From Pelodera strongyloides (taxonomy: Eukaryota; Nematoda; Chromadorea; Rhabditida; Rhabditidae): DNA of 64,000 nt. A model generated the notes under the pieces. The model worked only from the letters and a program-made list of their open reading frames with translations. It made no database searches and had not been told where the DNA came from. Below are positions 1 to 64,000 of the stretch, piece after piece. The translations under genes were made by a program, and so were the position numbers. The stretch is taken from assembly GCA_036852015.1 (NCBI GenBank), contig JAANDG010000601.1, positions 1 to 64,000 of the forward strand. The letters run 5' to 3'. Numbering within the stretch: position 1 is the stretch's first letter; each line of letters starts with the position of its first letter.

Positions 1-251
1 TGCTCAATCCGTAACAAAACAAAAAAGCCTAAGCCTAAACAATTATCTAAAACACAAATAAAACTAGTAACATATAGAGATCCTACACATAGGATACAAA
101 AGCACTCCGCCGCATGCGGATGACCACCTTCCGCGTCCATAATACTCTATATGCAAATTAGTCTAAATGATCTCCCGCCAAAAGCGTGTACCACCCCCCA
201 AATTTGAAGTGCGGACCTAATTGATTCATACAAAGTAAAAGTACAACTAAC

Positions 252-3200
252 CGAGGCACATATCAGCCAGGGTCGTCACACCCTTCTCTTTGATCAGAAG
301 CAGTAGTACTGGATAGGCATCGTTGGTTCGCGTTCTCATCAACAAGATTTGACTCACATGCTCCAAATTGCACATGGTCAACCATTCGTTCAACTAAAAT
401 GGTTTGGAGTTAAAGCTGCTAAAGCGTGCAGTCAAACACCTAGTGATTCTTACCCTCCAAGCCGGTGAATGATCAACATTAGACGAAAAAAAAAGTTCCG
501 CATGCTTTCTCCCCTTATTGTTCTCTCTCCCCTAGTCCGCAAAACTCACATAGATATTTGATATTGGGAGCAAGTGAAGAAAATATCAAAGGCCGTATTC
601 ACCAGCACGCAGGGAGCCCTCCCTGGCCTCCCCAGGGAGCTAAAGAGTGCGTAGAGAGTGCGAGTGCCCGTGAGCCTAGTAGAGGGCTCCCTATGTGTTG
701 GTGAATACGACCTCCGAAGGGTGAATATCTTATGCTCTGAATGAGAAATAGCATGATTACAGGCTTACATATAAATAAAAATTCGAACAAAAATATCTAC
801 CTTGTCCTTATTCTCTGCCTGGGTCACGTCCCACGGCCACATGATAAATTGGTGTCGCAGAAGAGAGCATACAGTGTCCGCGCATAGAACCTACAATTTT
901 TTGTTTCATATTTTACAAATAAATCAATACAATACCGTACCAATAGCCCGACAAATTAACACTCAGGTCCGCAAGCGACATCTGAGGCCGTATTCACCAA
1001 CACACAGGGAGCCCACCCTAGGCTCACGGGCGCTCTGAATCTCTCCTGCCCTCGCACTCTCTACGCAATCTTTAGCTCCTTGGGGAAGCCAGGGAGGGCT
1101 CCCTGCGTATTGGTGAATACGGCCTCTGGCCTCCGCTCGCTTCTCATTTTTCGCGCTCGCACATATTTTCACTCTTTTCCCCCTCTACAGTCTTACTCTT
1201 ACTCAACATTATATATATTTTCGTCCCGGTTTATTTGTTCCATAAAGGAACGTGAATGCAAACTAACGAGTAGAACACAAAAAAATACATAACTCAAACT
1301 TTACACTACACTGATTACTTGTACTTGTACTATCATACTACACTGATTACTTGTATTTAATCGTGAAAATGTCGAAAGGCGACAAGTTGCCATAAAGATT
1401 TGGTTTACATCTGTCCAATCTGTCTTACCGGGAGTCCTAATAAGCAGAATAAGCTCGAAGATTTTACCTATTCTACGAAGTTATCTTCTCCCAAATGGAG
1501 CAAGCGTACATCAAACTACACTGAATTACACAGAAAATCACTAGAACCAAAAAATATAATCGTCGGGCAAATATACCACACGCCTACCTTAGAGGGGAAA
1601 ATATTCGCTGCAATACTCCTATCGTGATGTAAGTAAATAGCCAACGGTTTCTTGTCCGACGCTCCACGGCCCGGAGGGTCAAATGCCTGTAAATATTTTA
1701 ATAAATTTAGACTGATCTACTATCTTAGATCAAGCTAATTTCCTTATCGTCTTCATTCTTCTCTAAAGTGTGCACAATCCAAATATACTCTTGCTAACTG
1801 TTATATGAAATCCGTATACAAGTTCTGTAGTCAAAGCCGTCTAAGCGGCTCACCACGGACGTATAACTAAACGCTGGACATAAATACCGCATGAAAATTT
1901 CTGTTCCTTGTGCTCTAACACGATTTTCAGCAAAAAAGTTAGCAAATGCGACTGTGATACTATTCAATATTCTTATACAAGTTCTGTGAGTATTCTTGTA
2001 CAAGTTCACCTGAGCACGAACTATAATAACTAAACAAAGGCAATAAATATCCGGGTGAAAGTTCCCGCGTTACGGGTGTTTCCAACACGATTTTATAACT
2101 CTAAAGTCAATTTTCCATCAACAAACAACTCCAAATTACCACGAATACAAAACTAAAAAAACAAAAGCTATACCTCCTTCAGCGCATCATGAAGACCACC
2201 CACGAAGAAAGATGGAGATACATTGCGACCCGAAGTGCGATATCTATAAAAAGAAGTGGTTAGCGCAAACAAACACACCACAACAAAATGAGAACTCAAG
2301 AATCCCTCATCGTCAGACTAATCAATGTGGTGTAACTACAAAATTCGCTTGTAATTGCTCAGAGTGTCACAACGAAGGCCCAAATTAATGTCGTTATGTC
2401 TCTTTCAGTATTTTGCGTTGTTGTACAGTGCAGAGCGCATTGTCATATGGAACCAAGTGAACCCTTCGAACATGCTTTTGTGTTCGAATAAACTACATTC
2501 TTAAAAAAGGAACATTTTAAATTTTAAATCCGAAATATCGAGAAACCGAAAAACTCAACCGACCTGGCATCAAAAACTGTACTAAAATTGTTGACGGCTT
2601 CTCTGACATCATCACAGTCCGTGGGAACCAAAGGCACCTGATGCTCGAGCTTGCCATTCACAACCGCAAGACTCTTAAATGAGAATGCATAAATACAAAA
2701 ATAATATTTTCCGCGATATACGCCCTCACCTCTAAACCATCTTTTACAAACCTTCCTCAACGATTAGCTGATTAATGTTAGGAATGGTAAATAGACTTAA
2801 GATAGAGGATAGAGCTACAAAAGAGGCAAGAGTTTTTTTAATCAATAAATCAATGATACAGGCTAAGGAAGGCTAGGATATACAACACCTTAACAACAAA
2901 TAATGAATGGAATGAATGTGACATGTTGTACGATTCTAGTACTTCAACGTCGAGAGCCGAAGCAGCCTTATATCGGGCTCAAGCAAATAAATAAAATAAA
3001 ATAAAAAAAAAACAAAAAAAGTCCCACATCATCGTGATCGCTGCGGGAATCATTATAGGACAAATCGTCCACATCCTAAAATGAATACATGTACGGTGAA
3101 ATACTACAGAACCGTACAGAAACACAAGCTGACAATTTCTGTCACAAAACAGCTTTCTATGCGTTCCTTGAGTCCTTGAACCTTGCTTGAAGGCAAAACA

Positions 3201-5450
3201 AGTAAAAATCTGAAATCAACATACCATATCATCATCACTAACATGCACCACATTTGCATATCTCCTTGGTGCTACCGGTTGCTCATCTCGCACAACTCCA
3301 TTCCGGTGAGTGAGAGCGGCACGGGGAACGTGTGCCACACGATGCCGACCACTACGAGATGAGGACGGTTCCGTTGGGAAGTTTTCTGAAGAAAAAAGAA
3401 ACCGGTTATAAAAAAGGCTAGGACATTGCAAGTACGCCTGGATATGGTACACGAAATTTTGTCGGGCTGAGGCTTCTACTATATTTGTGCTATCTACGGA
3501 CCACCAGACCACTACCCTTGTAAGGCTCTTAAGGGCCTTGCAGTGAAGTTCCTTAGGCCTTAAGGGCCTTACACTCGATTGGCAAGTTTTCGAACAAAAG
3601 TAGGTAATGTGGCGCTTGCACGAATTAAGGGGCTGCAAATACAGAGCAGACAGACGCCCACGCCCAAGCAGGAAAACAAATACTAAGGATTCGGCAAGTG
3701 ATAAGCATTAAACAAAGACGCTACATTAGGATTCCTTACCAAAGGTGAATAAAAAGGAAAATTCGAAAATGCATCACAACTAAACGTACCAAAGTTGGCT
3801 CCACCACAGTGCGCAGGCTTGCTCGGTGCAGGGACCCTAAAATAGAGAATGTTACACCTGTAATAATTCACTATATACGAAAAACGGCCAGAACAAAGGT
3901 GTTCACACTTAACACTTCAAAAAGCCAACGTATTGGTCGATTTAAAGGGATAGGTTCACCTCGAATTGCACCCTTTTTTATTATTTCTATTGATAGTATG
4001 ACCTATGACGGTCAAAATGCGAAAATTGCAATAAATTTCCTTTGGTCCTCGAGCCAAGATCAAGCTCAAAAGCTAAACTACCTCGAATTTATAAAACAAC
4101 TGGCGTACCACAGACGAGGTCGGACGGTAGGCGAAATGTGTTACAAGTGCGAAATAGCGTGACAAGCTAGTGGTGCAGAGATTGTTGGGATAGGCAGAGG
4201 GTGAATATAAGACAGAGGGTGAGGGTTTTATGGTCGAGGTCGCTTAGCTTTTGAGTTTGCTCCTGGTTCGAGGAGCAAAGGAAATTTACTGAAATTTTCG
4301 CATTTTGACCGTCATAGGTCATACTATCAATAGAAATTATAAAAAAGGGTGCAATTCGAGGTGAACCTATCCCTTTAACACTAAACTCAATGACAATACT
4401 TACATTTATACTGAAACGGATCTACGTGCGGCGGTAAGCTCGTCTGCTGGCCTAAGTTATGTGAGGGTCAGCATACGGCTGGGCTAAGTTTCAAAGTCAA
4501 TACCATTATCTTCAAAACATACTCTTCCATTTCCTCCTCCCGTTCCGGTTCCGGTGTGCTTCTTCTCAATGTGCCCGCCGGCCTTGTTGACTCATAAGTG
4601 ATTTCCGGTTCCGCGTCATGAACTGGTTCCGCTTGTCCGGCAAAGTGTACTTCCATAGCCCGTCCCACATCCCAATCCATCGAAGCCAAAATTGCTATCG
4701 CTATATCGTTCTCAGTAACATTGGTAATCTCCTGAAAGCAGGGGTAATTGAACAACAAAGGAAAGCAAAGAAGAAGGTTGCCTCTATTGACTCTATTCTC
4801 ATTCTCAACGGAAACTAGCATGGCGATTGTGAGCAAGAAGCTGTCTTCTTTAACAACTTCTTACTTTTAAGAGTTGCGAAGGGAAGCAACTCTACTGATC
4901 TAGTATAAGAAACCAAATTAGGTTCAGTACCAGGTGCCTAATACAACTTCCCGCCGAACCGGCCGAACGTTACACGTAAGTAAGCGCGAAAGCAGACCAA
5001 AGAGTAGTATGAAGCTTCAGCATATCGTGACTTTTCTTTTCTTTATTTATTTTCACTTCAATGGAACGGGAAAGCGTCACGCTTACTTTTTGACTGAGCT
5101 TACTAGCTTACGCTTACCAAGCTCGCACCTAGCGCTATCAGGAGCCTTAGCTTCGAACCTCCACGTGATGTCTAACTGGGCGTTAAAGGGAAATACCGGC
5201 CGGTTTTTTTGAAACACAAAACACATCGAGTTCATATGCAGCTTATGCAAATGAACATAAACTGGTATAAAAAATCGAGCTCAATTCGAGCAAATTAGCA
5301 TAAATACGCAAGAATTCAGGTGTCCACGATGCGTTTCGAAAACCGGCCGGCATTTCTCTTTAACAAACTAAACTTCCAATCAAACAACAAACCCACCTGA
5401 AATTGTGTGAGTGCCGCCCGTTGGTCTTCCGTTAAGTTTTCTACATCCAT
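252..5450 (-). CDS. ubxn-3: FAF1/UBXN-3-like UBA-UAS protein, 5' part (continues past window start)
   Basis: Ten exons, read from high to low coordinates: 5450-5397, 4731-4504, 4446-4412, 3836-3790, 3385-3225, 2673-2564, 2243-2174, 1686-1588, 890-801, 393-252; 345 residues, all phases consistent. Residues 1-50 form a UBA-like domain (start MDVENLTEDQRAALTQFQ, later ASMDWDVGRAMEVHF). Residues about 60-165 are a charged, Arg/Ser/Pro-rich linker. From about residue 180 the thioredoxin-like UAS domain is clear: SFFVGGLHDALKE, KPLAIYLHHDRS, FIMWPWDVTQ, LNEWLTMCNLEHVSQIL, AYPVLLLLIKEKG, each aligning with human FAF1. The family recruits ubiquitylated clients to the p97/CDC-48 unfoldase through a C-terminal UBX domain, which would lie beyond the window. 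A TTTTTTCAG acceptor ends at 5462, 12 nt upstream of the ATG, and fits spliced-leader addition. The exon 2/3 junction (donor GTATTG) and exon 3 donor (GTATAA) are the weakest. No FAF1-type UBL domains are visible between UBA and UAS. Confidence 0.88.
591..713. mobile_element. Palindromic element with GGCCGTATTCACC ends, copy 1
   Basis: The left end GGCCGTATTCACCAGCAC is mirrored by GTTGGTGAATACGACC at the right. It lies in the intron between exons 9 and 10 of the FAF1-like gene. The interior holds CCTCCCTGG and AGAGTGCG segments that recur in inverted order in copy 2 at 986. Confidence 0.7.
986..1125. mobile_element. Palindromic element with GGCCGTATTCACC ends, copy 2
   Basis: Same terminal arms as the 591 element (GGCCGTATTCACCAACAC and the complement ending GGTGAATACGGCC). 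The interior AGGGAGCC and CGCACTCTCTACGC segments are those of copy 1 in the opposite orientation, so the two copies are inverted relative to each other, 270 bp apart. Confidence 0.7.
3942..4378. mobile_element. Palindromic TTAA-flanked element, TTAAAGGGATAGG family (copy 1)
   Basis: Inverted repeat in intron 3 of the FAF1-like gene. The left arm starts TTAAAGGGATAGGTTCACC and the right arm ends with its complement. The arms hold a matching stretch around CTATTGATAGTATGACCTATGACGG and its reverse complement. No transposase ORF is present, so it is non-autonomous. Its ends match the second palindrome of the 35 kb cluster (35013-35499). Confidence 0.8.
5183..5363. mobile_element. TTAA-flanked palindromic MITE, family A copy 1
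   Basis: TTAA-AGGGAAATACCGGCCGG at the left and its complement (CCGGCCGGCATTTCTCT-TTAA) at the right. The interior carries the AT-rich TTATGCAAATGAACATAAA stretch typical of the family. It is in intron 1 of the FAF1-like gene, just 3' of the first exon. Confidence 0.85.
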
Positions 5451-5744
5451 TTTATTTTATTCTGAAAAAAGGGTAATTTAGAATAGGATCTCAAATTGAA
5501 CCGTGCCACGAACTCGAACCTCGAATTCTCGAATATACGGAACATGAAACAAAATATGTGATCAATAGATCAATTACAACAACAGGGAATTCTTCTAGTG
5601 AATAACAAGCCGATCTAGTCATACTATTCAAAATAATAAAGATTTCTTATCAGTATCACATTAGTGGCCACTAGAAAAATGCTGCTAGTGAGTTCGAAAA
5701 TTTTCGCAAGTGAGCATTTCAAACAAACTGAAAGGCACACACAT

Positions 5745-5978
5745 TTTTTATTGGAGTTCTTTTAGATTACTTGTTTGGTTGAATTATTTTATTTTATAAT
5801 ATGCAGATTTGGAGCCTGTCTTTTCATTATGGGTCAGTCATACCATAGGTAGCAGAACATACACTACCTATGGTATGGCTGGCTGATTCATAATGAGAAG
5901 ACTACAAGCTCCAAGTCTGCATATCATAAAATAAAATTATAAAACCAAGTGAGTAATCTAAAAGACCTCCAATAAAAA
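5745..5978. repeat. Long inverted repeat (arms about 100 bp)
   Basis: TTTTTATTGGAGTTCTTTTAG at the left is complemented by CTAAAAGACCTCCAATAAAAA at the right. The arms stay complementary through ATGCAGATTTGGAGCCTGTCTT and the central ACCATAGGTAG...CTACCTATGGT. No coding capacity; a MITE or foldback element unlike family A. Confidence 0.75.
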
Positions 5979-7743
5979 GGTCATTGGGACTAGGGTTCCT
6001 CTAATTCTCTATTCTCTACAGTGGCCGTGCAGTGCACAGCCGCTCCCGGACTCACAAACATACTCTTATTTATAAAGTGCACAACAGACAACGAGAGGCG
6101 TCTTGTCTGTAGTCTGTACCTCTACCACTACAATTACCGTATTTTAATTTTAAATATTAGCAAAGATCATAATTATCATAAATCATAAACACTGTACACA
6201 CGATCTTACACACTTAATGGACAATTAGATCATTACAATAAGGAGCACAGATCATGTGAATAACGCATGTGACAGACATGAAGAGACTCAGACCACAAGG
6301 CACAACAGACAAATGACATTCTACTAAAAGTACATGTGGTCACACTGAGCACAGACAAACCAGAAAGCTAATTTTTCACTAACTAATCAATAAATACAAG
6401 TAATCAATACTTATATAGTCATCAAAACTACAAAATTGACCCCCAAATACACTAGGCTTGATAAACGACTGACTTTGAAAACAAATATTTTCAAAAGACG
6501 TAAAGGACAGGACAAGACTGATACGACTAAACAAATTATTGTGAAATTTTAGTAGTCATTGTGAAATACCCTAGAAAAAGATAACTCATTCCCATTCAGG
6601 ACATTCTGCATATGCTTCACCTACATACTTCTTCTAAAAGTCGTTCATCACTGTATAAACTCACTGATAGATAAAACCCGATTCTACAATCATTAAATCT
6701 TACATTACTACAATGAAACTATACCAAATTCATCCTACCTACCGTGCCACCAAGTAATCTACTTAATATAAATATGCTTATTCTAATAAATCTCACAAAT
6801 AAGGAGGATTGAAAACCTAGACAGATGTCTAATAACGCCCGTACAAAGACGCACAGTGCACAGCTGAGTGCATTTAACCGCAGACGCGACGTCGCGAAAA
6901 TCTATGCGACGGTCGCTCGTCATGCTCACTGGGCTCAAACTACAGGCTACAAATACAAAGGAATTGCAGTAAATTCACTTCACCATATTTAAACACAAAA
7001 ACGGTGCATAGAAAAGGTCTCGTAATCAGATAATACATTACACAATACATAAGAACCTAAGCAATATAAAGCAACACAGATATCTCAACGAGCATACGCA
7101 TAAAAACGAAAGAAAAATGCACGATGCGTAAAGAAAGTTTTTATTAACAATAGGTCTTACACGTCCTTTAAATTTGCAGCTTAAAAAGTCTAGAATATAG
7201 ACAAAATAAAAAGAGAAAATGATCGGTAACGGTAGGAAGTTGAAGCCAGGAATTTCATCAATTCAAATAAAAAGTCAAAGAAATCTACATTTCCGCTTCC
7301 GCTCACGCACACCCTAAACAAAAGAAAGAAACCTAGCTCTATATTTTGACAACGTCGTATTTTGATATGTAAGCGTAGAAAAGGTTGTACATATGGTAAT
7401 TTTAATTTGGCAATGGCCTAGATGCCCACAATATTGATTTACTCGGTCAAGCGCCCACTAATTTGGAATTTAGATTGGGCAAAATTGAAATGATCTAATG
7501 ATACTCAAGCAATAACGTCTAAATTCCTATAAAAGAAAAGAAATCAGAAACATTCGTTAACAACAAAATACCTCGCTGTATTGATATAGAAAGAAGCGCT
7601 AAATCCTAAATCCAAAAAGAAAACCAACTACCCTATATCTGCATTATAATAAATCGATAAATCGAATAAAAAGAAAACTCGCTTAATCTCGGAAATTTTA
7701 CCGTATAAAGACTACTAGGATTACCGGTGGGTATACACCACCT

Positions 7744-7844
7744 TTAAAGCGGCACGGCATGTGGTTTGAAACGTTTTCTGCCCATCAGAACTCAGAACCG
7801 GAATGCGCGACACGTTTCACAAACCAAGTGCAACACAGCTTTAA
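7744..7844. mobile_element. TTAA-flanked short palindrome, family B (GCGGCACGGCATGTGG ends)
   Basis: TTAAAGCGGCACGGCATGTGGTTTGAAACG at the left faces a diverged complement ending CAAACCAAGTGCAACACAGCTTTAA. Related ends recur near 37955, 51226 and 52221. Confidence 0.6.
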
Positions 7845-8432
7845 GGTTTATTTCTATTTACCGGGAGGAAAGCAACACTAAAGTCGGCAAAGCTAAGGGC
7901 AAGCCGGCTTCACAGAAAATGAGGAAAAGGGGAAAGTAACCAGTTATCAGAAATACAGAAAGATTGTAAAATTTGGAAGGGAAACGAAAACGATTGAAAA
8001 GAAAAACAAACATTGCCCAACTTGAGCAATAATCATCAATTCTCAATGCAAAAATATAAAAAAGCGCATAAAATATAGATGATAAGCTAGATTCAGTGAG
8101 CAAAAACGTGATAAAGAAAAAATTTACAATATAAAGAGAAAAACTATCCTCCCTTTGTCCCTTTCCTTAAAAACAATATCTAGAGATAGATAACAAGTCA
8201 TAAAAGTAAAACCAGTTGCCAATCTGGGGAAAAACACCTGGGATGAAGATGAAAAACCTACGGCCATCTCCATAAACTTTAGAATTATGGTCTCTAGAGT
8301 CTTAGTCTTAGGGACTATTTAGAGATAGAGATAGAGTAGAGTTAGAATAACAGCAACAAGTGACATACCGATCCCACGCGATCCCGTCAGTTCTCCTGTC
8401 CCGAAGGATACTTGCTTGGCTTAACTTGGCTC

Positions 8433-11400
8433 TCATTTGTTCTTGCGCTTCACGGAATCATTTGCCGGCGCCCGGCAATTCGGACAGTACCAAACACCAG
8501 CGGGAGATTCGGTCAGACCTATGCAGGCAAAGTGGAACCACTGGATGTGACACTGAAATAAGAATTATTAATTATGTATTATTAATAATTAATAGGATAC
8601 TAATAGGATAGCCAACCTTTAACCCGCTATACCGAATAAATTATATGCGTATATGCGAAAAAAAGAGGCAGTCGGAAATATGCATTTGAACTGATGAAAA
8701 GCTGGTTCGGATTCGGTTAATCTTAAAATCTTCTAAGAGTTAAGATAATCCAGAAATTTCTTCATTCACGAACCCGTCCTGAAACAAGTGTCATGCGGTA
8801 CACGGTACTACTATTTTATAGAAAAGTGTAAATATAATAAAAAGAAAAAAACATACACTTTCATTGTCGCAACAGATCATATCACCAGAGGACGGCTGAA
8901 AAAACAAGTCTTTTTATACAATTACTGAAAAACAAGTCTTATTTTACACAATTATAAAAAGGAAGCTCTATACACACGTTATCTTATTAAAGCGAAATAC
9001 CGGCCGGTTTTTGCAACACATCGTAGACAGCTGAATTCTTACGTATTTACGCAAAGCTGCTCGAATTTAGCTCGATGTTTTATTCTAATTTATGTTCATT
9101 TGCATAAGCTGCATAAGAATGCTAGTGTACTCGGTGTTTCAAAATCCGGCCGGTTTTTCGCTTTAAAAGAAATACCAATACCGTGAGTAAAGATACAATA
9201 AACCACAACCACACAAGTAAATCCCGGTTATAGACTCACTTCGAAATGCAACACGCCAGACTATGCCTATAGAAAACAATATAAGTTGTCAGCATATTTC
9301 AACAAGGTAAAACGAATAACCAATGATTCAACAAGCGTACCTTCTGGCAGAGACACCACGCATGGTCATCACTCTCTTCAGAATTTTCCAGGTCTTCATC
9401 AGCGGCGGCAACAACAGGCTGAAAAGTGAAAATAGTGCATGAAACAACAACAAAAAGAATCAATGCCGACGCCAATCTCGATTCCGGAGGTGGTTAGTCG
9501 GGTCGGTGATATCACCCCGCTCATAAATCAGTGCGTAATGCGTAAAGTCTCGCACCAACCATAGTCGGTATTTTAACTGAACTTTTCCATCTCGGAATAG
9601 TTGTACAGTAAAGAAATAGCACGCAAAGGCGGAGACCGAGACAATTCCGAGGTGGGATTCCGAGATGGAAAAGTTCAGTTAAAATACCGACTCAGACTGG
9701 CGTTCGCGTTGACCATCTACGGCGGCTATTTTATGTATTTGCGTGTGTGAAACGTATCACGATATCACCTATAACAGAAGACAAAAGCTAGAATAAACAG
9801 ATAATATCCGCGTGGAAATGGGATGTAAACAAAATTATAATAACTACCACGTCCTCGTCCTTCTTCTTCCTCTCCTTTTCCTTTCGCTCGCTCATGTGGA
9901 TCATCTCCTCCATTCTGTTGGTTAGCCTGAAGAAAAGGGAATTATGATTACGGAAATGGAATATGGAAGCAATTATTGGGCCAACTATTGAACTCGTATA
10001 TTACATTCGCATGTCTGGTTTTCATAAATCTCCAAGTAGATGAGCATGGAATGTGCAAAAGTTTGTTGCGCATACTCGTACACCCGCGTGCTTGTTTTTT
10101 CAAAACTCGGAATTCACGTATAACCGTACAAGTGAGTCTCAAAGTAAATGTGCGAGAAGAAATAAATAAAGCCCCACTTTCTCGGTCGTCCGTGCATACT
10201 CAAAGCCTCTGCAGTGTGCGTAAACGTCGGACCACCGTGCTGTTTCTTTTTTCTCTCCGATCTCTCGTGCGAACTAGAGGTGACCGACGAAACAGAAGCC
10301 TCTCTGAAAACAAGCCATAACATTACTTACTACACATGGCTCCGAGAAGCATACGGAGAACGGTGAACACAAGCGTAGAGTACCAACTGCTTAGAGAACA
10401 AAGTTCCATCATTGCTGCAAGGCTTAAGAGGGCACAGAAATTTCTTAAATTTTAAAACTGTTTTCTAAACAACGATTTTTATCGAGACGAGAGGGAGAGA
10501 GAGGCAGAGAGGGTATTAATTATTAATTCACCTAAGCTACACAATATATGCAAGCGAGTAGCGTTACAATAGGCTTGTCCTAGAACTTCCAACCAACCCA
10601 ACCGCCCAAAATTGTAGAAATTAGAATTCAAATCAGACTTCAATTCAGAAACCATAACCAAAGACTTGCCTCATCTGCCTGCTCAAAGACGACGATGTTG
10701 CATGCGGCGGGAAATGTAGGTCATTTCCAGCACTGCAACGACCGGGCGAATCCCGTGCATCTGGAGCAGAGGAGGGGCCAAAATCATTCAGATTTCCGAG
10801 TAACTCGTCCGTTGACAAGAAACCTAAGGATTCGTCCTGAAAACTTGAAAATTAAATTCCAACCCTCAAATATTTGCCTTCGAGAAAGAAGATTCGAAGA
10901 TTGGATATTGCGCAAGGGAAAAATGAATCATCATTTTGAACGCCCTCACTATCTGGCCACTAAAAATTTACAGAGTAACAAACATGCACAGCTTGTAATT
11001 TTTCTATTAGAACATAGAACTAGACTAACCACCACGAAAAAAATAAGCCACCTTCATTAGTGCATCTAAGTCCTCTTGAGGTACTGGGAATATCTTGGTA
11101 ATGTCCAAATTGTTCAAGTCCTCTTCGCTATCCAAAGGATCGACATCTGAAAATTGACAATTTTCAATAACGTTTTAAAAAACAGACGCAGTCAGCTGTC
11201 TGTAGGGCAAGAAGAAACGTATATAGAGCATTAAGTAATACAGTACTTGTGTGTAAAAAGGTACGACGGACATATAATCCCGACAATGATATGTGATGCT
11301 AATTTTTTGATGTATAGTAGTAATTTTTTTAGATGCATAGTACTAAAAAGAATAAATACCCTTGAAGCCCCTAGTATAAAGTAACAAGTAACAGCATCGA

Positions 11401-14400
11401 AGCTGCCTAGCACGCTGTTTTACAACGAAATCTAATAATTGTATCCACCTAGCGCTAATTGTATTTCAAGGAATTAAGCAATAAACTTGAAGTTGAAGGT
11501 CAAAACTACATGACAAGATAAACAAACTACTTGTTCCAAACAGATCATGATAGTCATCATCTCCCTTCGTTGAACTCGCACGGCTACTCATTCCGTCTTC
11601 ATTAAGCAAAGAAAATGCGGCTGGAATTAATTAATGTAAAAACACATAAGTTCTGATACGTAATGATGTAATGATACCACCAGGTGAGGGCATAAATCCC
11701 GTCGGGTTCGTCAACTGGATTATGCCCAGAATCCAGCTACGGCTATCCCCAACCGTATGTTGAAAGACTATGCTTACCTGCCCATCCTTATTCATTACGT
11801 CATCCATATTTGCATTTATTACATCAAAATAAAGAATAGAACACAAAAAAAAACAGCTAAACTCCAGCATCCAGCCAGTTATTTGAAAATATATAAAACA
11901 AACAACAAACCAAAATCATCTCTATTTCGACCACGCGAGGAGATCATCTTATTCGCTCCTTTATCTCTTTTCCGTTTAACGTTGTCGTTCTTGCCCTGCA
12001 AACAACATTCAAAAATACAATATATGTTAGAAAATTACGTAAAAATAAAATAATAATTTATTTTCCGGTTTGCATGATTATTGCATTTTGTAAAAGGTGA
12101 TAATTACTGTATGTGGAAAATCAAAGGAGAGAAAAACATGCAGAACCTCCTAAATGTATTCAAAAAGTCTCAATTCCAACTACATACTACATACATCAAG
12201 TGCGAACGTTGAGATCCAGCAAAACCAAAACCAAAACCAATGTTATGTTATACGGTTCAATAAAAAGACAAAATATATCAACAAAACAAAACATATAAGT
12301 CACTAACCTTTCGGGCGTTGTTTTTCCGAGAAGGGGGAGGCGTCCCAGAAATAGAACGATCCCTGTTTCTGTACTTGTTCTGCTCCTCTGAAATGAAATC
12401 ACTGCAATCAAGCTTTCTAGTTACTGTAACTATGTAAAGCAAACGTTCTACCGTTCTACGGAACACGGAACACTCATTTCCCAAATAAATCGGACTGCGG
12501 ATTGCGGATGCGGACTATAAAATAGTTCTATATGACAATTCACTTAGGGTACAAGCAAGGAAGGCAAGTGTCAAAATTCACTAAACACGTATGTTAATTG
12601 TCTCATAAGTTGAGTGCACGTTATTGTACTTAGCATGACGCATGACCTGTAAAATGTGTAAATGCAAAAAAAATTAAACTAACTCAATGGTCGTCCAGTC
12701 AACCGACTATTCAGTCCGAAATCAAAGTCGGCGAGAACAGGTCCCGGTCCATCAATTGGTTCAAACTGCATTTGACAGTTGTTCATGTGTGACGATGATG
12801 GGCGAACCCGCTGGCTTGCACAGAAGTCTACAAAAGAACAAAAATAATGGAAAAGTGAGGCTCACTGTAGGGCCTGTTTTTTTTTTATTTAAAAGGAGGA
12901 AGCAGTTGTTCAGAAAGTTTCCATTCTTTGTGTGTGTGGGACTACCACCATGCACGTTTTTTGTATATTGTCCGTTGCTTTAGTAGCTTTACAAACGATG
13001 TGCAGTGCTGCTAATCAGCAACCTATTTACCCAATTTAATGCGAAATGCTAGCCTAGCCTCTTTGGAAAATTTGCATATGATAAGCAAATCCTATGTATC
13101 CTATGCTACTTTTGTACTATTGCCGTGGACGATCGTACAAAATTAGCATAGTATACATAGGATTTTCTAATCATATGCAAATTGTCCAAAGGGGCTAGCA
13201 TTTCGCTTTAACTACAGGAGCACTAGCAAACTAACGAAGAGTTGGATTTTCGGTAGCGATTTTCGGTAGCGATTTCGATAGGCTAACTGCTCTACGCTAG
13301 GCATAAAAACACGCACTTCTTTCAACCATTTCGGTATATCCTGGATTGTCCACCTCTAGCTCTATTTTACAGTGATACGTCGATTCGCCCACCTGTAAAC
13401 TAGTTTATATTCAAATTCAAAAGATCTAATCACTAACCACTATTGAATAGTTCAATAGTTACAAGTTCGCCACAAAAAAAAAACCAAAAACGTCACCGTT
13501 CATGAATTTGAAGACTTATAACGGCAATGGCCAAACTCAAAATGATAAATAATGAACTAACCTTATCCGACACTTTTAACAGGAAACGTTCGGTTCTTTC
13601 ACTCAAGGCGATTTTTTCTTCCGCGATTTCCCGCAAACGAGCGTATTTCTAAAGAAAAAAAGCTAGTCAACAAGTCAACGCCAAATATTCTTAGAAGCTA
13701 TACGCCACGCCCGATCCGACAGCACGCATGAAAACATGCCTCTTTACAACATAAAGGTAAATATGAACCTTGCCTGGATCAACAGTTTTTGTATATGGAC
13801 ATAGACATGTATTTTTTAAATCAACTGTTATGATGGAATGTTGTGTCAAGGGGTAACATCAACAGGGCAGCACACAGCACACAAACACAACATACAAGAC
13901 TTTTTCAGACTAAATTAGAAATAGATAACTAGCCTGTCCTATCTTCTTGTATGTATCCTGAAGAACATGTGGCGGATGTCTCTGTGTCTTATCCAAAAGA
14001 AGTTTCCGTAACCGTTTAAAATCTTCCATGACATCTGAAATTCGTTAAAATACACATAAACGTTATTAATAAAATATGCGCCGCCAATAGTTTTTTTTGC
14101 GGCACAGAAAAGCATGCATTAAAACAGAATTGGATATTTGTAAGGATATAAGATAACTTACCTTTGGATTCCCTATCTAGCTTCCGTATCCGATCAAAAC
14201 GGTTTGTGATTTCCTCAGGGAGGTCCTCGATCACTAAAATATGCCAATGTCATTAGCCCCAAAGTGTAGTCCACCATGCGGCAAGCAATAGTAAACGGTA
14301 AATGCAAATAGGTTTCTTTATTGCGTGGCATTTCCAGTGTTTTACACTACTGACAACTGTCCCAAATTCATACAAAGATAAGTAAAATAAACTAACGACT

Positions 14401-14431
14401 TACACTCGAAAATATCGTCCAAATATTGCAT
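8433..14431 (-). CDS. ing-3: ING-family PHD-finger protein (ING3-like), complete
   Basis: Fifteen exons: 14431-14404, 14233-14162, 14034-13934, 13648-13562, 13392-13317, 12827-12684, 12387-12308, 11995-11911, 11620-11531, 11146-11052, 10836-10670, 9926-9848, 9418-9341, 8895-8857, 8552-8433; 1341 nt, 446 aa plus TGA. Human ING3 is 418 aa. Residues 1-130 are the ING N-terminal coiled coil ([30 protein letters not shown]). Then come [18 protein letters not shown], a basic Ser/Arg/Lys-rich middle with KRKRDKG (likely NLS), an acidic stretch ([12 protein letters not shown]) and a Lys/Glu-rich helix. The C-terminal PHD finger has the ligands CLC, CCDNES-C, HFAC and CPNC, plus the aromatic/methionine residues expected for H3K4me3 reading. 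ING3 proteins belong to NuA4/TIP60-type histone acetyltransferase complexes (family knowledge). Introns 3 and 11 start with GC rather than GT, and several introns carry palindromic repeats. Confidence 0.95.
8987..9166. mobile_element. TTAA-flanked palindromic MITE, family A copy 2
   Basis: TTAA-AGCGAAATACCGGCCGG at the left, complement CCGGCCGGTTTTTCGCT-TTAA at the right, AT-rich core with TTATGTTCATTTGCATAAGC. It sits in the ING-like gene between exons 13 and 14. Confidence 0.9.
9564..9692. repeat. Inverted repeat GTCGGTATTTTAACTGAACTTTTCC
   Basis: About 40 bp arms (AGTCGGTATTTTAACTGAAC... with the exact complement ending at 9692). The arms include a second AATTCCGAGATGG-type motif. It is in the intron between exons 12 and 13 of the ING-like gene. 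It has no TTAA edge, so it is distinct from family A. Confidence 0.75.
13036..13211. mobile_element. TTAA-flanked palindromic element, family C (GCGAAATGCTAGCC ends)
   Basis: TTAA-TGCGAAATGCTAGCC ... GGGGCTAGCATTTCGCT-TTAA, with internal arms AAATTTGCATATGATAAGCA and complement. It is in intron 5 of the ING-like gene. A left half-copy starts at about 14685, upstream of the same gene. Confidence 0.85.
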
Positions 14432-14684
14432 CTTGATTGGCCGTAAGCAAACAAAACCCGAACGGAATTAATGATAAACCCGTCAAAAGACGCGCATCCA
14501 GAACTATCTAGGCTAAAGTAAGGCGATTAACCAGGACACATTGAAAATTTTAACGAGAAACTAGAAACTAGGAAGTCTGCACGGTAACAAGAATAACGGC
14601 CAAATAAAAAGGGACTTCTTGCAAAAGATTACAACTTCACAGCATAAACATCTGACTATTTTTTTATTTAATTTGGATTGCTGT

Positions 14685-14775
14685 TAAAGCGAAATGCTAG
14701 CCCCTTTGGAAAATTTGCATATGATAAGCAAATCCTATGTATCCTATGCTAATTTTGTACGAATGCCGTTGACAA
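14685..14775. mobile_element. Half copy of family C palindrome
   Basis: TTAAAGCGAAATGCTAGCCCCTTTGGAAAATTTGCATATG matches the left arm at 13036 through AATTTTGTACGAATGCCGTTGACAATT. The right arm is missing, so the element was truncated or rearranged. Confidence 0.7.
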
Positions 14776-16084
14776 TTCACATAAAATAACAACAAAAGAG
14801 GAGCGAAATCGACAACACGAGGGCGGCGAGGGACGGACCAAACAAAAAAATAAACGGCTGAACACTAATTGATTTTCTGAGTACATTTTTTGTCAGAAAT
14901 AAGCACAGTTTTTGAACAATATTTTTGTACGGTAGCCAGTCCGTTTTATTGTAAAAATGATTTTACATTTATCTTTCTACTGTACTTAATGTTTTTAGTT
15001 AATTTCAAAGTATTTTGTTCAGTCATTGCTTCATTTCTTAATAATAATATATTCTAGACCAAGGACATGTTTTGTCTTTCCAAAAAACTAGTTTATAAAA
15101 ATATGTTTCACACAACACCCCATAATATTCTGGGTGCCAATTTGATGATCGTTAATCTTGACCTGTGGTTCATGCAAGTGCGCGAAATCGAGGGGCAACG
15201 GGAAGAAAATTGTAGGGCGCACAGCATACCTTGTGCGTAATCTTCAAACGTACACACATTGCGCCAATACACTTGTTGTGCGCATTTTGTGTGCTCTGTC
15301 TGGCGATCGAGTTGCTCCGGCGAGACATCGCCCCATGGAAAAAAGAGGAGGAAAGAGAGGAGAGGAGAGGGACTGAGTCACCGTTCCGTATGGAAATTGG
15401 CTCACCGACAACGCCGCGCATAGAACATTCGACGGCGATTCTCATTCTGATTCTTTATAATTCGTAATTCTTAATACTTTTTACGGTTCTTGTTAACATG
15501 CCATAAAAAGTACACATGAACTAAACACAAGTTTTCTTGTTATATGGCAGTTTGCACTTTGACTTTGATCTATCGGGCGCGGATTGAGCCTTTAGTCTTT
15601 AGGGTATCGACTATTTTTGTGATGACGATGCCCTCGAAAAGCGACGGACGCCATGTGTTCGCGAAAGGTGTACAATTTGCTGGCGCTCCTGTGGCGCACT
15701 CGTGGCGCACAGGTTGCCTAACGACCGCGCAATTTTCAAACGGTTTCACCGCGTGTTTGCCTTATTCCCCTTTGCGGTTTACAAGCGCGACGCATATACG
15801 AGGTTCCACCAATGTGCACCGACTTACGGCCCACAGACATACACATTAGATTAGATGCGTAACAGGCAAAAGTAGATTTCTGCGTAACACAACAAATAAA
15901 CAAACAATCATCACTAAATGACTTCTTATTTAAGTAACGTCCACAGTAGCAACCGTAACATCATATATAAGTAGTAAAAAATAACACTTCACATAACATG
16001 CTTTACAATCAAGATACCGAACGATATTATCGTACTACTAGGACTTTCATTTTCTCATAAGGTAAACAATTAATTCCTAATTCA

Positions 16085-16266
16085 TTAAAGCGAAATACCG
16101 GCCGGTTTTTGAAACGCATCGAGTACACCAGCATTCTTATGCAACTTATGCAAATGAACATAAATTAGAATAAAAAATCGAGCTAAATTCGAGTACATTA
16201 GCATAAATACGCAATAATTCAGTTGTCCACGGTGCGTTTCAAAAACCGGCCAATATTTCGCTTTAA
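16085..16266. mobile_element. TTAA-flanked palindromic MITE, family A copy 3
   Basis: TTAA-AGCGAAATACCGGCCGG at the left; right arm AAAACCGGCCAATATTTCGCT-TTAA. Core TTATGCAACTTATGCAAATG and AATCGAGCTAAATTCGAG are as in the other copies. Confidence 0.9.
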
Positions 16267-17465
16267 AACCAAAATATTTACTTGATGGAGATTGCGCCGC
16301 ACAAAGCAGTAGAACAAATATTTCTAGTCTAGTATTTCATTATTTCCATGGAACGTTGTTGCTTTCATCAAAGATTACACGTAAAACATTGCACAATGGA
16401 AAGTTGCAGTTTTCATTGCGAAATCTGCACTATTGCATCACCACAGTAAGATCAGACGTATTACGAAAAGTATATACTTAGGGCTTACAGATGTTTACAA
16501 GTGTTTATAAAATATTTATTAGACTTTTTGAAACTCTAGGGGGACTTTAATGTTTTAGTCCAGAAATTCCTGTGTCTCACGCCACGGTGCATACTGGAGC
16601 GTTCTTCTTACTTATATTTTTTAACCATTATTAGTCATTTTAACTGATCAATTTTTAGTCAGGGTGTCGTACTGACGAGACCCCCACCCTGATTAAAAAA
16701 TCCTCGTCTACGACCGGGGTCGAAACGAGGTCCGTGTTTTGCACGGTAGTTATATTCACTCAATACGTTCTAACTTTAATTATTATTATTTACATTCATA
16801 CATTTTTTATTTATAATAATATTTGTTTATTATTATCAGGATGTTCGTCTTTAGCCTGTACTCAACACCGGCACTATTGCTATTGTCGCACTACCGTACT
16901 GCGGTATTAGATTTTAAGTATTAGAACACTTTATACCGGCTCTCCACCGTGAGGATCTCAAAAAAAAACATATACAACTTTATCCTACAGCTGCACTCTC
17001 AAGCTCAAGCCCTCTAGGTTTGTAGTTTGTAGTTTGTAGTTTGCTTAGCGGGATGATGTCTGTATCCTGTAGTCTGCAATCTGCTCCCACCGTAGTTTGC
17101 TCTCTCTCGAACCCTTTGACGATGACTAGTCGTGTATGCTCAAGAGATCTGTCACGTAGATTGTTGCGAGTTGAATTCATACAATGGATGGTGTTATACC
17201 TGTCGAAGTGCCAACCCAACATTGTCAGTCTACAGAACTACAGTGCTTAGGGAAACTAATTTACATAGTCAAATCAAGTCCTGAGTTTTGCATTCAAATC
17301 AAGTCCTATGCTTTGCATGCTGTATTGAACCAGCCTCGAATCAAGAGCACGCTTCTGAAGCGCAAGGATTCAACGATATTCTGCCATCTAACCTTAGACC
17401 ACTTATCGCCATTCATGATATGTTATTTAGTCAGAAGTCAGAAGTACTTAATTTAGTATCCAACT

Positions 17466-17641
17466 TTAAAGCGAAATACCGGCCGGTTTTTGAAAAGCAT
17501 CTCAAGTACTTGCATTCCTACGCATGTATGCAACGTGGGGTCTAATCGGGGTCTAGTTTTTATTCTATTTTTTTGCTCATGCTGCATAAGAAAGCAGGCG
17601 TACGAAATGCGTTTCAAAAACCTGCCGGTATTACGCTTTAA
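17466..17641. mobile_element. TTAA-flanked palindromic MITE, family A copy 4 (variant core)
   Basis: Canonical ends AGCGAAATACCGGCCGG and complement, TTAA on both sides. The core differs (CATCTCAAGTACTTGCATTCC ... GGGGTCTAG) and matches copy 11 at 48703, so they form a subfamily. Confidence 0.88.
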
Positions 17642-17704
17642 TAAACCATCAACGGCGATAATCAAGCGTTTCCACGTTCCACTTTGACTGTAAGCATCCA
17701 GAAG

Positions 17705-17828
17705 CCATATTCAGCACTCCTATTCCCTCGGGGAAATATTCCCCGGGGACAGAAAATAGCATTCTATGTGAGAGACGCAGAGAAAGGGACGGAGAATTCC
17801 CCATGGGTAATTGAGTGGTGAATATGGC
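17705..17828. mobile_element. Palindromic element with GCCATATTCA ends
   Basis: GCCATATTCAGCACTCC at the left is complemented by GAGTGGTGAATATGGC at the right. The interior contains TTCCCTCGGGGAAATATTCCCCGGGG. The end motif resembles the CCGTATTCACC elements at 591 and 986. Confidence 0.6.
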
Positions 17829-18003
17829 ATCATATGCAGAACGTGAGGGACCAGAATTGGTATCGTTATTTTGTTTGCCTAGTAATGTATGTACATATGC
17901 AAGACCTCTAAAAATCGATTTCCGACACATGTCCCCATCTTGCACTCTTGAAATGCCTTACAATATGATAAATTAAAATATAATTCTGATGAATTGTAAC
18001 ATA

Positions 18004-18185
18004 TTAAAGCGAAATACCGGCCGGTTTTTGAAACACATCTAATAGACCAGCATTCTTATGCAGCGTATGCAAATGAACATAAATTAGAACAAAACATCGA
18101 GCTAATTTCGAGATAATTAGCATAAATACGTGAGAATTCAGTTGTCCACGATGCGTTTCAAAAACCGGCCGGTATTTCGCTTTAA
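18004..18185. mobile_element. TTAA-flanked palindromic MITE, family A copy 5
   Basis: Nearly canonical copy: TTAA-AGCGAAATACCGGCCGG ... CCGGCCGGTATTTCGCT-TTAA, with both arms intact. Confidence 0.92.
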
Positions 18186-18699
18186 AGATATATCTTTCAA
18201 TACACATACAAGAAAATATGATTTAAATCATTACATCTATTGTTATGAAAGTGACGTTTCTATGCGTTGCTATGGTGGCGCGTAGCTAAAATTTATGGGC
18301 AGCGAGCGTAATTTCCAAATGTAATCTATTTTTTATATTGCCTGTGGTATGTGGTTCTATGAATTGTGAAGACCTTGCACATTTCAAAGAATAATTTATG
18401 AAAGCTTGACGCGAGGCTCACGAAAGATACACCCTTTATTTCTTTCGGTTCTATCCTAGAATAGGGGGCCTTACCAAATTTCAGGCGGCCTTAGGCGTCA
18501 GGCGGCCTTAGCTAAGGAATAGGCGGCCTTATATCAAAGTTACAGGCGGATTTTATTTTTTATCATTCTTTTATCATATCTTTTATCACCTTTCGATAAA
18601 ATGAAAGAAATTGAACACTTAATTCTCGTGCGCAAGCTGGTTACTATGAGATTAAGGCTTAAGAATTTATGTGAATAAACCTTATATATCTACTTATTC

Positions 18700-18770
18700 T
18701 TATTTATTATTTATTAAATAACACCACAGGGTGTGCATCACAATGAAATGATGAAAAGAAAGTAGTATGT
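18700..18770. repeat. Dispersed repeat with TTTATTTATT tail, copy 1
   Basis: TTATTTATTATTTATTAAATAACACC followed by a GGTGTGCATCA block and AATGAAATGATGAAAAG. A second copy with the same order lies at 20850-20925. The AT simple tract next to a conserved block resembles the end of a SINE or LINE. Confidence 0.55.
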
Positions 18771-19579
18771 AACTCGTCGTGTTGTCGTTGATGTTATTGG
18801 TGTTATTGATGGAATACTTGCTATATGCGGTGTTATTATCATTGTGTCCCAAACTTATAAGTAGCTTTCCTATCAAAAACCTTCAAATTTTCTCTACACA
18901 CAGTGACTAAAACTCCTAATATGCATGGATATAATTTATGCAAATTGTTACATGCAAATTCCTCGATTAGCATGTTTTCTGGAGTGTATGCTAATTAATT
19001 AGAATAGGTATTTGCCACACGTAGCATATTTATTAGTCACCACAATGTTTGTCGACAAAATCCGTTGTTATAGTTTGTATTTTGATCGTTCAACTTCAAT
19101 GATGTATTTTCGCTTCTGACTCATAACATTGACAACCACTATTTATTCTGCCCAAATCATTTTTGAATCCCCGTAATTATTCAGCTTTTTCTAAATTGCT
19201 CCTATTCTAATTTCAAAAAAAAAATCCGGATTATTAATTAATTAATAATCTAGTCATAAAATGTTGCCACCATTTTATGATGATTTTTGCCAGTCGATCA
19301 TGACATTTACATATCATTACAGTAGTAGTAGTAGTCACTTGAAACTTGTTGTTCATTTAGTTTCTAGGAAATCCCGTAATGTAAATATGAATAATGAACG
19401 AATTACCTCTCAATTCGTTACATTCTCTCCCTCTCCCTCCCTGCCTCCCCCCTCTCTCTCTCCCTCTCTCTCTTACCTTTCTACCTTGCCCACCCCAATT
19501 TTTGTTGATGATTGTCTGGGATTGGCTAATTGTTCAATGATTGAATTAATTATTATCTATATAATTATATTATTTCAGG

Positions 19580-22500
19580 ATGGCCAACGTGGTGGCTCCG
19601 GTGTCCACCCTTGATACTCGGGAACACTCGCTCGCTGTCGACGTTGATCATGTGGACGCCACCAACATGGTTAGTCGGCAGATATTTGGGTTGCAAGCGG
19701 CGCGAAAACGGTGCGCGGCATAGGAAAACGTTGCGCCGAAAACGTTGCACAGAAAACGGTGCAACGTTGTCCGCCGGTTTGACGCCGCTCGCACTCCAAC
19801 TTTCACGTTGCGAATTAGGAAATTGTATTTTACTTTTGCTTCTTCTCAAACTTTTATTCGAAAGGTTCCTGGCAAATCAATGAATCTTCTTTTAATACAT
19901 AGCTAAGGTACCAATTCGGTAATAATAGTCATAGAAAAAAAATGTACAGTAAGCCATTATATTTCAGAAGATGGGTAATGGAAAGAACAATAATATCGAA
20001 CACCTCACGGACCACAACTTTGTCGCTGCTTACGTGGTGGATGAGGCGGCAATTGTGCCGAAGTTCATTGACGGTGAAAGGATAATTAGGGATACTTATT
20101 ATTAATCTAACGTAAACGCTTAGGCGGCTTTAAGTCCCGTAAAGATTTATAGCTTTTCGAAAGAAAGCTGTCCCCCGCCTAGCCTCCGAACTTTGCAGAT
20201 TACATAGAATTGAATATTTGAATATAAATATTCGAATAATTATTAGACATGACGGAAGGTTCTAATATTATACTCATGCGGCAACATCTCTCATGGCGGA
20301 CAGGAGACTATAGCAAAAGACCAAAAGTGTATATATCAACAATAGACAGTATGCAAATTTCGGAAACCACCCTCCTCTCCCCTAGTTACCCTTATGTTCA
20401 AAAATTTATCTTGTTTCCATTCAGGTTCTACTCAACTTGTCGTCCTCTTCGGTTGGGCCGGCTGTCGCGATCGCTATCTCAGCAAATATGCCAGTTTTTA
20501 TGAGGAAGCGGGGTCAGAAAGTTATACTCTCAATATAGTTTATGTAAATTGAAAGTATTTTGGAATGGCTTGAGTGCAGCCTCTTGAGTATAATCGACTC
20601 TAGGTTTAGCATATCATCTAACTCAGAACTCTGCAGGTCCGTAATTTTACCGATTGATTCGTTGCCTGATTGATTGATTGTTCATTCGATTGATTTATTA
20701 AGCGGTATAACAGCCGGTTTTGGAAAAGTATCTAGACGAACTGCATTACCATGGATCATATGTAAATAATGCTAATTAGAATAAAAACGACACAAAATCG
20801 AGCTTCTTAGACTAAATAGGAGCACACAGCACACGTCCAACATTCTTATCATTGTTATTTATTTATTTATTTATTAAATAACACCGGGGTGTGCATCAAA
20901 TAATATGATGAAGAGAAAACAATGTAGATATAACGTAGCCATTGGTACTGTAGTCGATTAGCAATCGGGTAAAAGAAAAAAAAGGTGTATCATACAAGTG
21001 TATATATCTTGGCCTGCTATCTGTTATCTGTTATACCGCTTTAACAATAAAACTAGTGATTGACTGATTGATTGATTAATAACGTATGTTCAGCATGTCG
21101 ACGGTCCGGTTCACTGCTCCAATTTCAAAAGTGCGCTCCTTTGCGAGTTATAGAGCCTTCGCTCTGGAAGTCTACGAGAAAGTGTTCGAGTCGGAGCTAA
21201 ACTACGACGTATACTTTCATGTGTTTAGGTAAACCATCTTTATGTATGTTTATATTCTGCAATACTTCACTCCTGTGCCCAGCCGTTACAGCCTTACAGC
21301 AACCTTTATTATACACAGCGCAAGTTTGCTCGTTGGGTCTGAGCCATTGGGAAAGACAACCAATAGTTCCAAATAGGAAGCAATATTAATTTTTGATCAG
21401 TAACTATTTTTAACCTAGGGCTATTCTATGTATACTAGCATGTGCATGCATAAAAAAACTTTGTATTTGCATCATGAGATGCTGTTATATCATTTTCAAC
21501 CACGATTTTTTACAGTATGAATGGATGTTCGGTATTTGCGGCGCTTTGGGACCTCTTTGACACGATGCCCAATGAAAAGGCCCTCAAACACAGAGTAAAG
21601 GGGATTCTGTTTGACAGGTAAGGTTATAATACTAAGTCCTAGCATCCTACGCCTGCCGTAGTATCCATTTGACGCTCAACCCTGGTCTAACGTTGTCCTA
21701 AATTAGCAGGAAAATGTAGAAATTTCGGCTATCACCTGTACATTACTCCCTGCACAACAGTTTCTTGGATAATAATAGAGCAGAAACCTCTTTGCACAGT
21801 TACAGTGCATTTTCCATGAGCTGTGAAAGTTTGCCAGGAAAATTGAACGAACACAGGCATACATAAGGCTCACGATCCAACTCGTACATGTAGCAGGGAT
21901 CGAACCTGCGACCTGCCGCGTGAGATCCAAACGCTCTAACCACTATACCACATAATAAGTATTGCTTCCAGTTGTCCAGCCAATGTCAGTCCTCAGCAGT
22001 CTGCCCGTGCCATCTCCTTCGCCACAATGCCGCCCTCTTCATACCACCCGGCAGTACGCGAATCGTACAAAGCCATCCTATTGACGTATTTGTCGGTTCA
22101 TCGGTGAGAACTTTTGAAATCGCGGGCCAAGAAGGATTATTTATCGTAGGAATACTTAGAAGTTTTTGGGTTTTGCTCTCCAATTACGTTGTTGACCTTT
22201 TATTGATAGTCTTACGGTGATTATTGATCATAAACTTACAAAGGTGTGCTTTGGGTTACTGCGTATAATTATGTTAAAAAAAAGCGGGAACATCGTAAGG
22301 AAGCGGCGTGCAACTTTACCGCAGAAAAGACGCCGCCCACATGCCATCTTTCATCAGTGCTGTGTTTTAGAGCAATGATTTGGTTGCGCTCCATGTTCGA
22401 GGATAACGTCTACGAGAAGAATTTTGCTTTCTTCCGCCTTCTGGCCATGAATGATCTGCCACAACGGTACCTTTCGTTTGAACTTTTTTTTACGTTCAAT

Positions 22501-23894
22501 ATACTGTTCAAATCTTATGAGGTGTTCTGCAGAGGTCCTGAGCAGTAGGCGACGAGTTCCAGATGATAAATTGCTCGTTTCTTCGGGCTAGGGCCAGAAG
22601 GGATCGCTCATGATTGCCTCGCCGGGTGTTGCTTTCAAAGTAGACTCGAACCCGGGTCGTGTGCGTTAGGGAAGAACGCGCTAGCCATTGGACCACCCGA
22701 CCCATCATCTGTTGTCTTCCAATAGACCATATGTATAAATGTTCAAGGTAAAGGAAACGTAAAGGTAAGGTTAGACCCGTACCCGTCTTCACAAGAGAAC
22801 TGAACTCTGCGCTGGTCCCGAGCCGGAAGCACACGGTCCGGCCTGGTTTTTGGTTTCGTTAGTCTAAGTTATAAATGTGATTTTTGTGTATTACTTACGA
22901 AAGAATGTTAGAGTGCAATTTTAGTTGTATTCCCAAAAAAGTGGAATGTTGAACAGTTGAAATTAGAAAACCCCCTTTTTTCGTTGTTAGAAGTTAGAAA
23001 TATAAAAGTGAAAGTTTTCACAAACAAAAAAAACCTCGAGGTCACGAGTGCAGTCACATATACAGAGTTCCGCGTGTTTCCGGTCACATCTGATTTATCC
23101 TTTCTTATCAGTATTTTTTATTCATTTTTTTTCCCACAACTTCCACAACATTTTCTTCTTATCTGCGCTGTAAAGTCTATAAGTTTGGCGCGTGGGTGTC
23201 TGCTTAGCTTCGTATAAAGTGGTTACTGATTACGTTATAATAATAAAAAATTATGGTTACCCACGAGGTAGTTTGAGGTGAGGTAAATATTCTTCTTGGG
23301 TATGATCTAGTTTACCGAAAATTTCAAGTTGTTATGTCAAATTAGTGTAAACGACAAAGTTTTCAGACACGTCTTGCATGGTCTTTCCGATTCCATACAT
23401 CTTGGGATATTTGGGTAAACATAGGCCTTATTCACCCTTATTCACACAACTTTCTTAGTGTTGTTGCGCAATAAATCGGAACCGGAGCAGACGGGGGCAG
23501 CGTGACGTTAGTGACGAGCATGACGAGTTAGTATTGATCATTAAGTTTTCAGACAAATCTATCTGTACGGTCCTGCTGATGACATTTGCTCTGACTTTTC
23601 GATTGAGCAGTTTGCTGGGGCGCAGAAGAATCTGGGAAAGGAGGTATAATTTTCATAAACAACCTGGACGTAGACGCCAAGATTTTTAGTGTCTTTCATA
23701 TTCATATTGTCTTGACAAAAAAAAAATTCAGTTGTCCACGGTGCGTTTCACGGCTAGTATTTCGATTGCAGGTCCACTTGATCAATCTTCCGGACTCGGC
23801 TCACTGTCAACATTTGCGAGTGCACGCTGAGAGATACAAGGATAGTTGTATTCATTTTGTGAACGACGAGGAGATGCCCCCTTCGGCGGCTTGA
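19580..23894 (+). CDS. TMEM53/DUF829-type alpha/beta-hydrolase-like protein, complete
   Basis: Nine exons: 19580-19669, 19968-20073, 20425-20512, 21094-21228, 21516-21617, 21972-22103, 22371-22466, 23553-23643, 23772-23894; 963 nt, 320 aa plus TGA. Family landmarks in order: LVVLFGWAGCRDRYLSKY (first strand and oxyanion region), MSTVRFTAP, SYRAFALEVYEKVFE, YFHVFSMNGCSVFAALW (nucleophile-elbow position), GILFDSCPANVSP, YLYGPADDICSDFSIEQFA (acid region), LPDSAHCQHLRVHAERY (His region), FVNDEE near the C-terminus. Vertebrate TMEM53 is a nuclear-envelope protein; catalysis for the family is unproven. No strong transmembrane segment is evident. TTTCAG sits one base before the ATG, as in trans-spliced nematode genes. 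The exon 3 donor is GTCAGA. AATAAA at 24113 is a plausible poly(A) signal about 220 nt past the stop. Confidence 0.93.
20698..21044. mobile_element. TTAA-flanked palindrome, family B, with an insertion
   Basis: TTAA-GCGGTATAACAGCCGGTTTTGG at the left; CTGTTATACCGCT-TTAA at the right. It is about twice the usual family B length because the repeat with a TATTTATTTATT tract (20850-20925) lies inside it. In intron 3 of the TMEM53-like gene. Confidence 0.7.
20850..20925. repeat. Dispersed repeat with TTTATTTATT tail, copy 2
   Basis: TTATTTATTTATTTATTAAATAACACCGGGGTGTGCATCA repeats the 18700 element almost base for base and is nested in the family B palindrome, so it moved in after the palindrome. 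Confidence 0.6.
21840..21955 (-). mobile_element. tRNA-derived SINE-like element
   Basis: Minus strand: GTGGTATAGTGGTTAGAGCG (A-box-like D arm), then a perfect T arm GCAGG-TTCGATC-CCTGC (B box). The anticodon stem does not pair properly and the acceptor stem is imperfect, so a functional tRNA is unlikely; a Pol III-promoted SINE head fits better. It lies in intron 5 of the TMEM53-like gene. Confidence 0.55.
22530..22715 (-). mobile_element. tRNA-derived SINE, copy with tRNA head
   Basis: The minus strand begins GGGTCGGGTGGTCCAATGGC and continues TAGCGCG, then GACCCGGGTTCGAGTC (B box), then a body CGAGGCAATCATGAGCGATC ... AACTCGTCGCCTACTGCTCAGGA. The body recurs at 28740-28870 and 62600-62772. 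In intron 7 of the TMEM53-like gene. Confidence 0.65.
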
Positions 23895-24869
23895 GGTATG
23901 TAGCTGCTAACTGAGGACATGGAGCGAATTTCCCCTGACGGCGCCACCATGGCACAATGTTGGCGAGCGGTACGGCGAAATATTTTGTGTGGCGAAAACC
24001 TGGCGCTGAAAATAGATGCTCCGCGACGCGTTGGCGCACTAGGCGCGCACAGAAATTTGCGATCTTGCAAAGCTACAGCGATCCACGCTCCCAAGCTATC
24101 AACCTATGTCCAAATAAACTGTGTTTCCCTACGTATGTAAGCATTAATTTCCATTCCGCCCTAATAATGACGAAATTTGGTAGTTTTATAGAGGCTTGCC
24201 TTCTTATGTTAGTTCTTTTAGTGATTTATAATTCGGTCTTTGTTTTTTGGTATAGATATTCCATAAGCCAATTATATATGCCATAAGCCCAGTTACTAAT
24301 GGGATTTGATGCAGTTATTGACTAATAAATTCATATAACTTTAGCTAATCTTCTTTATAATTGACAACCTCCATGCCCTGACATAACAAGCTTACTTTGT
24401 CCAAGACCATTTCAAAATTCAATCCATATTGGTATCCTTTCTGACAAATCTAAGGGAATGTCACTGACACGTGAGCGATATGGTAGCAAGCTAGCAGGGG
24501 CGGGGTAAGAAGTACTACGTAGGAAATGGGTGAACCCATTTGGTGACGGTTTACTGTTTTTTTTTCAGTTTTACTGTTTAGGGTAAACTCTGGAGTTTGG
24601 CATATAGAGTTTTCTATATCTTATAGATCCTAGATTAGTATTATATTTGTAGGAATCCAAGTACGTCCACCATAGCTCCAAGTGATTCTCAATAAGTGAT
24701 TTTTTTTCTCAATAAGTGACAGAAAAGAAGCGGAAGTTTTGATCCGCTAATAGATTTGCCACTTCCGGTTCTTAGTAAGACAAGAGGATTACTAATAAGT
24801 ACTAAAGTAGTACTTGGAAATATAAACATTTTTTTTAAACCTTTTTTTTCAAACACTTTTTATGTCGCG

Positions 24870-25019
24870 GTAATTGGCTTTAATATGCGTCTAAGAAAAT
24901 GATGATGCCGTGTAACAGCGATTTTTGAAACGTTTTTTATTCTAATTATATTCATTTGCATACAACATATGGGAATACATCCAGCATACGTTTCAAAAAC
25001 CGGCCGTTATATCGCTTAT
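24870..25019. mobile_element. Family B palindrome, degraded copy
   Basis: The right arm TTTCAAAAACCGGCCGTTATATCGCTTA is clear. The left arm around GGCTTTAATATGCG is eroded, and the core TTATATTCATTTGCATACAAC matches the related copy at 29677. Confidence 0.5.
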
Positions 25020-25920
25020 ACCGAAATAGTGTCAATTGTCATTTTTTCTATTATGATACATTTTTTTTCAGCTTCGCCACGCAGCTATGCATCGTTCTAG
25101 GAACCCGTGCTGTTTCAAAAAGATTTAATTAACTGCATTGGATTTTTCTCCGCTTTGTTGTCTTCGACTAGTTCGTATTCGATGCTGTTGGTTTAAACTA
25201 TAAATTTTCGACTTTATGCTAACATAGGAAACGGGGAGACCATTTGGTGACGGTTCCCGGTTTGTTCGGGGAATAACCATTTGGTGAGCAACCATGCCCT
25301 GACCAAGTTTTTTCGAAAACCGTCGTCAACTGGTTACTACATGGTCGTCAAATGGTCTCCCCGCCGACTAGGTGACTATAAGACTTTATAGGTACTGCGG
25401 TCCTAAAAACGACCCATAGTTGGCCCATAATTTGATTTTAGTTTTCTTGTCAGCTCTATTTTTCCTTTTATTCCGAATTTTTTTTATGAATAATTTAGTT
25501 CGATTGCGTTATTTAATTGTTCTTGGCCTATGGCTGTTTACTTACTGTAATTTATGCTATTTTTTGTCAGTACTGCTCAGTTAGGTATTTCTAGCATATT
25601 TTCTAGCATAATTAACCCCCGTGATTTTTTTGGTTGCGAAAACCGGTGTTCTTTATACACGTATGCGTAAATTCGTTTTTGTGCTTTGAACTTTCTATTC
25701 TAATATTATCTAACATTGAGATAATTAGTGCCCTTTTTCCCTTTACTAGAGTCCTTTTTCGATATTAGACCTGATTAAAAATGTAATATCGCGCTTCTTT
25801 TAGTCTTTTATGCAATTTTTTGGTTGTGAGTTTATGGCGATCTTTGCACGGAGATGCAATAATGGTTTGATTAGGCTTAGACGCTTAGATTTGAGCATTG
25901 CAATCATATGAAATGGATTA

Positions 25921-25962
25921 GGCCTAAGCCTAAGCCTAAGCCTAAGCCTAAGCCTAAGCCTA
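25921..25962. repeat. Interstitial telomere-like tract (GCCTAA)n
   Basis: Nearly seven uninterrupted copies of GCCTAA, the complement of the nematode telomere unit TTAGGC. It is the longest perfect tract in the window. Confidence 0.95.
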
Positions 25963-28734
25963 TTATATGAATACAGAGGTGGGAGGTGGTGAAGCTTTAA
26001 GTGGATTTTTAGTTGTAACTCTCTTTCAAGAGCTTATTTATTTATTTATTTTATGATAACAAATCAGACATTGCTAGTAATATTGTCATCATCTTTTACT
26101 GTTCTTTGTCCATAATAAAGATTTCTCACGAAAGTTGGACTCGGATTTTGTTAGACCTGCCACCTGCGTCACGTGCGGTTTTATTATAAACTAGGTGTGA
26201 ATAAATATAGAAAGAAAATTTATTTCCGACCCCCAATCTAGAAGCACCTTTGAAAAGTTTTTTTGTTCGGAATTCCGCATCCCGAAAGTGTCTTTAGGAA
26301 ACGCGCAATTAGATATGAATTTTTGATTTTTGAAGCTTTGGTCTTATATATAATCTTTGGTCTTATTAAAATATGTATCCTTTATGTGCCGAAGAGTTTT
26401 TGTTTTCTTCCAATCAGCCGTGGGGTTTCATAAGTGTTAGAGTGCGGAGAGTGACTTGTCGGAGTTGCATGATAATTAGTGTGAATTATTTTTTGTTATA
26501 TTTTGGCAATTTCTCAATTACCCTAGGGGTTGTATCCACATGTATTCATTAAATATTCACTTCAGTTAATTGACATGGCTGTAAATAAAGGGTAGATTCT
26601 TGGTCTCTTAGGGCGTGTCTGAACGCGGAACTTGGAAACTGCTAGTTAGATTCCACCGTATCGCAACAATATTTGGAGCAAGTTGAATGGCGCAAATTTA
26701 GATTGACGTTCGGAATCTTGGAGAAAGGAGTTTAATTTAATATATCGATAAATAATGGTACGATAAGTTCTTAGTGAGTTAATGAGACCTTATATTAATC
26801 GAAAGCTGCTTGCATTACGAAGTTCTAGCATTCTAGCGTAACGTGAACCTCACAAACAAACTAACAGCCAAACAACTTCCTTAAATAGACCTGAGCTGAC
26901 AAAATCTCAGCTGGCGGTTTTTCTGTCACAACTTTGGTCGATGTGAATCAGTTACCATGGGAACTAGATAGATATGAGTGGTTTGGATTTAGGTTAATCA
27001 AATATGTGCATCAGCATACCGGCAAGTGGTATTATTAGCCCACTGTTATCGTTGTTTATTGATTAGAATGTTCTAATGCATACTGTTGCTTCTCGCGTTA
27101 TGCTCTGTAAAACTCTTATAAGGGAACATGCATACAATACTGTATTTCATCCGCTCTGGCCAAATAACGTTATCATAAAACAATAAAGTAATAGAGTGGA
27201 GTAGATGGGCATTCTGATGATTTGGCTTCTGGAAAATTCGATGAACGTCTAGATGAACTTATGCGTAAACTTCTTGCTTACGTATACCCTACTTACGTAT
27301 AACCTCCCCGGATTTACGACGAACTGGTATGTTTGTAGACTACCCATTGCTTCACGTTTGACCTGTGTTTCTACGTGTTTCCTTGTTTTATCCTGTGGGC
27401 CATTGCGAAAATTGTCGCTGTTTCCGATCATGACAATAGTGAGCTCAAAAGTGGGTAAGGAGTTCACCTTTCATTTACACCCCAATGTATGCGGACCTGA
27501 GCACTATTTAGTGCGCTAGAGCGCCGCCGCCGCTAACTTATTTTAGCATCGCTCACAGGAAAAGTTTACTTGGTCATTCTGGGTAGTACACATTTTTCCT
27601 TGGTTTGACGACAATCAGTATCCTTTGAATCAGCGATTTGGACGTTGGGCAAATTGACTAACATTCAATGTACATTTTATTCTTTCTCTGTTAATATTTC
27701 ACCCAAACCCCTGAATTATTAATAGTTTCTATAGTGCTTATGGACTATTTATTTAAAGTAGGCAGTCTTTAACATCGTCACATACAAATTAATCCACGTG
27801 TGAAGAAATCCATTCAAAAATTTGTAAAGAATATAAACTTCTAATTTTGGACGATAATTTGAGCAGTAAACGGGGAAGGATATTGAATAACATCTAAAGA
27901 AAGAATAGCGTTTTGTTAACATTTAAAACGTTGATTAGTGCTTATCAGCTTATCATCGAAAAAAAAACGAAGCTCAAACATCTAGGTGTTCTCTGTATAT
28001 CGGGAGTATAGATATAATATATTCATCAATCTAATGGAAACTGTGCTCCAGGATGGCACATTGATATACAAATTTGCAGACTAACGCAAGCAGAAGCTTG
28101 GTAGTCAATGATAAAACTTCATTTCTTTGAAACACAGTGCCTTGTATGGCCACATTGGCATAAAAAGGTGGGTGCCACCATGTAGAAGCATGGCCACCCA
28201 CCCTGTCCCACACATTAGTAAGATCCACAAGTTCGCCCGGGGAGCAGGGAATTCTGTTCGCACCTATGTGGCTCGATCCTGGCGCAGAAGCCGCTCACGA
28301 ATCGTCTCTTGTTAATTGCCTTTTCGGTCAAATGGGTGACACACGGGCGAAGAGTTTCCTCTAAGACTAAGCACACAATGAATAAGTTGTCTCCTCAACT
28401 GTCCTGTTTTATACTTTTTATCAGAATTCTGTATGAAAGCCTCCGTTTTCTGAGAATCGACCAGTTTTTCGTTTTTTTTTGTTTGATGAGTGCCAATCTT
28501 TGTCAGTATTAAATTTGATAAGGAAGAATGACTTTTCTCAGAAATGGATCTATGGCTTTTTTTAAGTTTCTGATGAAACATTCATGGTAACATGGTCGAC
28601 ATAGTTTAAGTTTACCGTTTACGTAAACATCCCATGGAAAGGGTGGGGTTACGTAAACTCAAATTCAGGGCTAAAGTACCGCTGTAAAGTACCGCTAGGG
28701 CAACTGGTGTAAATAAATAAATAACCAAATAAAT

Positions 28735-28880
28735 ATTTTTCGCCACAAGAGCCCTTTATTCAAGGGTGGGTCAATATAGGGGTTTCAAAGCTTATGACTG
28801 CCCTCAGTATTAGGCGACGAGTTCCAGATGACAAATTGCTCGACGTCTTCGGCTCGACGTCTTCGGCATGCACCACGATA
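28735..28880 (-). mobile_element. SINE 3' part with AT-rich tail
   Basis: Shares GGCGACGAGTTCCAGATGAC with the 22530 element and CCTTTATTCAAGGGTGG with the 62600 element. On the minus strand it ends in a TTATTTATTTATTTAC tract, the likely SINE tail. A tRNA head is not seen, so the copy is 5'-truncated. Confidence 0.6.
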
Positions 28881-29569
28881 CAACATCTTCCAAGAGTGTT
28901 TCTTATATTGTTGATATGTATAACGATCATTTGTACTGTAAAACGTTGATTTTGGCAAGCGTATTCTTTATAACTCCATCCCCACGCATTATATTCAAAT
29001 TTTCTGTGCCCGTCTTACAATTAGCGGGAAGTCCATTGTACATCTAAAAACGAACCGTAGTTGTGCAGTACACGTTTCACGAACCACGTACAATGCCGCT
29101 TTAAGACTGTGCAAACATAAAATCAGTCCTATTACTTTGCATTCAGTAGTCACATCCTTTGATTGACAAAGCGCCACAGAACTATGATACAGTGAGCCGA
29201 GTCAGAGTCGGCAAATTACTGATAATAAGAATGGTTTGCTCCCTTGTGATAAGGTATGATTAGAAGAGCCCTTTTACTGAGCAATACGACCTACTGTCTC
29301 AACTTTCTACCTATGATTCATACATTTTTATATATAATTATAACTATTGAAACTTGCTGATTCATTTCGTTCTATGATTAACATATAGCAGTGATAACTT
29401 GATCCTTTGTCTGCGGTATTTTTGATAGCGCTCTGAGTGTGTAAATACTCAAATTAGTATTTTGTTTATTAGTTATGAGTTTACTTAGTGATAAGTGGTG
29501 TGTGTATTAGTAGATGTAAATACAAGACATCAGTATGAATGCAGACAAAGAATATATTGTAATGAATAT

Positions 29570-29613
29570 TATAATAGTAATAATAATAATAGAAGAATAA
29601 TAATAGTAATACA

Positions 29614-29644
<31 letters not shown>

Positions 29645-29645
29645 A
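29570..29645. repeat. Trinucleotide microsatellite (TAA/TTA)n
   Basis: Imperfect AATAATAAT runs followed by about nine TTA/ATT units; strand composition flips in the middle, giving a hairpin-capable AT repeat. Confidence 0.9.
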
Positions 29646-29676
29646 GGCATTTATGCCGCTGAATACTGCGGTACTG

Positions 29677-29851
29677 TAATAAGGCGGCATAACAGCCGGT
29701 TTTTGAAACGCGAGTTGGACGCTGTAGTCTATGCTGTATGCCAATGTTGGCGCGACGGTGCGCCATTCCTAATTTGCATTTATTTGCATACAACATATGG
29801 TAATGCAGTTGCCCAGCATTCGTTACAAAAATCGGCTGTTATACTTTGCTT
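29677..29851. mobile_element. Family B palindrome (GCGGCATAACAGCCGG ends)
   Basis: AAGGCGGCATAACAGCCGGTTTTTGAAACG at the left, AAAATCGGCTGTTATACTTTGCTT at the right. A GGCGCGACGGTGCGCCA block is embedded in the core. Confidence 0.6.
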
Positions 29852-30194
29852 TCCAAATTATAGAATTTACTAATTTACACAATACAAAAAAAAAAATCAT
29901 TCAATAAGTTGATTGTTTCACGAAGAAAAGTTATTTGATGACAATTTTCCCGTAATCTTTAAGTAATCTCTCTCTTTTCGGGGGAAATTTCTCAATTTTT
30001 GGCTGATTCAGCTACGCTGTTTTATCAGTTTGATAGGGATTGACGTGTTGACATCACTGGGGTGATTGGTATCCAGAACATTTTCCCCAGGGAATTTCTT
30101 CGGTATTTAAGGAAATGGAATACATTTCGTGATGGATAGCTCAACTTTTTGTTGGGTGCTTATGCATAATTATAATCTAAATTTCACACAAATT

Positions 30195-30540
30195 TTCACA
30201 TTGCGTGGGTGGGCTTCGACGTGCGTGGGTGTCATCTTAGTTGGGCATCAGCGTGGGTGGTCATCGGTGTGGCGTGTGTGGCCGTTTGCCTGAGCCGTCT
30301 TCAACACGGGTGGTCCTCATCGCGAGTGGTCATATGCGTGGGTGGTCTTCAGCGTGGGTGGTCTCCGCCATGGGCGGTCATCGGTGTGGTATGAGCCGTC
30401 TTCAACGGCAGCCTTCAGTGTGAGTGATCGTGTGCTTGAGCCGCCTTCAGCGTGGGTGTGCATCAGCGTGGGTGGTCCTAAGGGCGTGAGTGTGCATCAG
30501 TATCAGCATGGGTGGTCCTCAGGGTGAGTGGAAATTAGTT
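30195..30540. repeat. Degenerate GT-rich minisatellite (GCGTGGGTGGTC units)
   Basis: More than ten imperfect units around AGCGTGGGTGGTC with spacers such as CTTCA, ATCAG and CCTCA. Unit length varies between about 15 and 20 bp. The G-runs are regularly spaced, so G-quadruplex formation is possible. Open frames through it are repeat artefacts. Confidence 0.8.
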
Positions 30541-30699
30541 AGTTTGAGCCATACAACAATCACAAAATTGAAAATGTCAAGCTGGAACACCTCCGAGAGG
30601 ACCAGCTACCTATGAGGCGTGGCACAATACCTTAGTTGCTAAACAGCGCGCATTTTCCATTATACTGTAAATTCTAAAGCACGCTTCATCGACGACCAG

Positions 30700-31460
30700 A
30701 TGGCAGTGAAGCCGCTTGATTATATTCATTCAATTGATGACGTCAACAACGACAAATCGTGTGGGCGTGGCTTTGGAAAAGTGTTGTGTGTGTCGCGGCA
30801 ATGCATGCGACATCAACCACCCGGAGACTGTGGGAATCTAGAGGTGCTGCTGGGAGAGTTTACACAGAGGGATCGTGTCAGATGGTGAGAGCACAGACCT
30901 TGCTCTAGATACGAAGGGAAGTTGAGAGAGAAAAACGACGAGATTTCGACGAAAGAGTGATCCATGACAGAGACGCATAGAGCTAGAGAGTCAGAGAGTC
31001 CAGGGGGTCGACCCTCTATGAATCAGACCCCGCACACTCAGAGGCAGCCGTGTGGCCGAGGCTCCCGCTGAATCAGCCGATTCGCTCTCTCTCCATCTCT
31101 GCCCTCTCCGTTCTCTCACTCTGTCCTCTGACTCATACGCTCATTCATTGCTCTTTCCCGTCCACTTCTCTGGATCCTCCACTGCCAGTGATAGTGATAC
31201 TGCCTCGTTTGCTTCTATCCCTGTCGTCTCGTTTGTTTATCGCTGGGCGCCGCGTTCCCTCATCCATCTAATTTTGACGTGTAGTCGGTTTTGTTTCAGA
31301 TTCCGTTTTCTGAAGTTTTCTTCGGTAAAGACAAGCTCCTAGACAATTCCTAAAGATCAGACTACAAAGACCTTTTGCGTCAGACTACAGACTACAAGCT
31401 ACAGTGAATTTTATTTATTCTTTAAGGATCTACATACTTTACTTGTAAAAGGAAACTACA
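30700..31460 (+). promoter_or_regulatory. Presumed jun promoter 1 with CRE and AP-1 sites
   Basis: Upstream of the first jun ATG at 31461. A perfect CRE (TGACGTCA) is at 30738-30745, a perfect TRE (TGACTCA) at 31129-31135, and TGAATCAG variants are near 31019 and 31067. A pyrimidine-rich stretch (31080-31150) precedes the start. The role is inferred from position and motif only; no TATA box was recognised. Confidence 0.4.
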
Positions 31461-34400
31461 ATGGGAGACGGTCGTCCGACGGATTCCTTTAAAGCGTTAA
31501 AGGGTCAGATGAAGCTGGACCTGAATGCACCTCCAGCACAGCCGAAGGTTGGTCAACCTCTCTCTCTCTATCCCTCTCTCTCTCTCTCCCTCTCCCTATC
31601 TCTCTCTCTCTCTCTCTTTTTCTTTTCCTTTTTCATTTTTTTCATATTGATTAACTTTTTTTTTACAGTATTTTGTCAGTTTTTTTTTGTGTCATACTGG
31701 TTTACGACCCATCTTTTATAATTAGGATAGATGAATGTGTTACGAAAAAAAATAGTATAAATAGATATAAAAAAAGTTATACTTCTTATTTGCAGAAGAG
31801 GACCTTGAGCCACTCATATTACTGTGCAAATACAAAAAAAAACATTGTAACTCTCATATTAGTTTCATAATCACTGGTAAATATTTTTGTTTATCACATA
31901 CACACTGAGTGAGTCCTGCTGCGTTGATAAGTCAGCCAACATGTACAGTTAGTAAGAGATAATGACAAAAAATAATAATAATAGTAAATAAATACTCTGA
32001 TGAAAGAATTACTTTTAACGGTTGGGGGATTTGTTTCATAAATGTCGTGTGTGACTTTATGTTGGATTAAATAAAATAAAATAAAAATCATTACATAACG
32101 ACATTTTCCATGGGACTGATCAGTTAGGCCTGATCGACTACGCCTAAGCCTAAGCCTTTTCCAACCAAAACAACTCAATAGTGTTATTTTTTGCGCCTGT
32201 GCCTAACAAGCCTAACCCAAGATCAAGAACACGGACAAAACCTTTTGCCTATGGTTTTATGTATTTGCTTTTTTAAACATTATTGTTATATTCTGGAATT
32301 TATTCCCACGGTTGATTTTGACGCGCCGAGGCCGAAAATACACAGTAACGGCGAAAACGCGAAAACGGGAACAATTTGAATATAGCATTTGAATATCGAC
32401 ATTCTCAGAAATAATAATTTTTAAAAGTTAAAAGTTTTATTAGACTCGTTATAAATTTATAATAACACATAATTTTGCAATGTAAGAATTCGTAGTATAA
32501 ACTGACTATGGCAGTTCTGATGCTAGGCATCGGCGGACAATTTTTAAACAAAATTGAACAAGGCAATTTGTTAGATCAAGTTTCATGTCTATCTAATTAT
32601 GCTCTTTTGCGCTTCAAGTCAATGCTCCTTTGCTAATTTAGTATAGTGTGGGGGCTTCACAGAGGTTTTCAGTAGACGGACGAGTTTCAGTTAACGTTAA
32701 CCTCAGGTCCTCAGGCATCATAGTTTATGGGAATTTTTATTATTTGTAATCTTCAAGAACTCCCATTCTCCTGTACTCAAATCTCAGTGGCCTGCAAAAT
32801 AATATTGTTTCTGAATAATTTGTTTACTGTTTGCTTGAAAAAAAAAGAGATTTAAAAATGGCTTGTCGATCGCGAGTCAAAATAGATCAGTTATTTCCCA
32901 CGGTGTCTTTCTATCCCTTTGACATGGAAATAATGATATCCTGATCCAAAATAAGTGCAAGAAGCGGTGTTATCTTTAATAGCATTTTACTTGCGTATTT
33001 TCTCACGCCTCCTCTTGCTTAAAATCAGAAATCACATTTATACCTCAAGTAAATTTGAGTTTTCATTTCAAATTTCTGTGTCTGTAGCCGCGCTTTGTAG
33101 GGAACATTTTTTTTAAATATAACTCTACCAATTGAACAGAATTTCTGATTTCTCAGAGTTAGGCAAGTAGAATAAGTTGGCATCACCTTTAATTTTCAAT
33201 AGTCATTGATGTTGACCGATTTTCAATAAGATCTATGAATTATGAACATCTCCTTATCTTTTCCTCTCTGCATGTATCTTGTTCTCTCTCTCTCTCTCTC
33301 TCTTTCTTTCTCCCCTCTCTTTTCTAATATGTATGTATGTATGCCACATACATATATATTTATTTGTATGCGTTGGCATTTTTATGAATTCAAATAGTGA
33401 GTAATGCACTTGGTCGGCTCTCCGATATACATAAACGTTTGGTGACAAAACATGTTCAACAAACAACGTTATCGATTGATAATTTGAATTTTTGAAAAAG
33501 TTCCAGTGTACGGTAGATTAACGACGTCTTCCTAAGCCTAAGCCTAAGCCAAAGCCAAAGCCTAAGCCTAAGCCAAAGCCAAAGCCTAAACCTAAGCCGA
33601 AGCCTAATGAGCCTAGTCTAGGGTCTTGCGACTCGCAAGTACGCGTAGACAGTGTCTAACCAATCGAAGTCCGAATCCTTACATTAATCCAAGAAAAACT
33701 ATTCCAAAAATACATAACTCCAAAATAAACGTACTTTTTACAAAATGTATAAACAAAAAGTATTTATTTAGAAAATTTTATAAACTATCTACGTAGGGAA
33801 GAAGAATTTGAAAATCTAAACAAGGAATTGCTGTGCTATTTTGGGCTTTTTTCAAATATAAACGAATAAATAAATGACATGAGAGATAAACTGTTTCACT
33901 GGTGTATGAGGGGGTCGTTATTTTATGTTATACTGTATTATTTTGGTGCGTAACCTACATCATCGAAACATAAAAACATACATACAAACAAACAAACAAA
34001 CAAAACAGTAAACAAACAAACGTACAAACAATTAAACAAACAAACTATATATTTTCAGGTCGACAAAATGCTGAGTCAAATACTAAAGAGTCCGCAATTC
34101 GAGATGATCAGCAGGGAGCTAGCACAATGTGAGTCTTTATTCGTTTTTGTATCTTTTTTATTATTTATCTTTGTATTGTACTGAATAATGGAGTATATTT
34201 TATACATATATTTATGGGATTTCCAAGTATGGCGAAAATTTACAGTATTTTGGAACTACACGAGAATATATATATTTTTTAATTTTTCATAATATATATG
34301 CAAGTTTCGTGCAGAAATACGGTAGTATTTACAGAATGACACCGAATTTTTGGATACTTGGAAAACCCATTACTAGCAGTATGTATTAATTTGAGCTTTC

Positions 34401-37400
34401 TGCTTTTCTTGTATTTTTACTCTTTCGACCTGTGCTTGCTCATCTCACGTATTATAGCTGGTCAGAGAAGTACGTTTCATCAAGGAAACAAATACATGTT
34501 AGAAAGTTGTTTACTTTAGTACTTACGGGAATTGTGAACATTTAGATAACAGTGATATTCTGGTGATATGCTATATTTTCGAACTTCTCATAAATACTCT
34601 TAAAGGGTCAGGCCCATTTCAAATGACCCCTATTTTTGATGATTCCATCTGATTCTTCTGTCATATATAGTAGGATACGATATTTTTCTAATCTTCAAGC
34701 TCAAAATTCACGCAGTATTCGGCAATTTACCATTGCCAGTCATACCCAACTATTTATCGCAGTTGTCACGCCCCCTCGCGCTAATTGGGCAATATGCTCT
34801 ATTGGGCGTGGCAATTGCTATATTGGCCAATCAGCGCGAAGGGGCGTACAAACTGCGATAAGTAGTTGGGTATGACTGCCCACGGTACATTGTCGAATAG
34901 TGTGTGAATTTTGAGCTTGAAAATTAGAAAAATATTGCATCCTACAACATATGACATGAAGAATCAGATGGAATCATCAAAAATAGGGGTCATTTGAAAT
35001 GGGCCTGACCCTTTAAAGGGATAGGTTCATCTCAAATCACCTCTCTTTTTATTGTTTTTATTGATAATAGCGCAAATATCATGCACAATGAAAATTAAAT
35101 CAATCACCGAACAATACGCCTCCCAGAAGAAGCTTCCTTTATTGGAAGCTAGTTGATCGGAAGCCAAAATCTAAACTCAAAAACTAATACCGTACACAGA
35201 TCGCGCGGGCTAATGGCAATTAGCCAAGAGCCAATTAAATGATTCACCGTGGAAAATAATGACCTGCCGAGTGTAGTTTGTAACTTGGCTAATTGCCATT
35301 AGCCCGCGCGATCTGTGCACGGTATTAGTTTTTGAGTTTAGATTTTGGCTTCCGATCGACTAGCTTCCAATAAAGGAAGCTTCTTCTGCGAGCTGTATTG
35401 TTCTGTGATTGATTTAATTTTCATTGTGAATGATATTTGTGCTATTATCAATAAAAACAATAAAAAGAGGGGTGATTTGAGATGAAACTATCCCTTTAAA
35501 GGATCGCAGTCACTCCAAAATCATCATTTTGCTTCGAGTTTACTTGAATTTAGTAAAGAATAAAGAAAAATACTTTACCAAAACCGAATAATTTGAATTC
35601 CAACTCAGGGGGTGAACAAGTAGAAAAGTAGTTCTACTTAACTACCGCGGGATTATGAAACGTGTAGTGGATATGCCTGCAGACCCTTGCAGTATATGTA
35701 AAGATATAATATTCAGATATTTGCCAAAATAATTTGCATACTCTCGATCGGGAAGCAGCTGTATGAACACGTTTCGTGATCCTGCGGTAGCTAAGTTGAA
35801 CTACTTTTCTACTTGTTCACTCCCTGAGTTGGAATTCAAATTATTCGGTTTTGCTGAAGTATTTGTCTCTATTCTTTACTACATACAAGTAAACTCGAAG
35901 AAAAACGACGATTTTGTAGTGACTGCGGACTAATATCGCAGTAACGAGCCAAGCATTGCCATACAAGGGGAGCATACTTTGGCCAATCTTGGATCTTTTA
36001 GTATATTCCTAGAATTTAGGATTCTATCCCATCAGAATTTCGGTAAACCCTATTCAATATAAAATATCGCAAACCGTACATAAATTTTTCCACTGAATAA
36101 CGTAACACATCTATTGTAAAATCATTTTTTTTGCAATGTAATCTAATCCAGAGAACCATGTTAAAAACTCCATACGACATGTTTTATTCATTTAATATAT
36201 GTGTGTATGTGCATGGGCAGAAAACAGAAAAAATACCCTCGATATTGGAAATACTCTCATCTCTGTCGTCTCTCTCTCTCTCTCTCTCCCTCTCTCTCTC
36301 CAACAGTCTCTCCCTCATTTTATTATTATTATTGTTTGATATGTATATGATGCAAGTGAGCTATACATATCTGCTAACAAATTTAAGAATGGATCTAAAC
36401 GTAAAAAATATGATCGTACACCAAAGCCTAAGCCTCATCATGGTGTGATTCTTATATATTCTTGCGTACTAGTGACTTGCAAATTTTATGCGAAGTAGTA
36501 TGGGAATTTATGTCATTGTTTATCTCAAAAAAACTGTTTCCTTAAATATAAATTTAAAAGATAAAGATGACAATGACCCACGTAAGTCATCCTATATCAG
36601 CCGCTGAAGGGGATTGAACCCGTGTCAGCAATCATCAAAGTCAAGGCACTTTACCAATACACTACATGATAGTTGCCGGAAGCTTGCTTATCCGAGTGAA
36701 ATTTAGTTTACATTTACATAATTGTGGTTGTTGCGCACGTAGTTTTATCATCGCACTTATAGATGCTAGTAGAGTGTGTGTGCAACTGGAAAATCAGAAA
36801 AAATGTATAAAAACCAAATCATCATGTGTTTTCATCCATACCTATCTATAGCAGCTCTTTGCTGTGCTGTTTGCGCCTCAATGACTTGTACTTCAATAGC
36901 AAATCACTTATACGGTATAATTTTTCATTTATCATTAAAGCAAAACGCCGGCAGGTTTTTGAAACACATCGAAGGGACCAGCATCCTTATGCAGCTTATG
37001 CAAATGATCATAAATTAGAATAAAAAATCGAGCTAAATCCGAGCAAATTAGCATAAATACGTAAGAATTCAGTTTAAACCGGCTGGCATCTCGCTTTGAA
37101 TGAACAGCATCCAGACATAGAACGTGTGCCTCTTTCCTAGGGTATTTCAATACAATGTTCGGAGCTTTTGACTTGTTCCTCAGAGGAGAGTAGACAGCAA
37201 AGTTTCAGAAATAGTCAAGCTCATACATACACTGAGCAGCCGAGCTCATGCTCTGGTGGAAAAGCCAGTTGGAGACCAGGTTCAGCTCATGCTCAATTTT
37301 GGTCTTTCTTCTGGTCTTTCCACGGAAAGACCGGGTCTGCCACGCACACGTCACAGAAACCTAGCTTGAGTCTCAGTTCTGATCAGCCTAGCGCGCCTAG

Positions 37401-37722
37401 CCTAGTTCGCTCGGCAAAATAAATCACTCTCGCGCATATCGCGCACACGGATCTTCATCGTGACACTAGAAATCTGCGATCAGCATTTTGCTCACACGGA
37501 GTAAGCGTATTTTGAAGCAAAGAAAAGTCTAAAACTTATTAAACTCTTGAGTCTTAATGTTAGAAAACAATGCTCTAGAAAGGGAGGAAACGTTTCTTCG
37601 CAGAATAGCGTTATATTGAAATTTTGTTAGAAATCGTGGAAATCCTCAACAATATAATCAATAATTGCCAACAAATATTGATTGCTTCTAGTGAATATAG
37701 TTTGCTGCGCTTCCTGTCTATT

Positions 37723-37793
<71 letters not shown>

Positions 37794-38730
37794 TATTAGT
37801 GTACACAGAAGCCGAGAGGAAGTTCTCTATTTCTCTGACCGCCGAACGTCCTTGTCCTGTCATCGCGTGCAAACATACACTGCGTGAGTGGGACGGTTGC
37901 GTGCTAGATAGGAAGACTACACTCAATTAGGCAATTAGTCAATTATCAGAATAATTAAAGCGGTATGGCACGTGGTTTCAGTGTCGCACTGGCATGGCAG
38001 GTAGTTTCACCTATGTCATACGATCATACCCTTTAAAAAAAGTGAATAAACTTGAGAAATTTTTTTATCGTATGACACGTATTTTCACGTGTCATACCAC
38101 TTTAAAAAGAGTAATAAAGTTGAGAAAAAAGTTTAAAAGTGTCACTTTCAGCAATTCAAATGGCGACGCCAACGCCGACGACGTTGTGGAATCCACCGGC
38201 GTTGGAAGTTTCCAACGCTCAGAAGCAATATGCACAAGGATTTCTTGGTAAGCAATCCTTTGCTATCATAAATATTTTTTTTGAACTCTGCATGGCAGCG
38301 TTATGGCTCTACGCCAACCTGAGCTTGTATGTGTACCCTTTCCATAGCAAAATATGCTTTTCTGCAGCAACTTAAACCATTCCTGGTCTCTTGAAATGCT
38401 GTCTTTCGAGATTGAAATGTGAACTATAATCGGTGAATCGTTGTTGAATATCGAGCTTTATTTGATATATGTGAATCCATCTCATTCTCTCTCTCTCGAC
38501 TCTCTCTCCCTCTCTCTCTATCTCTCTCTCCCTCCCTCTCAATGAACATCCATATCTCGTCACACGTTTCAGGTTCTTCGTATCTCTCTTTCTTCGATCC
38601 CTCTCTTCTCCTCTCGTTCTCTATCATCATAACTCTGTCGTCTGGTCATTCTCACACGGACTCAGTGACTCAGAGTACGTTGCGATGGTGAGACATGCTG
38701 GGCAATTGATTCTCCCATGTGCGTTTCTGG

Positions 38731-38764
<34 letters not shown>

Positions 38765-41542
38765 CATGTCACGTTGATCCTCTCTCTGCCAACTCAAGAC
38801 ATCTAGAGAGAGAGAGAGAGAACACTCTAAAAAATTTCTTCCAACCTAGAAAACTGACAACATAATCGAGTAGTCAGTTATTGGGGGACACGGGGTTTCG
38901 AGCCTACTCGGTGCTTATTCTTATAAAAAATATTTTTAAAGCTGTACAACATCTGATATCCGGTTTTTGAAACTGCTCGAATGAGCGCGAGTATAAAAAA
39001 ATCCAGCCTAATTCGAGATCGCTTACTGTTAGCATAAATGTATAGGATATTTTTTAAAAACCGGCTGTTACATCGCTTTAAATGGTAGATTCATTCCGTT
39101 TTCTGAGTTCTTACAGCTTGATCCATTCTCGTAACTTGTTCAAAAAAGGTGTAGACGTATAGAAGGATTTTTTATGCAGCCACAAAAGAGGAATCCCCAA
39201 AATCCAAAATTGTGAAATTATTGGATAATACAATGCTGGGTTTCGTAATCTGCTGACTGCTGACTCACACGGTAAGCGTGACTACGGCAGCGTGGATTAT
39301 TCTGCAAAACTTTTCACGAAAAAGGGGACGTGGTAAAATATAGAATGGCTATCAAACTTTTACGTATACAATATAATTCGGGGTTTGTAAAATGTGAATG
39401 TTGCGTAAATTCACTTCGGATCAACTAGCTGTAAATAGTTGAGAGGAGAGCGTAACCCAACCTCCCGTAATCCAAACTACAAAAGCTCCGCGTCAACTAC
39501 TTACTACCCTGCCAGGTAACATACGTTGCCGGAAGCTACTTGGATAAGTTAGAGCGGGTCTGAACACTACGCATTCAAATAATGGTGCCTGCTGGTCCAA
39601 TCTATGTTGTTTTATATGGACATTTATATTATGCGATTCAGGCATAGTTTCTACCTAACATAGTCATTTAATACCTTTCCTTTACGCGTGATTGCCGTCA
39701 AGGTTACACTTTTATCATAGTGTTGATTGCGGTTTGCTATTCTCTGACAGGACTACAGTATTTCCTCCTTCACCACCTCTGCCCTCCAGGGTTTACTATA
39801 GAGAATCCGAAACTCTCGCCGTTCTTCAGCACCTGTGCTCTCCAAAGCGTATCACAGAGAATCTTAAACTCTCGCCATCCTAGGTGTCTCCTTACAATTA
39901 GTATCGAAAGAGCAAGTTTCAGCATTTCTCTAGGGATGCTACTTGCAATGCCTATTATATACATACACATACACATCGTCGAACCCAATTGCCTTCTCGA
40001 GAGGGTAGAAACTAGGTTAATTAGAATATTTTGAATACTTGTTTTTTGAAGACAAAATTGGGGAAATGTTGATAATGAACAATAAAGTAAACAAAAAATT
40101 AACTTGGTTAGTAGAGGGGAGCACCCAGTGTAAATGAGCGCTAAAGCAAAATACCGGCCGGTTTTGAAACGCATCGTGGAAAGCTGAATTCTTACGTATT
40201 TATGCAAAGTTGCTCGAATTTAGCTCGATTTTTTATTCTAATTTATGTTCATTTGCATAAGCAGTATAAGAACGCTGGGAAACTAGCTGTGTTTTAAAAA
40301 CCGGCCGGTATTTCGCTTTAAGAAATGGGCATGTCTAGGCAAATGATCAAGTGCGGTATAATTTTTAATCAATTACTTAATACAATTTTATTTTATATAC
40401 CAACTTTTTCTCATATATCCTTGTTTCCCTTTTCTCCTAGCAGAAATCTCAATTTGTTCGTTCAATCAATAGAACACCTAATGTAGTGTGGGACAGTGAT
40501 GTCAAATATTGGAACAAACTTGAAAGTGAAAGTCGTGCGCCTGAAAATGATTCAATTAGCTCTATAAGATGGACTTGTGGTTTAGCATACCGTACTTTGT
40601 TTAAAGTAATAGTGGCATGTCTACAACATGAAACGCCGCGCCAGCGCCGCACGCTACGGGTGCGCGGATGCCAAATGGCGCACTTGTCGCTCACCTGATG
40701 CGCACATATAACACTGCACAAGATGCGCCACATGTGCGCCAACAGGCCCCCGCGCTGATGCTAGGCAACCTTTTTTTGTGCGCGGCGATGGCATTTAGTT
40801 TCTTCAGTGTATAAGCATCAGTATTTGAGTGAAAAAAAATAGCCGCAATTTAGTGAAAAATCCTTAAACACTACCTTACTTATTAGTTGGTTATAAATAC
40901 TTCCATAATAGTGTGATGGATAAGGTGTACTGTGTATTTTCAAGGTATGTCCAAAGCCTATATGGAATCCTCTTATATGTATCGTATATTCTCCTTTTTA
41001 AATGATGACTTTTTGTTGGACGGTGGACGCATTCGCGTTTATTGGTCACCTTTTTTCTGCATTCTAGTTTGAACCCCGTGTCACATGGATTAATGTGTGT
41101 ACAAGGGGCAGCCACGCAGTTTTCAATTGATGAATGTCCAAAAAGCGAACGTAGTAGGAGACATTTTGTCGATATTGACACATATTGGGGGATTGGGGGA
41201 AGGGGCAACCGGGAACAGGAATACTTACTGGGATTTGCGAAAATGAGTAATTTGACTCATGTGAATCGTTCCCTTGGTAATATCGGAATAAGTAAATATT
41301 CTTCAAATGCGGGCTGCTTCATTCCAGGGCGGTTCATTATGGGGTTCACAGCTTATGACTAGTTCTACGGAGCTGTTTGTGTCTTGATTCCGGTATTACG
41401 GTACTTTCTGAGGAGACTCTTTAATCATGTTCCAAAGTTACGGTTGAAGGTTGAAGTTCAAAAAAATAAAATAAACAAAGTAATGACGGAGCTAGCCGGT
41501 AAAATATCCTGCAATATATCGTCCAGGTTCTATGCATCTTGT

Positions 41543-41611
<69 letters not shown>

Positions 41612-44600
41612 TACCCACTTAATCTTAAATTACAAATAAGTGTTCGAAAATGAGTCTTCCTAGATGTTTCCACTTTTTCCCAACTGTTTTTTCAAGTTTC
41701 CTCCTGTCGTGTGCTTGACAAATTGTGTAATCTCGTGTGTGTTGTAATGGTCAATTTCTTTGCGACAGTTGCCTGTTTTTGTTGAGTTTTGAGGAAACAG
41801 TTCGCGGTTGCTTGCGATGTATGAACTGTGTGTGAATGTAAGGAAAACCTTTCGTTTTAGCTAAAACACAGGTACAGGTTGAATACCGTTGGGTATAAAA
41901 TATCATAGGTGAACTGACAAAAATCGTTGCAAGCGAGCGCTGTGGATTTGTTTATTAGTTTATTGTTGGGTTCATGGTATGATGTATGATCTACTTCTCA
42001 ATTTTCTTGTGCTGAAAGAGGAGGGGGTTTCCGAAAAATACCGGATTGAGCAATACCGTAAACTTTGGTGTTATCTCGCGCAATACCGTAAACTTTGGAG
42101 TTATCTCGCGCAATACCGTAAACTTTGGAGTTATCTCGTGCAATACCGTAAATTTTGGAGTTCTTTGGAGTTATCTCGTGCAATACCGTAAACTTTGGAG
42201 TTATCTCGTGCAATACCGTAAATTTTGGAGTTCGTGCTATACCGTAAACTTTGGAGTTATCTCGTGCAATACCGTAAACTTTGGAGTTATCTCGTGCAAT
42301 ACCGTAAACTTTGGAGTTCGTGCAATACCGTAAACTTTGTAGTTCGTGCAATACCGTAAACTTTGTAGTTCGTGCAATACCGTAAACTTTGGAGTTATCT
42401 CGTGCAATACCGTAAACTTTGGAGTTCGTGCAATACCGTAAACTTTGGAGTTCGTGCAATACCGTAAACTTTGTAGTTCGTGCAATACCGTAAACTTTGG
42501 AGTTATCTCGTAAGCAAGGGCGTAAGTTACGGGGCATATCATTGAAGCTCTATTGACCTTCCTTCAGTTCTAAACTTATTCTCTATTTCTAGATGCCCTT
42601 CGACATGTGCAACAGATGGAAAACTTCAGATACGACAACAATATCCTGTCTCCTTCGGTTATCAATCTTGTTACACCGATCCTCGAGACAGAAATGATGA
42701 AGAGCCTTAGCAGTCCTCTAGTCTCACCACTGAACCCAAAGTGAGTGACCAAGTTCGGCTTTGTTGGGTCTTTGTGGGTCTTTGTCCAACTCTCGTGAGC
42801 CATTCTCACTAGAAAAGTTGTATGCAAATTGTACACAAGTGTTTCTGTATCTCAACTTGACATATGTCATGCTAGCTAACCCATGATTATGTTTATGAGG
42901 AGTGCTATTTCATGTTGGGTTCTATAGAAAATTGAATTTGGATAAGAAATTATGGGTAACCCTTAGCCTTCCTACATACCCTTAACCTTCCTACAGTTCT
43001 CTTGTCTCACCACTAAACCCAAAGTACGTAACCCTAAGCCTAAGCCTAAGCCTAAGCCTAAATCAAGTTCCGTCAAGAAAAACTACCACGTATACAATTA
43101 TTCTATTTGTTCCAGAGACGTCGTCACCGTTCTCCAGGCGATCCAGGCTCAAACCCCTATCTCGGCACCACAGAAACTGTTGCCTGAGGTGAGCAATGGT
43201 TGTTCACTCTATGCGTTTGTAAGTTCAATTTCAAAGTTTTGGCTTCCTTCATTTGTTGGTAGGTGTCACTTGAAAGGGATAATCTCGAAAACCAGGTACC
43301 ATACTTTTTCTTTTAAAGCGAAGTACTGGCCGGTTTTTGAAACGCATCGAGTACATCATCATGCTTATGCAAATTAACACAAATTGGAGTAAAAAATCGA
43401 GCTAAGTTCGAAGAGCTTAGCATAAATATGTTAAAATTCAGTTGTCCTCGATGCGTTTCAAAAACCGGCCGGTATTTCGCTTTAACGTTCAATAAAGAGT
43501 TACCTACAACTAATGGTAATTCAGCGGCACTCTTTCAGGATACCTCATCGGCCACAGTGAGCAGCTCATCCTCTTTAACACGTCCGACCCTCGCATCATT
43601 GGCTCAGCAGCTCCAATTCGAGTCGTCGTTCAAGCAACTGATCAACACTTCCACCGTAAGTCAACTTTCTTTTAAAGCGGTATTCACGTGGTTTATGAAA
43701 GGTATCTTATTATATAAAGGAGAAGAGTTTACTTGGTCTTTTGTTTGTATGCACGCAACGAAATCCTTGCATAAAGAAAATTTTCTATTCGCAATCGAAT
43801 GAGAACATACAAAATCTTTGCCGCTTGCGGTATTCGAACCCACAGCAGCACCCAATCACTCGCTTCACAGTCCAATGCTCTACCTGCTGAGCTATGCTAG
43901 CTTATGACGAGGATAATCCTCTGCCCTACATACAGCACCTTCAATAGCAAATTTGCATGGTGGCATTAGTCGAGTGGTGATCCAAACTGATTATTATACG
44001 TTTCCACAATCAGAGACGTGTGATTGTGTGGGAGGAGAAAGAGACGAGAGTTAACTTTTTAAATCGTAGAATCCTTTTTTTAAATACGGAAACAATCGGC
44101 CGAAGGCCGATTCCTCCAGTCGGAGAAGAGCCCGTAGGGCTCTTCGAACGGTTGGTACTCGATAATTGCATTCCCATGTATTATCTTCCGGACCAGGCGG
44201 GCACAGAAAATTAGCATATACACTGCAACACAGTTGTTTAGAATACGGTTGCAGTGTTTTACATGCTATTCCGAGAGTATACTCATGGAATGCATACAAT
44301 TGGACACGTTGCCACACGCACGCACGCATGCACACAAACAGTATTTAATCTAAAATACTGTATTTTCAGCCTAGTACATCCACCGGAGCCGGCGCGTCTG
44401 GTTCGTCATCAACCTACTCACAACCACCTCCACCGCCAGTTCATTTGAATATTCCAAAGCCGGATGAGAAATCGATATCTTCAATATCCCCGCAGTCGTC
44501 TACAATTTCGACGAACAACATTCAACACCAACCAACAAATACTGCCACCATGGATAGCATGGGAGAAACTGATGTGAGTATTTCTTGGGAATAAGCTGGG

Positions 44601-47600
44601 GATTATTCTTAGCCGACTGACCTTCGCCGCACCATTCGGTCTTGTTCATAATCGGCAAAACTGATGCACCGTTTCCGCAGTTTCCTTTGACGGAAAAAAG
44701 TGCGGAACTAGACTATTTTGACAATAATTCAACATGGTAAAGCTAAATTAATGGTAAGTAATGAGTGCACTATAATCAACAATTCTATTCGCCTTCAGCT
44801 TCAGGATCAATTGTACAATTATCCGTGTACATCCGTTATCTTATTATATAAAAGGGTAACTGTAGTGTGTGCTAGCATTCACGTTACGGAAGTAATTAGA
44901 ATAAATTGTTCCGCTTTGAATATAAAAGAGTGCCGCAGCTCAAAGTAGAGTAATTTCATGTAAAAGAACGATTTCATATACGTTGCAGGCATTTCATAAG
45001 CATGGAAAGACGCCTCAGGCAGCGTTGCCGTCTGGTTCTAATATATCTATTTAGATTTCAAACCGTTTTTCGCGCGGAATTTCCGAACTCTCCGATGATA
45101 TGTCGTCCAGGTCATCGTCGACAGGACCCTCTGGTCGTCTACTGCCTTCTCGTGGAGAAAGACTAGAAGAGTCAGTTTCATTTTTTTATTTCATTACCGT
45201 ATCCTGTTGTGATTTAGAATTTTAGGCAGTTTGGAGTTTGGGATATCATGCCGAACGCTGTGCAAATGACGTACTGAATTAGGTATTAAAGCGAAATACC
45301 GGCATGATTTTGAAACGCATCGTGGATAACTGAATTCTTACGTATTTATGCTAATTTGCTTGAATTTAGCTCATTTTTTTATTATAATTTATGTTCTTTT
45401 GCACAAGCTGCATAAGAATGCTGGTCTAGTCGACGTGTTTCAAACACCGGCCAGTATTTCGCTTTAATCTATCTTGGTCTTTATAAATGTACTAAAATCC
45501 GTCTCTCGATCCCCTCCACGACAAATTTTGTTGAATTGCAGTCGTAGTCTTCTTCTCATAAATTCTCGAATCACTCCATATCCACCATCCATAGCACCTA
45601 TACAGTTGCATGATTGTGTGCATGAGACTGCACCAAACTTCTTGCGTCTTATATCTACCAATTTTGAAGTAGTTTGTTTTCCAAATTGCTACGTGTCGAC
45701 TACAATAACACTACTATTAATAACAATAATTTGTGGTTAGAATTTCGTGTAGATCATTCAGATTAGATGACTACTTCTCCCTTAGGAGTTCCGTATTGAA
45801 AACAAGTTATCGTATCCCCTGGCAACGAGGTTTTCACGGTTAATAACTAAGGCTCATAGAGATGAGAGATGACTAAACAATTCATGAATTGTATTCTAAA
45901 CTAGAAAATATTCTTTGAGTAAGCATGAAAAGTGCAGACTTTGCTCTTGGCTATATGTTATCATGAGTCCAACTTCAGTAAAGGTGGAGGGAATTATTTA
46001 AATTACAGTGTTGAGTTGCGTGAATGGTAGCTCTAGGAAACCTCGAACTTACCTCTAATTAATAGTATCACATGGCGTGTTATTAGATGTAGACGAAGGA
46101 ATATCAGTAAGACTAGTGGCAAATGTGTGTACAGTCGGTTTTTGAAACGCATCGTTTACAGCTGATTTCTTACGTATTCATGCAAAGTTGCTCGAATTTA
46201 ACTCGATTGTTTCTTCTAATTTATGATCGTTTGCATAAGCTACATAAGAATGATGGTGTACTCGATGTGTTTCAAAACCCGACCGGTATTTCGCTTTAAT
46301 AATAAATGAAAAATCTGTGAATTCGAACCCCACAGTTTGAAGTTTGGAAGTATACTGTTGGTGTACCCCAAGCCCCAACCCATCATTACGTCACTTACGT
46401 AATATAGTTCTCGATAACGCTATTTCCGGTCGAAGAAAAAATATTAAAGCAAAGTCATATCGCGGTTCAGAGGTGTCCGACTACACCTGATAACAACACA
46501 CAAAACACTACAACCCACGCAGTGATAGTATCGGAGGCGTTTTCCTGGTGGAAATCATTTTTTTTTGCAAAAATGACCTTAGCCTAGGTGACTGAACTAT
46601 GCGGTTGCTCTTTGAATTAGATAAGTTCGGAGATTTGGTCCCTCGGTTTAGGCTTAGGCTTAGGCTTAGGCTTAAGTTTTCGAGAAGTGTAGCATTGTAG
46701 CCACCGCTAAGCATGTAGACAGAAGGTAACATTTATGTAAAATCAGTCTTCCGAGGCCACACATGGTATACAATCATACTGCAAGGCTTAAAGTACAGCA
46801 TATGTTAAATTACAATTGCCTATCAATCTCTCCCTCTCTCTCACTTCAAATTCGAATTAGTTCGAATTCTGTCAGAAATATTACCTAATGATATGATGTA
46901 TAATGCTTTTGGTATTTGCCTAGTGCCCGGGTGCCCGCAATCTGTGCACCTTTTTTATTTACAGTTTGGGTGTGGCTGATCAGCCTACACATATAATATA
47001 AATTGCTATTTTTATACAGTATCTTACCACTGCTTTCTGTCCGTTGATAATCAGAAGTCTATTTGTTACTTTTCCACGCCTACCACCTGATTATTATTAT
47101 TGATGAGAAAGATTATACAAGCCGGACCTCCTTGGATTAGTTTCCTGATTAAAAGCTTGATAACTTTAAAGGTGATTATTAGCATCGGATGAGTCATATG
47201 GCACAATTAGTCACCTAAACTTAGCTAATCGCTGATTGGTTCTCACCGTCCCAATTAAAGGACTTGGAGCTACTGTAGTTGGTGTGTCACGGGAGTTGTC
47301 AGCTTTCAGTTAAAGTAAGTAAAAGTGTAGAGAAATGGTAGTCATACGCTTTCAGAGGGTTATTCCCATACGCCTCGACCAAGTTATTATGGCTATTGCT
47401 ACATAACCATTAGTTCACCAGTAACTATCAGTTTACCAATAGTTTTTACTGGATTATGTGGACATCACTCAGATCCACAATCTTCTTTTTATATAAAGGA
47501 GAAGAGTTTGTTTATCATTTTGATTGTCGTTTTGTGTAAACGGGACGAAGCCTTTTCATAAATATATTATCGCAATTGAAATACAACATACAAAACCCTT

Positions 47601-50600
47601 TGCCTGTTGAGCCATGCGGGCTTATGAGCCCGTAGGCCTCTTTGAACGGCTGGTACTTAATGTTCCAAAATATCTATATTATACCTTAACTTTACATCGA
47701 TCCCTTCGAAATATTATGTTACTTTCTGGTTTACTTCAAGTTCCTATCTGCGTATAGTCCGGAATATCGAACTCTAACAAAGCGGTAAAGAGCCTATAAT
47801 CCTCATTAATCACAAATCATAAGGTATTCAGTGCACATATGACCCTCCACAACATAATTCAATAGAATATAATAGAACTTAACCGACTCATAACCTTATT
47901 CACCCCTTGGTTAAGTGCTCGAACAATTGAACCTTTTGTAAATTCGGATTTGTGGCTTATTAATCATAAGCCTACTTACGTCGGTAGACTCCCAGTGCTA
48001 TTTATGTGGTAGGCAAGCAGTAGGAATGTAAAGTGAGAAAACAAGGATTGTTCTTATTTAAAGTTTAAAGGATGTTACTTTGGACAAAAGGAAAATACCG
48101 TACACATATGTGTGGCGTGATGGAGGAATAGTTGAATCGAGGACTTTGAAAACCCAGAAAAAACGTTATTCTGAAATTGTGTGTGTAAAACAGTAACATA
48201 CTTTCCACGAGGCTTGTGATAATATAGTGCTGCCCTTATTCGACAGGAGTTGCGAGATTTATTTTCAAGAAAATGCACGCTGGAAAACAACAGTGTTACC
48301 ACGTGAAGACGTTAGTCAGAAGTTAGCTGCAATCATAGTTTGTTCATAACGCAGTATATATTTATTTTTAGTCTGAAGTACCCAAGCCATACGTAAAAAC
48401 TAGGAAACCAGACAAAATATTATGTTTACAGACATTCCGATTTCTGCAAAATTTGGGGCGCTCATTGAAAAACAAATCTGCTATTTTCGTCTGCGAAACA
48501 TGAAACAATCATAACATAGTTTGCAGGTTTCGTATGTATGTTTTAGATGCTTTGATTACCGTACTCAATAATACCAATTACATCGTAACTGCTTATTAGC
48601 CGAACTTTTTTTATTCCAAAAAGGAAATTGGGAAAATCATAGACGTGAAAGGAGAGTGGGACAAATATACGCAGATGCTAATACTTTAATACACGCAACA
48701 AATTAAAGCGAAATAACGGCCGGGTTTTGAAGCACATCTCAAGTATTTGCATTCCTATGCATTTATGCAAAGTGGGGTTTATTTGGGGCCTAGTTTTTAT
48801 TCAGATTTTTTTTGCTCATTTTCATAAGCTCCATAAGAAAGCAGGTGTGCGCAATGCGTTTCAAAAACCGGCCGTTATTTCGCTTTAAAACTTCGGAAAC
48901 TGGGTGAATCACATAACACATAGATCTCAAGACCCAATGGGCCCACTTCTCGAACTATCCCTAGGTCCCGAAGCCGTTTTTGCTTGCGCACTTTGTGTTT
49001 TGCTTGCGCAATTTTTGTACAGCCAATGCTTGAGGGTTTCTTGTTTGCAGACCTAATAGAAAAATGATGTCACAGAATTGAAACTGTGCTATCATAGAAA
49101 CAGATAGGTAGAGGCAGAATTTTGCCAGAGTTGTTTGTGTAAACTTTACGTTACAAGTCCTATAAATAATAAGTTGACGTGTTGAAGTAAGCAAACTTTT
49201 CGTATTATTAGTGGTACGCAAATAAAATCGAAATTTCCTGCAAAATTAAAACAAATAGACGGTCTGGTTTCTAATTTACAGCAACTATAGTTTCTTAAAA
49301 AAACAATATCGAAATTTTGCAAATTTACAAAAGTCGGTCCATAACCGAGATCCAACCTCCTCTGGTAATATAATATTCATAGTAGTAACCAAATGAGACA
49401 GGTTCAAAATTTTGTCGGCACTAAAAAAACCGCAGAACATCAAAGTTTACTTTTCCGAACGGCAAATGACTTACACGATCTACGTTTGTTGAAAAGACGA
49501 AGAAAAAAAGAGAGAGAGAGAAATAAAGGGACACAGAAAGAGAGAGAGAGAGAGAGAAAAGAGAGAGGGAGAGAGAGACAGAAAGTGAGAAGGAGAGAGA
49601 CACAGAGAGAGATAATAGACAAAGAGGTAAAGTGACATTTTTTCCAAAAAGGGAAATTTTTCACGTAAGGTTCTGTCGCGCTTTTGATTTTGTGCCCCTC
49701 GAGATACGAACGAGCCTAAACAGGTTATGAATCGTGACGCGCTACAAATACTAGCCATTTCATTTGTACTTTAAACTTTGTATTTTGGATCCTACTTTGT
49801 AGTTTGTATTTTGGAAAATAATGCTTCTGGTTTGCACTTATTTCCCACCTAATTGTTTACTCGTGTTCTGCTAATTAAATCAACTTATTAAATCAAGAAT
49901 TTCAATGTAGGTATCCGTTTATGGCAGGAGCCTTTCTTGCTTTCTCCTATGTGTAAATGTGACAGTTCCGCGATGGTCTACGTCATCATATTGCTAGCGA
50001 TGACGTAATATTGCACAATTGCCTGTATTGTAGATGGTCTTGGGCTACGGTAATTGTATGTCCCCTACGCTACTGTAGGAATCAGTTTTGCTCAAAGCTA
50101 ACATTTCGATCCAACTGTTTATTCCTATTCCGTAATGATAACAATCTACTATACGCTTTACAACCCGGATATACCTTTCTGCCATTACTCATCAAAACTT
50201 AAACACTCGTCCTGTGATGTTTGTATGTACCTATACAATTCATGACTCAGCCACACCCTCATGTGAACTATGAACTACACAACTGTCCAGTTTACGAAGT
50301 TCTGTCGCGGCACCCCGTCCGACTGTATCATGTATTTGCATATTCGAAATGTTCCGTATTGCTTTTCCCTTTTCATCTGCGTCTCTTGATAGCGCACACT
50401 CTCTAATCACTGATTTCGTAACCAAAAGCGGTGTGCGTGCGTGCTGCGCAGTGGTTGCGGAGGCATCGCGGCAGCGGCGTCTGACTCACCGGTGGGCGGG
50501 GCCAGCGCTCGAGCACAGGCTTTCTGTTCTGTATATTTCCTCCCTTTTTACTCTGCACCTATACAGCCCTCCTCGGTCTCAGACACCTTGCCGACATCCT

Positions 50601-53600
50601 GGAGAAAGGTGTTGCCCAGACCTGGAGCTAATTGCCTAAAGCTAATTGCCCTAATTACTTTTGTGACGTCATCATCCAAGAGCTCCCTCTTGTTCCACGC
50701 CAATTAACCGTGGGATTCAGTGACCACGTGCTCGTTCTCTTTATTTCGGTGACTCAGTCGTAGACATTCTGAGCTGCCACCGCCTATACTGGAACCTGCA
50801 GCGGACGGATCGTGACGCATCAGCTGTATTCGTCATCGTCCGTGGGGTATCGACGTCCCGAGTGGAAGATCTAAACTACCGTAATCATCAGGATTGCGCG
50901 GCGTCCAATCGACGACCCGCGCCCAATAATCGACAAGACGGCGTGCACCACCCTGTACCCGTTCGCCTCGGCACCCAATCAGACACCCTTGCTGCACCAT
51001 AGTGCCAACCATCAGGGTGTCTTCTACCAACCGCCGCAGTCGATCAATAGTATTTCGATCAATAGTCCGGCACAGGCGTCCTCGTCAGCCATGATGCCCT
51101 ATCCACCCCATATGACTGGACATCCACAAACACATCAGCATCAGATGCACCATCATCCGTATGAGATCAAACCGCCGACTTTCCCGGAGTTCACGTAAGT
51201 TAGTTTATACTTTTGGTCCTTGGCATTAAAGCGGTATGACACGCGGTTTTGAAACTTATGCTGGAGAAAAAGAACGGTACATAACTTCCCTATAATACAT
51301 GAGAATACAATTGTCCAGCATGTTTCAATACCACGTGCCCTACTCTTGAAAGTTTTCCAGGGATTGGGCAACCCTTCATTTTTATTCAGTACCGTCGAGA
51401 TGTTTCATTCAGTATGGTATAGCCATAGATTTGAGCACTTAAACTGTAAATAACTATAACATTGCAAAGACTGGGTTTCGAAATTGTTTTCATTTTTTTT
51501 CTTGCGAAGACGCTTGTAATGATACCATTGTACGCGTTTATGTGCAATGTTACATCATTTAATTATTGTTAATTATCCATTCCACTTGTCTATTATGTGC
51601 TTGATATTAGTATTCACTACCTTATCAGATAGTGTCACAACTGACACTGAGAATTGAGAATTGTTAAGTGATCCTTAGTAGCCGTCAACGAGTGCTGAGC
51701 TGAGCGCTGAATTAATTTTTTATATTTTAAAGTTTTTGCAAATCAGGGAACTAGGCCGCTTTTTCTACCGTGTGCAGTTCACAATTCTACAGTAGATACT
51801 AGTGAGACCTAAATAAGGTTTTTAAATAGGGAAATAAGGACCCTTTAAAATTAGACATGCCTTTTGCAGTTCCTGTTTTTCAATAACACATAAACCTAAG
51901 AATACTGGAAAATTCTTTTCGGGTACTTTCTTTTCTGTTTTCTTCATCATTTCAAGTTTCCACCTTACGAGATCTGAATATTATTCATATTAAAGGGATA
52001 ATCTATCATTATATCTATAATTATACTCTGTCATCTCATATTAAGGCTAATATTGTACTTCCTTACCTCCTGTATTACTCATTAAATAATCGTATTTTTC
52101 ATGTTTTTCACATTTTTTATATCATCGCATTAGACTGCCAATAATTCGATAATGTGCGGTATTAGGATAGTGCTCTTTTGGTGTAGTGATTTATTAGCTT
52201 CAACACTTTATTTGAACTATTTAAAGCGGCATGACACATGGTTTGGGAAACGCATAAATTTATGTGTCGTTGGAACACAATTTGCATATACATACGTGTA
52301 AAAAAAGTTATGCAGTATATGTTGAAATCCACGTGTCATATCGCTTTAAGGTACCCAGGTGTGCCACAAGTTGCACATTGATTAATCAGAGTGGTCTCGT
52401 TGCAGGCCGTTGGCCGAAGACCAGGCGCGCACCCTTCCATAACCCGACCAAAGCCTAATAATTTTACCCAGTGCCCAGTGCCCACTTGAGCTTGAGACTA
52501 AAGGTCAGAACTGATCACCAGTCATATGCCGAGTTCCAAGCCTAAGCCTAAGCCTAAGCCTAAGCCTAAGTCCAAGCCCAGTGTAATCCTAGGCCTGATA
52601 AGTCTGAATGCTGAGTGCGTTTATTGATTTGTATAATGTTCAAATTAATATATAGATTACATAATAAGTAAATCTCAATGTTTGGCAAACAACTTGATAT
52701 AAACAAAACTAAGTAATCGATGTTGCGACAACACACACATTTTTCGTGTTGTCTGTAGTTAATCCGAAAATAGGGGGTACGTGCCATAAAGTACATAAAT
52801 TGTTTGTTTCCCTTGCGGCCTTATAAGTTTAGTTTCATGTAAAAACTAAATCTCACCCAAACAACCAGAGTTCAATCCCATCTGCGTGCATCTTTTATGT
52901 ATTCCCGTTGGGGGAAATGTAACCCGTACCAAACATCGGGCAGTTTTACTGGCCCTTTTATGCGCGTTTTATGCCCAAATTGAGCGCGTTTTCCGCATTT
53001 TGCGCGCTTTATAGTCGTTTTGTATAGAGCACGGATGGATCGTTTGGATTGAGTTAGGATTGATGCGGAACATTTACTAGTGTTCTCTTTTGTAGTTCTA
53101 CTTAGGCTTAGGCGTAGGCTTAGGCTTCAGATCATTTATCGTGAGCACAGATCCCGACCAAAATTATAATACATCTGATCTTATATATGGCAACTTCCTT
53201 GGACCTCTAAGTAAAAATAAGCATTTCCAGACACCGCTAACTTAAAAGGGATGGATTTGAATAGATGCCTGAAAATAGGGGGCATTCAGATCTTTTTGGT
53301 GTTAGACATTCGAATTCGAAACGTTGATCAGAAGTCAGTACATACAAAGTGATCGGCAAGTTGAGAGGGAGAGAGAGAGAGATGGAGAGAGGGAGAAAGA
53401 GCGAGGGAGAGAGAAAGGGCGGGAGTTATATAAAGAGGAAATATAGAGAGAGATTTTTCACCCTTGGTCAATGGTTCGTAAAACTGGTATTATTTGCGTT
53501 CGCTCTTCCGCTTTTTTACATAATGGGCGATGGCTACGTCAATTTAAAGGGCAGAGGTAGCAACACACTTATAAAACCATAAAATTCATAGCAATAACAG

Positions 53601-55121
53601 TGAGATTGGCGCCGAGAGTAGTTATGCTATGGCATTTAGTGGCAGAATGGTTAGTGATCTTTCGATGCCGTATGAGTATACACACGTGAAGAGAGAGGGT
53701 TATTGTTTCTATAACTATTCTCTTAACCTAACATTTGATAAAATCAATTTAAGGAAGATTTTTTTCCAAAGAAGTCGTATAACCTCAGCATGGCATCTGA
53801 ACTATTTATTGGTATCGGGTACAGTAAACACGCTAGTGCTACAATGGTATTATACGTTTCGGTTACAATTACATACCGTAACCCTACAATTACATACCGT
53901 AACCCGTCACAAGCGAAGGCGGCTCAAGCCTTACATATGTAGAAGTAACATAGGTTCAAAGTTTGCCAACATCTTCCATTTTCTATCGATATTCTATGTG
54001 TACAATGTTTACAGTTCCCATGCGGTCTCGCCCTTTTATATCGAAACGATTTTATTTCGCCCGTAAAATCGCGCCTATTTCATCAATACATATAACAATA
54101 CGAAGTGTGAAGCTTGACGATGTGTACTAGTTGTAGATTTATAGCTAATAAGGGACTTGAATGCAAATTTTTTTTGTACACAATATGTTATATACAGCTT
54201 GCAAACTTCAGTATTATGTTCACGTTAGTGTATATTTGATAGCGCGAACTTTGTCCGTTACACTCAACAGGTTCTATACCGAGGAATTGCAGAGTATTAC
54301 TAGAGTTTCGTGTGCGTATATGTTAATTTGCGTGTGGGAAATTGTAGACTGTAGACGCACTTTCAATTATGAATAAGTCAAATTAATCAGAATACAACAG
54401 TTTTTTACAGTGATTATGCTAATAATATGCAAAATTGATCAGTCATCGTGAGAATATTTAGTGGGTCTACGGTCTACCGTACAAATCATAAGAAACCCTA
54501 ATTTCCCGTACACATGAGTTAGTTATTCAAGGAATGTGCTTATCTATCGAGCATAGTACATTGATGCTTTAGAAAAACATTAGTGCCCTGATTGTAAAGT
54601 ATTACGGTAGCTTCTATGTTATCAGTATTTTCAATCTCCCCCTTCTTCGCTTGCCCTTGCCTCCCGAATGCTATAATACAGCGGCGCCCGTCTTTTGTTA
54701 TCGTTTAAAATGTCGCCTGTATACTGTAGCCGCGGCTGAAAATAGAAAATAGAATCGACCATTTGGCACGCATTCACATCGTCAATATGGAAATTAACGT
54801 GTGGGAAAGAGGGATTGAACTAAGAATTTTGGTTTTCCTATTAGCGAATCGATGCACCATTTTTATGTAATGGTATGGGGTGTTGGGTATGGCTCAAGAA
54901 TGAATGGTATGTGGTAATAGTTAATGTTATGGGGTATTTGCTAATGGTATGGGGTAATAGTGGGGTTTCCAACCAAATTAGTATCTTTCAGAAGTATGTT
55001 CCAGAGTAATCTCAGAGTAACCAACAGAGTCTTCGTATTGTCATAGCGTTAATCTGCCAATATACCATTGGTTAGAGGATTAAGCCTGATACATGTTGAG
55101 AAGCTGTGATACTCTCTCTCT

Positions 55122-55152
<31 letters not shown>

Positions 55153-57303
55153 AGCTCTCTCTCTCTCTCTCTGGTATCAACTATGGCACTTCAAAGGTAC
55201 CGCGTCGCGGGTACTTCACCCCTTCCTTTATTTGGGGTCATAATCTGCTAATCCGACGTACAAACCATCATGCACACGCGTATTCTCGAATCAAATACAG
55301 CTTGCACAAACAGAAAAGATCGTTGTGGAGGGTTAAAGCGATATAATGGCCGGTTTTTGAAACGAGTGTTGGACAACAGAATTTCCATGCAGCATATGCA
55401 AATGAGTACGATCAGAAGAAAACAAATCTAACAAACTTCGAGCTCACTTAGAATAAATACATAGGAACATATGTCCGTCAAAGTTGCCTCGAACTAGGAA
55501 AGGAAAGAACTGTGGGCTTTTAAAGCTAAAGATTCTACGGTAGCAGCTAGTCATTTTAGAAAACTAAGGCGTTCCTGTAAGCCTGTAATCCTGTTTCGCA
55601 TTCCTAACCTATGTCTCACACGCTAGATGGAAATCAAATTCTCACCTAGAGGGCACTAATTAATTTTCCAGCGAATACATAGGAAATTGGTGAACCCATT
55701 TGGTGACCAACTCGTGACCATATTTCATCGAATACCGTCATTAGTTGTCACCAAATGGTCACGAACTAGTCATCAGTTGGCTTTTTCGGTAAAGACCGTT
55801 TGGTGATGGGCCAACGACGTTTTTTTTATGTGGTTTCGGCAATAATTTCGTTTTCCTATGCACTTGTTATTGTTGGATATTCTAACAATGTTTTGCATTG
55901 TGTGTAACCACTATAAGCTGCAGTAGAAGATACGATTCCCTATCCATAGAGATGTAACCAGGGCTACGGTGGCAATTTCTTAATGTTAGATTACTGTATG
56001 TTGACCTACCGTATGCAAATTCTTCATGACGCTTGCATAGAAACCTACTCAAATTTATGATAATTATATAATAAGAATTATATAATAATATATTCTCTTG
56101 AATCAATAGTAACACTATTCCTCCATGTATGCTGTACATTCAAATAATTTTGGCCGTCTTTGTATGCGCGTGATTCATACGTCGCCCCGTTTTGCACTTT
56201 AGACACGATCGTTTTTTTCGTTCGCAAATATTTTCTTCAACTTTGAGTGAAAGCAAAAATGTTGCTGGAGTAAAACACTGTAGGGAGCACCTACTTTCCC
56301 AGTGTAACAAGTCTACGTATTTAAAAAAAAGCGATAGTTTGTAAGTGTGGGGGAGACAAATGCGAGTTGAAAACAAATGGTTTCTTAAATGGTAACTACG
56401 TGAGGGCAGGCAGGGGTCTACAATAAATATGCTCATGGTCAGTAAACTTAGCAAAGTCATAATAATAATCGTTTATTCATTAACAATCAATACATCAACC
56501 CTATGCAAGTTTACCTGAAACATACAGTAGCCCTAGATGACTATACCTAATCTTACATTATCAGGAACTTTCCTAAAATATAACTTTATAATTATATTTT
56601 CAGTATGTCGATGGACGATCAAGAAAGGCGTAAGTTGGAGAGGAAGCGTCTGCGCAACCGTATGGCCGCATCAAAGTGCCGCCAGAAGAAACTCGAACGA
56701 ATCGCCGACCTTGAGCAGCAAGTTTCCGAAGAAAAGGTTCGTGTTCTGAGACTGGGCAGCATTTTTTTGTTTCCGAAATAGTTTGTCTGCGTCGCTTTCC
56801 AATTCCGGCTTGAACGCACAACTTTGCCACCCTGTAGCGAGTTTTTGTCAAACGAATATCGCCAAAGTTTCGGTGCCTTAGTCCTTGTTGTTAGGCATTA
56901 GGTAGTACCACAAGTTAGAGAAATATCACGAGACAGCTTGTTATTCAATCGATATTCAAATTGTTAATGAAATTATTTATTACTGAAAGGGTGTAAAAGA
57001 CAAACCAATTCAAATCTATCGTGGAGAACAGACCTTGCATGCGGAGTTTGGGCGTCATCATGTCGAAGTGTGGTAAAATATAAGAAAAGCATAAATTAAC
57101 GCATATGGTAATATACGGATGGAAAATATTAATATATTTTTAATTATAATATTAGCTTATTGATTGATTTTCAGCAACGAGGCATTGCGATCGATAACGA
57201 GTTGGAGAAGATGCGGGTTTTATTTCGTGATGTGCAGCAAAAAGTACTGCAACATCAGCAAAGAGGATGCCAGGGTACACCGGCATTTGCTTTCAAGTGT
57301 TAA
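31461..57303 (+). CDS. jun-1: AP-1 bZIP transcription factor Jun (long form), complete
   Basis: Ten exons: 31461-31547, 34059-34128, 42593-42740, 43116-43188, 43539-43655, 44370-44573, 45055-45170, 50892-51194, 56604-56736, 57175-57303; 1380 nt, 459 aa plus TAA. Exon phases all agree. The bZIP is at residues about 375-440: basic region [20 protein letters not shown] followed by CRQKKLER, carrying the Jun/Fos signature N-x-x-A-A-S-K-C-R with the redox-sensitive Cys; the zipper starts [11 protein letters not shown] and continues over the last intron ([20 protein letters not shown]). Upstream regions are low complexity: Ser/Thr-rich exons 5-7 and a His/Pro/Gln-rich exon 8 ([18 protein letters not shown]), typical of activation segments. 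Jun dimerises with Fos or ATF partners on TGACTCA or TGACGTCA. Introns 2 (8.5 kb), 7 (5.7 kb) and 8 (5.4 kb) are very long and full of repeats. The basic region and zipper are split by one intron, after EEK. Confidence 0.95.
31559..31620 (+). repeat. (CT)n microsatellite in jun intron 1
   Basis: Polypyrimidine CT tract with occasional CC or A interruptions, beginning about 12 bp after the exon 1 donor. Confidence 0.9.
32141..32158. repeat. Interstitial telomere-like tract (GCCTAA)3
   Basis: CGCCTAAGCCTAAGCCTTTT in jun intron 1; same orientation as the 25921 tract. Confidence 0.85.
33531..33608. repeat. Degenerate telomere-like tract (GCCTAA/GCCAAA)n
   Basis: About twelve hexamers, alternating pairs of CCTAAG and CCAAAG, with single changes (CCTAAA, CCGAAG). 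The paired alternation suggests duplication of a 24-bp block after the first mutations. Confidence 0.85.
33983..34045 (+). repeat. (CAAA)n microsatellite before jun exon 2
   Basis: Imperfect AAAC/CAAA tetranucleotide run ending shortly before the exon 2 acceptor (ATTTTCAG at 34058). Confidence 0.9.
34600..35016. mobile_element. TTAA-flanked palindrome, TTAAAGGGTCAGGCCC family
   Basis: TTAAAGGGTCAGGCCCATTTC at the left and its complement GAAATGGGCCTGACCCTTTAA at the right; arms of about 190 bp include GATTCCATCTGATTC, AATTTTCAAGCTC and CCCAACTA. Its right TTAA is also the left TTAA of the next palindrome. Confidence 0.88.
35013..35499. mobile_element. TTAA-flanked palindrome, TTAAAGGGATAGG family (copy 2)
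   Basis: TTAAAGGGATAGGTTCATCTC at the left, complement GAGATGAAACTATCCCTTTAA at the right. Long arms include TTGCCATTAGCCCGCGCG and GAAGCTTCCTTTATTGG with complements. The ends match the 3942-4378 element. It abuts elements on both sides through shared TTAA. Confidence 0.9.
35496..35932. mobile_element. Palindrome, AAAGGATCGCAGTCACTCC family
   Basis: Starts at the TTAA shared with the previous element. TCGCAGTCACTCCAAAATCATC at the left, GATTTTGTAGTGACTGCGGAC at the right. Arms share CGAGTTTACTTG, AATTATTCGGTTTTG and AACTACTTTTCTACTTGTTCAC with complements. Confidence 0.85.
36267..36305 (+). repeat. (CT)n microsatellite in jun intron 2
   Basis: TCTCTCTCTCTCTCCCTCTCTCTCTCC tract on the sense strand. 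Confidence 0.9.
36598..36675 (-). mobile_element. tRNA-like (Pol III A/B box) element
   Basis: Minus strand: TAGTGTATTGGTAAAGTGCC (A-box-like) and ACGGGTTCAATCCCCT (B box). No proper anticodon stem or matching acceptor stem, so probably a SINE head or tRNA relic. In jun intron 2. Confidence 0.45.
36935..37099. mobile_element. Family A MITE, copy 6 (diverged)
   Basis: TTAA-AGCAAAACGCCGGCAGG at the left, AACCGGCTGGCATCTCGCTTTGAA at the right. The right TTAA is mutated to TTGA, and about 17 bp of the right arm is missing. Confidence 0.75.
37723..37794 (+). repeat. (CT)n microsatellite with periodic TTTC
   Basis: Blocks of (TCTC) interrupted at regular intervals by CTTTCTC, about 72 bp, upstream of the alternative jun first exon. 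Confidence 0.9.
37955..38105. mobile_element. TTAA-flanked family B palindrome (GCGGTATGGCACGTGG ends)
   Basis: TTAAAGCGGTATGGCACGTGGTTTC at the left; TTTCACGTGTCATACCACT-TTAA at the right. It ends about 55 bp before the alternative jun first exon ATG, so it could form part of its promoter. Confidence 0.65.
38160..38247 (+). CDS. jun-1: Alternative first exon of jun (short form start)
   Basis: ATG preceded by an ACTTTCAG acceptor (ends 38151), as at a spliced-leader site. It encodes [20 protein letters not shown] and nine further residues, then the donor G|GTAAGC. The exon ends in phase 1, which matches the exon at 42593 (G + AT gives Asp, against Tyr from exon 34059). This would give a 436-aa form with its own N-terminus in place of exons 1 and 2. 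There is no in-frame upstream exon with a phase match. The base composition (GC-rich, codon-like) stands out from the surrounding intron. Confidence 0.8.
38936..39081. mobile_element. TTAA-flanked family B palindrome
   Basis: TTTTTAAAGCTGTACAACATCTG and CCGGTTTTTGAAAC at the left, AAAAACCGGCTGTTACATCGCT-TTAA at the right. The left arm is eroded. Confidence 0.6.
40141..40321. mobile_element. TTAA-flanked family A MITE, copy 7
   Basis: CTAA-AGCAAAATACCGGCCGG ... CCGGCCGGTATTTCGCT-TTAA; the left TTAA has mutated to CTAA. Core as in copy 2. Confidence 0.88.
40620..40795. repeat. GGCGCAC-rich island
   Basis: GC-rich block in AT-rich intron 2, with repeated GCGCC, TGGCGCAC, ATGCGCAC and GTGCGCC words. 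Similar blocks occur near 15640-15800, 19690-19800, 23940-24060 and 60310-60380. Not coding in any consistent frame. Confidence 0.5.
41548..41608 (+). repeat. Pure (CT)n microsatellite
   Basis: About 30 uninterrupted CT dinucleotides, the longest pure dinucleotide run in the window; jun intron 2. Confidence 0.97.
42046..42513 (+). repeat. Minisatellite of 30-bp and 26-bp units beside jun exon 3
   Basis: About sixteen units of CAATACCGTAAACTTTGGAG followed by either TTATCTCGTG (30 bp) or TTCGTG (26 bp). The long and short types are interspersed, and a G/T variant (TTTGTAG) marks a few units. The array ends 80 bp before the exon 3 acceptor. The 179-aa and 101-aa minus frames and the 95-aa plus frame across it exist only because the unit is stop-free in several frames. 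Confidence 0.95.
43033..43062. repeat. Interstitial telomere-like tract (CCTAAG)n
   Basis: Nearly five units in the 375-bp intron between jun exons 3 and 4. Confidence 0.9.
43313..43485. mobile_element. TTAA-flanked family A MITE, copy 8
   Basis: TTAA-AGCGAAGTACTGGCCGG ... CCGGCCGGTATTTCGCT-TTAA, in the intron between jun exons 4 and 5; about 50 bp from the exon 5 acceptor. Confidence 0.88.
43705..44165 (-). mobile_element. tRNA-derived SINE-like element (long copy)
   Basis: Minus-strand tRNA-like core at 43815-43905: GCTAGCATAGCTCAGCAGGT followed by AGAGCATTGG, and GTGGGTTCGAATACC. Flanking segments TATATAAAGGAGAAGAGTTT (43715) and AGCCCGTAGGGCTCTTCGAACGG (44128) recur in the same order in a decayed copy at 47490-47660. 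It sits in the intron between jun exons 5 and 6. Confidence 0.55.
45286..45467. mobile_element. TTAA-flanked family A MITE, copy 9
   Basis: TTAA-AGCGAAATACCGGCATG ... CCGGCCAGTATTTCGCT-TTAA in jun intron 7, 115 bp after exon 7. Confidence 0.88.
46131..46299. mobile_element. Family A MITE, copy 10 (left end lost)
   Basis: The left arm begins only at CAGTCGGTTTTTGAAACGCATCG. The right arm CCGACCGGTATTTCGCT-TTAA is intact. Confidence 0.8.
46645..46674. repeat. Telomere-like tract (TTAGGC)n, plus orientation
   Basis: Nearly five TTAGGC units on the plus strand, the opposite orientation to the tracts at 25921, 32141, 33531, 43033 and 52537. Confidence 0.9.
47490..47660 (-). mobile_element. Decayed copy of the 43705 SINE-like element
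   Basis: Shares TATATAAAGGAGAAGAGTTT, AAAACCCTTTGCC, CTGTTGAGCCATGCGGGCTTATGA and AGCCCGTAGGCCTCTTTGAACGGCTGGTAC with 43705-44165, but lacks the central tRNA-like half. Confidence 0.5.
48703..48887. mobile_element. TTAA-flanked family A MITE, copy 11 (variant core)
   Basis: TTAA-AGCGAAATAACGGCCGG ... CCGGCCGTTATTTCGCT-TTAA; core as in copy 4 (AAGTATTTGCATTCC, GGGGCCTAG). Confidence 0.88.
49507..49616 (+). repeat. GA-rich (AG)n tract
   Basis: Interrupted AGAGAG/GAAAG/CACAG run on the plus strand in jun intron 7; it opens spurious Arg/Glu-rich frames. Confidence 0.9.
49975..50020. promoter_or_regulatory. CRE half sites next to a C/EBP-like site
   Basis: TACGTCAT (49979-49986), TGACGTAA (50001-50008) and TTGCACAAT (50011-50019) lie within 41 bp. 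These are bZIP recognition sequences of the ATF/CREB and C/EBP types. Function is inferred only. Confidence 0.3.
50440..50891 (+). promoter_or_regulatory. Candidate internal jun promoter or enhancer with AP-1, CRE and E-box sites
   Basis: A GC-rich patch in the AT-rich intron 7, ending at the exon 8 acceptor. It contains TGACTCA at 50482-50488, a GGGCGGGGCC GC box at about 50494, TGACGTCA at 50664-50671, CACGTG at 50725-50730 and a second TGACTCA at 50750-50756. The next exon (50892) could be the first coding exon of a shorter Jun with in-frame ATGs (for example [12 protein letters not shown]) that keep the bZIP. No initiator or TATA box is seen. Confidence 0.4.
51226..51348. mobile_element. 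TTAA-edged family B palindrome (GCGGTATGACACGCGG ends)
   Basis: TTAAAGCGGTATGACACGCGGTTTTGAAAC at the left; GTTTCAATACCACGTGCCCTACTCTTGAA at the right, diverged. It starts 31 bp after the exon 8 donor. Confidence 0.6.
52221..52349. mobile_element. TTAA-flanked family B palindrome (GCGGCATGACACATGG ends)
   Basis: TTAAAGCGGCATGACACATGGTTTGGGAAACGC ... GAAATCCACGTGTCATATCGCT-TTAA; 129 bp, both arms clear. Confidence 0.75.
52537..52571. repeat. Interstitial telomere-like tract (GCCTAA)n
   Basis: Five units, then TCCAAGCCC, in jun intron 8. Confidence 0.9.
53102..53129. repeat. Telomere-like tract (TTAGGC)n, plus orientation
   Basis: CTTAGGCTTAGGCGTAGGCTTAGGCTTCAG: four to five units with one substitution. 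Confidence 0.85.
53365..53455 (+). repeat. GA-rich microsatellite
   Basis: GAGAGGGAGAGAGAGAGATGG and related purine runs on the plus strand in jun intron 8. Confidence 0.9.
54868..54965 (+). repeat. Short degenerate tandem repeat (AATGGTATGGGGTA)n
   Basis: Four to five imperfect copies of ATGGTATGGGGTATT/AATAGT in jun intron 8. Confidence 0.65.
55111..55172 (+). repeat. (CT)n microsatellite
   Basis: Near-continuous CT run with one AG interruption, jun intron 8. Confidence 0.95.
55333..55490. mobile_element. Family B palindrome, left half (GCGATATAATGGCCGG)
   Basis: TTAAAGCGATATAATGGCCGGTTTTTGAAACG with the core AACTTCGAGCTCACTTAGAATAAATAC; the right end is eroded after ATAGGAACATATGTCCG. 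Confidence 0.55.
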
Positions 57304-59110
57304 TCGAATAAGTTACTAACATTAAAGCGGTAGAACATCCGGTTTTTGAACCCATATATTGCGTGCTAATGAATATAATTTGACCAAAAAAATCGCCCAG
57401 TATCGCGCAGTTTTTCGCGTACACTTCGTGGAAATAAAGCGGCACGCATAAGTTCCAAAAACTGGCTGTTATACCGCTTTAAGACTGTATGTTTGGTATT
57501 AGACAGGCTATATTATTGATCGTGGATATCAACTGCATTACACATTTCCTATATGATAACTATGATAAGGGTGCGTTCGATATGCTAATTTCTGCAAAAA
57601 CGTCGAATGGTCCAAGTCATAAGTAGACGTTTTTGAGTGGTTTTGAACGTTTCTGCGCTAAAATATGAAATCGCCCATGTTGCTCCGAATAATGTTGCAT
57701 TCCGGTAATTTCTGTAGTTCATTTCGAACGCACAATCCTTTATCATTGTTATTTTTTTGAATGTCAAAATTCAAAATGCCATAAGTTACGGTACTAATTG
57801 TTGTACAAGATACAAGATCAGATTATTTAATTTAAAATGAAGGAATGCAGACATTTTTATTTAATATAATTAATAATTTTTATATAATTTTAATTTTAAA
57901 ATATAATTTTAATTAATATAATGATTAAACATTTCCGCAGTCTATATATATCTTTTTTGTTTCTCATTGATCTCTTTCCTCACATTTTGTTTGTGGTTGC
58001 TATATAAAGCTTCAGTCGTTATATATGGCTTGTAATTATCAGTTATTAACTTTAGTGATCGAAAATAGTAAAATTTATATTGTTTAACATTTTTTACATG
58101 TTTGAACTTGTAAACAATTCATAACATTCCAATTTTAATTCATAAAAATAGATTCGAGTTGTAATAGAAGTTCGTTGTTTCTGTTTCTTTTGTATTTTGC
58201 CATATTTTGTGTTTATTGATTGACTCGGTTCTCGTTCTGTTTAATATTTTTTGTTGTCTTTACCGGTAGCCCTTGTTTTTTTTATTATAATTATAATACA
58301 TTTGAACATTGAGGTTTTTCTAAATCTCAGTAGCGTTTGGAATTTTGAAAACATGCTTTGCTCCGTGATTTTATTTCTACTTGGTTTCTTTATTTGTTTT
58401 TTTTTTGTTGTGCTCTTATTCGGTTTTTTAGTATTTTGAATTCTTTCGAAAACAGGGACAACTTTAAAGGGAGGAGACACCTAGATTCATATACGCTTAC
58501 CATTTGTTCGAATCGCTAGTTTCTTACTAAAACAATGAGCTCCCAGCACAAAGAAATTATGTGGTACGAGGTTTCTCTGCTCTTTAAATTATATATATAT
58601 ATAAATAACTAAAAGCCATTTAAACTCAGCCTCTATTTTTTTGACATGATCATTCCAGGTGTTTGAATTTTTTGTTTGTGATGTTCTGTATTATCGATTT
58701 TTTGTGTTATTGACATGATTTTTTTTCCTGATTTTTCTTATTATTGTTAGTTATCTAGATTAGCATTTCTCCTAGTTTTTTTTCTTCGTTTGGTCTTTTT
58801 ATTTGAAATGAATATTTTTTGAATATATTGCTATCTTTTCGAGTTAGTCTGATCGCGTATCTCCACAGGAATCTCAAAATGAAATCGCACAAAACGCAGT
58901 AGGAAACACAGTGAACACGCACTATCTTATTAAAAATTTAACAAATATATGGCTTTCAAGGGAGGCATTCACTATATATTCGACCTTTTTGTTCTATTTT
59001 CGCTAAATAGAAAATATATAGGAAAATAAAAAAAAAAAAAAAAAAAGCGAAAACAAACCACGCATGAAGAGAAACAAATACAAAAGGTTCTAGATCAATA
59101 AAACGCTCGA
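57304..59110 (+). other. Probable jun 3' UTR and downstream U-rich region
   Basis: After the TAA comes a family B palindrome (57322-57482), then about 1.3 kb that is strikingly T-rich on the sense strand (57840-58860), then a run of more than 20 A at 59029-59046 and AATAAA at 59098-59103. No reading frame is credible. A long U-rich 3' UTR, often a site of mRNA decay control in immediate-early genes, is one reading; an unrelated AT-rich spacer is the other. Confidence 0.4.
57322..57482. mobile_element. TTAA-flanked family B palindrome (GCGGTAGAACATCCGG ends)
   Basis: TTAAAGCGGTAGAACATCCGGTTTTTGAAC ... AAAAACTGGCTGTTATACCGCT-TTAA; it starts 19 bp after the jun stop codon, so it is probably transcribed in the 3' UTR and could fold as RNA. 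Confidence 0.75.
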
Positions 59111-59504
59111 TTGTAGCAGACCAGCAGACGAGCCTTTATTGAACATGTTGTCATAAAAAATAGAAAAGATTCAACCCGTACCAGATGAGGAATAAATAAA
59201 ACACACACAGTAAAATAAATGAAAAACTTGAAGTTGTGTAGGAAGCGGGGTTTGAAAAGTATGCATGTATTTGGTATTTCCATGTATTACATGCAAATAA
59301 CTGAAATAACTGCACAATAGTCCGCGACTTGATTTGCATACCTAATAAGAGAATTGCATACAGTATACATACTTGTCTAGAATAAGAATTGGCTCAAAAA
59401 ACGACAAATGCGTAGGTGATAGGGTATAGGTATAGAATCGTCGACAGGTTAAGTTAAAAAATAATAATGCGGTCTTTGGAGAATTGCCAATTCTAAAAAA
59501 TATT

Positions 59505-60042
59505 TTAGCTGGATGAAGAATTTGCGTCGTTCGCGTAAACCACGTCGAATACGTCGTCGTCTATCTCACCAAGAAGCATTCCACGTTCTTGAAGCTCTGA
59601 ATTTTGTTTTATATTTTATTGGAACAATCATAAAGCAAAAGGAAAAAAATGAACGAAATATAGCCAGGTCCCACCTAGTAAGGGACTAAGGGACCCTATT
59701 CGTTCAATTCTAACGGAGAACAATTGGTTTTTGGTGTGAATACGACTAACAAATAGTTTTGTCCCTTGCCAAGTGGTAAGATACGGCGTTGTGTATCTTA
59801 GGGTCACTTTTTGCATATCATCAATAAACTATTATATAAAATATGTGGCCTTTAGGAATCAAAATTTCTGCATGAATACAGCTGCATGTTCACTGATTGC
59901 CGAATATGAATATGAACAGTTATTGTTACTCATTTATTAATATTGTTATGATAATACTATTTTAATCACCTTTAAATGGTCGAAAAAGTCCTCGAAGCTC
60001 GCATTCGATAATCCCCGCGGCGAAAATCACGGGCACAGTCAT
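59505..60042 (-). CDS. Candidate 54-aa protein gene, two exons, unknown function
   Basis: Exons 60042-59970 and 59596-59505. TTTACAG ends at 60047, then GTAC and the ATG; this may be a spliced-leader site or an ordinary acceptor from an upstream exon that I could not find. The reading frame runs MTVPVIFAAGIIECELRGLF, RPFKELQERGMLLGEI, then an acidic tail (DDDVFDVVYANDANSSSS) and TAA. The donor is AAAG|GTGATT, the acceptor AATTCAG, and the phase fits. The N-terminal 12 residues are hydrophobic. I do not recognise the family. AATAAA on this strand at 59140-59135 could be its poly(A) signal; it overlaps the downstream end of jun, so the two genes converge. If an upstream exon exists, Tyr precedes the Met in frame and this is only a C-terminus. 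Confidence 0.5.
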
Positions 60043-61297
60043 GTACCTGTAAACAATTAAATAGTTACAGTAGTTAAATGGGATAATTATACTTTATTTC
60101 CTCAATTTTACTAAATTTACGTACAAAGTAAGCCTAAAGATACGTCATGAAAGAAGGCGAGTTGTTATCGTACCATATTACGTGTGCAAGCACTGGCGTA
60201 TGATATCGCGATTCGTATTTGGTTGAAAAACAGAAACCTTTTGCCAAAAAATTAAATGTTAAAAACATTATTTGTCAAATAGCTCACATATGAACACTGA
60301 GAAGACACAGTACAGTGTTCCAGGTCTGCGGCAGTCGTCGGCCGCAGATGAGCCGCACAATTCGACGTAAGATGCGCCGGTGCCGCGCAGACAAGTGGAA
60401 CGTGTCAATTGTCATCGTGAACAACACCGATATGAAGCATTTACATATTCTTTAGTACTTATCTGCAATACATATTTTGTAATTCTGAAAAATAAACCAC
60501 ATGCAGTACGGCGCGTGTTTTATGATGTGTATGCATTACAGAAACTGCACTGCCTGTGTTATACGTAATCTGTGTCCTTCCGACACAACGCGCACAAATT
60601 TGCATACGATACAAGGATAAAGCCACATGCCATTCCGCTTTAACAACTCTAAATTGTGAGCGACAAGGGGGGATAACATTCAGCTAAAGTTCCCAGTGAT
60701 CAGCTGTTTTCCAGTACTATAGATTTTTGACTTCTTGACTTGTGGCTTTTCAAAGTGTTGCAAAGAGAGAGAGAAAGCGGTGGAAGTAATAGTAAAGTAA
60801 AAGAATGGAAGTAAAAAAATGGAAAATCTACTTTTTGTTTATGCAAGTAACTAACAAAGATCCTCAATAGAGATCAGAAAAACAAAGAGTGGTTTGATTT
60901 TTAAGAAAAATGCGAAAAACAACCCTTTTTGATAGAAAATAATTCACTAATCTTCGTAATAATTTTCGTTACGTATAATATTTATAGTAATATGATTTAC
61001 TGCAGTTTATATGTTTGTTAGTTTTGACCCTTGTTAGTAGGAACTGTTATGAAGCACGTACGTCTTAGGACATCCTCTTGATTGCATTTGGATTGGTTTG
61101 GATGTATGTATCAATAACTATTTACAACCATATATATATGCGCATGCACAAACAAATGTGGGAAATTTCATTGACAAATTAAAGGCATTAGTGTGGAAGA
61201 AAACGCTACAAGTCAACAATGTATTTGAATATTAAAATAAATTGTGAACTAGGCATTCTTAGGAAAAATGTGTGACAGTCGAAAATAAAATAAGAGG

Positions 61298-61490
61298 TTA
61301 AAACGGTATAAACTTTTTAAAACTTATCATGGACGCTGTATTCCCATGTAGTGTATGCAAATAACTGCGCGATACTCCGATATTTTCAGGCTAATTATAT
61401 TTTATATATTTTATATTTTGTTTTATAACTTATATGGGAATGCAGTTGTCCAAGATACGTTTTCAAAACCCGGTCGTTATACCGCTTTAT
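61298..61490. mobile_element. Family B palindrome (ACGGTATAAACTTT ends)
   Basis: GGTTAAAACGGTATAAACTTTTTAAAAC at the left and GTTTTCAAAACCCGGTCGTTATACCGCTTTA at the right, with the TATTCCCATGTAGTGTATGC and TATATGGGAATGCAG arms between. Confidence 0.6.
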
Positions 61491-61904
61491 GATGTGCTTC
61501 TATTGCACGCGGTTCGTGAAGAAAATACTGGACAACCGCAATCTTTGTATTATAAGTAAAATGTGTTGCATTCTGAGTAGGCGGCACAAATGGTCACATA
61601 AGATTTTATATCTTATCCGATTCCAGGCAGGATACGTTTAAAACCACGTGTCCTACCGCTTAGAGAAGCTATATGGGAATAACGATAGGCAACAATGAGA
61701 ATGAGCAAAGCAGTCAACAAACGCAACCTTTCCGATGACAATTGCGGTCCATTAGGCCATATGTTCAATAATAAAAGGGGAAATAATGTGTCCCAAATGG
61801 AGGTCCAGTCCACATGGCCAGGCCTTTTACCTTTTTTGCACTGGGGATGGGCCCAATCTCGGGTCACCGGGAAAGGAACATACGCTAACTGGTTGATGAG
61901 AGAG

Positions 61905-62035
61905 AGGGTTGAGAGAGAGGAGAGAAGAGAGGAGGAAGAGTGAGAGGGAGAGGAGAGAAAGAGGAAGAAAGAGAGAGAGAGAGGAGAGGGAGAGGGAGAA
62001 ACAGAGGAAGAGAGATGGAGAGAGAGAGGGAGGGA
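61905..62035 (+). repeat. GA-rich microsatellite
   Basis: About 130 bp of GAGAGG/GAAGA/GAGAGA runs on the plus strand. Confidence 0.92.
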
Positions 62036-62599
62036 GATGTTTTATTGAGAAGCCAGGAGACAAAACGCGTCGAAGTGCCCCAATATTCACGCAGTTTAAT
62101 CAGGCGTACCCTCATTGTCAGCCCATTCAGCAATATGAGACTAGCAAATCTGTCCGGGTAATCATAGTTCGTTGGTCAGCATTGAATATGGAACTACTGA
62201 ACAAAGGCTTGTTTAGTTATTCAACTATGCAAAGCAAGTTGTTTCAATTCGAATACTCGGTCTCTAGACGAAAACAAAACTGGGGTTAATTTTCAAGAAA
62301 CGGACTAGGGTAGTATAGTAGAATTTATTAGTAAATCTCCGTCCAGAGCGGACATCGTCTTTTGAAAACCTTTGAATGTTTTTGTTTTTATTATGAGTAG
62401 TTTGAGAGAGAGGGAGAGAGAGACATAGAGAGAGACATAGAGAGAGAGACACACATTGAGAGAGAAATTAGAGTAACACTTCTAACAAACAATTCACTAT
62501 GGCCACTTGAATGTTCGAAGTTCTCAAGGCTGGCAACCACAATATTAATAATAGTGTTTATTTGCCCAAGTTAAAGTGCATGTTTTTAAACAAATAACT

Positions 62600-62772
62600 C
62601 CTTTGCGCCAAAAGAGCGTGCTCCTTTATTCAAGGGTGGTTCAATGCAGTGTTTCAAAGCGTATGGCTTGACCACAGAGGTCCTGAGCATTAGACGATGA
62701 GTTCCAGATGACAACGGCTCGACGTCTTCGGGCTAGGGCCGAGAGGGATCGCCCATGATTCCCTCGCCTTTT
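62600..62772 (-). mobile_element. SINE body, third copy
   Basis: TCCTTTATTCAAGGGTGGTTCAATG and TTTCAAAGCGTATGGCTTG match 28750-28800; GAGTTCCAGATGACAACGGC, GGGCTAGGGCCGAGAGGGATCGCCCATGATTCCCTCGCC match 22560-22622. The tRNA head is missing. Confidence 0.6.
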
Positions 62773-63269
62773 GACAGAGTTCTACTACAAGTTCTACAGT
62801 AAGGGTGGCTGAGAATCTACAAAACCGAAGGTGACAAGAAGGTAGTTTGTGCAAAACCTTATCAGTACCTCGCTTGGACGAATTTTTGAATATTTTTTGA
62901 ATGCTCGAACTAGGTGGTACTCCCTATCCTGCAGCTATTGAACCTGCAACAAATGCATATTGGTACTTACAAATATACCCTTTGTTTTTTATGCAAATAA
63001 ATAAATTGGAATGAAAAATCGCGCAGTATTGCGCAGGTATTTGCATACACTGCATGGAAATACAGCGCCAATCATACGTTACAAAAACCGACTGTTTTAC
63101 CGCTTAAAAACCAGAACCAACGAGTAAAAGGGACTAAATCCATACTTAGGTGGCATCTATGTTATAAGTATGCGTTTCTAAATTTCAGTTTGGCACCGGA
63201 TCGGACAGGATAATCACAAAAGGGTTTTAAAAATAGCCATAAACTGTCAGCATTCATTATACATCAATC

Positions 63270-63306
<37 letters not shown>

Positions 63307-63470
63307 CCCCTCTCTCTCATTCTCCATCTCTCTCTCTCTCTTTCTCCATCACACTCTCTGGATGAGAGTACAAACACTTTCCCTCTCTCCTTCTCTCTGT
63401 CTGTTTCTCTCCTTCAATCTATCTTCAGCTCCCTCTCTCTCCGTCAAAGAGAGAGAGAGAGAGAGAGAAG
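63270..63470. repeat. CT/GA microsatellite cluster
   Basis: (CT)n blocks from 63270 to 63445, then a (GA)n block 63446-63470; complementary composition allows a stem. Confidence 0.92.
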
Positions 63471-64000
63471 TACCCAAAAAGCGCGATGTGTTATTTTATC
63501 GCTTGCGCGGCACTGCGAATCGCAAAATGATACGCTCATCATTTGTTTTGTTCATTTGGTTGATAAGAAATCAATTTTCACGATAGCTGTTTGATCCATG
63601 GCCTCATATATCTCCGTGATAACCTTAACCTTACATACTGTAGCTTTTCCCTTTCTTCTTTTTTTTTGTTAGGTTACTTTTCCGCCAGCCAATCTGAATA
63701 CGATTGAGTGAATTTATTATTTGTGCGCCCGCAACACCGCTGTAGGCAAGTTGCTGCAGATTAGTTGATGACGTACGATAACGTATTTGATATACTGTAG
63801 TTTTTGTGAACTTATTTCTTCTGCCATCTCTATCCTGGTCACTGTGTGAAACTAAAAACTGGATCTGGTCGGGTTCAGGTCACGAAGAGTTTTTCTTTTT
63901 TTTTATGAGTAAGATGCAGTGGAGTGCGTAAGTAAGACATTTTTCACGGTTGCTTTAGCGCGATATGGATATTTTAAAACTTATCATATATTTATTAATT

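Follow-up and report, generated by a model that had tools for sequence, protein, structure and literature searches.

Kolobok transposons duplicate a TTAA target and have AG...CT ends (PMC9587614 and PMC6004289, cited here and below in their available portions). Their 5'-RR...YY-3' termini are unlike those of piggyBac (PMC9587614), and full-length Kolobok copies in Xenopus (XKol) carry AG beside the TTAA (PMC6004289). T2-MITEs of Xenopus, defined by TTAA plus a terminal AGGRR, target TTAA, reach high copy number and lack a transposase gene of their own (PMC6004289). TTAA is also duplicated by piggyBac elements, whose ends read CC[C/T]T; coral CMITEs, which have such ends, are TTAA MITEs joined head to tail in arrays of like units and ascribed to slippage (PMC2872659, likewise in its available portion). 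KolobokP multimers are Kolobok-type elements linked in chains; their members have long direct repeats in common at the termini, and their formation has been attributed to unequal crossover driven by an endonuclease (PMC9587614).

Here we describe three palindromic elements, E1, E2 and E3, that lie end to end at 34600-35935 of a 64-kb stretch of DNA (hereafter the window) and were recognised from the sequence and an inverted-repeat search. Like T2-MITEs they target TTAA, carry AGG at their termini, reach high copy number and contain no transposase gene; they differ from them in that the strict AGGRR occurs in E2 alone and in being near-complete palindromes. With Kolobok transposons they share the TTAA duplication and AG...CT ends, but no transposase turned up for E1-E3 in searches whose controls were likewise unrecovered; with coral CMITEs they share the joining of TTAA MITEs, but neither the CC[C/T]T ends nor the likeness of units; and with KolobokP multimers they share the linking of apparently Kolobok-type elements into chains, but not the long terminal direct repeats. 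Plant nested MITE multimers likewise consist of MITEs inserted into one another, but belong to other superfamilies and use other targets. For chains that mix T2/Kolobok families, we found no description in the work surveyed on TTAA MITEs arrayed in tandem or nested, which included the available portions of PMC6004289, PMC2872659 and PMC9587614 and lay mostly outside subscription papers. We conclude that, very probably, E1-E3 represent three gene-less, multi-copy TTAA MITE families and their chain was built by serial insertion into edge TTAA.

Three palindromic elements and their copies

E1 (34600-35016; 417 bp; TTAAAGGGTCAGG...CCTGACCCTTTAA) and E2 (35013-35499; 487 bp; TTAAAGGGATAGG...CTATCCCTTTAA) are palindromic, non-autonomous elements delimited by their inverted repeats and by genome copies, and the same evidence delimits E3 (35496 to about 35927; TTAAAGGATCGCAG...CTGCG), which has lost its right terminus. 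The TTAA at 35013-35016 is common to E1 and E2, a type of join that occurs elsewhere in the genome, and the TTAA at 35496-35499 is common to E2 and E3, whose end types also recur as joins; the exact abutment reported at these two sites in the initial annotation is thus seen directly in the sequence. In all three elements the arms reach almost to the centre. The outermost 59 bp of E1 are perfectly complementary between its first and last ends, the arms of E2 are 95% complementary over 222 bp (a span that runs a few bases past the element on each side), and those of E3 are 90% complementary over 161 bp.

All three elements start with TTAAAGG. Over the first 45 bases E1 and E2 are identical at 34 positions (BLAST E about 4e-5), and the initial description of the three as unrelated overstates their differences; E3 agrees with E1 at 23 and with E2 at 20 of the 45 positions. 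In E3 copies elsewhere, CTGCG is followed by ATCCTTTAA in 23 of 29 cases and by variants differing at one or two bases in the other six. At 35928-35936 the window E3 reads GACTAATAT instead, and there is no right TTAA. The end originally given for the third element, 35932, falls within this damaged terminus, and the account of three long palindromes bordered by TTAA accordingly holds in full for E1 and E2 and on the left side for E3. Whether E3 is followed on its right by a fourth element resembling it was considered and rejected, since the best local alignments score 35 and 28, no higher than the mean for shuffled sequence (about 35).

The same assembly (159,866,919 bases in 1171 contigs) yielded 1647 first-look candidates for E1, 491 for E2 and 705 for E3, and 40 per element were scored, window copy included. 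All 40 scored candidates for E1 match over the whole element, or almost the whole, with 94-100% identity, and the same is true of E2; the 39 other scored copies of E3 match positions 1-432 of the query, or nearly, at 97%. We examined 70 loci, comprising the three window copies and 67 others (9 E1, 29 E2 and 29 E3; L002-L010, L012-L040 and L042-L070), and TTAA is intact at both ends in 60 of the 67 (E1 8/9, E2 27/29, E3 25/29). Because full-length genome matches carry TTAA borders, the palindromes in the window are not a product of chance. Outer flanks vary from copy to copy, save where the flank is the edge of another element. E1, E2 and E3 are therefore multi-copy elements, and TTAA-bordered solo copies exist for each of them; the initial annotation had named solo copies, together with empty sites, as support for serial targeted insertion.

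Probable insertion into edge TTAA

The proposed origin calls for ordinary steps. A MITE that inserts into TTAA and duplicates its target would leave TTAA at both of its edges; a later MITE entering one of these would produce two elements parted by one common TTAA, and a second such event would extend the pair to a chain of three. The movement would be cut-and-paste by a Kolobok-type transposase, and the window chain itself would have grown stepwise in this manner. As one common TTAA is the outcome of a single insertion at an existing edge TTAA, no special mechanism is needed. Support comes from the TTAA boundaries, the solo copies of all three elements, one empty site for E2, the range of partners in the joins, and further three-element chains. 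The suggestion that edge TTAA had been used repeatedly as a target is supported by the solo copies, the empty site and the varied partners.

The empty site concerns the E2 copy at L034. When its flanks are joined over one TTAA, they run ungapped through the joint in alignments with E2-less copies of a palindromic repeat, TTAAAGGGAGAGGCCC.... Such alignments are shown in L070, in L035 and within L034 itself, and L070 also gives a second, weaker match that is gapped near the joint. E2 in L034 is thus inserted inside this repeat, a different palindromic TTAA family, adding the element and a 4-bp duplication. The insertion point reads TTAA in L034 and TGAA in the E2-less paralogs shown; a point change before the insertion apparently created the target TTAA. 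The 400 bp left of the window triple drew 2149 first-look candidates, and the 40 scored among them offer no empty site for it. Within these scored candidates the 400-bp flank matches elsewhere only over its first ~190 bp, to about 34390; the sequence adjoining E1 on the left has no paralog there, and this leaves the triple without an empty site. The matching part coincides with a high-copy interspersed repeat at about 34200-34390, ~160 bp long and mostly at 87-92% identity.

Joins of this kind are widespread. The palindrome formed when two AGGG-type elements abut, CCCTTTAAAGGG, occurs 497 times in the genome, compared with 20 for a control with reversed letters, and the more specific pattern CTRWCCCTTTAAAGGRWYRSR returned 104 + 105 matches against none in the control. 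Many of these joins are entered on both strands, and by our own count the 100 of 209 matches listed represent at least 77 distinct joins. Twenty join loci were fetched (L071-L090), and in 12 of them a single TTAA has clear inverted ends (at least 19 of 24 bases) to its left and right. The other eight (L072, L075, L079, L083, L084, L085, L087 and L089) have no clear far end on one side, or on both in L085, which indicates an element that is truncated or diverged or extends past the stretch.

Partners and their order vary among the joins; besides E1, E2 and E3, the partners include further families whose ends are built alike. Several loci feature E2-type ends around a non-E2 interior, showing that such ends are not confined to a single family. 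An extra CTTTAAAG[CG] motif at the outer edge of three of the 20 joins (L076, L082 and L090) suggests a possible third element at each. L035, one of the 67 copies, is a chain of three (F10|E2|GCG), and at L097 two adjacent E1 copies are accompanied by a GCG edge. At L080, an E2-type|E1 pair has the identical 8 bp GCCTAAGC outside the TTAA on both flanks.

Overall, TTAA-edge joins are common and largely ordinary here, apart from a twofold edge excess. Such chains follow largely from dense MITEs and a re-created target, aided by about twofold over-use of edges. Abutting elements with one common TTAA thus need no composite-transposon story, as target duplication and high density are nearly enough; the twofold edge excess is the sole part that asks for more. 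Repeat annotators could misread such chains as single complex elements.

Frequency of neighbours at element edges

To express the excess we took as null that every TTAA side is equally likely to bear an element edge, with a background drawn from the flanks of the 67 copies (about 1.5 kb on each side) rather than from the whole genome. In this background an edge with a known terminus (any of ten) is present at 113 of 2095 TTAA sides (5.4%). Intact focal ends have a neighbour on the outer side in 14 of 127 cases (11.0%), a ratio of 2.0 (Fisher p 0.016); by family, the abutting ends number 0/17 for E1, 8/56 for E2 and 6/54 for E3. The control motifs AATT, TATA and ATAT show an edge frequency of 0.1-0.3%. 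The most frequent neighbour at E2 and E3 abutting ends (10/14) is TTAAAGCGAAATACCGGCCGG..., a short palindromic TTAA family that is very common and also present in the window at 5183-5363, 8987-9166, 16085-16266, 17466-17641, 18004-18185, 43313-43485 and 48703-48888.

Genome-wide counts cover the ends of E1 and E2 and rely on AG[CG], a looser criterion than a match to a listed edge. By this measure 227 of 1358 exact E2 ends (16.7%) are followed by AG[CG], as are 386 of 2497 exact E1 ends (15.5%), though none of the 17 sampled E1 ends abuts a listed edge. The corresponding background is 150 of 2095 sides (7.2%), for ratios of 2.3 (E2) and 2.2 (E1); a background restricted to the window (60/691) lowers these to 1.9 and 1.8. 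E2 copies with AG[CG] past both intact ends number at least 8, counted by eye among the matches listed, and about 7 would be expected if the ends were independent. The closeness of these two values, taken with the roughly twofold excess, indicates that the chains are mostly a product of MITE density with a modest real excess, and the excess itself indicates that purely random choice of TTAA is not the whole story.

Target context was tabulated over 12 positions flanking TTAA, and a wider target motif was rejected, since only the base before TTAA stands out. At non-abutting ends this base is C in 32 of 113 cases (28%), whereas its share among the 1982 background sides is 13.7% (p 8e-5). A is somewhat underrepresented (p 0.035), and T, at 39 of 113 compared with 39% in the same background, is not preferred. 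C before TTAA is therefore a mild target preference beyond TTAA itself. Element edges always present T before TTAA, and because the preferred base is C, the immediate context does not explain the abutment excess.

This mismatch, together with the genome-wide, roughly twofold surplus of neighbours beside intact ends of E1 and E2, leaves some room for a reading that would add to serial insertion rather than replace it, namely that a transposase bound to an element end prefers the adjacent TTAA and chains are actively built. We regard this as tentative and rather doubtful: the excess is no more than about twofold, its background comes from the ~1.5-kb flanks of the 67 copies, and uneven insertion tolerance, in which occupied sites are safe and accessible, would give an excess of the same sign. 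Put more generally, and just as speculatively, Kolobok-type transposition might be biased about twofold to the TTAA sites that flank resident elements, such that MITEs self-assemble into mixed-family chains. If true, self-targeting could seed new composite elements.

Superfamily and alternative origins

The termini bear on which superfamily is involved. E1 and E2 carry AG...CT (AGG...CCT) just inside the TTAA on either side, as does E3 on its left and, in its other copies, on its right. The 5'-RR and YY-3' termini of Kolobok are thus found in E1, E2 and E3 (the right end of E3 being read from other copies), as is its 4-bp TTAA target-site duplication (60/67 copies; one E2 empty site). Measured against the TTAA and AGGRR of T2-MITEs, E2 conforms (AGGGA), and E1 (AGGGT) and E3 (AGGAT) depart at the last letter. 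In terminal sequence the three elements fit the Kolobok superfamily, close to the Xenopus T2-MITEs.

The link to piggyBac raised in the initial annotation is disfavoured by the same termini. That the elements are piggyBac MITEs has in its favour that piggyBac, too, duplicates TTAA, and that coral piggyBac-type MITEs make tandem arrays (PMC2872659, available portion). However, all three elements begin with AGG inside the TTAA and end AGG...CCT, as opposed to the CC[C/T]T of piggyBac, and we consider this assignment improbable.

Pfam family searches for DDE_Tnp_1_7 (PF13843), with a piggyBac transposase in view, and for THAP, with a Kolobok transposase in view, each returned 0 candidates, with controls likewise unrecovered. 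Candidates for an autonomous partner were sought where E1 or E2 ends face inward across more than ~0.8 kb, and seven such pairs were chosen by eye among the matches listed. The 2.68-kb element at L091 (31-2711) has E1-like inverted ends of 188 bp (94%) around an unrelated interior, and its right side abuts another TTAAAGG element edge; on its sequence it is possibly a decayed longer relative. L093 contains a 400-bp palindrome in its interior. No Pfam match above cut-off was found in 10 ORFs scanned from L091 and L093, and the eight from L091 gave no recognisable protein, a difference from Kolobok transposons. Inserts interrupt the E1 copies at L092, L094 and L095, and at L096 a poly-C/poly-G interior is enclosed by E2-like ends. 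The 4.4-kb insert in the E1 copy at L092 (87-4478) holds a 129-bp minisatellite of about 21 copies.

The initial annotation also allowed for one composite unit, in which E1-E2-E3 would move together via its outer ends. Any chain with working outer ends could in principle move whole, and an E1|E3 pair recurs at L088, L089 and L090 with its members oriented alike relative to each other. L088 and L089, however, are separated by ~5 kb on a single contig, have a common right flank and look like a local duplication; outer flanks mostly differ, and L086 has E1 and E3 reversed in order, in keeping with the variable partners and orders of the joins as a whole. No second E1|E2|E3 chain was found in the 20 fetched joins, including the 12 with E1/E2-type or E2/E3-type ends (L071-L082), nor were two joins ~480 bp apart found among the matches listed (100 of 209). 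The window E3, moreover, is without a right end. A composite unit is unsupported by these data, and we judge it very improbable.

The origin put forward for coral CMITEs, a tandem array arising through slippage during replication or through unequal exchange, can draw on joins that pair like end types (E1-type|E1-type, at C40:178979 and C180:211937), but it is rejected as barely credible because slippage cannot join the three different families that abut in the window, where the boundaries sit exactly at TTAA.

Serial insertion into edge TTAA remains our preferred account of the triple. Elsewhere in the window, a further palindromic TTAA element at 3942-4378 has E2-like ends (57 bp, about 79-85% to E2), and a ~30-bp tandem repeat at 42050-42511, in 16 copies, gives rise to a long repetitive open frame.
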